This document shows positions 1 to 64,000 of a stretch of DNA of 64,000 nt, in pieces. Both the position numbers and the translations under genes were made by a program. The notes under the pieces are model-generated. The model was not told where the DNA came from and ran no database searches. It saw nothing but the letters and a program-made list of their open reading frames with translations. Each line of letters starts with the position of its first letter. Position 1 is the stretch's first letter. Source of the DNA: an uncultured Alphaproteobacteria bacterium (lineage in GTDB: Bacteria; Pseudomonadota; Alphaproteobacteria; HIMB59; GCA-002718135); the NCBI GenBank assembly GCA_902621725.1, contig CACNND010000003.1, forward strand, positions 1 through 64,000, written 5' to 3'.

Positions 1-6
1 TTCATA

Positions 7-450
7 TTAATGTTTGTGGTTATGTGTTCTGCCCATACCATAAGCACCACCCTCTGGTTTAAATTTTTCAAAAACTTTTTTTACATTCCCATGCAATTTT
101 AAAACCATATCAAAAATTACAGCATCATCTTGAATAAGAATTCTGTTTTCTTCAATTTGACATGGTAGATGTCTATTTCCTATGTGCCATATGATTTGCT
201 TTAAATTATCACCCGTTATTTCAATTAGATTTTCTTCTTTAGAAATAACTTTAATTAATTTTCCATTGTCTAATTCAAAATAATGATTTTCATCAACACT
301 GACGGTTTCTTCAAGATTAACTAAAAATTCAGTACCATTATTTGCTATAAGTTTTTTTCTACGAATAAATCTTTCTTCATAAGATAGTGAAATTTCATCA
401 AATGCTTCTTTATCATTATTGTGATGAATAATTTTGAATGAAGTATCCAT
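7..450 (-). CDS. ureE: urease accessory protein UreE
   Basis: 147 aa ORF with UreE-like GNRHLPCQ motif and His-rich C-terminus (RTHNHKH); directly follows ureC. Confidence 0.93.
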   Translation of the reverse strand: MDTSFKIIHHNNDKEAFDEISLSYEERFIRRKKLIANNGTEFLVNLEETVSVDENHYFELDNGKLIKVISKEENLIEITGDNLKQIIWHIGNRHLPCQIEENRILIQDDAVIFDMVLKLHGNVKKVFEKFKPEGGAYGMGRTHNHKH

Positions 451-451
451 T

Positions 452-2158
452 TTAGTACATAAAATAACGTTGAGCTAAAGGTAGTGTTTCAGCTGGCTCA
501 CAAGTAATTAATTCACCATCTGCTAAAACTTCATAAGTTTCTGGATTCACTTCGATTTTTGGACAGTAATCATTTAATATCATATCTTTTTTTGAAATTT
601 TTCTAATATTTTTAACTGGCAATAAAGATTTACTAATTCCAGAATTTTTGAATGAATTTTTATCAAGAGATGCTTTACTTACAAATGTTGTGGTAGATTT
701 TTCTAATGATTTTCCAAAGGAAGAAAACATTGGTCTTGAGTATACTGGTTGTGGTGTCGGTATAGATGCATTAGGATCACCCATTTGTGAGCAAGCAATA
801 CTTCCGCCTTGTAAAACCATTTCAGGTTTAACACCAAAAAAGGCAGTATCCCAAATAACAATATCAGCACGTTTATTTTTTTCAATACTTCCAATATGTT
901 CGGAAATACCATGGGCAATTGCAGGATTAATTGTATATTTAGCAATGTATCTTTTAACTCTTACATTGTCGTTATTACCCTGCTCTTCTTTTAATTGTCC
1001 CCGTTGAACTTTCATTTTATGTGCTGTTTGCCATGTTCTAATAATAACCTCGCCAACACGACCCATGGCTTGACTATCAGAAGCAATAATTGAAAATGCA
1101 CCCATATCATGCAGTATATCTTCAGCAGCAATTGTTTCTTTTCGAATACGACTTTCAGCAAAAGCAACATCTTCAGGTATTGATTTATCTAAGTGATGAC
1201 AAACCATTAACATATCTAAATGTTCTTCAACTGTATTAACTGTATAGGGTCTTGTTGGGTTAGTAGAAGAAGGAATAACATATTGTTCACCACAAACTTT
1301 TATAATATCAGGTGCATGACCACCACCAGCACCTTCAGTATGAAAAGCGTGAATTGTTCGTCCATTAATTGCTTTAATTGTACTTTCGACAAATCCACTT
1401 TCATTTAATGTATCTGTATGAATCATTACTTGAATGTCATGTTCATCAGCTACATTTAAACAATTATCTATTGCTGCTGGGGTTGTACCCCAATCTTCAT
1501 GTAATTTTAGTGAGCTTGCACCAGCAATTACTTGTTCTTCAAGTGCTTGAGGCAATGAACTATTTCCTTTACCAGCAAATGCCAAGTTCATAGAAAAAGC
1601 ATCTGCTGATTGTATCATTCTTTCTATATGCCATGGTCCAGGTGTAACTGTTGTAGCTAAAGTACCATGTGCAGGACCAGTTCCTCCTCCCAACATAGTT
1701 GTAATACCTGAATGAAGTGCATCATCTATTTGCTGTGGACAAATAAAATGTATATGACTGTCAAATCCACCAGCAGTTATAATTTTGCCTTCACCAGCAA
1801 TTATTTCTGTTCCAGGTCCAATAATAATATTTACATTGGGTTGTGTATCTGGATTACCTGCTTTTCCAATTTCATAAATTAATCCATCCTTAAGACCAAT
1901 ATCAGCTTTATAAATTCCATTTACATCTACTATTAAGGCATTTGTTATAACTGTATCAACTGCACCATCTTTACGAGATACTTGAGATTGTCCCATTCCA
2001 TCTCGAATAACTTTACCACCACCAAATTTTACTTCTTCTCCATACGTTGTTAAATCTTTTTCCACTTCAATAAATAATTCAGTGTCAGCAAGTCTAACCT
2101 TATCACCAGTTGTTGGCCCATACATATCGGCATAAGCTTCTCTTTTTATTTTTTTCAT
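452..2158 (-). CDS. ureC: urease subunit alpha
   Basis: 568 aa; [50 protein letters not shown] and MVCHHLD motifs. Confidence 0.99.
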
Positions 2159-2466
2159 TACAATTGACCCATAACTTTTTTATTAAAACCAAATATCTTT
2201 CTATTTCCTGAAATTTGAATTAATTCTACATCTTTTGATTGACCAGGTTCAAACCGAACAGCTGTGCCAGATGGTATATCTAAACGCATACCATTTGATT
2301 TTTCTCTATCAAATTTTAAATATTCATTTGTTTCTGCAAAATGATAATGACTACCAACTTGAATTGGTCGATCTCCACTATTTGAAACTTTTAAAGTTAT
2401 TGATTGTCTTTCATCGTTCAAATTAATATCACTATTTTGCTTTGTTATTATTTCTCCAGGTTTCAT
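2158..2466 (-). CDS. ureB: urease subunit beta
   Basis: 102 aa; KPGEI...[19 protein letters not shown]...FEPG motifs. Confidence 0.97.
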
Positions 2467-2768
2467 TATCTAATCGGTTTATGTACTGTTACTAATTTTG
2501 TTCCATCTGGAAATGTAGCTTCAACCTGTACTTCTGGAATCATATCTGGAATACCATCCATACAATCTTCTTTTTTTACTACGTGAGCTCCTGTTTCCAT
2601 TAATTCTGATACCATTTTTCCATCTCTTGCACCTTCTATAACAAAATCTGTTATCAAGGCTATAGCTTCTGGGTAGTTAAGTTTAACACCTCTTTCTAGA
2701 CGTTTTCTAGCAACGTTAGCTGCCATACTGACCATCAACTTATCTTTTTCTCTTGGCGTTAATTTCAT
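2466..2768 (-). CDS. ureA: urease subunit gamma
   Basis: 100 aa; [41 protein letters not shown] motifs. Confidence 0.98.
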
Positions 2769-3563
2769 TTATAGATCCCAACTTTTTGGTAGTTTATCAT
2801 TTATTACATTTTTCATAATAATATTTAGTGTTTTTTTTAGATCATAATTATCATCTGCTAAGCATCTAATGATAATTTTATCATCAAATTTTGTCATTTC
2901 ACAATAGTGATTTGCTAAGTTTTTTTTAACTTGTCTTAATACAGACTCTAATTGATGAACAATATCACCAAAAATTAAAATTGTTGATAAAGATGATTGA
3001 TTAGAAAAAGTGTAATTGTTGTTGAAATTATTAATCGTTGATCCTTTAATATTAATTGCTTCAAAATGCTTTATGGAAGAATTTGAATAAATTTTCCATT
3101 GATCAGAAAAAGAAATATTTTTAATTTTTTCAGACATAGCTTTTCTTCCAAAAATTGTTGTTTCACAAAAAATCAAATTAGAATTATCTGATAGATTAAT
3201 ATTGATATTTCTTCTTAATTTTGAATTATCAAATAAAATTAATTCTTTTGGTAACCAATACATAGTAGAATTATTTAAATTAATATTTATTTCTACTCTA
3301 GCTGGGTCTCCAATTCCTGCATAAATTTTTTCTGCAGCTTGAGTACAAACACTCAATTGAGAATTATTAATAAGAGCATTAATTTCAATATTATCATTAC
3401 AAGTAATGCCTCCAGAAGTATTAATTAAAACTAATTCTTTAAATTCATTATAATTTTTTGGATTTAAGATTTTACAACAACCACTTTGAAAAAATTTTGA
3501 AAAATCATTATCTAATAATTCTATATCTATTTTTCCATTTGATCTTTGGAGTAGTTTGTCCAT
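2769..3563 (-). CDS. ureD: urease accessory protein UreD
   Basis: 264 aa; LINTSGGITCNDN and TQAAEKIY motifs, first gene of the ure operon. Confidence 0.93.
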   Translation of the reverse strand: MDKLLQRSNGKIDIELLDNDFSKFFQSGCCKILNPKNYNEFKELVLINTSGGITCNDNIEINALINNSQLSVCTQAAEKIYAGIGDPARVEININLNNSTMYWLPKELILFDNSKLRRNININLSDNSNLIFCETTIFGRKAMSEKIKNISFSDQWKIYSNSSIKHFEAINIKGSTINNFNNNYTFSNQSSLSTILIFGDIVHQLESVLRQVKKNLANHYCEMTKFDDKIIIRCLADDNYDLKKTLNIIMKNVINDKLPKSWDL

Positions 3564-3656
3564 TATTGTTTAATTAAGTATAATCGAAAGAAAATTTAAG
3601 AAAATAAAATACTTAATAGTTTAAGATTAAAAATTATTAATAAATAATAGTTAAAT

Positions 3657-4328
3657 TTAATTTTTCCTATAAATTTTAACAACGAAAAATAAACCTAAAG
3701 ATACTGAAAAACCTATTCCTATTGCATATATCAATGTCCCTATTCCAACTTTTCCACCTAAAAAAAATCCTATACCCACTGCAGATAGTTCAAGTAATGT
3801 TCTAATAAATGAAATTGAAAAATTAGTTTGTTTATTTAAGCCAGTCATCAATCCATCTCTTGGACCAGGTCCTAAATTTGCAGCTAAATAAAAACCACTT
3901 CCAATACCTATTATGAAAATACCAATTAATACTTGGAAAAATTGAAATAAGAATTCTTTTGGATAAGGAAGATAGATCAATGTAAGATCCAAAATAACAG
4001 AAATTAAAATAGCATTTAATATTGTTCCAATGCCTGGTTTTTGTTTTAGTGGCAACCAAAGTAACAATACCGCAACACTTACAAAAAATGTTGTAATACC
4101 TATTGTGTAACCAGTTTTAAATGCTAATCCCTGATGTAACACAAACCAAGGTGAAACTCCTAAATTTGCAGTAATTAATAATGCTTCACCAATGCCAAAC
4201 AGTATAAGTCCTAAAATTAAATAAAAAATTGTAATTTTTTTAGGCTTTAGATTGTATTCGAAATGAGAGCTCCAGGATAATTTGGGTATTTCTTTAAGTC
4301 TTAATATATGAATAAACGTTTTTACCAT
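3657..4328 (-). CDS. YczE/YitT-like integral membrane protein
   Basis: Multi-TM; ANLGVSPWFVLHQGLA and LGPGPRDGLMTGL motifs typical of the YczE family. Confidence 0.75.
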   Translation of the reverse strand: MVKTFIHILRLKEIPKLSWSSHFEYNLKPKKITIFYLILGLILFGIGEALLITANLGVSPWFVLHQGLAFKTGYTIGITTFFVSVAVLLLWLPLKQKPGIGTILNAILISVILDLTLIYLPYPKEFLFQFFQVLIGIFIIGIGSGFYLAANLGPGPRDGLMTGLNKQTNFSISFIRTLLELSAVGIGFFLGGKVGIGTLIYAIGIGFSVSLGLFFVVKIYRKN

Positions 4329-5092
4329 CTGAGACTCATACAGCTTAACCCTGCATCAACCTTTGATATCTCATCAACATTAATTTTTATGATATTAAAA
4401 TTTTTAGATAAAATTTCCTCAGTTTGATTGAAACCATCTGGAATTAATAATTTATTATTAATTCGAATACAGTTTGCTGCATTTTCTTCACCAAATGGTA
4501 ATTCGATTAAATTATAATTTTTTTTTAAATAATCTAATTTAGACATTTTATTACTTACTAAAATTAAATCATCATCTAATAAACTGCATTCAGACTTAAA
4601 ATGAAGAATATCTTTTGGTGTTTGACATACTTCTACAGTAGCACCAAGTGAGATTAGTATATTAGATAAATTTTCTGCCCCTAATTTATTAGTTCTATTT
4701 GATAAACCTATAATAAAATGATTATTAATATTTAATATATCCCCACCTTCTATTTTCCCTTTTTCAATAACAAATATGTTTTCAAAGTATTTACTTATTT
4801 CGTTTTTAATTATTTTTGCCTCACCTTTTCGTGTAACATCACTTGGATTTAATACAATAATATTATTTTTGAAGATGAGAGCAGGATCTTCAACAAAAAT
4901 ACTGTCGGGGTATTGTTCTAATCTTTCTAATAAAATTATATTTAGTCCTGCTTCTTCAATTGAATTGATATAGTTATCATGTATCTCTAATATTTTTTCA
5001 TAACTTGGATGTAAATACTGAGAACTCAATGCATTATTTATACTCTTATTTGGTTTTCTAACAATTGCATTTGTAAATTTATATGTCATCAT
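4322..5092 (-). CDS. dimethylarginine dimethylaminohydrolase-like (amidinotransferase fold)
   Basis: VEDPALIF, EGGDILNI, GLSNRTN, ENAANCIRIN and DAGLSCMSLRW motifs of DDAH. The track start at 5107 lies inside the tRNA; ATGATG at 5092 is the likely start. Confidence 0.85.
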   Translation of the reverse strand: MMTYKFTNAIVRKPNKSINNALSSQYLHPSYEKILEIHDNYINSIEEAGLNIILLERLEQYPDSIFVEDPALIFKNNIIVLNPSDVTRKGEAKIIKNEISKYFENIFVIEKGKIEGGDILNINNHFIIGLSNRTNKLGAENLSNILISLGATVEVCQTPKDILHFKSECSLLDDDLILVSNKMSKLDYLKKNYNLIELPFGEENAANCIRINNKLLIPDGFNQTEEILSKNFNIIKINVDEISKVDAGLSCMSLRW

Positions 5093-5169
5093 TGGCGTGC
5101 CCGGCATGATTCGAACATGCGGCCCCCAGATTAGGAATCTGGTGCTCTATCCTACTGAGCTACGGGCAC
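5093..5169 (-). tRNA. tRNA-Arg (anticodon CCT), CCA encoded
   Basis: Cloverleaf on minus strand: GTGCCCG acceptor, GTTCGAATC T-arm, anticodon stem CCAGA with loop TTCCTAA, 3' CGGGCACGCCA. Confidence 0.95.
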
Positions 5170-5176
5170 TCCTTTT

Positions 5177-5461
5177 TTAATTTTTATGATTTAATGTTAC
5201 TTCACCAGTCTTTGTGTCAACAACATCAAAAGTTTTTTCATTATTACTCATTCTTTTCGCTCTAGCTGCAGAAGCACGCTCCATTGCATCATTATCAGCA
5301 TATAAAGATACAGCCATTACAGTTGTATCACTTGCGCGTATTTGTAATAATTGTTTTGCTTCAGGAAATTCACTTGGTGCTTTTACTGAATAATCTTTAA
5401 TAGATTCATCAGCATCTTCTTTAGATTTAAAATTAATTGTTGTTATTCTTGCTACTGTCAT
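5177..5461 (-). CDS. hypothetical protein, possible ABM-like alpha/beta-barrel
   Basis: 94 aa ORF with strong Shine-Dalgarno (ggaggaaa) upstream. Confidence 0.65.
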   Translation of the reverse strand: MTVARITTINFKSKEDADESIKDYSVKAPSEFPEAKQLLQIRASDTTVMAVSLYADNDAMERASAARAKRMSNNEKTFDVVDTKTGEVTLNHKN

Positions 5462-5484
5462 TTTTCCTCCTTCATTTTATTCAA

Positions 5485-6315
5485 TTATTTAACTGCTCCT
5501 TCAGTTAAACCAGATACAAAATATTTTCCAATAAATACAAATAATAATATCACTGGTAAACTTGCAAGAACAGCTCCAGATAATAAAAAACCCCAATCAA
5601 TTTGATATTGACCAACAATTCCAGCTAAACCAACAGGTAAGGTTTTTAGATCATCGCCACTTATTAATATTGACGCAAAAAGATATTCTGTCCAAGAAAT
5701 AATAAAGCAAAAAATTGCTACACTCGCTATACCTGGGGCAGCTAGAGGAACAATAATTCTAGAAATTACGATATATCTAGATGCGCCATCAATATACGCC
5801 GCCTCCTCTATCTCATTAGGAATTAATTTAAAGAAAGCTTTTAACATCCAAACCGCAAATGGAGTAGCAAATAAAACATTAACAACAATCAAAGCTAAAT
5901 AACTGTTAAGTAGATTTACTTTTGCAAACAATAAATAAATAGGTACTAATAGAATTACTCCCGGAAAAGCATAAGTAACTAGAAGAGAGTATTCTACAAA
6001 TTTATTTCCATAAAATTTAAGTTTATGTAAGCCATAAGCTGCCGATACAGATAAAATGATGGAAATTATCATAGAAGAAAATGAAACTATTAAACTATTT
6101 TTTAAATATATAAAAAAATCTGAGTTAAATAATATTTTATTATAATGTTCTAAAGTAAAAGATCTTGGAATAATAGTTGTAGATGTAGCAATAATTTCTT
6201 CAGGGCTTTTAAAAGATGATGTGATTATCCAAAAAAAAGGAAAGAAAAAAATAAGTATTATTAATAATAAAGATAAGCTTAAAAATATAAGTTTGATATT
6301 ATTTTCTTTAATCAT
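5485..6315 (-). CDS. carbohydrate ABC transporter permease (MalG-like)
   Basis: 276 aa, multi-TM, EAAYIDGASRYIVISRIIVPLAAPG EAA loop. Confidence 0.93.
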   Translation of the reverse strand: MIKENNIKLIFLSLSLLLIILIFFFPFFWIITSSFKSPEEIIATSTTIIPRSFTLEHYNKILFNSDFFIYLKNSLIVSFSSMIISIILSVSAAYGLHKLKFYGNKFVEYSLLVTYAFPGVILLVPIYLLFAKVNLLNSYLALIVVNVLFATPFAVWMLKAFFKLIPNEIEEAAYIDGASRYIVISRIIVPLAAPGIASVAIFCFIISWTEYLFASILISGDDLKTLPVGLAGIVGQYQIDWGFLLSGAVLASLPVILLFVFIGKYFVSGLTEGAVK

Positions 6316-7180
6316 CTTCTTTTGGCGCCATGGATTTGATAAATATTATTGAGAATAGTAATAACAAAAAGCTAGTAACTATTGATAAGGTCGCAGCTTG
6401 ACTAATTCTAAATTTAGTAAAAGCTGTTTCATAAATTAATAATGGTAAGGTAGTTGTAGCACTCGAGGGTCCACCCTTTGTAATTAACCATATAATGTCA
6501 AATATATTAAATGATAATAATGTACCAACTAGACCTAATACAAAAAGAACACTTTTAAGGTTTGGAAATGTAATGAAAAGAAATTGTTGAATAAAATTCG
6601 CTCCATCAACTTTAGATGCATCATACATTTCCCGATTTATGGAATTAAGTCCAGAAAGAATAATTAATGCTAAAAAAGGACTCCAACGCCATGAGTTTAT
6701 TAGAACTAAGCTTATAAATGCTTTATTAGGAGAACTAAAGAAACCTGTTGCCTCATCAAATAATCCAATATCAATTAAAACTGAATTTATCACTCCACTA
6801 CTACTACTCAGCATTAATTTCCAAATTACAACAACAACTACTGTTGGAATAATAAATGATAAAATAATCCAATTAGCCATAATCTTTTTACCAGGAAATT
6901 TATAATTAATGGTTAAAGCGATAGTAAAAGCAAAAAATGTCTGACAGATTGCATTGCCAATTATCCAGTAGAAACTATTTAATGAGGCATTTAAAAATTT
7001 TGATTTACCTAATAATTTAACATAATTATCAACACCGATAAATTTTCCTGATGTACCAATAATCTTTACATTAAATAAGCTTAATTCAAATGCTATATAA
7101 ATTGGAACTAAAATAATTAGGGATATCCAAATAACTAATGGAGATACAAATAACCAACCTTCAATATTATTTTTTTTCAC
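6308..7180 (-). CDS. sugar ABC transporter permease (MalF-like)
   Basis: 290 aa, multi-TM, EMYDASKVDGANFIQQFLFITFPNLK EAA-type loop. Confidence 0.92.
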   Translation of the reverse strand: MKKNNIEGWLFVSPLVIWISLIILVPIYIAFELSLFNVKIIGTSGKFIGVDNYVKLLGKSKFLNASLNSFYWIIGNAICQTFFAFTIALTINYKFPGKKIMANWIILSFIIPTVVVVVIWKLMLSSSSGVINSVLIDIGLFDEATGFFSSPNKAFISLVLINSWRWSPFLALIILSGLNSINREMYDASKVDGANFIQQFLFITFPNLKSVLFVLGLVGTLLSFNIFDIIWLITKGGPSSATTTLPLLIYETAFTKFRISQAATLSIVTSFLLLLFSIIFIKSMAPKEDD

Positions 7181-7227
7181 AGAATTAACAGCACCTCTTA
7201 TATAGAGATGCTGAAAAGATTATTAAC

Positions 7228-8499
7228 TTATTCAATAGCTTCAGTCATTATTTCCATACCTTCACTAACTGCATCTTTAGCACTTTTACCATCGATTAAA
7301 GTTAGTTGAAGTGTTTGAGCTAATAAATTCTGAGCTGATATTGATGATATACTTGTAAAAGTATTACCATTCGTGAAACCAAATAAACTTCCTCTAGTTG
7401 AATTGTCTAACATAGTTTCTACTTGTGATTTATATTTTATAACAACTGGATCATCCCAATAAGTTGAATCTTGACTTCCAGCTTCAGTTATTGGTAAAAA
7501 TAATCCCGGTTCCATATTAATAAATCTGCCGTAGTTACCAGGTTCCATTAGGAAACTTAGAAACTTTTTAGATGCTTCCATCTTTGCTTCATCAGCAGTC
7601 ATTATCATTGCAGAGTTAACATATGAAACAGTACCTGCTCTGTGAGCTTTACCATTTGCATAAGGTATTTGAATAACACCTAAGTCACTCGCATCCCCAC
7701 CAGCTTGTGAGTCGTAAGTAGATATAACAGTAAACTGTAAAATCATTGCACAACCTTTACTTGCAAAACAAGCTTCTGCTTCTCCCCAAGTCCAGTTTGC
7801 AGCATCTGGAGCTGAATATTGATATAATTCTTTATAAACATCGTATGCTGCTACAGTTTGAGGATTATCAAATCTTAGAGTACCATCAGAATTATAAATT
7901 TCTTCTGCACCTGAGTTAACCATAAAACTATAGATAGTTTGGTCAGTATAAAGTTGCTTGTTACCTGGAAGACCTATTCCATAAACTCCATCTTTAGTTA
8001 GAGCTTTAGCAGCTTTCTTTAAATCAGACCAAGTTTTTGGAGGTTCAATTCCAGCCGCTTCAAAATCACTTTTTCTATACCAAAGTGATAAACCCATGTT
8101 CCATAAAGGAACAGCCCAGGTATGACCATTGTAAGTATATTGATCGAGTGCTTTTTGGTAAAAACCATATTTTGCATCTAGTTCAGCAACAAAATCCTCA
8201 ACGGGTTGTGCTGCACCCATATCAGCAAGAATAGGAGTAAAATCTGGAATACCAACTAATATTTCTGGTGCAGTGCCAGCCGCAACAGAGGCAGGAGCTT
8301 TTGCATAAATTTCTCCCCAGTTTTGAACTTCTTGTGTTACATTAATATCTGGATTTGCAGAATTAAATTCATCTATTAATGTTTGAATTCTATCTACTCT
8401 ATGTGGAACACCTTCCATATGCCAAAAAGTAACATTTGTTACAGCATAAGCGTTCAAAGAAAGTAGAATTGTAATAAAAAATAGTAATATTTTATTCAT
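7228..8499 (-). CDS. sugar ABC transporter extracellular substrate-binding protein
   Basis: 423 aa, signal peptide, VTFWHMEGVPHRVDRIQTLIDEFN, family 1 SBP. Confidence 0.93.
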   Translation of the reverse strand: MNKILLFFITILLSLNAYAVTNVTFWHMEGVPHRVDRIQTLIDEFNSANPDINVTQEVQNWGEIYAKAPASVAAGTAPEILVGIPDFTPILADMGAAQPVEDFVAELDAKYGFYQKALDQYTYNGHTWAVPLWNMGLSLWYRKSDFEAAGIEPPKTWSDLKKAAKALTKDGVYGIGLPGNKQLYTDQTIYSFMVNSGAEEIYNSDGTLRFDNPQTVAAYDVYKELYQYSAPDAANWTWGEAEACFASKGCAMILQFTVISTYDSQAGGDASDLGVIQIPYANGKAHRAGTVSYVNSAMIMTADEAKMEASKKFLSFLMEPGNYGRFINMEPGLFLPITEAGSQDSTYWDDPVVIKYKSQVETMLDNSTRGSLFGFTNGNTFTSISSISAQNLLAQTLQLTLIDGKSAKDAVSEGMEIMTEAIE

Positions 8500-8570
8500 T
8501 TTTCCTCACTTAATTTATGATTAATATTTTAATATCAATATACTAATATTATCAACTAAATTTGAGACTT

Positions 8571-10058
8571 TCACCAAATATTATTCAATGACTCTCTTAA
8601 TTTTTTATATTTTTGATATTTATTGTTAAGATATTTAGATTGTTTTCTTTGGGGTGTGTAAATATGACCAATATTCTCGTAATCATTTATTAATTTTTTT
8701 AAATCTTTATTATGCAAGTAACTGTCAATTAAGAATGAAATACCTAGAGCACCTAGTTCTGAATTTGTTAAAATTTTAACTTTAATATTTAAAACATTTG
8801 AAATTAATTGAGGTAAAATTTTACTTTTTGATGCACCTCCTGCAAGATAAAGACTGTCTTTAGATTTAATTTTATTCATATAACAATCCTTTATTGATAA
8901 TGCTAATCCTTCATAACAAGCAATCATAATATCAAAATTGTTATGATGTGGTAAAATTCCAAAAATTTCAGCTTTAGAATTAAAATTTACAAATGGCGAT
9001 ATTGATCCTCCATAATTTATATAAGGAAGAAATATCAATGAATTTTCTGGATAATTAAAAGTTAAATATTTTTTTTCAAAATTATTAATTATTTTAATCT
9101 TATCTGAATATTTTTTTGAATTTTTGTAAAAATTATCAATGACCCAATCAATATTAGTTGTTCCTGCGACGTTTATTTTAGTCTCCAGCCATGTATTATT
9201 TAAAGAAGCAAAAAATAACCCTGAACCATCTTTAGAAATTTTTGAATTATTTTTAACTATTATATTATGACATGTAGTTCCGATTATACTTATTTTTTTG
9301 TTATGATTAATTCCTCCAGCACCCAATATAGAAGCTATTACGTCTCCACATCCTATAATAACAGGTGTGCCAACTTTTAAACTTGTTAATTTTGATGAAC
9401 TTTTAGTTACATATCCACCTAATTCATTTGATTTTTTTATATCTGGGAAAAGTTTAAAATATTTTGTGTTTAATTTAAATATTTTGAATATTTTTTTTGA
9501 CAATTTTCTATTTTTTATATCTCCTGGATATACGGAAACTTCTGTTTCATCATTATTTATATTGCCTGTTAATTTAAATCTTAACCAATCTTTACAAGTT
9601 AAAATGTATTTAATTTTTTTTAAATTTTCTTTTTCAAATATAGTCATCCACTTTAAAATAGGTATAGTACAGCCATATTGTGCAATAGAGCCTGTAATTT
9701 TATAAATTTGATCAAATACTTTTTTATCAGTGAAAATTTTTTTACTTCTTGTGTCATTCCACAAAATTGCATTTCTTACTGGTTTATTTTTATTATTAAT
9801 AGACCAAAACCCAACCATATTTCCAGTTATTCCTAAACCAACAATTGATTGTGTCTGAAGTTTAGATTTTTTTATTAAAAGTTTAATGCATTTAGCAGTA
9901 AGTAACCAAAATTTTTCCATTTCAATTTCAGACTTGCCAAATTTGTCAGTTAATACTGGATTTTTTACACTATAAGAATTTATTTGTTTGAAATTAGTAT
10001 TGAAAATAACAGTCTTTATTACTGAAGTTCCAGCATCAATTGCAATATAATATTTCAA
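8571..10058 (-). CDS. FGGY-family carbohydrate kinase
   Basis: 495 aa; IAIDAGTSVIKTVIF, ILWNDTRS, GCGDVIASILGAGG, LAGGASKS motifs (xylulokinase-like). Confidence 0.92.
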   Translation of the reverse strand: MKYYIAIDAGTSVIKTVIFNTNFKQINSYSVKNPVLTDKFGKSEIEMEKFWLLTAKCIKLLIKKSKLQTQSIVGLGITGNMVGFWSINNKNKPVRNAILWNDTRSKKIFTDKKVFDQIYKITGSIAQYGCTIPILKWMTIFEKENLKKIKYILTCKDWLRFKLTGNINNDETEVSVYPGDIKNRKLSKKIFKIFKLNTKYFKLFPDIKKSNELGGYVTKSSSKLTSLKVGTPVIIGCGDVIASILGAGGINHNKKISIIGTTCHNIIVKNNSKISKDGSGLFFASLNNTWLETKINVAGTTNIDWVIDNFYKNSKKYSDKIKIINNFEKKYLTFNYPENSLIFLPYINYGGSISPFVNFNSKAEIFGILPHHNNFDIMIACYEGLALSIKDCYMNKIKSKDSLYLAGGASKSKILPQLISNVLNIKVKILTNSELGALGISFLIDSYLHNKDLKKLINDYENIGHIYTPQRKQSKYLNNKYQKYKKLRESLNNIW

Positions 10059-10074
10059 AAGTTATCTCTTATAT

Positions 10075-10254
10075 TTACAACCACGAGTAACCAACACAAA
10101 CTAAAGCTATAATTAAAAAAAAATTCATAACTCTTTTTCTATTTCTAATCTGTTGATCATTTAGTTCTTTATTTCTAGAAAGATAATATACGTAACATCC
10201 AATTGCAAAAGCTACAAATCCTCCTAAATAAGCATACCATTGCAAGTCAGTCAT
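10075..10254 (-). CDS. small membrane protein (59 aa)
   Basis: Below the track cutoff; translated by eye: MTDLQWYAYLGGFVAFAIGCYVYYLSRNKELNDQQIRNRKRVMNFFLIIALVCVGYSWL*. Confidence 0.6.
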   Translation of the reverse strand: MTDLQWYAYLGGFVAFAIGCYVYYLSRNKELNDQQIRNRKRVMNFFLIIALVCVGYSWL

Positions 10255-10303
10255 TTATTTATTTTATATATTATTATATAAAATTTTATAATTATTTTTA
10301 AGT

Positions 10304-11332
10304 ATGCCGTATAAAGCTAGCACAAAAAGATATGAAAAATTAACCTACAGAAGATGTGGAAATAGCGGATTGCTTTTACCCCCCATTACGCTTGGTCTTT
10401 GGCATAATTTTGGTGGAAAAAAATCTATGCCTAATGAATCTAAAAAAATGCTTTTTAGAGCATTTGATAGAGGTGTAACTCATTTTGATTTAGCTAATAA
10501 TTATGGCCCTCCTTATGGTTCGGCTGAAACTAATTTTGGTCAATTGATGAAGTCAGATTTAAATAAATATAGAGATGAATTAATTATATCAACTAAAGCT
10601 GGTTACGATATGTGGCCTGGCCCATATGGAGAATGGGGTTCAAAAAAATATTTAACTGCAAGTCTTGATCAAAGTTTGAAAAGGATGAATTTAGAATATG
10701 TTGATATATTTTATTCACATCGTTTTGACCCATTAACTCCTCTAGAAGAAACTGCTGATGCTTTAACTCAATCAATTAGAAGCGGTAAAGCTTTATATGT
10801 TGGTATTTCTTCTTATAGTTCAAAGCAAACAATTAAAATGAATAAACTATTAAAAGAAAGAGGAGTCAGGTGCCTTATTCATCAACCCTCTTATTCAATG
10901 ATCAATAGATGGGTAGAAAAAGATTTATTATCTACATTAAAAAAACTTGAAATAGGATGTATAGCCTTTTCCCCACTTGCTCAGGGTATGCTTTCAGGAA
11001 AATATTTAAAATCTATTCCCAAAATATCTAGAATATCAGATAATTCTTCATTAGATAAAAAAATGATTACAAAAAATTATCTATTGAAGATTAAAGAATT
11101 AACAAAAATTGCCAAAAAAAGAGGTCAGTCATTACCTCAAATGGCTTTATCATGGGTATTAAGACACCCAACGATGACTTCAGCTTTAATTGGTGCAAGA
11201 ACTGTAAAACAACTTGATGAATGTTTGGATAGTCAAAAAAATATGAATTTCTCATCAAAAGAATTAAGACAAATAAATAAGTACGCTAGGGAAGAAAATA
11301 TTAATCTTTGGGCAAAATCAAGTAGTAATTAA
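10304..11332 (+). CDS. aldo/keto reductase (YghZ-like)
   Basis: 342 aa; YRRCGNSGLLLPPITLGLW, HFDLANNYGPPYGSAE, STKAGYDMWPGPYGEWGS motifs. Confidence 0.95.
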   Translation: MPYKASTKRYEKLTYRRCGNSGLLLPPITLGLWHNFGGKKSMPNESKKMLFRAFDRGVTHFDLANNYGPPYGSAETNFGQLMKSDLNKYRDELIISTKAGYDMWPGPYGEWGSKKYLTASLDQSLKRMNLEYVDIFYSHRFDPLTPLEETADALTQSIRSGKALYVGISSYSSKQTIKMNKLLKERGVRCLIHQPSYSMINRWVEKDLLSTLKKLEIGCIAFSPLAQGMLSGKYLKSIPKISRISDNSSLDKKMITKNYLLKIKELTKIAKKRGQSLPQMALSWVLRHPTMTSALIGARTVKQLDECLDSQKNMNFSSKELRQINKYAREENINLWAKSSSN

Positions 11333-11428
11333 GTTAATTATATTAAAATTAAACAATATTAATTAAAAAAACTTTTAAGAAGAATCATTTATTATTTGAT
11401 ATGTTTTATTAAATAGGAGATTTTTTTT

Positions 11429-11854
11429 ATGTCACAACATATTCTTGAAGCAGGTGGAACATTACCTTTTATCTTTCATGTTTTATTTATGTTATTTAAT
11501 GTCTTTGTAATTTATCAATTCTTTTTTAATAATAAATTTTTTGATGAACTTGGTTTTTCAAATGAAGAACCGAAAACTATTTTCAGAGGTAATTTTGGAG
11601 TAATTTTTTTAGCTATACTTTTAATGTCTATTCTTTTAACCTTTGATGTTACAGAAAATACTTATGAAGAGAATGTTATTCAGTATGAATTCTGGTATTC
11701 ATTTTTAGCAATACTCTTTTTATTTGCTACAATAAATGGAGTTTTAAGATATTTCAATTTTGTGAATAATTATGGTTTTAAACCAAATATTAGAGGATTA
11801 ATGTTTCCGTTAATCGGTTTAATACTGGTAGCTTTAAAATTGATAACCACTTAA
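11429..11854 (+). CDS. hypothetical membrane protein
   Basis: 141 aa hydrophobic ORF with upstream RBS-like sequence. Confidence 0.65.
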   Translation: MSQHILEAGGTLPFIFHVLFMLFNVFVIYQFFFNNKFFDELGFSNEEPKTIFRGNFGVIFLAILLMSILLTFDVTENTYEENVIQYEFWYSFLAILFLFATINGVLRYFNFVNNYGFKPNIRGLMFPLIGLILVALKLITT

Positions 11855-11866
11855 CAGAAATTTTTT

Positions 11867-11891
11867 AAAGGCGGTTGTTTTGATCGCCTTT
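11867..11891. terminator. hairpin between convergent genes, possible bidirectional terminator
   Basis: Perfect inverted repeat AAAGGCG-N11-CGCCTTT between convergent ORFs; no strong T-run on either side. Confidence 0.45.
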
Positions 11892-12288
11892 AATTAAAAT
11901 AACTTCTTATTTTTTTTCTTGAAGCAAAATGTAAGATTAATGAAACTATAAATAAGAAAAAAACAAAATAGTATTCTCTTAATTCAACTTGAGTAGTATA
12001 AAAAACAAATAAACAACAAATTGTAAATGATTTAATATAAATTTCTAAAAACTGAATAGGATAAAGTTTATCTGATTGAAGGAAAATATATCTAAATCCA
12101 AAGTAAGCAAAAGTAAGAAAGACAGCTAATCTGACTGAAGTAATTCTATGATATGGTATTTCTTGTTTTTCAACTATAGTGAAAGGAAAATAGATAGTTA
12201 CACCCATAATCTCTGCAATTATAAATGCTACAGCCCATAAGCTTAATAAACCAATGATAATTTTAGCTAAAGTTTTTACCATAATCAA
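11890..12288 (-). CDS. hypothetical membrane protein
   Basis: 132 aa multi-TM ORF. Confidence 0.6.
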   Translation of the reverse strand: MIMVKTLAKIIIGLLSLWAVAFIIAEIMGVTIYFPFTIVEKQEIPYHRITSVRLAVFLTFAYFGFRYIFLQSDKLYPIQFLEIYIKSFTICCLFVFYTTQVELREYYFVFFLFIVSLILHFASRKKIRSYFN

Positions 12289-12399
12289 TTTATGGCCTTT
12301 TTTTTACTAGGGTTTTGACCAACCTATTTGTTTATTTTAACTAAATTTTAATAAAAAATACATAAATTTTGATTTGATTGCAGAAAACTAAGTTATTTC

Positions 12400-12795
12400 T
12401 TATCTAAAGTTATCTTTAATTGGAGAAAAATATAAAAGAATCAAAATTGCGCCACTTATTAATCCACCAATTTGATCAAGCATACCACTAAAAGCAGTAT
12501 AGATAACAGAACCACTAAAATAATTTAGAACTATACCGGCTACTACTAAAAATAAATACAATGGTTTGCCGTAAGAGATAAATCTATAAAGTAAATTTAA
12601 AGTAAATAGATATAAAAAGAATAAACTAATAGATACTATTCGAGAAAAATTTTCAAAATTAGATAATAATCCATCATTTAAATTTTCATAAAGATTAGAA
12701 ATTTCCGATGGTTGATACATAGATGATATAACCATTAAAATTATAACGATAAAATCTGCTAGAATTAAATTTTTAAAAATCTTTTCAATTTCCAT
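12400..12795 (-). CDS. hypothetical membrane protein
   Basis: 131 aa multi-TM ORF. Confidence 0.6.
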   Translation of the reverse strand: MEIEKIFKNLILADFIVIILMVISSMYQPSEISNLYENLNDGLLSNFENFSRIVSISLFFLYLFTLNLLYRFISYGKPLYLFLVVAGIVLNYFSGSVIYTAFSGMLDQIGGLISGAILILLYFSPIKDNFR

Positions 12796-12906
12796 AATAG
12801 ATATAAATTCAAATAAATAGGGTATTTAACTTAGATATGTAGTTTAAATATTACAATAAGATTATTAAAATCTATTTAAAAATAAATTAGATATTAAAAA
12901 TTATAT

Positions 12907-13269
12907 TTACCACATTGAATGGATAATATCTGAACTATTAATTTTTACTAAATTTTCACATTTACTTTCAAAATCACTGAAATCATCTCTAAAAGTTGCA
13001 CCATTTTTTTGTGCTTGCTCAAAATGATCATCTATTCCAGCTTGATTTTCATAAACCTCTGTTAAGATTAGAGACATATTACCTGTTTTATTTCCATCCT
13101 TGAATTCGGGACCTATAGACCAATTCAGCATTAGAAGTGCTTTATCACCCTCCTTTGTATGTGTTTCATTCATCCATTTTGTATGATCTTCTGCAATTCT
13201 ATTTGCGATATCTATAAGTTCAGGTTTAAAAATCCATAAATACTGAAGTTGTTTTTTATTTTGAAACAT
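12907..13269 (-). CDS. hypothetical protein, possible dimeric alpha-beta barrel
   Basis: 120 aa ORF with strong SD (aaggaggaaat). Confidence 0.65.
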   Translation of the reverse strand: MFQNKKQLQYLWIFKPELIDIANRIAEDHTKWMNETHTKEGDKALLMLNWSIGPEFKDGNKTGNMSLILTEVYENQAGIDDHFEQAQKNGATFRDDFSDFESKCENLVKINSSDIIHSMW

Positions 13270-13323
13270 ATTTCCTCCTTTTTTGTAATAATACTAATTA
13301 GTTAACAAAATCTTTCAAATAAA

Positions 13324-14163
13324 TTATTGTTGAGAATTATTTTCTAATGTTTGTACATGAATATCTAAGTTTTCTATCACAGCATCATTATTAATATTTC
13401 CATAAAAAACACCTTTAATAGGTGATGCGTAACTTGCATCAAGTCCACAAGAAACACGTACGTATCTTTCATCTGGACTGCACTTATTTGTAGGATCAAA
13501 TCCCACCCAACCTAAGTCATTGATATAAAATTCTGCCCAGGCATGTGTGGATTGAAATTCTGAAGAATGGGAATTGTTATGCATATAACCATTTACGTAT
13601 CTAGCAGGTATTCCTAAAGTTTTTGCTGCGGCAATCATTATATGTGCTTGATCCTGACAGACTCCCTTTTTCTGATTAAATGCTTCAATGGCTGTTGTTT
13701 GATTATTTGTCGTTAAAGGTTTGTATTCAATTTTTTCAGCTACTAGATTCATCAGATTATGAGATGTTTCTAGATTTTCATTTTCATTAAAACCATTTTT
13801 AGCTTCGATAGCTAAATTTTTTATATCCGCATTTGCTTTTGTTAAATTTGATTCTCTTAAGTAAACTAATGGATCTATTTTATCAGAAGCACTCTGGTAA
13901 ATTCCTTTTGTATCAAATGTTTCGACTTTTCCAAGAACTGTAAATTGTATTTTTTTTACTTTATTTGTATTTGTAAAACTTTGAATATTATTAGCTTCAC
14001 CATCCTGATAAATTTTTGATTTTTTGGCTGAGTCGTTATGGACATTCCACTCTAGAATTTTAAGACCATTATACTCTGAAGGATGCAATTTAGTGGTTTG
14101 AATTAATCCCGCAACTGGATTTTTATATTCATATTTAGTTGTATGTTCAATTATTAGCTCCAT
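13324..14163 (-). CDS. transglutaminase family protein with bacterial N-terminal domain
   Basis: MELIIEHTTKYEYKNPV N-terminus, KKGVCQDQAHIMIAAAKTLGIPARYVNGY and HAWAEFYINDLGWVGFDPTN catalytic motifs; track start 14202 probably too long. Confidence 0.93.
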   Translation of the reverse strand: MELIIEHTTKYEYKNPVAGLIQTTKLHPSEYNGLKILEWNVHNDSAKKSKIYQDGEANNIQSFTNTNKVKKIQFTVLGKVETFDTKGIYQSASDKIDPLVYLRESNLTKANADIKNLAIEAKNGFNENENLETSHNLMNLVAEKIEYKPLTTNNQTTAIEAFNQKKGVCQDQAHIMIAAAKTLGIPARYVNGYMHNNSHSSEFQSTHAWAEFYINDLGWVGFDPTNKCSPDERYVRVSCGLDASYASPIKGVFYGNINNDAVIENLDIHVQTLENNSQQ

Positions 14164-14164
14164 A

Positions 14165-15100
14165 TTAATTAAAAAACTCCTTATGTATTTCGTTATCAAC
14201 ACTAGATATTTTTCTAATAAATTGTGTTACAAATTGATGAAGACCATATTCAACAATAGTTTCTATTTTTTCTTCTTGAATTTTAGTATTTAGATCTTTT
14301 AAATTATTATAAATTCTTCCAACTTTTTCTGGACTGCATGTTAGATTAGTTAAATGTTTGACAATATTTTGAATACAAAAACTTAAAGATCTAGGACAAT
14401 TATTATTTAAAACTAAAAAATCAGCAATTTTAGTTGCAGTAATATTGCCATCGTATGCCCATCTAAAAGCTCTAAAAGATGATAGAGAACGAAGCAATAT
14501 ACTCCATTGCATATTATCGATATTGCCTCCTACATATTGAGGTTTTGGTAATAAAACAAAATACTTTACATCTAATAATCTCGCAGAATTATCTGCTCTC
14601 TCAATAAATAAACCAAGAAAAAGAAAATTATAACCATCATTTCTAAGCAAAGAACTTAATGATCCTCTGAATAAGTTTACTTGTTCTATTGTCCACTCTG
14701 TCAGATCAGGTAAATCAGATTTTATAAATTTTTTTTCTTTTAAGTTTAGTATCTCTTGATAAGTTTTGTTAATTGCTAACCAAGACTCAGGAGTAAATGA
14801 AGTTCTAACTACTAATGCATTATTTCGTGCATTAAGAATACAATTGTAAACAGATGAAGGATTACTTTCATCAAAAAATAAATAATCTTCGACATTTTTC
14901 TGTTCAATTGTATCATATTTATTTTTATATCCCTCAATTGCTCCAGCAGCGGATAAAACTGATTCCCATTCATTATTATAACCACTTGGATTTGGAAAAA
15001 GAGACATTCTATAACCAACGTCCAAGAGCCTTGCTGTTGTTTCAGCTCTTTCCATATAACGACTGATCCAATATAGATATTCAGCAGTTCTACTTAACAT
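14165..15100 (-). CDS. alpha-E domain-containing protein (COG2307-type)
   Basis: MLSRTAEYLYWISRYMERAETTARLLDVGYRM N-terminus. Confidence 0.93.
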   Translation of the reverse strand: MLSRTAEYLYWISRYMERAETTARLLDVGYRMSLFPNPSGYNNEWESVLSAAGAIEGYKNKYDTIEQKNVEDYLFFDESNPSSVYNCILNARNNALVVRTSFTPESWLAINKTYQEILNLKEKKFIKSDLPDLTEWTIEQVNLFRGSLSSLLRNDGYNFLFLGLFIERADNSARLLDVKYFVLLPKPQYVGGNIDNMQWSILLRSLSSFRAFRWAYDGNITATKIADFLVLNNNCPRSLSFCIQNIVKHLTNLTCSPEKVGRIYNNLKDLNTKIQEEKIETIVEYGLHQFVTQFIRKISSVDNEIHKEFFN

Positions 15101-15109
15101 TTTTATTCC

Positions 15110-16516
15110 TCATTCAGCTAATACCCATGTGTCTTTCACACCGCCTCCTTGGCTAGAATTTACAACAAACGAACCTTCATTCATTGCAACTCTAGTTAAA
15201 CCGCCAGAACTTAATTGAGCCTGCTCTCCAATTAAACAAAATGGTCGTAAATCTACCCTTCTTCCCTTAACTTCATTTTTGATAAGTGTTGGTGAAAATG
15301 AAAGATCAAGTAAAGGTTGAGCTATATATCCTTTTGGATTTGTTGAGAGTTTTGTTTTAAATTCATCTATAGAGGATTTAGAAGATTTTGGACCTATTAA
15401 CATCCCATAACCTCCGGATCCATCAACTTCTTTTACGACAAGTTCATTAATATTATCTAAAACATATTTTAATTCTTGTTCCTTTTCGCAATTCCATGTT
15501 TCAACGTTATCTAAGATTGGTTGTTCACCTAAATAAAATTTGATCATCTCAGGTACATAAATATAAATTGCTTTGTCATCAGCTATACCTGCCCCAGGTG
15601 CTGAACAGATATTGACACCACCTGTTCTATAAACATCCATAATTCCTGGAATACCAATCACAGATTGAGGGTTAAAACATAGAGGATCTAAAAAATCGTC
15701 ATCTATTCTTCTATAAACAACATCTACTCTTCTTGGACCATCAACTGTTTTCATATAAAGATATTTTCCTTCAACAAATAAATCTGTTGATTCAACCATT
15801 TCAATACCCATTTGATCTGATAAAAAACTATGTTCGTAATAAGCGCTATTTAAAGGACCAGGTGTAAGTAACACACATACTGGTTCTGGATTTTCACATT
15901 TAATAGGAGCTAAACTCATCAATGTTTGCAAAAGTCTTGTTGGGTAGTCATCTATTGGTGTTACTCTGTTGTTATGAAATAAATCAGGAAACATTCGCAT
16001 CATTATTTCTCTATTTTCTAGCATGTAAGAAACACCACTTGGCGTTCGACAATTATCTTCTAAAACAAAATAATCATTGGGACCTGTTCTTACTAAATCA
16101 ATACCAATTATAGGACTATAGATATCTCTAGGAGGTGAAAAACCAAACATTGATGGTTCAAATGATTTTTTTTTGTAAATAATTTCTTTAGGAATTATAT
16201 TGGCTTTTATTATTTCACCTTGATTATAAATATCAGCAAGAAAAGCATTAAGTGCTTTAGCTCTTTGAATTACTCCTCTTTCTAATCTTAACCATTCAGT
16301 ATATGTAAATATCCTTGGAATTAAATCAAACGGAATAATTCTTTCTCTTGCAGTTTCATTATTTGTAGAAAATGTAATTCCAATATTTCTAAAATGAGTT
16401 TCAGCTTCAGCATTCTTTTCAAAAATGACTTTTGAAGTCATTTGATCTAACCAATCATTAATATTATTATAATGATTTCTTATAACTGACTCAGATTGAT
16501 ACATTTCATTAAACAT
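15110..16516 (-). CDS. circularly permuted ATP-grasp type 2 protein (COG2308-type)
   Basis: 468 aa; EDNCRTPSGVSYMLENREIMMRMFPDLF, TPGPLNSAYYEHSFL, VVKEVDGSGGYGMLIGP motifs. Confidence 0.94.
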   Translation of the reverse strand: MFNEMYQSESVIRNHYNNINDWLDQMTSKVIFEKNAEAETHFRNIGITFSTNNETARERIIPFDLIPRIFTYTEWLRLERGVIQRAKALNAFLADIYNQGEIIKANIIPKEIIYKKKSFEPSMFGFSPPRDIYSPIIGIDLVRTGPNDYFVLEDNCRTPSGVSYMLENREIMMRMFPDLFHNNRVTPIDDYPTRLLQTLMSLAPIKCENPEPVCVLLTPGPLNSAYYEHSFLSDQMGIEMVESTDLFVEGKYLYMKTVDGPRRVDVVYRRIDDDFLDPLCFNPQSVIGIPGIMDVYRTGGVNICSAPGAGIADDKAIYIYVPEMIKFYLGEQPILDNVETWNCEKEQELKYVLDNINELVVKEVDGSGGYGMLIGPKSSKSSIDEFKTKLSTNPKGYIAQPLLDLSFSPTLIKNEVKGRRVDLRPFCLIGEQAQLSSGGLTRVAMNEGSFVVNSSQGGGVKDTWVLAE

Positions 16517-16643
16517 TAAGGGGCAAACCTCTTGAGATTTGAATAGAATATCTTTTTATTATCTAACTTTTTGACCATAGTTATAACAAACCTTTCTTAT
16601 CCGTTATAATTCATGCTTAGCTATGGAAATTAATAATAAGATC

Positions 16644-16694
16644 CGCGTTCCTTCAGCTTTAGCCTACTTCCGATCTGTTATCACAGATTGAACG
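16644..16694 (-). promoter_or_regulatory. putative glutamine riboswitch aptamer (glnA RNA type), gene-proximal copy
   Basis: Minus-strand RNA CGUUCAAUCUGUGAUAACAGAUCGGAAGUAGGCUAAAGCUGAAGGAACGCG: P1 CGUUC/GAACG, P2 AUCUGU/ACAGAU, short P3 GGC/GCU, conserved CGGAAGUA...GAAGGAACGC junction. Confidence 0.85.
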
Positions 16695-16709
16695 GTTTAA
16701 TAACTTGCA

Positions 16710-16761
16710 TGCGTTCCTTCAACTTTCGTTTACTTCCGTTTTGAATTATTCAAAATGAACG
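16710..16761 (-). promoter_or_regulatory. putative glutamine riboswitch aptamer (glnA RNA type), distal tandem copy
   Basis: Minus-strand RNA CGUUCAUUUUGAAUAAUUCAAAACGGAAGUAAACGAAAGUUGAAGGAACGC: same junction with a completely different P2 (UUUUGAAU/AUUCAAAA) and P3 (AAC-GAAA-GUU). Confidence 0.85.
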
Positions 16762-16865
16762 ATGAAATTTTAATAATAAAATTTATTTATTTTTAAAAAT
16801 GAATTTCATACTTATTTGATATGCATTTTTTGCATATACAAAATAATATTGAATTACTTACACTT

Positions 16866-17573
16866 TTAATAGTCTTTTATTGATCTAAGAAAACAAATAT
16901 AAATAAAATAACCCGTACAAATTAACCAAATTAAAAGAACAATAGTATCATTTATGATTAAGTTTATTTCTGTTTTTGTTACTAGTCGTAGTGTTGTTGC
17001 GGCCCAAACAACAGTAAAAAAAATTGTTAAATTTCTAAATGATTTCACTCTTAATGGATGAACAAACTTCCATGGAACAAATGTTAATATTGATAAAATT
17101 ATTATAACAACAAGATTTATCCATTCATTTGTATTTAATATAAAAAAATATAAAACCACAATATTCCAGACTGCAGGAAAACCCTGGAAATAATAATCAT
17201 CCGTTTTCATATTAACATTAATAAATGTATACAATGAAACTCCAAAAATAAGAGCCGGCATAATCATTTCAAAGCTAGATGGCACCATCTGAAACCAGTA
17301 AATCATTAAAGCTGGGTTGATAACATAATTTAGATAATCAATAATAGAATCTAAAATGATTCCATCTAGATTTGGTGCTTTTTCTTCAACTCCAACCTTC
17401 CGAGCTAATGTTCCATCTACACCATCAACAAGTAAGGCCATGCCAAGCCATAAAAAACTACCAGCTTGATCATTATTTAATATTGATATTAATGCAAGAA
17501 ATCCAAGTATGGCTCCTGATCCGGTAAAAGCATGAACACTCCATGCAGATATTTGATCTTTATCAACTTTCAT
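16866..17573 (-). CDS. pcs: phosphatidylcholine synthase
   Basis: 235 aa; SAWSVHAFTGSGAILGFLAL, LLVDGVDGTLAR (CDP-alcohol phosphotransferase), IDYLNYVINPALMIY motifs. Confidence 0.9.
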   Translation of the reverse strand: MKVDKDQISAWSVHAFTGSGAILGFLALISILNNDQAGSFLWLGMALLVDGVDGTLARKVGVEEKAPNLDGIILDSIIDYLNYVINPALMIYWFQMVPSSFEMIMPALIFGVSLYTFINVNMKTDDYYFQGFPAVWNIVVLYFFILNTNEWINLVVIIILSILTFVPWKFVHPLRVKSFRNLTIFFTVVWAATTLRLVTKTEINLIINDTIVLLIWLICTGYFIYICFLRSIKDY

Positions 17574-17668
17574 AAATAATTTTGGTCTTTATCACTAAAA
17601 TTAAATAAAATAAAATTTTACAAAAAAAGATTAAAAAATTAGGGTTTTTAGGGATTATAAAATTGGAC

Positions 17669-18046
17669 TTATAATAATTTTATAATATCACTGTCACCTT
17701 CAGCAAAATTGTAATTTTTAAATTCATTTTTTGTAACCCAAGCTGAGTCCTCGTGTTCATTTAAATAAATTTCACCACTAGCATGAGAACATATAAAATA
17801 ATGTAGATTAACATTTATTTTGTCATCTTGATAATTTTCTTCACCTAATTTTTTTTTAATATTTATTTCGATATTAAGCTCTTCTTTTATTTCTCTTTTT
17901 AATGCTTTTTCAAAACTTTCATCTTGCTCTACTTTACCTCCAGGAAATTCCCAGCTTAATCCCATGTGTTTATTTCTATTTCTTTGCGCAATAAAAAATC
18001 TATTATCTTTTATAATTATTGCTGCAACAACATTGAATTTATCCAT
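17669..18046 (-). CDS. (deoxy)nucleoside triphosphate pyrophosphohydrolase, NUDIX (MutT-like)
   Basis: GGKVEQDESFEKALKREIKEELNIEI Nudix box. Confidence 0.9.
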   Translation of the reverse strand: MDKFNVVAAIIIKDNRFFIAQRNRNKHMGLSWEFPGGKVEQDESFEKALKREIKEELNIEINIKKKLGEENYQDDKINVNLHYFICSHASGEIYLNEHEDSAWVTKNEFKNYNFAEGDSDIIKLL

Positions 18047-19524
18047 TAACTAGTATTATCACGAATAAACTGATTTGCTTTTTTTATTATATTATTTTTC
18101 CTCTCTATATTCATTTTATCATAGATATTAACCATCATATTTAAACGTGGATTAGATTGAAAAAATTTTCTATTTTTATTAATAAAACGCCAATACAATC
18201 CATCCATAATATCATTCCAATTTCCTTTTTTAAAATTCATCATTTTCATAAAATAACTTGAACCACAAATATACGGTTTAGTGCTAAATATTCCTCCATC
18301 ACTAAACAATCCCATTCCATAAACATTAGGTGACATTACCCAATCAGAACTATCAACAAACATTTCCATAAACCAGTTATAAACCTCATTAGGTTTAATT
18401 TCACACAAGTTCATAATGTTGCATAAAATCATTAACCTCTCAATATGATGCGTGTATCCATATTTTTGCGCATTTCTAATTGAGTGATCTAAAGGATCTA
18501 ATCCGGTTGTACCATCATACCATTTTTTAGTAAGAGAATTTTTATGCTTAAAGAAATTATTTTTTTCTAATTGTTGATCATAATTTTGATATATCCCCCT
18601 AATGAATTCTCTCCATCCAATAATTTGCCTTATATAACCTTCATAAGAATTAATATTAATTTTATTTTCAACTTTTCTTACTCTATCAATAATTAGTTCT
18701 GGTGTTAATAAACCTAAATTAATCATGGGGCTTAGAACACTGTGAAATAAAAAGTTATTATTGGTATCAACTGCATCTTCGTAATCACCAAATAAATTAA
18801 ATTTTTTAATAATAAAATAATCTAACCATTTAACAGCATCATCATAAGTTGTAGGTAACCAAAAATTATCAACTTGGCCTGGGTGATTTTTAAAAATTGT
18901 GTTTATTTGTTGTTTTAAAACTTTTGTATGCTTTGTTTCTTTTGCAGTAATCATTTCTGGTATTTTAATATCTTTAGGGAGTTTTTTTCTGTTATCTTCA
19001 TCAAAGCTCCATTTACCACCTTTTGGCTTATTATTTTCCATCAAAATATCTATTTTAGCACGGACAATTTTATAAAAATTTGCCATAAAAGGTTTTTTTG
19101 TTTTACTTAAGTAATTTTTAAATTCATCTCTTGAATTTAAAAACATGGGTGATTGTATAAAAGTTAATTTAATCTTATTTTTTTTGCATAAGGTGCTTAT
19201 TTTTTTTTCAAAAAATTTATCTTCAATCTCAAATGAAATCATTTCTTCGAATTTATTTTCTTTTATAAAATTTTCTAATTTTTTTTCATATGATATTTTA
19301 AAATCTTTTTTTAAATCAACATAATTTACTTTAAATTTATTTTTTTTTAATTCATCAGCATAAGATCTCATTGAGGATAGAAAAAGAATGAGTTTTAATT
19401 TATGATGTTTTTGAAAAGTACAAAGATCAAAACTTTCACACATAAAAATAGTTGAGTCTTTATGTTTACTTAGGTATTTTTGAGGGAATAATTGATTTCC
19501 TAGAATTAAAAATAGACTTTTCAC
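18046..19524 (-). CDS. cryptochrome/photolyase family protein (deoxyribodipyrimidine photolyase-related, FeS-BCP lineage)
   Basis: ILGNQLFP N-terminus, YGYTHHIERLMILCNIMNL, PNVYGMGLFSDGGIFSTKPYICGSSYF motifs. Confidence 0.9.
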   Translation of the reverse strand: MKSLFLILGNQLFPQKYLSKHKDSTIFMCESFDLCTFQKHHKLKLILFLSSMRSYADELKKNKFKVNYVDLKKDFKISYEKKLENFIKENKFEEMISFEIEDKFFEKKISTLCKKNKIKLTFIQSPMFLNSRDEFKNYLSKTKKPFMANFYKIVRAKIDILMENNKPKGGKWSFDEDNRKKLPKDIKIPEMITAKETKHTKVLKQQINTIFKNHPGQVDNFWLPTTYDDAVKWLDYFIIKKFNLFGDYEDAVDTNNNFLFHSVLSPMINLGLLTPELIIDRVRKVENKININSYEGYIRQIIGWREFIRGIYQNYDQQLEKNNFFKHKNSLTKKWYDGTTGLDPLDHSIRNAQKYGYTHHIERLMILCNIMNLCEIKPNEVYNWFMEMFVDSSDWVMSPNVYGMGLFSDGGIFSTKPYICGSSYFMKMMNFKKGNWNDIMDGLYWRFINKNRKFFQSNPRLNMMVNIYDKMNIERKNNIIKKANQFIRDNTS

Positions 19525-19619
19525 GATATATAAATAGTAAGTTATTAGAAAATTTATATAATTTATTAAATTTAATTGCTTATTTTAGACAATTTTTTAA
19601 TTATAATAATTGATAATTA

Positions 19620-20129
19620 ATGGTTAAATTAATAAAATTTTTTTTGTTTCCATCAATAATTAGTTTTGTACTAATTTCCTGCAATACTACATCTCCAAAC
19701 AAAGTTAAAAAGTCTGATGCTCAAAAGGTAACTAATATAGAATATGGAACAATCAAGACCTCTCTTCCAGTAAAAATAGAAGGTGAAAGTGATTGGATTG
19801 GCGCAACTGCAGGAGCGATGATAGGTGGTCTTTTAGCATCTCAAATATGTGGAGAAGAAGAAATATTGGGAACTAAGTGTCAAGATATTGCAATAGTATA
19901 TGGAACTATTGGAGGAGCTGCTATGGGCTCGGTAATACAAGCTAAAATTGGTAATCACGATGGTTTCCAATACATAGTGAATATTGATAAATGTGGTAAT
20001 GACATTTCTAATTGTCAAAATGATCAAGAAAAAGCTTTTGTGCAAGGAGATGATAATGCTCTTCCGAATGGTCAAAGAGTTGTAATTATTTACGGAGATG
20101 TAATAAGAGTAATGCCCTATGAAGAATAA
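19620..20129 (+). CDS. hypothetical lipoprotein with glycine-zipper segment
   Basis: Signal peptide plus lipobox (FVLISC), GATAGAMIGGLLAS...GTIGGAAMGSVIQ. Confidence 0.7.
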   Translation: MVKLIKFFLFPSIISFVLISCNTTSPNKVKKSDAQKVTNIEYGTIKTSLPVKIEGESDWIGATAGAMIGGLLASQICGEEEILGTKCQDIAIVYGTIGGAAMGSVIQAKIGNHDGFQYIVNIDKCGNDISNCQNDQEKAFVQGDDNALPNGQRVVIIYGDVIRVMPYEE

Positions 20130-20976
20130 TTTAGTAAAGTTCATTTTTAGTATACTTTTATTTTCCTCTTTCCACCTTTCTGCAGAATTAATATTTGAAG
20201 ATAATTTTCCAAAAGATATGCATGGTATTTGGAGTGATGATTGTGATGCAGAATATCAAGTATTCATAATTTCAAATAATACAAGTATGTGGATTGACGA
20301 GACATATGTTGGATTTAATGTATCAAAAACATCAAAGGTAGAAGATTGGTCAGCTTACAAATGGGGTGAACTAGATGGAAGTTATTATTATTTTTTAAAA
20401 AAAGATGGCGATAATTTACTTGAGGTTACTGCTCCTGATGATTGGGATGGTATAGATTATTCTTTTTTAAATTCATCAGATTATTCCCTTTATGAAAAAT
20501 GTGAATCAATCCCTAGTGTCTTTCAAATTATTTATGGTGAAATTATTAACTTAATGAATTCTCAATTAATTGAAACATGCAATAATGATAGTAATCCTGC
20601 AAATTGTATTAATGAAACTTTTGCATTTTTAGATGTATCACAAGATGACGAATTATCCGTTGCAGAATTAACACGTGCAGCAAGAATAGCTATTTATTTT
20701 ACTTTTATTGACAAAAGACAAGACGAAGACAGAGACATAGGATTTGCAACTTATACAACTACATCACTAATATTTCCTGCTTTATCAAAAATATTAATTG
20801 GAAATTATGATTATGATAATTCAAATACAATTTCTTTGAAAGAAATATATACTGATCGTATTGATACATTAGACTATCAAAATTTATTTAAAGAAAATTT
20901 AAAAGGATTAGATCCAGAAGAATTAAGACAATTAATTGAAAACTTAGATTTCTTAAAATCATTAATGTTAAATTAA
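20119..20976 (+). CDS. hypothetical secreted protein with EF-hand-like motifs
   Basis: 285 aa, signal peptide; EF-hand-like loops DVSQDDELSVAEL and DYDNSNTISLKEI. Confidence 0.65.
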   Translation: MKNNLVKFIFSILLFSSFHLSAELIFEDNFPKDMHGIWSDDCDAEYQVFIISNNTSMWIDETYVGFNVSKTSKVEDWSAYKWGELDGSYYYFLKKDGDNLLEVTAPDDWDGIDYSFLNSSDYSLYEKCESIPSVFQIIYGEIINLMNSQLIETCNNDSNPANCINETFAFLDVSQDDELSVAELTRAARIAIYFTFIDKRQDEDRDIGFATYTTTSLIFPALSKILIGNYDYDNSNTISLKEIYTDRIDTLDYQNLFKENLKGLDPEELRQLIENLDFLKSLMLN

Positions 20977-21020
20977 ATTAGCATCTTGACTTTTAAGTAT
21001 AATTTTATCTATAAATAGCT

Positions 21021-21104
21021 ATGAACAAAAGAAATTTATATGCAGCTATTGCGATAGTATTTATCTTTGCTGCTTTAAATTTAACTATATATTTTTTCTA
21101 TTAA
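21021..21104 (+). CDS. possible 27-aa hydrophobic peptide
   Basis: Translated by eye: MNKRNLYAAIAIVFIFAALNLTIYFFY*. Confidence 0.35.
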   Translation: MNKRNLYAAIAIVFIFAALNLTIYFFY

Positions 21105-21107
21105 ATT

Positions 21108-21311
21108 ATGGTTATCAGAAGAAAATCTAGTATTTATAAAAAATTGTATGAAATAAATGGTCAGAAAATGATGTTTGGCCACGATAATATACATTTTAAA
21201 ACAATTAACTTACCTGCAAAGCAGAGATACAAAAATCTATGCAGTAAATTTGGTTTAAAAAAAATTAAATCTTCAGGTAAAAAAAATTTTCAAATAATTA
21301 ACATTAATTAA
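21108..21311 (+). CDS. hypothetical basic protein (67 aa)
   Basis: ORF between same-strand genes, directly abuts the next CDS. Confidence 0.5.
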   Translation: MVIRRKSSIYKKLYEINGQKMMFGHDNIHFKTINLPAKQRYKNLCSKFGLKKIKSSGKKNFQIININ

Positions 21312-22283
21312 GTGAAAAATATTGCAATAATTGGAGCTGGGATGACCGGCTTGTCTCTTGCTTATAATCTTCAAGAACATAATATTACTATTTTTGATAA
21401 ATCATGGAGACCAGGCGGAAGAGTTTCTACTAGAAAGCATGATAATTATCTTTTTGATCATGGTGCACATTATCTATCAACAAATCATTCTGTAAATCAA
21501 TTAAATGAAGTAATAAGTAAATATAACTCAGGTCAAATAATAGAAATAGATTTTGCAACAGATTATTTAAAAAATAAAAAAACTAGAAAAAAAATTATTA
21601 TTGGTCAAAGTGGAATAAATTCTATTCCAAAGTCTATTTTTGATAATATTAAAATAAATAGTTATTTAAATTCAAAGATAGTTAAAATTTCAAAAAATAG
21701 TAATGATCTCTTCTCACTATTTTCTGAAAAGGAAGAATTTAAAGATTTTGATTATGTGTTAATTTGTATACCTTATTTACAATCGAAAGAACTTTCAAAA
21801 GATTTGATTGATTTTAGTCAGATTATTAGCGAGCCATCTTATGATCCAATACATACTGTAATGTTAAGCTATAAAGATAATAACAATATTGATATTAAAG
21901 CTGGATTAAATCTTCATAAAGATATTAGTTTCTTTATGAATCAAAATATTAAATTTAATGAACTATCTCATGATTGTTGGGTATTAAATATGAGCTCTGA
22001 ATATACAAATAATAATATTGATATAGATAAGACTGAATTAGAAAAATATGCTCAATCAATATTTGAAGAAACATTTGATATAAAGAATGAAATAAGTTTT
22101 ATTAAATCACACAGGTGGTTATATGCGCAAACAAAATTGAGTTATAATACTATCTCAAAAAAAAATTGGATTAATTCAAAAGATAAAAAAATATTTTTAA
22201 GTGGAGACTGGGTTATAGGAAAAAGTCTAAGTGATGCCTGGGATGCAGGCGAAAAATTATCTCATTATATTAAGATTTTATGA
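21312..22283 (+). CDS. NAD(P)/FAD-dependent oxidoreductase (renalase-like)
   Basis: GTG start; IAIIGAGMTGLSLAYNL Rossmann motif, WRPGGRVSTRK, FLSGDWVIGKSLSDAWDAGEKLS. Confidence 0.88.
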   Translation: MKNIAIIGAGMTGLSLAYNLQEHNITIFDKSWRPGGRVSTRKHDNYLFDHGAHYLSTNHSVNQLNEVISKYNSGQIIEIDFATDYLKNKKTRKKIIIGQSGINSIPKSIFDNIKINSYLNSKIVKISKNSNDLFSLFSEKEEFKDFDYVLICIPYLQSKELSKDLIDFSQIISEPSYDPIHTVMLSYKDNNNIDIKAGLNLHKDISFFMNQNIKFNELSHDCWVLNMSSEYTNNNIDIDKTELEKYAQSIFEETFDIKNEISFIKSHRWLYAQTKLSYNTISKKNWINSKDKKIFLSGDWVIGKSLSDAWDAGEKLSHYIKIL

Positions 22284-22338
22284 TTTTGTGATTTTAAATA
22301 TAATTGATTTTTACTAATATTATTCCTATTTTTATAGT

Positions 22339-23043
22339 GTGATTAAATTATTTTACTATTTTTTACCTTTTATTGCACTTTTCCTGCCTAGTTTATGGGT
22401 AAATTATGTTTTAAAAAAATATAATAAGATATTATCTGATATGCCCTTCACTGGTAGAGAACTAGGAAAAAAAATACTTGAAGAAGAAGGAATTAATAAT
22501 GTTTCAATAAATCCTATCAAACAAATAGATCATTATAATCCCAAAGAAAAAAAAATACATATCGCCACTGACAAACTTGATAAGAAAAGTATTACAAGTA
22601 TTGCAGTTGTTGCTCATGAAATTGGACATGCAATTCAAGATAAAGAGAAATATAAACCACTACTCCTCAGACAATCATTAATTGAAAGAACAATGATTTT
22701 CCAAAGAATTGGGTCATTTCTATTAATTATAGGATTACCATCAATTTTTGCTTTTACAAAAAGTCCTTTTATAACATTTATTGCTGCAATAATAATAATG
22801 GGATGTTTATCTACAAATGTATTGATCCATTTAATTACGCTTCCCGTAGAATTTGATGCAAGTTTTAAAAGAGCTTTACCTATACTTAAAAGATATGTTC
22901 CTAAAGAGAATATGTACCAGTGTAAATCTGTTTTAAAAGCTGCTGCATTGACATATTTAGCTCAATCCATTGTAAGTATATTTAGATTAAAAATAATACT
23001 GTTATCTTTTATTAATATTTTCAAATCAATTATAAGAAGATAA
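22339..23043 (+). CDS. zinc metallopeptidase, neutral zinc metallopeptidase family 2 (YugP-like)
   Basis: VAVVAHEIGHAIQD zinc-binding motif, LPVEFDASFKRALPIL. Confidence 0.88.
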   Translation: MIKLFYYFLPFIALFLPSLWVNYVLKKYNKILSDMPFTGRELGKKILEEEGINNVSINPIKQIDHYNPKEKKIHIATDKLDKKSITSIAVVAHEIGHAIQDKEKYKPLLLRQSLIERTMIFQRIGSFLLIIGLPSIFAFTKSPFITFIAAIIIMGCLSTNVLIHLITLPVEFDASFKRALPILKRYVPKENMYQCKSVLKAAALTYLAQSIVSIFRLKIILLSFINIFKSIIRR

Positions 23044-23091
23044 TATTTTTCTCTTTAAATAAAAAGGGAAATTTATTAAGCTATATAATTA

Positions 23092-25704
23092 ATGAATTTA
23101 AGTGAAAAAATATCTTTAATACTAGTAGATAAAGGTTTTTCTTTATCTCCAAAAAAAAATACTGAAGAATTAATCAATTCTGGTGCAGAATTACATAAAA
23201 ATAATGAAGATATCAAAATTGCTGAACAGCATGGTATTGCAGATCAAATTTTTATTCTTTTGAAAGGTGAAGCAGAATTCGTAAAGTATCATAATAATGT
23301 TTTTTATAATCTAGCAACACTAAAAAATTCTGGATCACCTCTTGGCATTTCAGGCTTAAATGCACCAGGTAGATATATGTCAGATATATTTATTAAAGGT
23401 AATTCAGAGTATATCTCTTTTAAAGTAGAAAAATTAAAAGAATTAGAAGAAATAGATCCTGACTATGCAAGTTTTTTTTATTCTTATTTATTATTTGAAT
23501 CTATTAATTTAATTTGGTCATCACGCAATTTGGAAAAACCCATTCAACAAAAAAATATTAATTTAGCAGATGGTGTTGAAACTGGTGGAGATATTGTAAA
23601 TACAAAAAGAATTAAAAATTCTGCATTTTTAGCTTTTCTTGATGATAACGATTTAGATGAATTAATAAACTATGCAAATGTTAGGCTATTTTCTGCGGGT
23701 GAATATATAACGCTAGAAGGCACAAAATCAGATGGAATAAATATTTTGTTAAAAGGTAAAGTTGAAGCTTCTTTTACAAATTTAAAAGATGATCAGATAG
23801 AAAATAACTCAAGATCAATAGCTAGACCAGGAGTAGCGTTATCCTTATCTGCAGGTTTGCATGATATTGAGTCGCCTTATTCATTGAAATCAACAAGAGA
23901 TACAACAATTTTAAAATTTTCAAATGAGTTTATTGATAATTTAATCAAAACTAATTCAGAATTAGCAATCAAATTTTTTAAAAGACAATTATGGCAATTA
24001 GGTCGCTATATTCAAAGCTCAACAGGTTTAACAACGTATCCAGCTAAAAATGAAAAAGAGTTTTTTCAATATTTATTAGATGATAATTCTGCAACAATAC
24101 CTAGTAATTCAAAACTTTATACAATACCTCATTTATTAGAAAATCATTTAACTCATTCTTTGGCATTCGATACAATTTATGATTTAATAATTACAGGTAA
24201 CGATGATGAAAAATCTATAGCTAGTTTAATGATTGATACATTGAGTGGTATAGAGAGAAAAAATAGATTTTTTAAACAGCTTAATAAAATATATAACAGA
24301 GTAGCAACTTCGTATGATTCAATAAATAAACAAGCTTTACAAAAATTAACAAATTCAGATTTTATAAAAGCATTTGATCAAGTACCTTATGTTATTAAAG
24401 GTATGGAGAATTTACCTGACGAGCCTACAAACATATTTTTTTATAATCATTTGGCAAGTATTGAAGAAAATGGTTTAGCTAATGGACATCAATTTAGTAT
24501 AGATAGTCATTTTATTAGTGCAAAAATTTTATTTCCAAAATATGGTGATGGTGGTCAAAGAATAGCTCGATATTCTAGAAATGCAGAATTTTGGAGATAT
24601 AATTATTATGAGAATTTAGATTATATTTTCGTTCATACACCAGAATCAGACTATTTAAATGAAACTAAAGAACAAAAAAAGAAGAGAAAAAATAAATTAT
24701 TTATCGAAACTCAAAATATTTTTGACCAAAACAGACCTTTAGTTATTGCGCCAGAGGGGACATCTGAAACTGAAGATAATTTAACTCCAAATTCTCCAGG
24801 TCCATTAAAACCAGGAGCATTTTTATTAGCAGACCAATTAAAACCCGAACCACTTCTTGTTCCAATAGCGTTAGCAAATTTTGATTATTCAATTTCTGAT
24901 ACTATTTATTCTGCAGTTATTAAAGAACCAATCAAAATAAAAGATTTTGTAAATGATATGAAAAATAAAAAAGAGTTAGAAATTTTCCTATCTAAATATA
25001 GAAAAACATTTAGATCTTATGTTGAAGAAGCAATTGAATTAGCTAAATCAGCATCAAAAAATAAAATTAATAATGAAGATGTAGTAAGTAACTTAAATTT
25101 AGTTAGCCCTATTGAAGAAGAATTTGAAGCAGACGTGAGAGAATTAGAAAATAAATTACATTCAGATCAATATATAAATAACAAAATAGTCTTATTTGGA
25201 AGCTCAACTTTTAAAGATTGGGAAAATGCAAAAACTGATTTGTCATTTGATAGTTTATTAAATTTAGGATTTGGGGGCTCCACATTAGTATCATGCCGTA
25301 CATATTTTAACAGAATAGTAGTCCCTAATAACCCTGATAAGATGATTTTCTATGCTGGAGATAATGATATAGGTAGCGGAATGAGTGCTGAAGATTTAGA
25401 AAATGAATTTTTATTATTTGCTTCTGAGGTTAATGAAAAATTACCGCATACATTATGTTTTTTTGTATCCATTAAACCAAGTGTATTCAGGAATAATTAT
25501 TTAAATACAATTCTTGATGCAAATGAACGGATTAAAAACAAAATTGAAAATTTTAGTCAATGGCGTTATATTGATCTTTGTTCTCCTATGCTTGATGCTG
25601 GGTTTGAAAAATTTTATTCAGAAGATCCTCTACACATGAATGTACTTGGTTACAGTCTCTTAAGTAAGTTAATAAGAGATGAAATATCAAAATTTATAAT
25701 TTAA
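23092..25704 (+). CDS. multidomain protein: cyclic-nucleotide-binding-like N-terminus, PlsC-like acyltransferase, C-terminal SGNH/GDSL hydrolase
   Basis: 870 aa; two cNMP-type beta-barrel segments; NHLASIEENGL...APEGTSETEDN acyltransferase-like; FGSSTF...NLGFGGST...GDNDIG...DPLHMN SGNH blocks. Confidence 0.75.
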   Translation: MNLSEKISLILVDKGFSLSPKKNTEELINSGAELHKNNEDIKIAEQHGIADQIFILLKGEAEFVKYHNNVFYNLATLKNSGSPLGISGLNAPGRYMSDIFIKGNSEYISFKVEKLKELEEIDPDYASFFYSYLLFESINLIWSSRNLEKPIQQKNINLADGVETGGDIVNTKRIKNSAFLAFLDDNDLDELINYANVRLFSAGEYITLEGTKSDGINILLKGKVEASFTNLKDDQIENNSRSIARPGVALSLSAGLHDIESPYSLKSTRDTTILKFSNEFIDNLIKTNSELAIKFFKRQLWQLGRYIQSSTGLTTYPAKNEKEFFQYLLDDNSATIPSNSKLYTIPHLLENHLTHSLAFDTIYDLIITGNDDEKSIASLMIDTLSGIERKNRFFKQLNKIYNRVATSYDSINKQALQKLTNSDFIKAFDQVPYVIKGMENLPDEPTNIFFYNHLASIEENGLANGHQFSIDSHFISAKILFPKYGDGGQRIARYSRNAEFWRYNYYENLDYIFVHTPESDYLNETKEQKKKRKNKLFIETQNIFDQNRPLVIAPEGTSETEDNLTPNSPGPLKPGAFLLADQLKPEPLLVPIALANFDYSISDTIYSAVIKEPIKIKDFVNDMKNKKELEIFLSKYRKTFRSYVEEAIELAKSASKNKINNEDVVSNLNLVSPIEEEFEADVRELENKLHSDQYINNKIVLFGSSTFKDWENAKTDLSFDSLLNLGFGGSTLVSCRTYFNRIVVPNNPDKMIFYAGDNDIGSGMSAEDLENEFLLFASEVNEKLPHTLCFFVSIKPSVFRNNYLNTILDANERIKNKIENFSQWRYIDLCSPMLDAGFEKFYSEDPLHMNVLGYSLLSKLIRDEISKFII

Positions 25705-25716
25705 ACTTTAAATAAA

Positions 25717-26739
25717 TTAAATTTTAATTTCTTTTCTTAGCTTATCAGATTTATAGGAATTGAAGACTAATGATAAACTCTTTATATTATCATCGCCACT
25801 GGTGTCGTGTTCAATCTTTTTTATTAGTGAATCAATAAAATGTTTATGTGTATTGATTACACTTTCTTGAATTTGATCCCAAGGCTTTGAAATCCACTTA
25901 TATTTATTTGGTTTTCCATAATAAATCTTCTTTTTATTATTTTTATATAAAGTAATTTTGTAATTATAATCCAAATCTATTGAGCCATTAGAGAATTCTA
26001 AATTAACAAGTGTTTGAGCAAATCTATCAGGTTTTTTTATTGAAGAAATAGATGCATCAACGATTGTAATACTATTATTTTTATTTCTTATAAGTGATAT
26101 AAAATCTGTTTCACCTTTAAATTTTTTATTTGTATTTTGATTTACAGTATAAATACTTTTAGCTTCTCCCATAAAAAATCTACTTAAATCAAATAAATGA
26201 ATCCCTACGTCTAAAGTTAAATACTCTTTTAAATCGTATAAATATTTTTGATTTGTATATCCAACAGGATTTGCATGTCTAAAAGATATCTTAGCATAAT
26301 GTGGTTTAGTTAAATTCTCTTTATTTATAATTTGTTTTAATTTTAATAAAGGGCTTTGCCATCTAAAATTCTCATGAACCATAAGTGGTGTTTTGCTTTT
26401 TTTATATAAAGAAACAATTTTTTTTGCATTTGATAAATTTTCAGCAAATGGCTTTTGTATAGAAGTTGGAATTTTATACTTAGATAAAATTTTACCAATA
26501 TTTAAATGTGTTTCCATTGTTGTTACAACATCAACAAAGTCAATTTTATGATTTTTTAACATTAATTCTATTGATGAATAAGAATGCATAATTTTAAATT
26601 TAGATTTAAATTTATTAGCTTTTTTTATATTCAAATCGCAAACACATATTATTTGAATATTTTTTAATTCTTTCCAAGCTAAAATATGATTTTCAGCAAA
26701 AAAACCGCAACCGATTAATGCGCCTTTTAATTTTTTCAT
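25717..26739 (-). CDS. Gfo/Idh/MocA family oxidoreductase, possibly D-apiose dehydrogenase-like
   Basis: 340 aa; GALIGCGFFAENHILAWKEL, QKPFAENLSNAKKIV, DVGIHLFDLSRFF motifs. Confidence 0.88.
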   Translation of the reverse strand: MKKLKGALIGCGFFAENHILAWKELKNIQIICVCDLNIKKANKFKSKFKIMHSYSSIELMLKNHKIDFVDVVTTMETHLNIGKILSKYKIPTSIQKPFAENLSNAKKIVSLYKKSKTPLMVHENFRWQSPLLKLKQIINKENLTKPHYAKISFRHANPVGYTNQKYLYDLKEYLTLDVGIHLFDLSRFFMGEAKSIYTVNQNTNKKFKGETDFISLIRNKNNSITIVDASISSIKKPDRFAQTLVNLEFSNGSIDLDYNYKITLYKNNKKKIYYGKPNKYKWISKPWDQIQESVINTHKHFIDSLIKKIEHDTSGDDNIKSLSLVFNSYKSDKLRKEIKI

Positions 26740-28551
26740 TTATCTTCTATAAATTTTATTTCTAATTGTTCAAACGTATATGGATTTATATCTTTTTTAA
26801 AATTAAAAAAAGAAAAATCATTCTTAAAAATATCAGTAAAATTTTTTAAATTAAGCTTATATTGATAGCTAAAATTTAATTCAGAAATATTAATTTCTTT
26901 CTTTTGTTTTGAAGAATTTACAAATAAATAATACTTTTTATTTTTTAATATAACTTTTAAACCATATACTTCATTAATTGGATTAAATTTATAAATTTCT
27001 GAATTTGATAATGAAATAAGAAAATTATTTAAATGATACAATGGTCTTTTGGTATTATCTTTATTTAATATTCCGTGATGCCCATAAATGGAATTAAAAG
27101 TAAAAAATTTTGACTCTTTATTTATTGATTGAATAAAAATTGCCAGTGTCCAAGTTAGTGAAAATAATTGATCATGTCTTGGATCGCTATCAGCCATTTC
27201 TAATCTTATCTTCTTTTTATTCTTTACAAGACTTTCACCATAAGGATTGAAATACATTCCAATAGAAATTGGGCCAATATGGACATCCGAACTATTAGAA
27301 AAATTTTTTAGAGTTTTTAGGATATAAGGTATAGTTTCGGGTGTATTTAACACACCATAATCACTAGAATCATGAATAATTGGAGTGAAGGAAAAACTAA
27401 CTAAATCATAAAACATTTTTGGCCTCTTTCTATTTAATTCTGTAAAATTAGTGACCATTCCTGAAACAATTTGACTATTAGAAAACATCTTTTTCGCAAT
27501 TTTATAGTATTCATTTAATTCTGGAACTTTAGGCCATTCACCAGCTGGTTGAAAACTATTCAAATATATTTTTGGACAAATTAAAATTTTATCTAAATTA
27601 ATATTATTTTCAGTTATAAAATTATAAATTTTAGTTAATTCTTTTTCAGGATCATTAATATGATCAACCAATGCTACAAGAAACACCTTGTTTTGATATC
27701 TTGTAGTTACACTTTTATAATCTTTAGTAAAATCAATAAGATAGTAATAATAATCAAAGTTACTTATTAAATTATCATCAGGAAGAATTAAAGAATCAAT
27801 TTTTATGCCAATTTTAGGAAATTTATAAGAAGTAGTATGATCAATTTTTACAATATTCTTAGAGGGAAATGATCTTTGTTTTTTATTTACTATATCTATT
27901 TTTACAGCTTGAGAAAAATTAGACCCTTCTTTTTCTAAGTATGGAAAAGGATCTAATAAAGAGCCGCTATATATTTTGAAAGAAGCATCTCCCCAGTTTC
28001 TTTGATCCTCCATTTCAAATATAATACCTTTAAAATTTATATTAACTAGCAAGCTATCGTCTAAGGTGTAAGCTAACTTTTTAAATTTAAAAAATGGTTG
28101 ATCAGGCGTTAAAAATTCAGGAAATTTTTTTTCCTCTTTTGCCCCCGTCTTCTTTTGTTGCAATAATATTTGAACCAACATGACTTTGTAATGGAATTAA
28201 TAAATTAAAACCTATTCTATTGGTCCAAAAATCAGTTAAGAATTTTCCTTTAGAAGATAGAGTTATAGAATTTTCAGAAAATAATATAGTATTTTTTGTT
28301 TTAAGAATTTCAGTATTTCCATATTCTAAATCAAATATATATTCTAGAGATGAATCAAAGTTTTCTTCATAATTTAGAATTTTAGGATCATAATTATTCC
28401 AATTTTTGTCTCTTACCAAGAATGATATCATTTTTAAAATTTGTAGATTTTGAAAAGTTATATTTCGAAAAAAAAGATTATCTTTAAATATAGTAAAATT
28501 ATTATTTGATTTTTTAATAAACTTTTCTTCCAATAATTTAGAGTTATACAT
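26736..28551 (-). pseudogene. D-apionate lactonase-like protein split in two frames (N part 28117..28551, C part 26736..28181)
   Basis: C part has DQPFFKFKKLAYTL, FEMEDQRNWGDASFKIYSG; N part has ISFLVRDKNWNNYDPKI, FWTNRIGFNLLIPL. A +1 shift near a G5/A8 run joins them. Confidence 0.7.
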
Positions 28552-29797
28552 ATAATTTTGATACTGATTTATAATTATTATATTCTGATATTAAATTTGA
28601 TTTATTTTTTTCATATTTTGTATTTTGAATTAAACTCAAAAAAATAAGTTCTCGTTGTGCAAAACTACCCCCAAGGTATTTAAATTTCGATTTAATTATA
28701 TTTTCATTTAATAATTCATGAGTTTTCATATTTTTAATAATTGGCTTTAAAAAATTTATATAATTTTCTTTAAAAGAATTTTTTAAATAATTATCTTCCA
28801 TTTTCTTTTCAAGTTGCTCAAAATAACCTTGATCATCATAGTATGAGTAATAAAAAATAAGATGAAAATCGATGAAAGGAAGTATGTGTTGATTTTTAAA
28901 ATATTCAGCATAATCTTTTAATTTATCCATTCTATCCCTAACATCTACTCCCTTGTAATTAAGTCTTAATAAGAAAGAACAAGCATTACAAAAATCTAAA
29001 TAAAAAATTTGTGAAGAAGAGAAATATTCATCAAATAGTTTTAAGCTTTTTTCATATTCTTGATTATAGAATAATATTAATGATTGATGCCACCATATAT
29101 GTCTTTTTATTGGTCCATATATTGACCAATTGATTTTATTAAAATTATTATTTTTGTTAATCGAGTCATTATTTTCATTATCGTGTACATGCAAAAGAGC
29201 ATGCCAACTCCATAAATCATTGGATGATTGTTTTAGTGAATTTACGGCTAGAAACTTAGCTTTATCAATTAAATTATTTTCTTCATAAGCATAGCTAGTC
29301 ATACCTAATAGTAAATTGTAATGTTGATCATTTTCTGACCACTTACTCAGTATTTCTTCATGTTTATCTAAAAATTTACCATCAATACCTAAGAAAATAT
29401 TATTAAAATGAAATAATCTGATAGCAAAAATATCTTTGGGATTTTCTTTTATAATTAATTCTAATTTATTTAATAAATTTTTTAAATCATTATTAATCCA
29501 AAGTTTTGCTATTTCTAAATATTTATGAAAGTGATTATTGATATTATCAACTGAAATAGATTTTATGGTGTCTTTAGCTAATGTTAATTTATTTATATCT
29601 CTTGAAAAAAGTAATAAAAAAGTTTTCAGCAATTTTGGAGCCTGAAAATTTCTATTCTCTCGTATTAATTGATTAGTTATGAGCAATGAATCTTTCTTAA
29701 AATAAATATATGAATCAATACATTCTTGAAATTTCTCAATTTCTTCATCCTTCTTGCTATCAACCCAATAATGAAAATAATTATTACTCAAAAACAT
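28544..29797 (-). CDS. tetratricopeptide repeat protein (TTC38-like)
   Basis: 417 aa; LWSWHALLHVHD and RHIWWHQSLILFYNQEYEKSLKLFDEYF typical of the TTC38 family. Confidence 0.75.
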   Translation of the reverse strand: MFLSNNYFHYWVDSKKDEEIEKFQECIDSYIYFKKDSLLITNQLIRENRNFQAPKLLKTFLLLFSRDINKLTLAKDTIKSISVDNINNHFHKYLEIAKLWINNDLKNLLNKLELIIKENPKDIFAIRLFHFNNIFLGIDGKFLDKHEEILSKWSENDQHYNLLLGMTSYAYEENNLIDKAKFLAVNSLKQSSNDLWSWHALLHVHDNENNDSINKNNNFNKINWSIYGPIKRHIWWHQSLILFYNQEYEKSLKLFDEYFSSSQIFYLDFCNACSFLLRLNYKGVDVRDRMDKLKDYAEYFKNQHILPFIDFHLIFYYSYYDDQGYFEQLEKKMEDNYLKNSFKENYINFLKPIIKNMKTHELLNENIIKSKFKYLGGSFAQRELIFLSLIQNTKYEKNKSNLISEYNNYKSVSKLYV

Positions 29798-29979
29798 CCT
29801 AAATATTTATTTAAAATAATGTATCATAGTTTTTCCTTATTTGTATCTCTATTAAAACATATTTTAACAGTATTTAAAAAGACGTGGCACTTATCTATAG
29901 AATAGTTCTTTTTTTCATAACATTAATTTTTATTATAATTCTCCTTGTAGGTGCCACAACTTCATTTTAATATTAGAAA

Positions 29980-30399
29980 ATGTTAAACTTACAAGATGAA
30001 TTGATAATTTCTAATAATGGACAAGGAATGCATGAAATTACAAATAATGTTCATGATTGGATAGTAAAAAATAATATTATTAAAGGTCAGCTAAATTTAT
30101 TTATACAACACACCTCCGCTTCATTAACAATTATGGAAAATGCTAGCTCCGATGTTTTGGAAGATATTAATTCTTTTTTTCAAAAAATTGTTCCTGAAGA
30201 TTCTTCATTATATAAACACGGTTATGAAGGAGATGATGATATGCCTGCTCATATAAAATCTATGCTTACACAAACTTCTTTAACAATCCCTATACACAAT
30301 AAAGAATTACAATTAGGTGTGTGGCAAGGAATATATTTAATTGAACACAGGTATAGTAAATACAAAAGAAAAATAATTCTTAGTTATTTAGGTGAGTAA
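29980..30399 (+). CDS. YjbQ family protein (secondary thiamine-phosphate synthase-like)
   Basis: 139 aa; GQLNLFIQHTSASLTIMENA, HIKSMLTQTSLTIPI, LGVWQGIYLIEHR. Confidence 0.95.
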   Translation: MLNLQDELIISNNGQGMHEITNNVHDWIVKNNIIKGQLNLFIQHTSASLTIMENASSDVLEDINSFFQKIVPEDSSLYKHGYEGDDDMPAHIKSMLTQTSLTIPIHNKELQLGVWQGIYLIEHRYSKYKRKIILSYLGE

Positions 30400-30400
30400 A

Positions 30401-31588
30401 TTATAATCTTACTTTTTTTAAATTACTTTCATCTAAAATAATCTTTGATAAATTATTAGGTAAAAAAAATGAAGCGATTAAAGATAGTAGAGCAAACAAA
30501 GAACCAATTAAAAAAACTATTGAATGAGAATTAATCCAAACAAATCCTAAAATTACTGGGATACATACTGCAGCTATATGATTGATAGTAAATGAAATAC
30601 CTGCAGTACTTGCAATATCTTTTGGATCAGCAATTTTTTGAAAATATGTATTAATTGCAATAGCTAATGCAAAAAACATATGATCAATAATATATAAACC
30701 TGCTGCAACATAAGCATTAGTCACAAATGCATAAGATGTAAAAACAATTACGAGTCCAATATATTCAAATATAAGACATTTTTTCTCACCAAATATATTT
30801 ATTAACTTTCCAATACGTTCTGCAAAAAACCAATTAAAAATATAATTAACCAAAAATAGTAAAGTAACTTGCGATGCTGAATACTCAAATTTTTCTACCA
30901 TTAAAAAAGCTGCAAAAACTACAAAAATTTGTCTTCTAGCACCTGATAAAAAAATTAAGATATAGTAAAGAGAATATTCTTTTTTGAGAATTATTTTTTT
31001 ATGTTGCTTATTTTTGATTTCAAAAAAAGGAAAGGAGATAAAAAGTTGTATAGAAATAAGAATACAAATTAATCCTGCAATTAAAAATATAAACTTATAA
31101 TCTAAATTAAAGATTTCTAATAAACTCCAAATAATACAATACAAAAATAAGGACGTAATTGAGCTAACAGCTATTAATTTTCCTAAAACTGGTGGAGCTT
31201 CCTCTTTTGAAAGCCATTGTAAACTCAAAGAATTTTTTGCTGTTTCACAATAATGAAAACCAGTACTCATAATAATTGTTGTAAAATACAAACCATAAAC
31301 AGTTGGTAAGAAACCTGTAATTGCAACTCCAAAACCAGTTAAGGCTAAAGAAAAAATTGCAAAATATTGTTCTTTAAAATAGAACAGTAAAAAAATAATA
31401 GTAAACGCTAAAAAGCCAGGTATCTCTCTGATACTTTGAAGTATTCCAATTTCGACTCCAGTAAAACTTGCTTTTTCGACTGAGAAATTATTTAATAAAA
31501 CCATCCAAGTACTAAAAGCGATAGGCATGGCTATTGATGATAAAATTAGTAAAGTTATTGGATTTTTATTATTTAATAAATTTTTCAT
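30401..31588 (-). CDS. MFS transporter
   Basis: 395 aa, about 12 TM, MFS-like. Confidence 0.85.
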   Translation of the reverse strand: MKNLLNNKNPITLLILSSIAMPIAFSTWMVLLNNFSVEKASFTGVEIGILQSIREIPGFLAFTIIFLLFYFKEQYFAIFSLALTGFGVAITGFLPTVYGLYFTTIIMSTGFHYCETAKNSLSLQWLSKEEAPPVLGKLIAVSSITSLFLYCIIWSLLEIFNLDYKFIFLIAGLICILISIQLFISFPFFEIKNKQHKKIILKKEYSLYYILIFLSGARRQIFVVFAAFLMVEKFEYSASQVTLLFLVNYIFNWFFAERIGKLINIFGEKKCLIFEYIGLVIVFTSYAFVTNAYVAAGLYIIDHMFFALAIAINTYFQKIADPKDIASTAGISFTINHIAAVCIPVILGFVWINSHSIVFLIGSLFALLSLIASFFLPNNLSKIILDESNLKKVRL

Positions 31589-31643
31589 AATAATTTTATG
31601 TTCTTAAAATATTATCACAAAGTTTTGATTTATAATTATTAAT

Positions 31644-32555
31644 TTAGTGACCTCTATTAAATTGATCACGAAATCTTGAACCTTCTTTAATATATGGTCT
31701 AACACCTATTTTTGTTTCTCTAATTATTATATAAATTCCACTACTAACAATTATTAATGATCCTATAATTTCATAAATATCTGGAATATCAGCAAAAAAT
31801 AAATAACCTAAAATTGCTCCAGATATTAATTGTGTATATTGAATAGGAGCAAAAACACTAGACTCTAAAAATTTTGAAGCGATTGTTAAACAATTACCCC
31901 CTATTCCACAAATAATACCACAAAAAACAAGAATCATTAAATCATTATAAGATAATGCGATGTGATTATTAAAACTAAGCATACCATTTAAAATAGTTGC
32001 AGATAAAAAAGCATAAAAAGTAAATGCTATTGATGATTGATTATTTGAATACTTTCTTACTAAAGTAATATTTATCGCCATCAGTAATGCAGAAAAAAAC
32101 AAACCAAATAGACTTAATGAAAAATGAATAGTACCAGGTCTACTAACTATTAATACACCTATAAATCCAATTGTTACCGCTGACCATCTTCTGATACCAA
32201 CTTTTTCATCTAAAAAAAAATGAGATAACATTGTTATCATTAATGGAGCACTAAATAATATTGGGTAAATTTCACTAAATGCATGTTCTCTAAATGAATA
32301 AACCACTAAAGCTCCAGAAATTAAACCAAATAATCCTCTAAGAAGTTGAATATGAATAATATCATTTTTTAGTGAACTCCATTTGTTTAAAAAATAAAGA
32401 GTTAATAATGTTGGTATAAAACTAAAAAGACAAATATAAAAATTTATTTGAAAAACAGAATATTCATTAACTAGGTATTTTTTAATTATTGTATCTAAAA
32501 TTACAAATATCGTGTAACCAATAAATCCGATACTAATTCCAGATAAAACATTCAT
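31644..32555 (-). CDS. DMT family (EamA) transporter
   Basis: 303 aa, 10 TM; FFLDEKVGIRRWSAVTIGFIGVLIVSRPG. Confidence 0.92.
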   Translation of the reverse strand: MNVLSGISIGFIGYTIFVILDTIIKKYLVNEYSVFQINFYICLFSFIPTLLTLYFLNKWSSLKNDIIHIQLLRGLFGLISGALVVYSFREHAFSEIYPILFSAPLMITMLSHFFLDEKVGIRRWSAVTIGFIGVLIVSRPGTIHFSLSLFGLFFSALLMAINITLVRKYSNNQSSIAFTFYAFLSATILNGMLSFNNHIALSYNDLMILVFCGIICGIGGNCLTIASKFLESSVFAPIQYTQLISGAILGYLFFADIPDIYEIIGSLIIVSSGIYIIIRETKIGVRPYIKEGSRFRDQFNRGH

Positions 32556-32616
32556 ATGATTTAATTAAATAGAAATTAATTTTAGATCTCTTATTTCAGA
32601 TTCTAATAAATAAATA

Positions 32617-33396
32617 TTAATTTTTTCTTATTGTTTCGTTATAATGATTATTCAATTCAATAAGATATTGATAAGCTTCATGGTCAAAGTCATCTTTTGC
32701 TACTTTATCTTTTTTAAAATTATTGTACATATCTATTCCCCTTACACAAATAGCACTATCATTTTTGCTTTTTAATTGTTTCATATCAGTGGAAATAAAT
32801 TGAAAATTTAAACCTATTCTTCTATCATTACTAAAATTAGGTTGAGATGCGTGTAATGTTAAACCATGATGAAAAGAAACTTCACCGGGTTCTAACGGAC
32901 ATGATACTGCATTATCTATATCAATATCTTTTACAGTTTGACCTCTGAGTAAAACATTATTTTTATCTTCAGTTGAATGATGTTCAAAAAAACCATTTTT
33001 ATGAGAACCTGGTATCATTTTCATACACCCACTTTGATCATTAGCATTTGATAAAGCAAGCCATGCACTAACTTGTTTTTCATTATTATCAAAACCCCAA
33101 TAGGTAAGATCTTGATGCCAACTTACATGTGTTTTTGTATTTGGTTCTTTTATTATAAAAGTTGCATTATATAATAATATATTTTTACCAATTATTTCTT
33201 CAACAAAATCAAGCAAAATTTTATTAGTAGCTATTTCATACACCCATTTCATTATTGTATAAGTTTTTACAATATAATGAAGTTTACCTAGTTTTTTTTC
33301 TGTGTCTTCTAATTTACTTCTAAAAAAATTTACTTCTTTTGCATTGTAAATTTTCAATGGTGAGAAATAACCATTCCGTTCATAAAAATCTTTCAT
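32617..33396 (-). CDS. phytanoyl-CoA dioxygenase family protein
   Basis: SWHQDLTYWGFD, GCMKMIPGSHKNG, FHHGLTLHAS..NDRRIGLNFQFI. Confidence 0.93.
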   Translation of the reverse strand: MKDFYERNGYFSPLKIYNAKEVNFFRSKLEDTEKKLGKLHYIVKTYTIMKWVYEIATNKILLDFVEEIIGKNILLYNATFIIKEPNTKTHVSWHQDLTYWGFDNNEKQVSAWLALSNANDQSGCMKMIPGSHKNGFFEHHSTEDKNNVLLRGQTVKDIDIDNAVSCPLEPGEVSFHHGLTLHASQPNFSNDRRIGLNFQFISTDMKQLKSKNDSAICVRGIDMYNNFKKDKVAKDDFDHEAYQYLIELNNHYNETIRKN

Positions 33397-33427
33397 TATT
33401 TAAATATTATTAAAATTGGTTATTTAT

Positions 33428-33499
33428 TCAATAAAAATAAACAATAAAGAAACCAACTAAACAAATAATTAATAAATCAAATATCAAAACAAATTCCAT
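33428..33499 (-). CDS. possible 23-aa hydrophobic peptide
   Basis: Translated by eye: MEFVLIFDLLIICLVGFFIVYFY*. Confidence 0.3.
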   Translation of the reverse strand: MEFVLIFDLLIICLVGFFIVYFY

Positions 33500-33628
33500 A
33501 TTGGTTGTGACACTAAATCTTTATGGATAGAATACATTTACTCACTAAATATATATTGGTAGATTAGTGCCACATAATCTATGTACAAATTAATTTAGGC
33601 ATAAATTGAGTTAAAAAAAGGCAAATTT

Positions 33629-34537
33629 ATGAAAAAAATCAGTTGGGTAACACATAAAGATTATGACATTCCTTTGCCTGAAAATCATAAATTTACTGCC
33701 AGTAAGTTTTCAGATTTATATAATGAATTAAAAATTTCAGATTATTATCATCGTGCAAACATTCTAAGTCCTCAAAAGGCAAGTGTTGACGAGGTTTCTA
33801 TATGCCATGATTTAGATTATGTATTAAAAATAAAAAATGGTAGTTTATCCGATAAAGAAATAAGAAGATTGGGCTTTAAATGGTCAGAAACACTTTCTAA
33901 TCGTTCATTTTTAGCAGTTAATGGAACTCTATTAACATGCAAAGAAGCAATTAAGAATGGAATAGCAAATCATTTAGCTGGTGGCACACATCATAGTCAT
34001 AGGGATTTTGGTTCTGGATATTGTGTTTTTAACGATATGGCTTATGCATCATTACACTTGATAAGAGAGAGAATAGTAAAAAAAATATTAATTTTTGATA
34101 CTGACGTACATCAAGGAGATGGAACAGCTTCAATCCTTAAAGGTAATAATGAAATTTTTACATGCTCTATTCATTGTAAAAATAATTTTCCGTTTAGAAA
34201 ATCAATAAGTGACATGGATGTTGAATTAGATGATAATTTAGAAGATGACGAGTATTTAGAAATATTAAATCAAACACTTAATAGTTGTTTAAAAAAATTT
34301 AATCCTGAATTAGTAATTTTTGATACAGGAGTTGATATTCACAAAAATGATAAATTAGGAAATTTAAAAATAACAACTAAAGGATTGTTAAAAAGAGACA
34401 TTAAAGTGTTAGAATTTTTTAAAAATAAATCAATTCCTATTGCAACAGTTATTGGTGGTGGGTATTCAAATGATAAATTAGAGTTAGCTAAAAGACATAG
34501 TTTAATTTTTAAAGCTACATCAATGGTTTTTAATTAA
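33629..34537 (+). CDS. histone deacetylase family protein
   Basis: LAGGTHHSHRDFGSGYCVFNDMAYA, ILIFDTDVHQGDGTA, ATVIGGGYSND motifs. Confidence 0.95.
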   Translation: MKKISWVTHKDYDIPLPENHKFTASKFSDLYNELKISDYYHRANILSPQKASVDEVSICHDLDYVLKIKNGSLSDKEIRRLGFKWSETLSNRSFLAVNGTLLTCKEAIKNGIANHLAGGTHHSHRDFGSGYCVFNDMAYASLHLIRERIVKKILIFDTDVHQGDGTASILKGNNEIFTCSIHCKNNFPFRKSISDMDVELDDNLEDDEYLEILNQTLNSCLKKFNPELVIFDTGVDIHKNDKLGNLKITTKGLLKRDIKVLEFFKNKSIPIATVIGGGYSNDKLELAKRHSLIFKATSMVFN

Positions 34538-34938
34538 TTACATTTAGATACATCTACCTCTATAGACCTATCATTTTGGAAATATTCAATACAAAAATTT
34601 TTAAATGAATTAAAATGACCCTCTATAATTTTTAAATTATATTCTTTATTATTAAAAATGTATTCAAATTTGATTTTTTCTACAATGTTATTAAAAAATA
34701 TCGGCATTGTAATTATTTCACCATCATTAAATATTGATTTTAAATAAAATGTATCTGAACGATTATCTACTTTAGAAAATGAATTCTTTTTTATCAGGAA
34801 AAGAACAGTTTCATTCCATTCATTTTTTTTAAAATCAAAAAGAATATTTAAATCGTTAAGATTTATTAATTTATTAGTATCTATGGCATTAGTATTTATA
34901 GATGTAAAAATTAAACATAAAAAAAGTAATTTTTTCAT
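34534..34938 (-). CDS. hypothetical secreted protein
   Basis: 134 aa with signal peptide. Confidence 0.6.
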   Translation of the reverse strand: MKKLLFLCLIFTSINTNAIDTNKLINLNDLNILFDFKKNEWNETVLFLIKKNSFSKVDNRSDTFYLKSIFNDGEIITMPIFFNNIVEKIKFEYIFNNKEYNLKIIEGHFNSFKNFCIEYFQNDRSIEVDVSKCN

Positions 34939-35006
34939 AAAAATAAGTGTAATTTAAAGTATGATACTGATAGATATATTAATTATCTATTTATTTTCAA
35001 ATATTT

Positions 35007-35861
35007 ATGCAGACAAGAAATAAGGGGCTTATTCTATCATTTATTGGAGTTTTAATACTTAGTCCTGATAGTTTATTAATTAGACTAGTAAATTTAGATG
35101 ATTTTAGTTTAATATTTTATAGAAGTGCTTTACCGGCTGTTTCTATATTAATATTTCTCATTTATGCTTACCAAAAATCTTTTCTTAAATCATTTTATCT
35201 AATTGGTTTACCAGGTATCATCTATGCTATTCTTTATGCTATAACTCATATTTGTTTTGTATACTCAATTCAAAATACTGCCGTAGCAAATACATTAGTT
35301 CTCATTGCATCAGCACCCATTTTTGCTGCTTTATTTTCAGTTTTCATACTTAAAGAAATTCCAAGTTTTTTTACGTGGATAGTAATTTTAATTGCAATGT
35401 TTGCTATGATCATCATTGGTATAGGTAGTTTTACAACTTCAGGATTATATGGAGATCTAATGGCTTTAATTGTAGCTGTTGGTATGGGATTTAGTATGGT
35501 ACTTGTTCGATTATTCAAAAATAAAGATTTTGTTCCTGCTTGTTTAATTGGTTGTTTATTATCAGCTCTATATGTACTTCCTTTTGGAATTAATTTTCAA
35601 TTAAACATCAATCAGATATATTTACTTTTATTGATGTGTTTTATAATATTACCAATACCATTTATTATTTTAGCAATTTCTCCAAAATTTACTCCTGCTC
35701 ATGAAGTTGCATTAATTTTTTTATTAGAAAGTGTTTTAGGTACCGCTTGGGTTTGGTTTGTTATAAATGAAATTCCACCTATAAACACAATCATTGGCGG
35801 AGCCCTCTTACTTGGATCAGTGACAATATTTACATATCAAACAACTAAAAAAACTAATTAG
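35007..35861 (+). CDS. DMT family (EamA) transporter
   Basis: 284 aa, 10 TM. Confidence 0.92.
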   Translation: MQTRNKGLILSFIGVLILSPDSLLIRLVNLDDFSLIFYRSALPAVSILIFLIYAYQKSFLKSFYLIGLPGIIYAILYAITHICFVYSIQNTAVANTLVLIASAPIFAALFSVFILKEIPSFFTWIVILIAMFAMIIIGIGSFTTSGLYGDLMALIVAVGMGFSMVLVRLFKNKDFVPACLIGCLLSALYVLPFGINFQLNINQIYLLLLMCFIILPIPFIILAISPKFTPAHEVALIFLLESVLGTAWVWFVINEIPPINTIIGGALLLGSVTIFTYQTTKKTN

Positions 35862-36708
35862 TGTTATTAACTGATTTACTTTCTCTAACGAAAATATAAA
35901 TCCCACTAACAACAATCAAAGTTAGTCCTAAATAAATCCAAATATCAGGTAAATCACCAAAGAAAGCATAACCAACAAGTATATTTGTAGAGATCTCAAA
36001 ATAACCTAACGGAGCTAGTTTTGAAGCTTCACCAAGTCTTAAAGAAAGAATTATTAAAAAATGCCCTAAAGTTCCAATTGAAGCTAATGAGATGAGTAAT
36101 AATAATTGTCTTAAATCTAAATTTATCCAGTAAAAAGGAACAATAAGAGATATAAAAATACAACCTACGATACCTGTAAAAAGTAAAGTTACAACAGCAC
36201 TATCTGTAAAAGATAATTTTCGAGTATAAATTATATAAAAAGCATATGAAATTCCTGCAGCAATAGCTGAAAAAGATGCAAAATTAATTTCTACAAAACC
36301 TGGTCTTATAATTATCATAACTCCAAAAAAACCGATCAAAACTGCAATCCATCGATGAATTCCAACTTTTTCTTTTAAATAAAAAATAGATAATATTGTC
36401 ACTATTATTGGAGATATAAAGGCAAGGGTTAAAGCTTCAGCTAATGATATAATTGAAATTGCATAAAAGAAAAAAACGGTAGATAAAAATAAAAAAAAAC
36501 TTCTAAATAGTTGTATTGAAATAGTTTTTGGAAAACTAATTTCTTTTCTAAAAAATATAAATACAAATGGGAAACTAACTAAAAGCATAAAAAAATATCT
36601 TCCCCAAATTACTTGTATGAAATGTATTTCTGAAGATAAATATTTTGCAATCCCATCCATAAAGGGTAGTAATAACCAACCTGATATATTTAAAATATAT
36701 GCTAACAT
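35854..36708 (-). CDS. DMT family (EamA) transporter
   Basis: 284 aa, 10 TM; YLKEKVGIHRWIAVLIGFFGVMIIIRPG. Confidence 0.92.
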   Translation of the reverse strand: MLAYILNISGWLLLPFMDGIAKYLSSEIHFIQVIWGRYFFMLLVSFPFVFIFFRKEISFPKTISIQLFRSFFLFLSTVFFFYAISIISLAEALTLAFISPIIVTILSIFYLKEKVGIHRWIAVLIGFFGVMIIIRPGFVEINFASFSAIAAGISYAFYIIYTRKLSFTDSAVVTLLFTGIVGCIFISLIVPFYWINLDLRQLLLLISLASIGTLGHFLIILSLRLGEASKLAPLGYFEISTNILVGYAFFGDLPDIWIYLGLTLIVVSGIYIFVRESKSVNNTN

Positions 36709-37115
36709 TAATTTGTCATAAAAGATGATGGATCACAAATCTTACAAATTAAATCTCCAATAGATTTTTTAGGATTGTAAGTTTGATAGAAAATATCTTT
36801 TATAGAAATATTATTTTCAGATAAATATTTTTCTATTTCCCAATAATACCTAAAACATTTTGAACATTGTGCAGCATTTTCTTTATGAGATGGTTTATAT
36901 AATTCATTCCAAAGTTTGGACATTTCATTTTGCTTATCAGGGGAAATATTTTCTGAAATAATTGATGGAATATCCATAAAACACTTAGCACATTGTATTT
37001 CAGATGTTACATTTTTATATGGTTCATCTTTATAGTTTTTTCCTATCGTAGTTTTACCAATATATTTATCTGAATTACAATTTGGACAAAAAAAATTGAT
37101 TTTATTGCTAAGCAT
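36708..37115 (-). CDS. hypothetical zinc-ribbon-like protein
   Basis: 135 aa with repeated CxxC pairs (CPNC, CAKC, CSKC, CKIC). Confidence 0.65.
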   Translation of the reverse strand: MLSNKINFFCPNCNSDKYIGKTTIGKNYKDEPYKNVTSEIQCAKCFMDIPSIISENISPDKQNEMSKLWNELYKPSHKENAAQCSKCFRYYWEIEKYLSENNISIKDIFYQTYNPKKSIGDLICKICDPSSFMTN

Positions 37116-37175
37116 TTTATTCTATGAATAAATTTTCATAACATTTATAAATTAAGAATAAAATTATTATTTATA

Positions 37176-38036
37176 ATGAACCTTTATCTTTCATATCTAT
37201 TTATCTTTTTTTGGAGTAGTGCTTTTATAAGTGGTCAATTTATTGTGCAATCAGCAAGCCCTTTTGCAGCACTATGTTTTAGGTTTTGTATTGTAAGTGC
37301 ATTTTTTTTAATTTTTTCTATTATTTTTAGGGAAAGAATAAGAATAAATCAAAATTTAATATTTCAAGCTATGATTACTGGAATTCTTTTTCATGGATTT
37401 TATTTAGGTGGGGTATTTTTTTCTTATTCAATGGGACTAACTGCAACATTATCTGCATTAATTGTATGCCTTCAACCAATTTTAACAAATATTCTAAGTG
37501 GACCAATTTTAAAAGAAAAAGTTACTGTTACCCAATGGGTAGGAATATTTTTTGGTTTTTTAGGTACTATATTAGTTATAGGTTATGATATTGGAACAGA
37601 AATCCCAACAATAGGTGTTATTGCTTCTATAGTCGCACTTTTAGGAGCAACTTCAGCTACTATTTGGCAAAAAAAATTTACCCATGAGATAAGTCTTTCA
37701 GTTAATAATTTTTATCAAGCATTAAGTGCTGGAATATTTTTATTTATAATTTCATTATTTTTTGAAATATCATTTATTAATTTTGATACACGTTTTATTT
37801 TATCAATATCGTGGCAAATCATTATGGTGTCTTTTGGAGCGTACGCAATACTTATGTATCTAATAAAAAATGGAACAGCTTCTAAAACTAGCAGTCTTTT
37901 TTTCCTTGTTCCTCCAACTACTGCTTTAATGGCTTGGTTTGTTTTAGATGAAAAATTATTTATAATTGATATTATTGGACTATTAATTTGTACATTTGGT
38001 GTCTATATAGCTACAAGAACAAATGTGAATAAATAA
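37176..38036 (+). CDS. DMT family (EamA) transporter
   Basis: 286 aa, 10 TM. Confidence 0.92.
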   Translation: MNLYLSYLFIFFWSSAFISGQFIVQSASPFAALCFRFCIVSAFFLIFSIIFRERIRINQNLIFQAMITGILFHGFYLGGVFFSYSMGLTATLSALIVCLQPILTNILSGPILKEKVTVTQWVGIFFGFLGTILVIGYDIGTEIPTIGVIASIVALLGATSATIWQKKFTHEISLSVNNFYQALSAGIFLFIISLFFEISFINFDTRFILSISWQIIMVSFGAYAILMYLIKNGTASKTSSLFFLVPPTTALMAWFVLDEKLFIIDIIGLLICTFGVYIATRTNVNK

Positions 38037-38383
38037 TGTATTTTTTTATTAAAGCTATAATAAGTGCTATTATAATTGTTGCAGTATCTGAAATAGCAAA
38101 AAAATATACTTGGACTGCTGCAATAATTGTTTCCTTACCACTTACATCTTTATTAGCTTTTATATGGTTATATTGGGACACAAAAGATTATCAAAAAGTA
38201 ATTGAGTTATCTTATAGTACACTTGTTATGAGTATTCCTTCTTTTGTTTTTTTTATTGTTTTACCTATTCTTCTGAAATTTAAACAAAATTTTGTTTTTT
38301 CACTAATTGTTTCAATAATCAGTACTGCAATAGCTTATGCAATTTTTATGTTTATAATTAAAAAATTTAACTTTAATTTTTAA
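38036..38383 (+). CDS. DUF3147-like membrane protein
   Basis: 115 aa; SEIAKKYTWTAAIIVSLPLTSLLAFIWLYWDTKD. Confidence 0.75.
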   Translation: MYFFIKAIISAIIIVAVSEIAKKYTWTAAIIVSLPLTSLLAFIWLYWDTKDYQKVIELSYSTLVMSIPSFVFFIVLPILLKFKQNFVFSLIVSIISTAIAYAIFMFIIKKFNFNF

Positions 38384-38558
38384 TAATATTCTCTTTATTC
38401 ATTAAAATCGGCCTTCCATCATGTGCAGTATTTAATGGGTAATAATCACCTTTATATTTAACGCATAATGTTAAGCCATTTCTTTTTTCTTTACCTAGAT
38501 TTACCTCTAAATCGACTATAACTAATTCAGTTTTTTCTAAAACTTTAATAATTTTCAT
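38373..38558 (-). CDS. hypothetical protein (61 aa)
   Basis: ORF with SD-like upstream sequence. Confidence 0.5.
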   Translation of the reverse strand: MKIIKVLEKTELVIVDLEVNLGKEKRNGLTLCVKYKGDYYPLNTAHDGRPILMNKENIIKN

Positions 38559-38618
38559 AACTATCCTTTCAAAATATATAAATATATTTAGTAAGTACTA
38601 TAAGATGTATCAAGTTTT

Positions 38619-39410
38619 ATGATTAGAGTTTTTCTAATATTCATTTTAATATTTTTGATTAAGAATGCATTTGCTAATAAATATATAACCATAGCTAGCA
38701 CAACTTCTACTCATGATACGGGTTTATTAGAATATATTAACAAAAAATTTGAAAATAAATATCAGACAAAAGTTAGAGCATTATCTCTTGGAACAGGGCA
38801 GGCAATTAAAGTTGCAATGGATGGAAATGTTGAAATTTTATTAGTTCATCATAAAAAATCAGAACTAGAATTTATGAATAATGGGTATGGAATTCTTAGA
38901 CATGATTTGATGTATAATGATTTTGTCTTGATAGGACCGAAAAAAGATAAAAAAACATGCTCTTCAATTGAAAATAAAATGATTGAAATTAAAAAATCAA
39001 AATTGTTATTTGTATCTAGAGGTGATGAGAGTGGCACGCATAAAAAAGAAAAAGAACTTTGGGAATTATCAAATATAAGAGAACCATTTGAAGAAAATTG
39101 GTATCTCAGTGTTGGTCAGGGAATGGGATCAACATTATTAATAGCTAACCAAAAAAATGCCTACACTCTTAGTGATCGTAGCACTTGGATAGCTTTTAAT
39201 AAAAAAGAAAATTTACAAATTGTTTGTGAAAATTTACCGCCATTATTTAATCAATATGGAATAATTTTAGTAAGCAATAAGATAAATAATAATTTAAATA
39301 TTGAAGAGGCTAAAAAATATATTGATTGGATTACATCAGATGAAGCAAAAAAATTGATTAATAATTATCGAGTAAATGGAAAACAATTATTTTTCTTTAA
39401 TTATAATTAG
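38619..39410 (+). CDS. tungstate/anion ABC transporter substrate-binding protein (TupA-like)
   Basis: Signal peptide; IASTTSTHDTGLLEYI, LGTGQAIKVAMDGNVEILLVHHKKSE, SRGDESGTHKKEKELW, YTLSDRSTW. Confidence 0.88.
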   Translation: MIRVFLIFILIFLIKNAFANKYITIASTTSTHDTGLLEYINKKFENKYQTKVRALSLGTGQAIKVAMDGNVEILLVHHKKSELEFMNNGYGILRHDLMYNDFVLIGPKKDKKTCSSIENKMIEIKKSKLLFVSRGDESGTHKKEKELWELSNIREPFEENWYLSVGQGMGSTLLIANQKNAYTLSDRSTWIAFNKKENLQIVCENLPPLFNQYGIILVSNKINNNLNIEEAKKYIDWITSDEAKKLINNYRVNGKQLFFFNYN

Positions 39411-40189
39411 TTAATTCTTCCAAAAAAGGTTAATCTTGCATTTTCTGAGAGCATTGTACCTTCCTCTTCATTATAATTTAGTGTTACCAATATTCTTGGT
39501 TTTTCTGACTCTACTGGTGTAACACGATGCAAATAATTTCTACCATAAAATAATATCAGAGTACCGGCATCAACATCTGCTTTTTGTGGTAAAATTTTTC
39601 TATCTAAAATATCTTTAATATATGATTTATCGATATAGTTTTCTGAAAAATTTCTACCTTTACTAACATATTCAAATTGACCACCTTTATCTGATGATTG
39701 TATCATTAAAGTGATAGCAAATGATGCATTATCAAAATGCCATCCTAGCTGTTGTGATTTTTGATAATAATTATAATTTATGGAAGATAAAGCATCACTG
39801 TATGGATAAATATTTTTTAAATTTAAGACACCTTTTAAAAAATTTTTAAAAATCTTTGATTGATATAAAATATTTAATTTTGATTGCTCATTTAACAAAT
39901 CATGAGGAACACAACCTTTATCACTAACGACCTCTCTATTTAAAGGATCATTCAAGTCACTTAATTTATCTTGTTTATTAAGTAAGATAGTATGATTTTG
40001 AGAACAATAGAATGCTTGATCTTGTAATTCATGTGCTTCAAAAATTAATTCACTTAAGCAGTCATTGGTTAAAAAATCATTTAATATTAGTATAGAATTT
40101 TTTTTAATTTCATCGTTGCAATATTGAATATATTCATTGCTATCTATTGGATGTTTTGACTGATTAACTATATCAATTATGGTATTCAT
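39407..40189 (-). CDS. 2OG-Fe(II) oxygenase
   Basis: LGWHFDNASFAITLMIQSSDKGGQFEYV and GTLILFYGRNYLHRVTPVESEKPRILVTLNY. Confidence 0.88.
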   Translation of the reverse strand: MNTIIDIVNQSKHPIDSNEYIQYCNDEIKKNSILILNDFLTNDCLSELIFEAHELQDQAFYCSQNHTILLNKQDKLSDLNDPLNREVVSDKGCVPHDLLNEQSKLNILYQSKIFKNFLKGVLNLKNIYPYSDALSSINYNYYQKSQQLGWHFDNASFAITLMIQSSDKGGQFEYVSKGRNFSENYIDKSYIKDILDRKILPQKADVDAGTLILFYGRNYLHRVTPVESEKPRILVTLNYNEEEGTMLSENARLTFFGRIN

Positions 40190-40259
40190 TGTTGACTTAA
40201 TACTTATATACTAAAGTTGTAGATGTTAAATTTAAAAAATTTATATATATTTATTCAAA

Positions 40260-41651
40260 ATGGTTTGGAATTTTCAAGATAGTTATACGAAATTACCTAG
40301 TATTTTTTATAGTAAAGTTAATCCTGAAAATTTTAGTAATAAAAAATTAGTTTTATTTAACAGTGATCTTGCGAAGAGCTTAAATTTAGATTTTAGTAAA
40401 TATGATGATGATGAAAAGTGTAATATTCTTTTGGGAAAAAATAAATTAGATAAAAATTACTTTTCTCAAGCTTATGCTGGACATCAATTTGGAAATTTTA
40501 CAATTTTAGGTGATGGTAGAGCTGTAATTATTGGTGAACATATTACTAATAATAAACAAAGGCTAGATATACAGTTAAAAGGTTCAGGTCAAACACCCTA
40601 CTCTAGAAATGGAGATGGAAAAGCTGCATTAGGTCCAATGATAAGGGAATATATATTGAGTGAAGCTATGCATAATCTTGGTATATCATCAACCAGAGCA
40701 CTTGCAGTTATTACTACAGGTGAAAATGTATTTCGTGATAGATTAGAGCCTGGTGCAATTTTAATTAGAGTTGCAAAATCGCATATTAGAGTAGGAACCT
40801 TTCAATTTGGAAGTCTTTTAAAAAATAGAGAAGAATTTCAAAACTTTATATCTTATACAATTTCAAGGCTGTATCCTGATATAGATAATAATAATGATAA
40901 ATATTTAAAATTTTTTGAGACAATCTGTGATTTGCAAATTAAGTTAGTCGTAAATTGGATGAGAGTTGGTTTTATTCATGGTGTTATGAATACCGATAAT
41001 ATGTCTTTATCTGGTGAAACTATAGATTATGGTCCGGCAGCATATTTGGATGAGTATAATCCAAAAAAAGTTTTTAGCTCAATTGATAAAATGGGAAGAT
41101 ATTCTTTTGAAAATCAATCAAAAATAACGTTGTGGAATTTAGCAAGATTTGCTGAAACTTTTCTTCATTTAATTGATTCAAATGAAAAAACAGCAATTAA
41201 AAAAATCGAAAATATATTAAATAAATATAAAAAATTGTTTGATCAATCTTGGTTAAGAATGATGTCTATGAAATTAAATTTAGATAATAATAATAATAAT
41301 AACGAAGAAATTGTTAAAGATTTTTTAGATTTGATGCATATTTATAAACTTGATTATACAAATACATTTTTAGATTTAGAAAATAATACTCTTGATAAGA
41401 GTATATTTAAAAATTGGGAAGAAAAATATAAAAAAAACAAATTAAAAAAATTTAAAAATATTAATCCTAAAATTATACCTAGAAATCATATTATTGAGCA
41501 AATAATTAATGAGGTATATAGTAATGATTATGCTCAATTATATGAATTCGAAAAATTACTAAAAAATCCTTATGAGAATATAGAAAATAAAAAATATATT
41601 ACCCCACCTCTTGAAAGTGAAAAAGTTTTTGAAACTTTTTGTGGTACTTAA
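40260..41651 (+). CDS. selO: protein adenylyltransferase SelO (YdiU/UPF0061)
   Basis: AYAGHQFGNFTILGDGRAVIIGE, LDIQLKGSGQTPYSRNGDGKAALGPMIREYILSEAMHNLGI. Confidence 0.95.
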   Translation: MVWNFQDSYTKLPSIFYSKVNPENFSNKKLVLFNSDLAKSLNLDFSKYDDDEKCNILLGKNKLDKNYFSQAYAGHQFGNFTILGDGRAVIIGEHITNNKQRLDIQLKGSGQTPYSRNGDGKAALGPMIREYILSEAMHNLGISSTRALAVITTGENVFRDRLEPGAILIRVAKSHIRVGTFQFGSLLKNREEFQNFISYTISRLYPDIDNNNDKYLKFFETICDLQIKLVVNWMRVGFIHGVMNTDNMSLSGETIDYGPAAYLDEYNPKKVFSSIDKMGRYSFENQSKITLWNLARFAETFLHLIDSNEKTAIKKIENILNKYKKLFDQSWLRMMSMKLNLDNNNNNNEEIVKDFLDLMHIYKLDYTNTFLDLENNTLDKSIFKNWEEKYKKNKLKKFKNINPKIIPRNHIIEQIINEVYSNDYAQLYEFEKLLKNPYENIENKKYITPPLESEKVFETFCGT

Positions 41652-43028
41652 TTAAATAGCTATATTATAGCTAAAATTTTTTTGGAAAGGATAAATTGGT
41701 TTTTCCCTAAATAAATTTTTAATTCTTTTAAAATCTTGGGTAACAAATCCATCTGTTAAAATCATAAAATTATCTGCTTTAAGTTTTTTAAGTTCCGGTG
41801 AAAGATATCCTGATTTTACAACTAATATTTTATATTTTTTTAAATTTATATTTAATTCCTTAAAATCACTCAGATAATGAAAAGGTTTTCTGTACTTAGT
41901 AAAAATTATCGTATTATTATTTGAGGTTACAATCACATTATCATTTTTTAGATAAAATTTATCAATCGAAATAAAAATTTTCTTTTTTGAAATACTATCT
42001 TTTATGATAATTTTGTTTTTTTTATTTTTTAGTTCTCTAAAAATTTCTTCATTATAAATTCCTGCAAATAGTGTGTTTTCTATCTTGTTTTTAAATACGT
42101 GCTCTAATACATCAATTCTATTACCTACTCCCCCAGCTGTTGGATTGTCTCCACTATCGGCTAAAATTGTAAATTTTTTTTTATTAACTATATGAAAAAT
42201 CTTATTTAACTTATAAGATTTCATATCATAAACTAATTTAAATCTATTATTCCAATAACTTAGTGCTATTTTCTTACAAATTTTTTTACCAATATTAACA
42301 TCTGTACAATTTACAATTGCAGAAGCTGTTGCCCTCTTAGTATCAGCCCAAACATATCCTATAAGTAAATTACAATCATTAATGCCATTTAATTTATTAA
42401 AAATATTAATATTTTTATAAATTTTTTTACATGGCTCAACCGTTGTAGATGACATTTCACCTGAAACTAAAACTGGTATTTTTTCCCAAATAATATGATT
42501 TTTTTTATTTTTTAATATTCCATCAATTAACATTTTCAATGACCTTGAATAAGTTTGCTTAACGTCGATATGTGGGGCAGTTTTATAAGCTGCAAAATAA
42601 TCTATATTTTTTATAATTGAATCAGTCATCTGCCCATGAAGATCATAAGATAATGATATTTTACAGTTTTTAGATACTTTAGAGCGAATTTTTTTAATAA
42701 AAAAACCTTCGGGATCACTAATACCTTTGACATACATCGCACCATGCATGATTAGCAAAATACCATCAATAGGTTTTGATTTTATTAAATCATTTGTGAT
42801 ATTGTTAATTGTTTTTATAAAAAATTTTTTATCTACAGGCCCGCCAGGTAAACTTTTATAAAATTTATTTGGTATAAATTTTACATTATTATGTTTTGAA
42901 TATGAAAAATTTATATATTTTAAAAGTTTTTTTCCACTTAAAACTTCAAAATCTTTTTTATTTTGTATTAATGTTGAATAAGAGCAGCATTCAGTACTAA
43001 TACCGCAAATAAAAATTTTTTTTTTCAT
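41652..43028 (-). CDS. M81 family metallopeptidase (MlrC-like)
   Basis: GISTECCSYS, LLIMHGAMYVKGISDPEGFFI, AYKTAPHIDVKQT, ADSGDNPTAGGVGN. Confidence 0.92.
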   Translation of the reverse strand: MKKKIFICGISTECCSYSTLIQNKKDFEVLSGKKLLKYINFSYSKHNNVKFIPNKFYKSLPGGPVDKKFFIKTINNITNDLIKSKPIDGILLIMHGAMYVKGISDPEGFFIKKIRSKVSKNCKISLSYDLHGQMTDSIIKNIDYFAAYKTAPHIDVKQTYSRSLKMLIDGILKNKKNHIIWEKIPVLVSGEMSSTTVEPCKKIYKNINIFNKLNGINDCNLLIGYVWADTKRATASAIVNCTDVNIGKKICKKIALSYWNNRFKLVYDMKSYKLNKIFHIVNKKKFTILADSGDNPTAGGVGNRIDVLEHVFKNKIENTLFAGIYNEEIFRELKNKKNKIIIKDSISKKKIFISIDKFYLKNDNVIVTSNNNTIIFTKYRKPFHYLSDFKELNINLKKYKILVVKSGYLSPELKKLKADNFMILTDGFVTQDFKRIKNLFREKPIYPFQKNFSYNIAI

Positions 43029-43032
43029 TAAT

Positions 43033-43380
43033 TTAACTTTTAATTAAATCAATTTTGGAAGCTAATATAAAATCATTAACTGATAATCCCTCTATTGCGT
43101 GAGTATGGACCATAACTAAACAATAACCCCATCCTATTGATATATCGGGATGATGACCTTCTTTTTCTGCTACTTCTCCTACTTCATTTGCAAATGATAT
43201 AGCTTTTTTAAAATTGCTAAATTTAAATTTTTTGAAAATCATTTCTTGATTGTCATTGACTGACCATTCATTAAGTTCAGATAAAAATTTACTAATTTCT
43301 TGATAATCTAATTTAGGAGTGTTCCCAGTGCATGGTTCGCACTTTCCTGAAGATAAAGGTTTATTCATAAAATCTGGCAC
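43033..43380 (-). CDS. 4a-hydroxytetrahydrobiopterin dehydratase
   Basis: FANEVGEVAEKEGHHPDISIGWGYCLVMVHTHAIEGLSVNDFILASKID. Confidence 0.93.
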   Translation of the reverse strand: MPDFMNKPLSSGKCEPCTGNTPKLDYQEISKFLSELNEWSVNDNQEMIFKKFKFSNFKKAISFANEVGEVAEKEGHHPDISIGWGYCLVMVHTHAIEGLSVNDFILASKIDLIKS

Positions 43381-44314
43381 CTTGTTGATTTAATTCAATT
43401 GAATATAAAGTAGTTGTAGCTGTTATGTACAAGATATTTCCTTCCAGTCCTCCAAATTCTAAATTTGATACTAATTCAGGGATTATAAGTTGCCCAATTA
43501 ATTCGTTTTGAGGATTAAAGCATTTAATTGCTTTTCCTGCACTTGTCCAAACATTACCATCTTTATCACATCTAAAACCATCGGAGAAAAAAGGTTTAAA
43601 ATCATAAATTAATTTTCTGTTAATGGGTAATCCGTCAATCATATCATAAACATACAAATGTTTGATATTTTCTCCAGTATCTGCAACATATAATTTTTTT
43701 TCGTCTGGAGAAATGGCAATTCCATTTGGTCTATCAAGATCGTCAATCATAACCTTTAAAGTATTAAGTTTGGGATTAAAAGAAAACACATTACAACCAC
43801 CATATTCTTGCTCGCCAGGATATCCCTCATAATCTGATAGAATACCATAAGGTGGATCTGTAAACCAAATTGTATTATCGGATTTAACAAATAAGTCATT
43901 TGGAGAGTTAAGTTTCTTACCATTATAACTATCAACTAAGACTTCCACTTCTAAATTATCATTAGTTTTATAGATACATCTTCCTCCATGTGAACAAGAA
44001 ATTACATTCTCTTCTTTATCAATAGTATTTCCATTACAATAATTGGAGGGATTTTTATATTCAGATACTAAATCATTTGATAACTTTAACATCCTATTAT
44101 TCGGAATATCGCTCCAGACTAATGTATCTAAATGAGGAATATAAGCTGGCCCTTCTCCCCATAACATTCCAGAAAAAACTTTTTTAACTTCATTAGACTT
44201 TACATAGTTATTGAATTGATCAGTATTTTCTACATGTTCATTATATTTATTTTTATAAGCATAACTTGGATTTCTCGGATCTAAATCTGCAGGTAATAAT
44301 TTTTTATCTGACAT
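43361..44314 (-). CDS. SMP-30/gluconolactonase/LRE family protein
   Basis: LWGEGPAYIPHLDTLVWSDIPNNR, LNSPNDLFVKSDNTIWFTDPPYGI, PNGIAISPDEKKLYVADTG. Confidence 0.95.
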   Translation of the reverse strand: MSDKKLLPADLDPRNPSYAYKNKYNEHVENTDQFNNYVKSNEVKKVFSGMLWGEGPAYIPHLDTLVWSDIPNNRMLKLSNDLVSEYKNPSNYCNGNTIDKEENVISCSHGGRCIYKTNDNLEVEVLVDSYNGKKLNSPNDLFVKSDNTIWFTDPPYGILSDYEGYPGEQEYGGCNVFSFNPKLNTLKVMIDDLDRPNGIAISPDEKKLYVADTGENIKHLYVYDMIDGLPINRKLIYDFKPFFSDGFRCDKDGNVWTSAGKAIKCFNPQNELIGQLIIPELVSNLEFGGLEGNILYITATTTLYSIELNQQGARFYE

Positions 44315-44315
44315 A

Positions 44316-45251
44316 TTATACTTCTATACCTGTTTGTTTTTTTTGTTTATCAATTAATTGTTTTGGGAAATTTTTTGCTCTTAATTTAATTTTTGCATCT
44401 TTTTCAATTAATTTAATAATACTAGTACTAAATGATCTTTCACCTAAATTTTTAATACCAAGTTTAAATTTTTTACTTAGATAGTTTCCCAGTTCTAATT
44501 TTATATTTTTTCCAAGTTTATTAAAAAGATTTATATCTTTATTGACTAGATCCATTGTAAATCCAACATCATAACTACCCCCAAGTATAACCTTAGTTTC
44601 AGTTTCATTAACAAAACTATTTCCAGAACTTATTTTTATAGCTTTATACGTTAAACCTAAATCAATTTTATTTTTTTTTGCAACACTCAGTGCTTCACCT
44701 ATACCTACTAAATGTAATGATGCTAAATAATTTGTAATTACTTTTAATATTGAGGCATTTCCAATTTTTCCACAGTATAAAATTTCATGACCAAGTAATG
44801 ATAAAATTGGGAAACATTTTTTGAAAGTTGATTTTTTGCCAGCAGCTAAAATAGATATATTGCCTGATTTAGCTCTATGCTCCCCCCCAGTAATTGGGCA
44901 TTCTAATACGTTAGCACCTTTAGAATTTACCTTTTTTGACAATCTAATCATTTCATCTTTATCTGTTGTACTCATTTCAATCCAAATATTTTTTTTTGTT
45001 AAATATTTTAATAAAGTTTCAATGACATTATTAACTGATTTGGGAGAAGGTAGGCAAGTTATTATAATATTACTTTTTTCTACTAATTCATCTAAAGTCT
45101 TACAAGGTTTGTTTTTTAATTTTTTTAATCTTGAATAAGATTTTTTATTCTTATCAAAAACAAATACATTGTTATTAGATTTTAATAAATTATTTGCAAG
45201 GTTTGAACCAACGTTTCCTATACCTATGAAACCAATAGATTCTGATTTCAT
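44316..45251 (-). CDS. NAD(P)-dependent oxidoreductase, 3-hydroxyisobutyrate dehydrogenase family
   Basis: IGFIGIGNVGSNLANNLLKS, ECPITGGEHRAKSGNISILAAG. Confidence 0.92.
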   Translation of the reverse strand: MKSESIGFIGIGNVGSNLANNLLKSNNNVFVFDKNKKSYSRLKKLKNKPCKTLDELVEKSNIIITCLPSPKSVNNVIETLLKYLTKKNIWIEMSTTDKDEMIRLSKKVNSKGANVLECPITGGEHRAKSGNISILAAGKKSTFKKCFPILSLLGHEILYCGKIGNASILKVITNYLASLHLVGIGEALSVAKKNKIDLGLTYKAIKISSGNSFVNETETKVILGGSYDVGFTMDLVNKDINLFNKLGKNIKLELGNYLSKKFKLGIKNLGERSFSTSIIKLIEKDAKIKLRAKNFPKQLIDKQKKQTGIEV

Positions 45252-46000
45252 AATTCAATAGACATACCATCATATCCAGGTCTAACATTAGGTGGACATT
45301 TTGAAATTAATTTTTTTTCATCTAATAAAGCTGTCATATGAGTAAAAATAGTTTGTTTAGGTTTAATATAAGAAATAAAATCCATTATTTGATCAAATCC
45401 AGCGTGTGAAGGATGTGAATCATCTCTTAACAAACCAACTATCCATAGATCTAGATTTTTTAATTTATCAATATCTTTATTATAAAATTTTTTTAAATCT
45501 GTAGAATAAGCAAATTTTCCAATCTTGTATGTTTGCACATCTATAGAACCATGATTATGTTTAAATGTTTCAATATTTAAATTCTGAAAATTGATACTGG
45601 AATCTAATTCTTTAATTTCCATAAATGGTAAGTAATCTTTTTCTCCTTTAAAAATATATTTATAATTTGTCTCCATCTCAGGAATCATTTCTTTTGGCAT
45701 ATATGCAGGAATAATTTTTTTATTTATCAAAGACATTGCTCTCATATCTGGCACTCCTGATGTATGATCAGAATGAATATGAGTATAAAGTACCGCATCA
45801 ATATTTGTACATTTAGCATCATAAAGTTGCTGTCTAAGATCTGGACTAGTATCAATTAAAATATTTGTATTTTTATATTCAATAAGTACAGATGATCTTG
45901 TTCGAAAATTTCTTTTATTTTCAAGATCAATATCTCCATGTCTATTCCAAGCTAAAGGTGATCCAAAAGATCCTCCACAGCCTAAAATTGTTATTTTCAT
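45248..46000 (-). CDS. MBL fold metallohydrolase (PhnP-like)
   Basis: LGCGGSFGSP, IDTSPDLRQQL, YTHIHSDHTSGVPDMRAM. Confidence 0.93.
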   Translation of the reverse strand: MKITILGCGGSFGSPLAWNRHGDIDLENKRNFRTRSSVLIEYKNTNILIDTSPDLRQQLYDAKCTNIDAVLYTHIHSDHTSGVPDMRAMSLINKKIIPAYMPKEMIPEMETNYKYIFKGEKDYLPFMEIKELDSSINFQNLNIETFKHNHGSIDVQTYKIGKFAYSTDLKKFYNKDIDKLKNLDLWIVGLLRDDSHPSHAGFDQIMDFISYIKPKQTIFTHMTALLDEKKLISKCPPNVRPGYDGMSIEL

Positions 46001-46782
46001 TATAGATAATTATCTCTTTTAGCTTTTGTAAACAAATTAAAAAAATTATTATCAGTGATTTTTTCAAATTCTTCAAAGGATAATTTAAAAAATTTTGCCA
46101 AATATTCAGCTGTATATTTTACAAAAGATGGCTCATTAACTTTACCTCTCATTGGCTCGGGTGCCAGAAAAGGACTATCAGTTTCTATAAGTATAGAATC
46201 TAAAGGAGCATCTTTAATTATATCTCTTAAATTTGATGCATTTTTAAATGTTATTATTCCAGAAATAGAAATGTAGTAATTATTCTCTAAACAAAAATTT
46301 AGTAGTTGATTTGAACCTGTAAAACAGTGGAAAATTAATTTTAAATTATTTGATTCATAATTTTTTAAAATATCTACTATTTCTTTTTCAGAATTTCTTT
46401 GATGAATAATAATTGGTAGTGAATGCTTTATGGAAGCCTCAATATGGGTTTCAAATACTTGTGTTTGTTCTTTTAGAAATTGATCATTATGATACAGGTC
46501 AATGCCTGTTTCACCTATCCCTATTACTTTTTCATTATTACAGTATTGTTCAAAGTTTTGTAATTCAATTTGGTTCATTGATTTAACATCACTGGGGTGA
46601 AGTCCATATGAGAGATAAATAGAATTATAATTTTTTATTAGATTTAAATGATCTTGGAAATCTTCAGGTTTGGTATTGATTGATAATATTGAGCTTATAT
46701 TATTTTTTTTGGAATTATTAATGATATTCTCAAAATTTTCTGATAATTTTTTAAAATTTAAATGACAATGTGAGTCAATCAT
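46000..46782 (-). CDS. TatD family hydrolase
   Basis: MIDSHCHLNF, GIGETGIDLYH, IHQRNSEKEIV, ILIETDSPFLAPEPMRGKVNEPSFV. Confidence 0.96.
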   Translation of the reverse strand: MIDSHCHLNFKKLSENFENIINNSKKNNISSILSINTKPEDFQDHLNLIKNYNSIYLSYGLHPSDVKSMNQIELQNFEQYCNNEKVIGIGETGIDLYHNDQFLKEQTQVFETHIEASIKHSLPIIIHQRNSEKEIVDILKNYESNNLKLIFHCFTGSNQLLNFCLENNYYISISGIITFKNASNLRDIIKDAPLDSILIETDSPFLAPEPMRGKVNEPSFVKYTAEYLAKFFKLSFEEFEKITDNNFFNLFTKAKRDNYL

Positions 46783-48295
46783 TCAATATTCTTGGAAATA
46801 TTGGTTCTGGATTATTTATTTTTATATTTTGATTGATTAGTTTAGTAAAATTCTCAAATTTATTATTGTCCACATTATAATTAAAAATATTAAGAATTCT
46901 TTTTGAACTAGTTGGTATTATTGGATAGAGCATAATAGCTGACTTAATAATTATATTTGTAACAATATATAAAACTTCTTCCATTCTAATTTTATTTGTT
47001 TTTTTCAGTGTCCATGGTGCTTGAATGTCAACATATGCGTTACCAGCAGATATTAGTTCTAAGACAGACTTAATTGCTCTATCAATTTGTTGATTATTCA
47101 TAAATTTACAATACTCATCAAATTTATTTTGAAGAATATTAATTAAATCCTGATCTTCATTAGTTAAATTTTCGACTGGTTTTAGTAAGGAATCATTATT
47201 TTTTACAGCAAATGATGAAATCCTTTGTACTAAATTACCAAAATTATTGGATAAATCTGCGTTAATTCTATTTGCGATTGCTTTTTTTGAAAAATCTCCA
47301 TCATTCCCAAATGGTACTTCTCTAAATAAAAAAAACCTAATTTGATCTAACCCATATTCATTAATAATTTCGTAAGGATCAATGACATTACCAAGTGATT
47401 TAGAAATTTTTTGCCCTTCATTAGTCCACCAACCATGCGCAAATATTCTTTTAGGAGGCTCGATACCCGCAGCCATTAAAAAAGCTGGCCAATATACTGC
47501 ATGAAATCTTAATATATCTTTTCCTACAATGTGTGTTGCGGGCCAAAATTTCTTATAATTTTTATTATTTGTATCTGGATAACCAATTGCAGTTAAGTAG
47601 TTACATAATGCATCAATCCAAACATACATAACATGCCTAGAATTATTTGGAACTGGTACTCCCCAGTTAAAAGTTGTTCTTGAAATAGACAGATCTTTTA
47701 ATCCACCTTTTATAAAACTTAATACTTCATTGTATCTTGTTTTTGGTAATATTGTTTCTGGATTTTTTTCATAATAATTGATCAACTTATCTTGCCATTG
47801 TGAAAGTTTAAAAAAATAACTTTCCTCCTTTACCCATTCTACAGGTGATCCATTATCGGTAACATATTTACCATCAACCTTTTTCAATTCATTTTCTAAA
47901 TAAAATGCTTCATCTCTAACTGAGTACCAACCTTCATAATTTGAAAGATATATTTGATTATTTTTTTCTAATTGTTTCCAAAGTTCTTGTGATGCTTTAA
48001 TATGTCTTTCTTCAGTAGTTCTTATAAAATCATCTATTTCACATCCTAAAAAAGGTATTAAGTTAATAAAATTGACTGAAAGTTTATCGACAAATTCTTT
48101 AGGTTTTAAGTTTGAATTAATAGCAGCTTTTTCTACTTTTTGCCCATGTTCGTCTGTTCCTGTTAAAAAGAATACATTGTTTCCTAATAATTTATTATAT
48201 CTCGCAATAATATCACAAGCTATACTAGTATAAGCATGACCTATATGAGGAATATCATTAGTGTAGTAAATTGGTGTAGTTATATAAAAATTCAT
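46775..48295 (-). CDS. metG: methionine--tRNA ligase
   Basis: YITTPIYYTNDIPHIGHAYTSI, FLTGTDEHGQKVE, KISKSLGNVIDP. Confidence 0.98.
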   Translation of the reverse strand: MNFYITTPIYYTNDIPHIGHAYTSIACDIIARYNKLLGNNVFFLTGTDEHGQKVEKAAINSNLKPKEFVDKLSVNFINLIPFLGCEIDDFIRTTEERHIKASQELWKQLEKNNQIYLSNYEGWYSVRDEAFYLENELKKVDGKYVTDNGSPVEWVKEESYFFKLSQWQDKLINYYEKNPETILPKTRYNEVLSFIKGGLKDLSISRTTFNWGVPVPNNSRHVMYVWIDALCNYLTAIGYPDTNNKNYKKFWPATHIVGKDILRFHAVYWPAFLMAAGIEPPKRIFAHGWWTNEGQKISKSLGNVIDPYEIINEYGLDQIRFFLFREVPFGNDGDFSKKAIANRINADLSNNFGNLVQRISSFAVKNNDSLLKPVENLTNEDQDLINILQNKFDEYCKFMNNQQIDRAIKSVLELISAGNAYVDIQAPWTLKKTNKIRMEEVLYIVTNIIIKSAIMLYPIIPTSSKRILNIFNYNVDNNKFENFTKLINQNIKINNPEPIFPRILND

Positions 48296-48370
48296 TTTAT
48301 TGAGTTAAAAAATTTAATATAAATATTTTCTTATCAAGATTTAAACTAAATAATTCTTTTTGGTTATTAG

Positions 48371-49282
48371 TTAAATAATCAAATCTATCAATAAGATTTT
48401 TTTTTGGGTAAGATTTTCAGATAAAGACTCTAACTCTAGATAATTAGGCATATTAACAAAGATTTTATCATCTCTGTTTACTTTTAGCTTATTAACAACA
48501 ATTAGGATAAATTTAAGCATTGATAAATAATTATTAAATTCATCATTGGTAAGTTTTGATAACATATTTGATAAATTTATTTTATCATCATCTAGGTCAT
48601 TGGATAAAAGACATTTAATTGATAATTGGAAAATATCCAAGAAATCATTATTATAATAAAGAATAGTTGTTCCTGGTGATCCGTACGTTAATTCAAAGTA
48701 GAAGTTTATTTCTTCATTAGATATTTCATCTATTTGATCTTTAATAATATTAGTAAAATTAGTCAAATTATGAGTATTAAATTTAATTTTTAAACATCTT
48801 GATCTGATTGTTGGCAAAAGTAATGAAATCTGATTTGATATTAAAAAGATATATGTGTTTTCTTTTGGTTCTTCTAATATCTTGAGCATACTATTTGCAG
48901 AATTAATGTTTAAATAATCTGCAGTATCAACAATAACTATTTTAGAAGAATGTTGAAATACTGATGTTGAATTTAAAAATGTTTTTAGTATTCTAATTTG
49001 ATCAATAGCTATGTTGGATTTAATTTTCCCTGTTTTACTATCAATTTCTTTCTCAATTATTTTTATATTTGGATGTGTATTATTATTAAATAAATTTAAA
49101 TGATGATTAAAATTATCATCTTTGAATTCAATATTCAGAATATCTATGACAAATTTATTAAGAAAAGTTCTTTTACCTATTCCATTTAATCCATGAATTA
49201 AAATTGAATTTGGAAGATTATTAGATTTATATCTATTAAGAAGATCGCTATATTCTTTATCAAAACCAATTAGTTTAGTCAT
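48371..49282 (-). CDS. holB: DNA polymerase III subunit delta'
   Basis: SILIHGLNGIGKRTFL, IVIVDTADYLNINSANSMLKILEEPKENTYIFLISN; between metG and tmk. Confidence 0.9.
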   Translation of the reverse strand: MTKLIGFDKEYSDLLNRYKSNNLPNSILIHGLNGIGKRTFLNKFVIDILNIEFKDDNFNHHLNLFNNNTHPNIKIIEKEIDSKTGKIKSNIAIDQIRILKTFLNSTSVFQHSSKIVIVDTADYLNINSANSMLKILEEPKENTYIFLISNQISLLLPTIRSRCLKIKFNTHNLTNFTNIIKDQIDEISNEEINFYFELTYGSPGTTILYYNNDFLDIFQLSIKCLLSNDLDDDKINLSNMLSKLTNDEFNNYLSMLKFILIVVNKLKVNRDDKIFVNMPNYLELESLSENLTQKKILLIDLII

Positions 49283-49285
49283 TTG

Positions 49286-49897
49286 TTATAAATTTAATTT
49301 TTTAATAATATTTTTATGAATAATCTCTTTAGATAAACTAGCATTTACTGTTATATATCTTTTGGAATTCGATATTTTTTTATATCCTTGAATTACTTTT
49401 TGATGAAATAATAAGTTAAATTTATCATATTTATTTTTAACTTTTCTCTGTTTTAATCTTTTGATTATTTCTTTTGGATTGACTTTGAAAATAAAAGTGT
49501 AATCAGGAAAGAAATTTTTTAGAAGTTCTTTATGAAGTTTTTGTGCTCTTTTTATACCAAATTTATTTACATATCCTTGGTAGACAAATGAGGAGTCTGC
49601 ATATCGATCTGAAATCACAATCTTACCTTTTTTAAGATTAGGAATTATTATTTCATTGATATGGTTAGACCTAGCTGCCATAAGAAGAAGCAATTCTTCC
49701 AAATTACTAATTGTAGATTTATTATCTAAAATTAATTTTCTTAATTTTTCTGCAAAACCAGTTCCTCCCGGTTCTCTTGATATGATAAAAGGAATTTTCT
49801 TTTTTTTTAAGTATTTTGATAAAAGTAATATTTGAGATGATTTTCCACTTGCCTCAGGTCCTTCAAAACTTATGAATAAACCTTTATTTAATTTCAT
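49286..49897 (-). CDS. tmk: dTMP kinase
   Basis: GLFISFEGPEASGKSSQ, SREPGGTGFAEKLRKLIL, VISDRYADSSFVYQG. Confidence 0.97.
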   Translation of the reverse strand: MKLNKGLFISFEGPEASGKSSQILLLSKYLKKKKIPFIISREPGGTGFAEKLRKLILDNKSTISNLEELLLLMAARSNHINEIIIPNLKKGKIVISDRYADSSFVYQGYVNKFGIKRAQKLHKELLKNFFPDYTFIFKVNPKEIIKRLKQRKVKNKYDKFNLLFHQKVIQGYKKISNSKRYITVNASLSKEIIHKNIIKKLNL

Positions 49898-51017
49898 CTA
49901 AGCTTCTTCCAAAAATTAAATATTTTGCTGCAGCGAAAATTTTAAATAAAGGATTTACTTCAGTTACATCTTTTTCGGCAACAAGAGGTATTTGTATAGT
50001 TGGCTTTCCATCTATATTTATTATTAACTTTCCTAATACATCGCCTTTTTTAATTGGAGCGGATATCGGTTTTGTATATGTAATAGAAGAATTCATTAAC
50101 TGAATTTGATCAAATGATAATGTTGAAACTAATTTTTGAGCACTAATTAAATTTACAGTACTCTCTCTACCTTGCCAAACATCTACTTCTTTAATAAATT
50201 GATCTTTTTCAACTAATGTCTGTTGTGAGGTTTGGTTAAATGCCCAATTTATTAAATTAGAAGATTCATTTAATCTTGATCTAGAGCTATTTGTACCATT
50301 TATAACAACTGTAATCCTTCTGTTATTTCTTAATGCTGTTGCAGCTATTCCCCACCCAGATTCTTTTGTAAAACCTGTTTTTAATCCATCAGCTCCTTGG
50401 ACTTGATATAAAAGTTTATTTCTATTTGGCTGAGTAATATCATTATAAGTAAATTCTTCCATTTTGAAATACATATAAAGTTCAGGGAAATCTCTAATTA
50501 TCGCATTTGAAAGAATGCCGAGATCATAGACAGTGGAATAATGATTATCATCAGGCCAGCCAGATGAATTAACAAAGTTTGTGTTTGTCATTCCTAGGCG
50601 TTCTGCATAAACATTCATAAGTTTAGCAAAGTCTTCTTCGGTTCCACCTAAACATTCTGCTAGAGCTATAGAAGCATCATTGCCAGATTGAACAATTATA
50701 CCTTTTAATAAATCATCAACTGATACATTATCATCTATTTCTAAAAATGTTCTGGAACCTCCCTTTTTATATGCTTTAGGAGAAACTCTACATTCATTAG
50801 AAATCGCAAAATTTGTATTCTTTATTCTATCAAAAGCAACGTAAACAGTCATGATTTTGGTCATTGAGGCCGGTACAACTTTTGCATTAGAATTTTTTTC
50901 AAAAAGAACTTCATTTGTATCAAAATCAATAACAACTGCTTGCTCTGCCTTTGTATCGATGGCGTAAAGTTTTAAAGAAATTATAAAAAATAAAAAAAAG
51001 CTAAAAATTTTTACCAT
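49884..51017 (-). CDS. D-alanyl-D-alanine carboxypeptidase (serine-type)
   Basis: VVPASMTKIMTVYVA (SxxK), VQSGNDASIALAE (SxN), GADGLKTGFTKESGWG (KTG). Confidence 0.96.
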   Translation of the reverse strand: MVKIFSFFLFFIISLKLYAIDTKAEQAVVIDFDTNEVLFEKNSNAKVVPASMTKIMTVYVAFDRIKNTNFAISNECRVSPKAYKKGGSRTFLEIDDNVSVDDLLKGIIVQSGNDASIALAECLGGTEEDFAKLMNVYAERLGMTNTNFVNSSGWPDDNHYSTVYDLGILSNAIIRDFPELYMYFKMEEFTYNDITQPNRNKLLYQVQGADGLKTGFTKESGWGIAATALRNNRRITVVINGTNSSRSRLNESSNLINWAFNQTSQQTLVEKDQFIKEVDVWQGRESTVNLISAQKLVSTLSFDQIQLMNSSITYTKPISAPIKKGDVLGKLIINIDGKPTIQIPLVAEKDVTEVNPLFKIFAAAKYLIFGRSLDEIK

Positions 51018-51052
51018 AAATATTAATAATTCTTAATTATGACCTTTATTTG

Positions 51053-51988
51053 TTATTCAATAAGAATTTCAGTTTCCTTATAACCTTTTGAGATAAAGTA
51101 TGAAACCAAATTATTTGCTTCTGTATTTTCTAAAGGACCAATAATTACGTCATATTTAGAATTATTTTTTTCAGAAGTATATTTTAGATCATTTTGATAA
51201 TTATCTAATACTGATCGAATACTGTCATAATTTTCAAATCCTATTACTCTTAAATATAATTTGAAATCAGTTATTTTTTCTGATTTTAGCTCAATTGGTT
51301 CCTCTGAAATTGTATTTGTATCATCATTAGATTCTAAAATATCATCAATTTCTTCAATAGATACAATATCTGTTGGTGCTGAAGAGATAGTTTCATCAAA
51401 ATTTTCTTCATTTAATGAATTTGCTACACTCTTCCATTGCTTACTAGCATCAGAAAGTATTTCTACTCTTACAGTAGCTATTTTAGATTTATAAAATCCA
51501 AGAAGTTGAGCAACTTTTCTTGAAACCTGAATAATAACTGCATTATCATCATGTCTATCTATAATTTTAACATTTATTGAAAGACCACTATTTAAATTGG
51601 TAACCTTGACCATACTTGGAATAGGCAGTGTTTTATGCCTACCAAGTAATTCTGTAACTTTATTTGTATCATTATTTACAGTTTTAATATTATGTAATTC
51701 CTTACCATAGAAAGAAGAAAGACCAATTTCAGAATAATTATAATCCTCCTCTGGAATATAACTAACTCCTTCAATAAAATAAGGCTCACCGATATAATAA
51801 AAAATACTATCATTTGTTTGTTTATTTATTGATTGATTTTTTTTCTTTTTATCTTCTTTTTTATTTTCAATTATTTCTTCTATTTTGTTTGTACTATTTT
51901 CTACAACATCAGAAACATTATCAAGATTTAATTCATTACAAGAGAATAAAAAGAAAAGAAAAATTATACTAGTTAGATATTTTATCAC
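51053..51988 (-). CDS. RlpA-like lipoprotein with SPOR-like C-terminus
   Basis: Lipobox FLFSC; GLSSFYGKELHN, GRHKTLPIPSMVKVTNLNSGLSINVKIIDR; C-terminal SPOR-like YDVIIGPLENTEANNLVSYFISKGY. Confidence 0.85.
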   Translation of the reverse strand: MIKYLTSIIFLFFLFSCNELNLDNVSDVVENSTNKIEEIIENKKEDKKKKNQSINKQTNDSIFYYIGEPYFIEGVSYIPEEDYNYSEIGLSSFYGKELHNIKTVNNDTNKVTELLGRHKTLPIPSMVKVTNLNSGLSINVKIIDRHDDNAVIIQVSRKVAQLLGFYKSKIATVRVEILSDASKQWKSVANSLNEENFDETISSAPTDIVSIEEIDDILESNDDTNTISEEPIELKSEKITDFKLYLRVIGFENYDSIRSVLDNYQNDLKYTSEKNNSKYDVIIGPLENTEANNLVSYFISKGYKETEILIE

Positions 51989-53006
51989 TTAAAAGACCTA
52001 CTGAAACTGCATAATAAGATGAACAGTTATAATAAAGAATATTTTTATAATTTGGATAAACTATGAACATCCTTCCATCTATCCCATCTGGCATTATTAA
52101 TCTAGCTTCTAAATCATCTCTTATTGGTAAAGGATCTCCATTAATTTTGGTAAAACCTAAATTTGACCATTCTGATAGAGTTTTTGGAATTGATCTACGT
52201 TTTACTGCTCCACAACCTTTGGGGTTAATTTGCTTTATAGAATCAAAAAATGATGAAGAAATATTTTTTGGAGGGAGTATTTCTCTTCCCCATGTACTAT
52301 CATAAGACCATGGATTTTTATCTAATGATGTTAGATAATTTGCAGTACTAGCAAAAGCATCTGCATAACTATTCCATATATCTATTCCATCGCCATCCCA
52401 GTCGTATGCTGTTTCTAAAAAAGTTGTTGGTATCATCTGAGTCATACCAACAGCTCCACCCCAACTTCCTTTAAGTTCACCATTAGGTACAAGATTTTTA
52501 TCTAATATTTCAAGAGCAGCAAATAGTTGTTTTTTATAAAAATCACTTCTTCTTCTATCAAAAGCTAAAGTAGTTATTGCAATTATGGAATTTATTTTTC
52601 CTTGATTTCTTCCATAATAACTTTCCATACCTAATACAGCCACTATAAATCTGGGTTGTATTTTAAAATAATCTCCAATTTCTTTTAATATATCTTTATG
52701 TTTTTTTAAAAAATTTTTCCCAGCAAATATTTTATCTTTTGTAATAGTATAAAATAAATATTCATCTAAAGTCATTGTAGATGCCGGCTGACATCGATCA
52801 CGCATAATAATTTTACTTTGTGGCTTAACATTATTTAAATGTTTTGAGATAGTATTTTGACTTATACCTAAATCTAGAGCTTCTTTTTTAATAGTTAAAA
52901 GCCAGTTACCCCACTCATCATCAGTTGGCATTTTTGGTTTTTCACATTCAGTTGAGTAAGCATGAAATGATATAAATAAAAATATTAATACAATCCTAAA
53001 AATCAT
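51969..53006 (-). CDS. lytic murein transglycosylase (MltB family)
   Basis: RFIVAVLGMESYYGRNQGK, GSWGGAVGMTQMIPTTFLETAYDWDGDGIDIWNSYADAFASTANYL. Confidence 0.96.
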   Translation of the reverse strand: MIFRIVLIFLFISFHAYSTECEKPKMPTDDEWGNWLLTIKKEALDLGISQNTISKHLNNVKPQSKIIMRDRCQPASTMTLDEYLFYTITKDKIFAGKNFLKKHKDILKEIGDYFKIQPRFIVAVLGMESYYGRNQGKINSIIAITTLAFDRRRSDFYKKQLFAALEILDKNLVPNGELKGSWGGAVGMTQMIPTTFLETAYDWDGDGIDIWNSYADAFASTANYLTSLDKNPWSYDSTWGREILPPKNISSSFFDSIKQINPKGCGAVKRRSIPKTLSEWSNLGFTKINGDPLPIRDDLEARLIMPDGIDGRMFIVYPNYKNILYYNCSSYYAVSVGLLSDKISN

Positions 53007-53099
53007 TATATAAAATTACCAAAACTATCGTTAATTAGGAAACGTTATATACTTAATATTTTGACTTTTTTATGTTGAAACTATAGTAAGCATTTAAAC

Positions 53100-53189
53100 G
53101 GAGAGATGGCTGAGCGGTTGAAAGCACCGGTCTTGAAAACCGGCAACGGGGCAACTCGTTCGTGAGTTCGAATCTCACTCTCTCCGCCA
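53100..53189 (+). tRNA. tRNA-Ser (anticodon TGA), CCA encoded
   Basis: GGAGAGA acceptor paired with TCTCTCC, anticodon stem CCGGT/ACCGG with loop CTTGAAA, variable arm, GTTCGAATC T-loop. Confidence 0.96.
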
Positions 53190-53222
53190 AAATTCCTTTA
53201 AAACATTAAAACTAATAAAAAG

Positions 53223-53339
53223 TTAATTTTTATCTTCTAGCTTATCAACTCTTTTTTTTAAATCTTGAACTAAAAAATAAATATATACTATCGGTCCCAT
53301 TATCATAACACCGACTAAAAAAGCTAAAAATTCAAACAT
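53223..53339 (-). CDS. small membrane protein (38 aa)
   Basis: Translated by eye: one TM then charged tail, ...GPIVYIYFLVQDLKKRVDKLEDKN*. Confidence 0.5.
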   Translation of the reverse strand: MFEFLAFLVGVMIMGPIVYIYFLVQDLKKRVDKLEDKN

Positions 53340-53386
53340 ATACTTACTATAAATCAAAAAGAATATTTCTCAAACATATGAAGATG

Positions 53387-54484
53387 TTATTTTTTTTCAA
53401 ATTTCCATAATTTATCTTGAGCTAAAAAGAATAGTTTACCGTTTTCTGGATGGATTTTAATATCTCTTATTCTTCCTATTTTGTTCTTAAAAATAATATC
53501 TTCTTCTACATTATCTAAGTTAGAAAAATCTAATGAGCGTAAAGATTGATCTTTTAAAGATGTTACAAGTGCTAGTCCTTCAAATTCTGGAAATTCTTCT
53601 CCATCATATATAGTGATTGCACTTACAGCTATTGAAGGTATCCAGTAATGAATTGCTCTTGTATAACCAGGTAACCATTTAGGTCCTATTTTTGTATTAT
53701 TATAATTTGTTCCACCCCAACCTAGTATTTTCCATCCATAGTTTTCACCTTTCTTTACTTCACCAATCCAATCACCACCTTTAGCACCGTGATTACTAAT
53801 GTATAATTTATTATCAAAAGAAGATATTGCCATTCCTTGAGGATTTCTGACGCCAATTTGAAAAATTTCAGGAAGCCATAAAGGTTGGTCTTTAAAATGT
53901 GGGTTATCTTTTGGTACTGAACCATCTAAATTAATTCTAATAATACTACCTGGATGTTTATCTACTTCTTGAGCAATCATTCCTTTTCCTCTTTCACCTA
54001 AAGAAGCAAACAAATAATTATCTTTAATTACTATTCTAGAACCAAAATGATAAGGTGATCTTATTGGGGGCTCAGATCTAAATATATTATTAAAATTTAG
54101 TTTTTCTTTATTGAATTTAGCTTTTGCAATTGACGTAGATGATGGTCCATATAATTTAAATTCACCTCTTTTCTCAGAGTAGGTAATATAAACATGATCA
54201 TCATGATATAAAATTTCTAGCAAACCACCTTGAGAGTTTATATCTTCAATAAAATTTAAATTATGTTTTATCTCAAAAATACTTCCATTGGTTTGATTAA
54301 ATAATTTTATTTTACCTGTTTTCTCACTAATCAATATTTCATTTTTATTAATAAATGAAATGCTCCAAGGCTGATCTAGATCTTTTTTTAATATTGATAA
54401 TTTATAATCATTACTTAAAGAATAAACATTCTTGTTGAATATTAAGAAAATAGTTACAATAGATAAATTTACAAAAAATCTCAT
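53387..54484 (-). CDS. PQQ-dependent sugar dehydrogenase (aldose sugar dehydrogenase-like)
   Basis: LDQPWSISFINKNEILISEKTG, GSRIVIKDNYLFASLGERG, IGVRNPQGMAISSFDNKLYISNHGAKGGDWIGEVKKGENYGW. Confidence 0.95.
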   Translation of the reverse strand: MRFFVNLSIVTIFLIFNKNVYSLSNDYKLSILKKDLDQPWSISFINKNEILISEKTGKIKLFNQTNGSIFEIKHNLNFIEDINSQGGLLEILYHDDHVYITYSEKRGEFKLYGPSSTSIAKAKFNKEKLNFNNIFRSEPPIRSPYHFGSRIVIKDNYLFASLGERGKGMIAQEVDKHPGSIIRINLDGSVPKDNPHFKDQPLWLPEIFQIGVRNPQGMAISSFDNKLYISNHGAKGGDWIGEVKKGENYGWKILGWGGTNYNNTKIGPKWLPGYTRAIHYWIPSIAVSAITIYDGEEFPEFEGLALVTSLKDQSLRSLDFSNLDNVEEDIIFKNKIGRIRDIKIHPENGKLFFLAQDKLWKFEKK

Positions 54485-57400
54485 TTTAATAAATTAATAA
54501 TTTTTTTTGATAATTCAAATCTATCACCAATTAAATTACCACCAAAATCATAAAATATTTTTTGATCCGGTCTTAAAATTAGAGAATTTTTATTAGATAA
54601 TGAAAGTTGTAATAATTTTTCTGGATTTTTTGGTTTATTTTGAAAAAAACTGATTAATATACCTTTTCTACTAAACTCAAATTTTTCAATTTTATTATTT
54701 AAACAAATAATTTTTATTTCTACTAATTTTAATAAATTAATTAATTGAATAGGCAATTTGCCAAATCTGTCTATTAATTCTATTTTTATATCTTCAATTT
54801 CTTTATTATTATTTATATTTGAGATTCTTTTATAAATGGACAATCTTAGATCAACATCATTTATAAAATCTTCAGGTATATAAATTTCAACAGGGATTTT
54901 TATAATTGGTTGAAAATTATCTTTTTTTACAAAGTCAGAATTAATTTTACTTTTTTGTAAATTTATCTCTTCTTCAAGCATCTGATGATAAAGCTCGGTT
55001 CCTATTTCTTTTATGAAACCACTCTGTTCTTCTCCAATAATAGAACCACCACCTCTAAGATCAAGATCTTGAGAGGCTATATTAAAACCTGCTCCGAGAT
55101 GATCGGAAGAGTTTATTATTGATAATCTTTTTCTACCATTATCTATTAGTTCGCTCTCTTTATATGTAATGTATGCGTATCCACGTTTGGAAGATCTACC
55201 TACCCTTCCCTTCAATTGATACAAAGCCGCTAAAGAAAATATATTTGATCGGTAAACAATAATTGTATTTACATGAGGCAAATCTAAACCATTTTCAATA
55301 ATATTTGTGCTTAACATTAAAGGTACTTCTTGGTTATAAAACTTTGATATTCTACTTTCTAATAATTTAGGACTAAGTTGACCGTGAGTAATTACATATT
55401 TAATTTCTGGTAAATTAACATTTAAAAATTGCTCAACAAAAGTTAAGTCTTTTTTTCTTGGAACAACAAAATAAACCCCATTTTTTCTGCCATATATTTC
55501 TCTTTTTATAGCTTCTGTGATAGTCAAAGAATCAAAAGGTGAAACGTAAGTCCTAACTGCCATTCTTTCAAATGGTGCTGTAAGAATTAGACTTAGATCT
55601 CTTATTCCTGAAAGAGACATGCTTAAAGTTCTTGGAATAGGTGTTGCACTAAGTGAGATACAATGCGCTTTTGGTGCAATTTCTTTAAATTTTTCTTTTT
55701 GAATTGTGCCTAGTTTTTGCTCTTCATCGTAAACTATTAGACCAAGCCTGTTAAATTTTAATTTATCATTTAATAATGCATGAGTTCCAACTAATACATC
55801 GATTTTACCAGAATTACATTTTTCAAAAATTTCTTTTTTATCTTTTAATGATACTAATCTAGAAATTTCTGCAATATTAATACCAAAAATAGATAATCTT
55901 TTTTTGAAATTAATAAAATGCTGTCTAGATAAAATGGTAGTTGGAACTAAAACTACAGATTGTAAATTTGATTTTGCTGCTAGAAAAATAGCTCTCAAAA
56001 TTACTTCTGTTTTACCAAATGCTACATCGCCTACAATTAATCTATCAGATGGTATCATTTTAGAAAAATCATTAATCACATCTTGAATTGCATTCAATTG
56101 ATCATCAGTTTCAACATATGGGAAAGTACTAACAAATTTATCGTATTCAGGTATATTTGTATTAATTTCATAAGATTGAGATTGAAGTCTCTTAGAAGCT
56201 ATTGAAATAAGTTTTTTTGCAGCGTCTCTAATTTTCTTTTTTGCATCTGCTTTCCTTTTTTGCCAATGTGAAGCACCGAGTTTATCTAAAATAATGTTTC
56301 CATCAGTATCATCACTGTATTTTGATACATAACTTAAATTTTCAACTGGTAAAAAAAGTTTTTGATTTTCAAAAAATTCTAATTCTAAACACTCATGAAT
56401 TGAATCATTTAATTCAATTTTTCTAATATTATTAAACTTACAAAGACCGTACTCAGAATGAACCAGAATAGAATCAATAGATAATTTATTTAATTCTTCA
56501 AAAAATATAGTTTGTTTACGTGATTTAGATATTTGCGTGTTAAAAAAATAACCAAATAAGGATTTTTCATTAATAAAAATATATTTATTTAGTTTAAATG
56601 ACTCCTCAATATCTAGTATAGTTAAAAGTATATTATCTGTGAATGAATGATTAAAACTTGTTACATCATTTAATTTTAAGCTTAAATTATTTTCTAATAT
56701 CTTAGATACCCTTTCTAAACTTCCTTTACTACGACAACATATATAAATTATATTATCTTTAGAATTAGCTGTAAAAAATTGATTTATAAAACTAAAATCT
56801 ATTTCCTTTTTAATAGATGATAAATTATGAATAATATTTACATCAATATTTATATGATTATTTTTATCGAATGTATTGAAGTAAAAGTGCTCATTATTTT
56901 CTAAACATTTTTTAAATATTTCTTTATTCAAATAAAAATATTCAGGAGGTAGAAAAAAACTTTCTTTATTATTTTTTCTTGCTAAATAAAAATCATTTAT
57001 GTTTTCTAATCTATTTTCAAAAATGTTATTAAATTCATCGTTTAGTAATATTGTATATTCTGCAATATAATCAAACAATGTTTCAAGATTATCGTAAAAT
57101 AAAGGGATAAATTGTTCGCCGCCAGATGGAATAATTTTTTCAGAAAAAAGATTATAAACTTGACTATTCCTATAATCGGGAAATATTTCCCTAAAATTTT
57201 TTCTAAATAAGTTCAGATTATCTTCATTAAGAATTAATTCATTAACAATATTAAACTCTAAATCACTATTTATTTCTTTTAATCTTTTTTGAGTAATTGG
57301 ATCAAATTCAAAAATTGTCTCTATTTCTTCATCAAAAAAATCTATTCTTATTGGCTTTGATCTATCATTTGGAAAAATATCTAAAATTGATCCTCTAACT

Positions 57401-57858
57401 GAAAATTCAGATTTATCACGAACTAAAGAAGTTCTTTGGAAGCCTAAAAGTACAAGGTTATTTATAATATCCTCTAGTTTAAATTTTTGTTTTTTTGAAA
57501 TTTTAAAAAGTTGTGAATTTATAATTGATTTAGGAATTATTTTTTGTGTTATTGAATTAATTGTTGTAAGTATTATTCTTTTTGCATTAGAATTTGATAA
57601 AATTTTAAGAGTTTTTAATCTTTCGATTTGAATTTCTTTTGAGGGTGATACATTATCGTAGGGTATTTGATCCCAAGATTTAAATAATAAAATCTCAACA
57701 TCTGGTAATAACCATTTAATTTTTTCTTCCATAGATGATATTTCTCTTTCATCTTTTCCGATGTATAAAATTGATTTATTGGAATTTTGATAAAACTGCG
57801 AAATGAAAAAGGGTTCAACATTATGAATTGATGGACCGATAGTATTTTTATTTATCAT
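54481..57858 (-). CDS. mfd: transcription-repair coupling factor
   Basis: 1125 aa; RLIVGDVAFGKTEVILRAIFLA, YDEEQKLGTIQKEKFKE, LSATPIPRTLSMSLSGIRDLSLI. Confidence 0.97.
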   Translation of the reverse strand: MINKNTIGPSIHNVEPFFISQFYQNSNKSILYIGKDEREISSMEEKIKWLLPDVEILLFKSWDQIPYDNVSPSKEIQIERLKTLKILSNSNAKRIILTTINSITQKIIPKSIINSQLFKISKKQKFKLEDIINNLVLLGFQRTSLVRDKSEFSVRGSILDIFPNDRSKPIRIDFFDEEIETIFEFDPITQKRLKEINSDLEFNIVNELILNEDNLNLFRKNFREIFPDYRNSQVYNLFSEKIIPSGGEQFIPLFYDNLETLFDYIAEYTILLNDEFNNIFENRLENINDFYLARKNNKESFFLPPEYFYLNKEIFKKCLENNEHFYFNTFDKNNHINIDVNIIHNLSSIKKEIDFSFINQFFTANSKDNIIYICCRSKGSLERVSKILENNLSLKLNDVTSFNHSFTDNILLTILDIEESFKLNKYIFINEKSLFGYFFNTQISKSRKQTIFFEELNKLSIDSILVHSEYGLCKFNNIRKIELNDSIHECLELEFFENQKLFLPVENLSYVSKYSDDTDGNIILDKLGASHWQKRKADAKKKIRDAAKKLISIASKRLQSQSYEINTNIPEYDKFVSTFPYVETDDQLNAIQDVINDFSKMIPSDRLIVGDVAFGKTEVILRAIFLAAKSNLQSVVLVPTTILSRQHFINFKKRLSIFGINIAEISRLVSLKDKKEIFEKCNSGKIDVLVGTHALLNDKLKFNRLGLIVYDEEQKLGTIQKEKFKEIAPKAHCISLSATPIPRTLSMSLSGIRDLSLILTAPFERMAVRTYVSPFDSLTITEAIKREIYGRKNGVYFVVPRKKDLTFVEQFLNVNLPEIKYVITHGQLSPKLLESRISKFYNQEVPLMLSTNIIENGLDLPHVNTIIVYRSNIFSLAALYQLKGRVGRSSKRGYAYITYKESELIDNGRKRLSIINSSDHLGAGFNIASQDLDLRGGGSIIGEEQSGFIKEIGTELYHQMLEEEINLQKSKINSDFVKKDNFQPIIKIPVEIYIPEDFINDVDLRLSIYKRISNINNNKEIEDIKIELIDRFGKLPIQLINLLKLVEIKIICLNNKIEKFEFSRKGILISFFQNKPKNPEKLLQLSLSNKNSLILRPDQKIFYDFGGNLIGDRFELSKKIINLLK

Positions 57859-58096
57859 TAAGTATTTTTTTAAATATTTCCTTAAATCCCAATGGAATAG
57901 TTACCTTAGAAGTAAGAAAATCATAAATCTCGTTATCAGAGAATTGATTAAATAATAATTTGATTTGCTCAAGATCTTTTTCACTAAATTTATCTAACTG
58001 ATTTATAAAATATCTTTTGTATAAAATATCAGTCTCTTTTGTTCCAGAGTAAGAAACCCTATATTTTATAGTTTTTTTTAGTGAATTGAATGACAT
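57848..58096 (-). CDS. sdhE: FAD assembly factor SdhE
   Basis: 82 aa; YRVSYSGTKETDILYKRYF motif, beside mfd/recG as is common in Alphaproteobacteria. Confidence 0.85.
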   Translation of the reverse strand: MSFNSLKKTIKYRVSYSGTKETDILYKRYFINQLDKFSEKDLEQIKLLFNQFSDNEIYDFLTSKVTIPLGFKEIFKKILNDK

Positions 58097-58139
58097 AAAA
58101 ATTGAATATAGAATATAGTTTATAATTTTATAAAAATCT

Positions 58140-60221
58140 ATGAGACCAGAAAAATTAAATTATATATTATCCTCTATATCTTCTCTCAGAGGAGTTGGTC
58201 CAAAGTTAGAACTGATTATTAATAAATTAGGTATTTATAAGAATATTCATTTTGTTTGGAACATACCAAATAATATTCTGGAAAGAAAATTCTATGAAAA
58301 TATTCATGATGCAGAAATTAATTCTTTAGTAACATTAAATTTAAAAATTATTAAACATGAGCCTTCGAGGTTTAAAAGACAGCCTTACAAAATTAAATGT
58401 ATCTGCGGAGATACAAATATTGATTTAGTATATTTTAATGCAAGACATCCTATGTTGAGACAAATGCTTCCAACAAATGAAAATAGATTAATATCTGGCA
58501 AATTAGAATATTTTAGAAACACTTTTCAAATAACACACCCTAGTCATGTAAGTGCTTTAAACAATAATAAAATCATCAAAAGTAAAGAGGCAGTTTACAG
58601 TTTAACTAGTGGGCTCAATCAAAAAATAATGAATAAATTAACAGATCAAATATTAAATAATTTACCAAATTTTAATGAATGGATAGAAACTTCAATAATA
58701 AATAAATATAAATTTAAAAGATGGAATGAAGTAGTTAAAAATCTTCATAATCCAAGTGATGATAATATAAAAAATAAAAATTTACTCAGAAGAAGACTAG
58801 CATTTGATGAATTATTATCTCATCAATTAGCTATAGGCATTATGCGAAATTTTAATCAAAAGAAAAAAGGTCTAAAAATTACTAGTGAAAATAAAACATT
58901 AAATAAATTTTATAGTAATTTAGATTTTCAACTTACAAATTCACAAAATAATGTAATCAAAGAAATACTTCAGGACTTAGCAAGTTCCAATCAAATGATC
59001 AGATTGTTGCAAGGAGATGTTGGATCTGGAAAAACTATTGTAGCTTTAATATCAATGATAAAGGTATTTGAAAGCAATTTTCAATCTGCTTTAATGGTAC
59101 CCACTACAATTCTGGCATTTCAGCATTATGAAAATATATTAAATTTATTAAAAGATTCAAAAATAAAGGTTCTTGTTCTTACTGGAAAGGATAAAGGTAA
59201 GGAAAGAAATGAAAAATTAGATAAAATTAAAAATGGGGATGCAGATATTATAATTGGGACTCATGCTTTAATACAAGATACTGTAAAATTTAACAATTTA
59301 GGTTTAGCAGTTATTGATGAACAGCATAGATTTGGTGTTTATCAAAGGATGGTATTTAACCATAAAAATCATAAACCAAATATTTTGGTAATGAGTGCGA
59401 CTCCCATTCCAAGAACATTAACTTTAGCAGCATATGGAGATATGAAAGAAAGTAAATTAATTGAAAAACCTTTAGGTCGTAAACCAATTATAACTAGTTC
59501 TTTGTCATTAAAAAAAGAAATTCAACTTGTTGATAGAATAAAAGAAAAAATAAAAAATTCATCATCAAAATTTTACTGGGTATGCCCTTTAATAGAAGAA
59601 TCTGAAGAATTAGATCTAAAAGCTGCAGAAGAAAGATACAAAATTTTAAAAAAATATTTCAAAAATAAAGTTCTTTTAATGCATGGACGTTTAAGTGAAA
59701 TAGAAAAAGAAGAAATAATGACAAAGTTTAAAAATGAGGATTATAAAATTTTGGTTTCAACAACTGTTATTGAAGTTGGTGTAGATATTCCTTCTGCAAC
59801 AACAATTGTAATTGAACATGCAGAAAGATTTGGTTTAGCTCAACTTCATCAATTAAGAGGTCGTGTTGGTAGAAATGATATTCAATCATATTGTATACTT
59901 TTACATAAAGACAATATTGGAGAAATTTCTAAAAAAAGAATTGATATAATGAAACAAACAAATGATGGTTTTAAAATTGCTGAAGAAGATTTAAAAATAA
60001 GAGGTCCAGGAGAAATTTTAGGGAAAAAACAATCTGGTAGCCCATCTTTTTATGTAGCTGATCTTAGTTTTGATTATGATCTATTAGAAGATGCTAAAAT
60101 TATGGTAGAAGATATATTATCCAAAAATCCAAAATTGGAAAATATTGAAGGAGAAAATCTTCGAAATTTATTATATCTTCAAGAAAGGGATGCAGCAATT
60201 TTAACACTGACTGCCGGGTAA
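58140..60221 (+). CDS. recG: ATP-dependent DNA helicase RecG
   Basis: 693 aa; LLQGDVGSGKTIVALISM, VIDEQHRFGVYQR, MSATPIPRTLTLAAYGDM, QLHQLRGRVGR. Confidence 0.98.
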   Translation: MRPEKLNYILSSISSLRGVGPKLELIINKLGIYKNIHFVWNIPNNILERKFYENIHDAEINSLVTLNLKIIKHEPSRFKRQPYKIKCICGDTNIDLVYFNARHPMLRQMLPTNENRLISGKLEYFRNTFQITHPSHVSALNNNKIIKSKEAVYSLTSGLNQKIMNKLTDQILNNLPNFNEWIETSIINKYKFKRWNEVVKNLHNPSDDNIKNKNLLRRRLAFDELLSHQLAIGIMRNFNQKKKGLKITSENKTLNKFYSNLDFQLTNSQNNVIKEILQDLASSNQMIRLLQGDVGSGKTIVALISMIKVFESNFQSALMVPTTILAFQHYENILNLLKDSKIKVLVLTGKDKGKERNEKLDKIKNGDADIIIGTHALIQDTVKFNNLGLAVIDEQHRFGVYQRMVFNHKNHKPNILVMSATPIPRTLTLAAYGDMKESKLIEKPLGRKPIITSSLSLKKEIQLVDRIKEKIKNSSSKFYWVCPLIEESEELDLKAAEERYKILKKYFKNKVLLMHGRLSEIEKEEIMTKFKNEDYKILVSTTVIEVGVDIPSATTIVIEHAERFGLAQLHQLRGRVGRNDIQSYCILLHKDNIGEISKKRIDIMKQTNDGFKIAEEDLKIRGPGEILGKKQSGSPSFYVADLSFDYDLLEDAKIMVEDILSKNPKLENIEGENLRNLLYLQERDAAILTLTAG

Positions 60222-60226
60222 TAGCT

Positions 60227-60664
60227 ATGGATATAGAAAAGGGTATAAGATTTGAATGTCAGGGTTCAGGAAATTGTTGTGTTTCAAGAGGTAATTATGG
60301 TTTTGTTTATTTAAGTAAGAAAGATATTAAAAAATTGTCAATTGGATTTAAAACAACAGAACAAAACTTTGTAAAAAACTATTGTCAAAAAACTAATGGT
60401 TTCATTCACTTAAAGGAACTAAAAAAAAATAATGGAAATTGCATATTTTTGAAAGATAACAAATGCACTGTTTATAAGTCGAGACCTACACAATGTAGAA
60501 CCTGGCCTTTTTGGCCTGAAAATATGAATACAAAAACTTGGAATAATGATATTGCTAAAAATTGCCCTGGCATAGGTAAAGGTAAAATAAAAACAAAGAA
60601 AGAAATTTTAAAACAAGTAGAAATTGATTATGAAAACGAATTAAATATTAGGAATAAAGATTAA
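60227..60664 (+). CDS. YkgJ family cysteine cluster protein
   Basis: FECQGSGNCCVSRGNYGFVYLS, CIFLKDNKCTVYKSRPTQCRTWPFWPENM. Confidence 0.93.
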   Translation: MDIEKGIRFECQGSGNCCVSRGNYGFVYLSKKDIKKLSIGFKTTEQNFVKNYCQKTNGFIHLKELKKNNGNCIFLKDNKCTVYKSRPTQCRTWPFWPENMNTKTWNNDIAKNCPGIGKGKIKTKKEILKQVEIDYENELNIRNKD

Positions 60665-60843
60665 CCATCAGACTCAAATTCCATTTCTTTAAAATATCCA
60701 ATATATTTATTAGTCTTTTTTTTTAGTAATATCTTTATTGTTGTTCCTTCAAGAACTACTTCAAGAATGTTATCATTTTTTCTTAAAATATCGCAATTTT
60801 TTTCAATGCCAGAAGTGATATTTTTAATTTTTGCTTTTTTCAT
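60661..60843 (-). CDS. hypothetical protein (60 aa)
   Basis: ORF immediately downstream of tRNA-Lys on the same strand. Confidence 0.5.
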   Translation of the reverse strand: MKKAKIKNITSGIEKNCDILRKNDNILEVVLEGTTIKILLKKKTNKYIGYFKEMEFESDG

Positions 60844-60849
60844 TTTGGA

Positions 60850-60925
<76 letters not shown>

Positions 60926-60975
60926 ATCGAATTTGTATTCTATATAGTTCAAATATTGTAAGCGCAAGGGATTAA

Positions 60976-61467
60976 CTAAGAGTTTTTTTTATTAAGTTGT
61001 TCTAAAGTATCTTTAGAAACAAAATTTGAAACATCTCCACCTAGTTTATGAACTTCTTTGACAAAATTAGATGAAATGAATGAGTTTTTTTCAGAAGTCA
61101 TAAGAAATATTGTCTCAATATCAGGGTTAAGTTGATAATTCATCCCTGTCATTTGAAATTCATACTCGAAATCAGATACTGCTCTTAAACCACGTATTAT
61201 ACATGTGGCATTTTGATCTTTAGCAAATGTTGTAAGCAATCCAGATAATTCCATAACATTAATTTTCGAATTTAATTCATTTACAGAACTAATATTATTT
61301 TTGATTATATTAATTCTTTCTTGAACACTAAATAATGAATCTTTATTAATATTATTAGCGACCGCTATTACTAAATTATCTACTATTCTTAATGATCTTT
61401 TAATAATGTCCATATGACCAGCAGTCATAGGATCAAATGTGCCTGGATATATTCCAATTTTATTCAT
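60976..61467 (-). CDS. coaD: pantetheine-phosphate adenylyltransferase
   Basis: [67 protein letters not shown]; track start 61512 is probably too long. Confidence 0.97.
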
Positions 61468-64000
61468 TGTCTTCATATTCTTGTATTCTAGAAACTGAAA
61501 CAATTCTATCACTTTCTGGTATCTTAAAAATACTTACACCTTTTGTTGACCTTCCAGCTATTCTTATTTGATTTACATTTACTCTAATTATTTGACCTTT
61601 ATCACTTACAAGAATGATCTCGTCATTATTTTTAACGACAAAACAATCAACAACCTCACCATTTTTTTCAGATGTTAATATTCCTGTAATTCCTTTCCCT
61701 CCTCTATTTGAAATTCTATACTCATAAGCAGATGATCGTTTACCAAAACCTTTTGATGTTATAGCCAGAAGAAATTCTTCGTTTTTGTTTAATTCCTCGA
61801 AACCATTTTTAAGAGAAGATGTTTCTTTTCTGCTTTCGGAAGCTGCTTTTAAGTATTCTTGTCGTATACTCATATCAATCAATGAATGTTTTAAAATTGC
61901 TAGAGAAATAATTGCATTACCCTTGTCTAATTTTATACCTCTCACTCCAGATGAGTTTAAACCAGAAAATAGTCTAAGTTTTTCAACTGGAAAACGTAAA
62001 CATTTACCATTTGATGAAGAAAGTAGAATATCATCATTTACAGTGCAAAGTTTAACACCAATTAATTCATCTTTTTCATCAAGTTTAATTGATAACTTAC
62101 CTGAGTCACGTAATTCTCTTTTCCCACTTTTAGCAACATCAATTAATTTATTTTTTCTTACCATCCCATTTTTTGTTGCAAAAATAACAAAGAACTTATC
62201 CCATTGATTTTCATCCTGAGGTAATGGAAGGAAAGTAGAGATTTTTTCAGATGATTTGAACGGTAGTAAATTTACTATTGGCTTTCCCCTAGCCTTTAAG
62301 CTGGCTTCAGGAACATCGTGGGATTTGAGTGAATAGACTTTGCCTAATGATGAAAAGACTAAAAGTTTAGTATGAGTATCTGCAAAATGAATTTCTTTTA
62401 CAAAATCTTCTTCTCTTGTTGACATACCAGTTTTACCTTTACCTCCTCTATTTTGAGAACGATAATTAGATAATAATGATCTTTTTATGTATCCATTATT
62501 AGAAATAGTTAAAACTATATCTTCTTGTTGAATATACCTTAAATCATCTACTTGCTCATATTCTTGATCAATAATTTCACTGCGTCTTTCAGTTGCAAAT
62601 TCTTTTTTTATTTCAGTTAATTCATTTTCTATTTCTTTTAATAGAATATCCCTTGAATTAAGTATAGATAAGTAATTTTTAATCTCTAAAATTAAACTTT
62701 CTAAATCTTTTTGTATATCTTCTCTTTCTAAAGCGGTCAATTTTTGTAGTCTTAATTCTAAAATAGCTTTAGCCTGTGCATCAGAAAAATTGAAAATGTT
62801 GTTTTTTAACTCTACAGTATTATCCTCAACTAATTTAATAAAATTAAGATTTTGTTTAGATACTTTCCAATTTTTTTTAATTAATTTTTCCTTTGCTTCT
62901 TTTGTGTCTTTTGAACTTTTTATTAATTCTATAATTTCATCAATATGCTCATTTGTAACAACCAATCCTACTAAAATATGAGCTTTATCTCTAGCTCTGT
63001 TCAAGTCGTATATAGTTCTTTTAGTAATTACTTCTTCTCTAAATTCTAAAAATGAAGATAAAATTTCTTTCAAATTCATTTGCTCAGGCTTACCCTTGTT
63101 TAAAGCAAGCATATTAGAATTAAATGTTGTTTGGATAAGTGTATGTTTATATAATTGGTTTAGTATAATATTAGAATCTACATCTTTTTTTAACTCAATT
63201 ACTACTCGAACTCCATTTCTATCTGACTCATCTCTTAAATCTGATATACCTTCTACAATTCCATTTTTTACAATTTCTGCAATTCTTTCTAGTAATTTTG
63301 ATTTATTAACTTGGTAAGGTATTTCATGAAGAATTATTGCCTCTCTATCTTTCTTAAAATTTTCAATACTAGTCTTTGATCTTACTACAGAGCCACCTTT
63401 ACCAGTTTCAAAAGTCTCAGAAATACCTTTTTTACCAATTATCTGACCACCTGTTGGAAAATCTGGACCAAAAATATATTTTTGAAGATCTGATACAGTG
63501 CAATTAGGATTTTTAATAAGATACAATGATGCATCAATAACTTCTCCTAAATTATGTGGAGCAATATTAGTTGCCATCCCAACAGCGATACCTGATGCTC
63601 CATTTACTAGAAGGTTAGGAAATTGTGATGGTAAAACTGAGGGTTCTTTAGTTGTGTCATCATAATTAGACTGAAAAGTAACAGTATTTTTATCAATATC
63701 TTCAACAAGCTTTTCAGATACCTTAGCGAGTCGTGCCTCGGTGTATCTCATTGCTGCAGGAGGATCTCCATCTAAAGATCCAAAATTACCTTGACCGTCA
63801 ACTAACTCTAATCTCATAGAAAAATCTTGTGCCATTCTAACCATAGAATTGTAAATAGCTGAATCTCCGTGAGGATGATATTTACCCATTACATCCCCAA
63901 CTATTCTTGCAGATTTTTTATATGGTTTGTTAAAATTGTACCCTGACTCACTCATAGAGTACAATATTCTTCTATGAACTGGCTTTAATCCATCTCTACA
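61460..64000 (-). CDS. gyrA: DNA gyrase subunit A (5' end beyond window)
   Basis: [20 protein letters not shown] continues past the window edge; [46 protein letters not shown], repeated GyrA C-terminal blades. Confidence 0.98.

Follow-up and report, generated by a model that had tools for sequence, protein, structure and literature searches.

The window, by which we mean the whole 64,000-nt stretch of contig CACNND010000003.1 from an uncultured Alphaproteobacteria bacterium to which all coordinates below refer, carries on its minus strand a tandem pair of class I glutamine aptamers that heads a three-gene, peptide-ligase-type operon encoding ATP-grasp, Alpha-E and transglutaminase-like proteins. 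In what we consider the best explanation overall, and a reasonably probable one, the pair is a tandem class I riboswitch in which a helix, P0, would link both aptamers to a single expression platform, and through which glutamine would turn off a nitrogen regulon.

Identity and conservation of the aptamer pair

The first-pass annotation had described two consecutive minus-strand elements with a common layout, CGUUCA-[P2]-CGGAAGUA-[P3]-GAAGGAACGC, and had taken them for the glnA RNA (L-glutamine riboswitch) in an alphaproteobacterium-like genome. Both elements are present, and the pair is confirmed by family match as tandem class I glutamine aptamers (cmscan vs Rfam, run on the whole window):

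16712-16761, minus strand: glutamine aptamer 1 (P1 CGUUC/GAACG, P2, P3); RF01739 match 16763-16708, 66.0 bits, E 2.1e-12
16646-16694, minus strand: glutamine aptamer 2; RF01739 match 16696-16642, 59.9 bits, E 1e-10

The two scores exceed the gathering score of 35 for RF01739 (class I glutamine riboswitch, glnA RNA), while Downstream-peptide (RF01704) stayed below its threshold, and no riboswitch family other than RF01739 was found in the window by the same search. The junction letters are invariant across 66 non-redundant related tandem loci, in which the junction CGGAAGUA / GAAG and P1 are kept and P2 and P3 vary but remain paired. Many two-sided compensatory changes occur in P2 and P3 of aptamer 1 and in P2 of aptamer 2 (e.g., UA:43/AU:23 in P2a and AU:38/GC:28 in P3a), so that the earlier remark that P2 and P3 differ between the copies yet keep their pairing is borne out and extends to orthologous and paralogous leaders. 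Model match, junction conservation and P2/P3 covariation together support tandem class I aptamers in an alphaproteobacterial host. The steeper glutamine response that was also proposed for the tandem arrangement is plausible as a prediction.

Target operon

The pair stands upstream of the following genes:

15110-16516, minus strand: circularly permuted type 2 ATP-grasp protein, 468 aa (PF14403, E 1.4e-152)
14165-15100, minus strand: Alpha-E protein (PF04168, E 2e-86)
13324-14202, minus strand: transglutaminase-like protein (PF01841 and PF08379)

The role of such ATP-grasp/Alpha-E/transglutaminase operons is unproven (PMC6376114). The part of the literature covered by our check, including published target lists, contained no mention of this operon as a target of a glutamine riboswitch, and it appears to be a new one. 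The first three genes and their order are the same as in the Anbu operon (ATP-grasp, Alpha-E, transglutaminase, Anbu), and a link to nitrogen status is common to both (PMC5666114; PMC6376114; PMC5491218). However, the window operon has no Anbu alongside: no PF00227 match was found near it, and the sole proteasome-family match found in the genome lies on another contig. The two also differ in control, which is by a glutamine riboswitch in the window operon and by NtrC/sigma-54 in the Anbu operon comparison.

A urease cluster (ureE, urease alpha, two small ORFs and ureD) occupies positions 7-3563 of the minus strand, about 10 kb from the operon. In a marine metagenome study, urea-metabolism domains co-occur with ATP-grasp, Alpha-E and transglutaminase domains of this kind (PMC3597751). 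A match to RF02514 (5_ureB_sRNA) at 1726-2005 on the plus strand was rejected as a separate RNA; it lies antisense inside the urease alpha gene (452-2158, minus strand) and probably reflects similarity of coding sequence.

Related leaders in the genus and in a second family

Four tandem pairs are present in the same genome, before glnA, two amt genes and the ATP-grasp operon. The glnA pair stands directly after glnB, and both amt genes encode marine-type ammonium transporters. Sigma-54 was absent from nine genomes of the order to which the window genome belongs, and glnA, the two amt genes and the ATP-grasp operon appear to form a glutamine-controlled nitrogen regulon in genomes without this factor. 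RF01739 matches were found in 35 of the 36 genus relatives first examined, mostly paired, and the element precedes the PF14403 gene in every genus genome of the relatives sample that has the gene (22/22, window genome included), two of these showing one aptamer because the contig ends.

A second alphaproteobacterial family, f10, has RF01739 in 23 of 32 genomes, and in all 23 a single aptamer lies 3-50 nt upstream of the same ATP-grasp gene. Downstream of that gene, the two f10 genomes checked have Alpha-E and transglutaminase-like genes, recognized by resemblance to the window proteins. In a phylogenetic tree, the ATP-grasp proteins of f10 and of f1, the family on the side of the window genus, group together with support 92/92, near those of Sinorhizobium, Burkholderia and Limimaricola. 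A sister family, f2, was considered as a case of the same operon without the switch and was rejected; its ATP-grasp protein is a distant paralogue in the tree, with an Anbu-like gene adjoining in the genome checked, and f2 is therefore no control. Among 296 genomes sampled from the class, RF01739 was confined to the genus and f10, and no further tandems with a 16-18 nt linker were found outside the genus in the wider class sample.

The linker and a probable P0 helix

The following features, all on the minus strand, lie between the aptamers and beyond aptamer 2:

16695-16711: linker between the aptamers, 17 nt; 16-18 nt throughout the group's tandem pairs
16711: C directly after P1 of aptamer 1, adjoining P0; invariant in 66 tandem loci
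16700-16710: putative P0 5' strand, AUGC (16710-16707) and AGUUAU (16705-16700), complementary to 16624-16613
16625-16644: small hairpin P4 (GGA..UUA / UAA..UCC) that separates aptamer 2 from the P0 3' strand, from leader folding
16613-16624: putative P0 3' strand, AUAGCU (16624-16619) and GCAU (16616-16613), conserved in all loci of the class

Measured between the P1 helices of the two aptamers, the linker is 16-18 nt long whatever the target gene, with no obvious space to fit a first expression platform, and inspection by eye recognized no terminator-like structure either in the linker or immediately following the pair. Other tandems have linkers of 7-11 nt, in various proteobacterial records and phage contigs, or of 22-25 nt, in SAR86 and other gammaproteobacterial records, with a hairpin visible within the linker. 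In the 16-18 nt class, P0 consists of AUGC/GCAU, a small internal loop and AGUUAU/AUARCU, and its complementarity is present in four gene contexts and in two SAR116-labelled loci. The duplex has a median energy of -8.0 kcal/mol and a median z of -2.3, vs z of 0.15 and -0.5 for the same measure in the other two linker classes; at single loci, p is 0.02-0.09 (dinucleotide shuffle). Changes within P0 are solely one-sided (A-U to G-U, U-A to U-G), with no two-sided covariation. The size of the internal loop differs on both strands between the glnA and amt types, a difference that may be a single event, and P4 is not present in glnA-type leaders. The conserved complementarity makes P0 a probable helix, and the architecture, in which the sequence linking the two aptamers is complementary to a strand past aptamer 2, appears to be new.

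The lack of two-sided covariation would suit a reading that we find rather unlikely, namely that the two aptamers are independent and pseudo-cooperative and that the conserved linker and downstream strand serve otherwise, for example in protein binding. A survey indeed lists glutamine doublets as pseudo-cooperative, i.e., as two independent switches (PMC9481103). However, each such switch needs its own platform, which so short a linker has no evident room to provide, and the linker complementarity is kept across the gene contexts and the SAR116-labelled loci.

Another possibility, which we judge quite improbable, is that without ligand the domains are swapped, with GAACG of aptamer 1 pairing with CGUUC of aptamer 2 and the outer strands pairing together, and that glutamine restores two aptamers. 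Since the P1 strands are identical and invariant, sequence cannot tell the swap from normal P1. The swap appears in the RNAalifold consensus and in some minimum-energy folds, and its mean probability reaches 0.36 in free glnA leaders, but it is rare in the amt1 (0.06) and ATP-grasp (0.12) leaders. It could also exist as the unbound state alongside the P0-linked model.

Expression platform and upstream ORF

Two further minus-strand features lie between P0 and the ATP-grasp gene or reach into P0:

16516-16578: upstream ORF, 20 codons (MVKKLDNKKIFYSNLKRFAP), its stop overlapping the gene start as TAATG
16575-16626: predicted alternative hairpin CCAUAG (16626-16621) / CUAUGG (16580-16575), from sequence and folds of close relatives

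An upstream ORF of 16-25 codons that ends -6 to +8 nt from the gene start was found in all 31 distinct ATP-grasp leaders, and a comparable ORF in 17% of shuffled leaders. In 16 of the 31, a simple motif test detected no Shine-Dalgarno sequence for the ATP-grasp gene itself. The simplest reading is that translation of the upstream ORF is coupled to that of the ATP-grasp gene, as a prediction.

The P0 3' strand overlaps a candidate anti-initiator strand, so that the two pairings compete. At the ATP-grasp locus, the alternative hairpin, with an inner UUAUAAC/GUUAUAA, would cover the start codon of the upstream ORF; its CUAUGG is not conserved in a second subgroup. Bases around the P0 3' strand could pair with the Shine-Dalgarno region of amt2 at -8 to -10.5 kcal/mol in most loci shown, and with initiation regions at -7.3 to -9.0 kcal/mol in amt1 and -7.7 in some glnA leaders. 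In amt leaders the P0 3' strand is clearly complementary to the start/Shine-Dalgarno region; in the glnA and ATP-grasp leaders this complementarity is not significant.

Direction of switching

In the solved aptamer structure, G23 enters P1 upon ligand binding and pairs there with C60, the linchpin (PMC11477058), to which C 16711 would correspond by position. Folding with both aptamers fixed and this C made unavailable lowered P0 in each leader (from 0.94 to 0.45 in amt2, 0.32 to 0.06 in ATP-grasp, 0.99 to 0.82 in amt1 and 0.08 to 0.00 in glnA), and the freed strand paired more with downstream sequence. The loss of P0 on capture of the linchpin C therefore favors glutamine OFF. In one genus of f10 (g290), 3 nt separate the end of the aptamer from the start codon, and the sole Shine-Dalgarno-like sequence is the aptamer's own AAGGA, which likewise points to OFF. 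In Burkholderia, the same gene cluster is switched on by NtrC and sigma-54 when nitrogen is limiting (PMC5491218), and this activation, together with the absence of sigma-54 here, is consistent with glutamine OFF. Calculated Shine-Dalgarno accessibility was unchanged between free and bound folds (forced aptamers) and gave no direction, and the direction therefore rests on inference.

Counting against OFF, the tested class I cyanobacterial glutamine switch turns expression on, and cyanobacterial class I and II glutamine riboswitches alike activate expression (PMC6316151). Glutamine ON would have the folded aptamers favor P0, sequestering the anti-initiator strand from the initiation region and raising translation, and forcing aptamer 2 alone does increase P0 in the amt and ATP-grasp leaders (e.g., from 0.41 to 0.94 in amt2). 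Nevertheless, we regard ON as unlikely: capture of the linchpin C reverses this effect in folding, the target genes scavenge nitrogen and are induced in other bacteria under nitrogen shortage, and in g290 the ligand-bound aptamer would bury the sole Shine-Dalgarno sequence. Most likely, glutamine shuts translation off, at this locus by way of the conserved 20-codon upstream ORF.

In the OFF model, the linker and the strand beyond aptamer 2 would pair as P0, abutting P1 of aptamer 1 and enclosing aptamer 2, and from this enclosure we infer that both aptamers act on one platform. Glutamine in aptamer 1 would cause the invariant C after P1 to be taken by the linchpin pair, P0 would loosen, and its freed 3' strand would cover the ribosome-binding or start region, reducing translation. 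At the ATP-grasp locus, it would be the start of the upstream ORF that is covered, and translation of this ORF would otherwise supply ribosomes to the ATP-grasp gene through coupling; with low glutamine, the operon would be on. Tentatively, we further propose an interlocked two-aptamer, one-platform switch, in which a P0 strand doubles as the anti-initiator and both aptamers are coupled to translation through ligand capture of one C. This switch would control glnA, both amt genes and the peptide-ligase-type operon in genomes without sigma-54.

Relation to known systems

Tandem glutamine riboswitches and their glnA, PII and amt targets are already known (PMC2864571; PMC9481103). The window pair shares the aptamer fold and junction letters of the class I family (RF01739), including its doublets, and adds to the known doublets the operon target, the linker-strand complementarity and the upstream ORF. 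It belongs to an alphaproteobacterial genome, whereas a review confines glutamine riboswitches to cyanobacteria and states that class I had been connected with GS and amt genes solely in environmental sequences from uncultured strains (PMC6316151); riboswitch-linked glnA and amt genes are now placed in assembled genomes. The window pair resembles the tandem glycine riboswitch in having two aptamers for the same ligand and, as it seems, may also serve a single platform, but the glycine aptamer is unrelated, and cooperative binding has been shown for glycine and is conjectural for the window pair. If P0 is real, some glutamine doublets would be single coupled devices, offering a simple system for testing cooperativity. 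Glutamine riboswitches in two alphaproteobacterial families and NtrC in Burkholderia put the operon in the nitrogen response under two unrelated regulators.

Other glutamine aptamers

Several further arrangements were observed. Single glutamine aptamers precede a divergent ammonium transporter gene (~30% identity to the Amt of the window genome) at L040, L096, L105 and L118, with no P0-like strand seen after them. A 141-aa ORF without an NCBIfam match lies between two amt genes (L039, 6415-6840, minus strand). The linker lengths of tandems (L119-L327) cluster near 9, 17-18 and 24-25 nt, a spacing of roughly 8 nt; among these loci, 89 viral contigs (L239-L327) carry the tandem pattern before phage genes, nearly all with linkers of 8-11 nt. 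Triple aptamers, spaced by linkers of 7 and 24 nt, occur before a gene with a signal-peptide-like start (L127, L137 and L185). Finally, genome G457 has three copies of one short glutamine aptamer before the same gene on three contigs (L413-L415), identical over the stretch printed.
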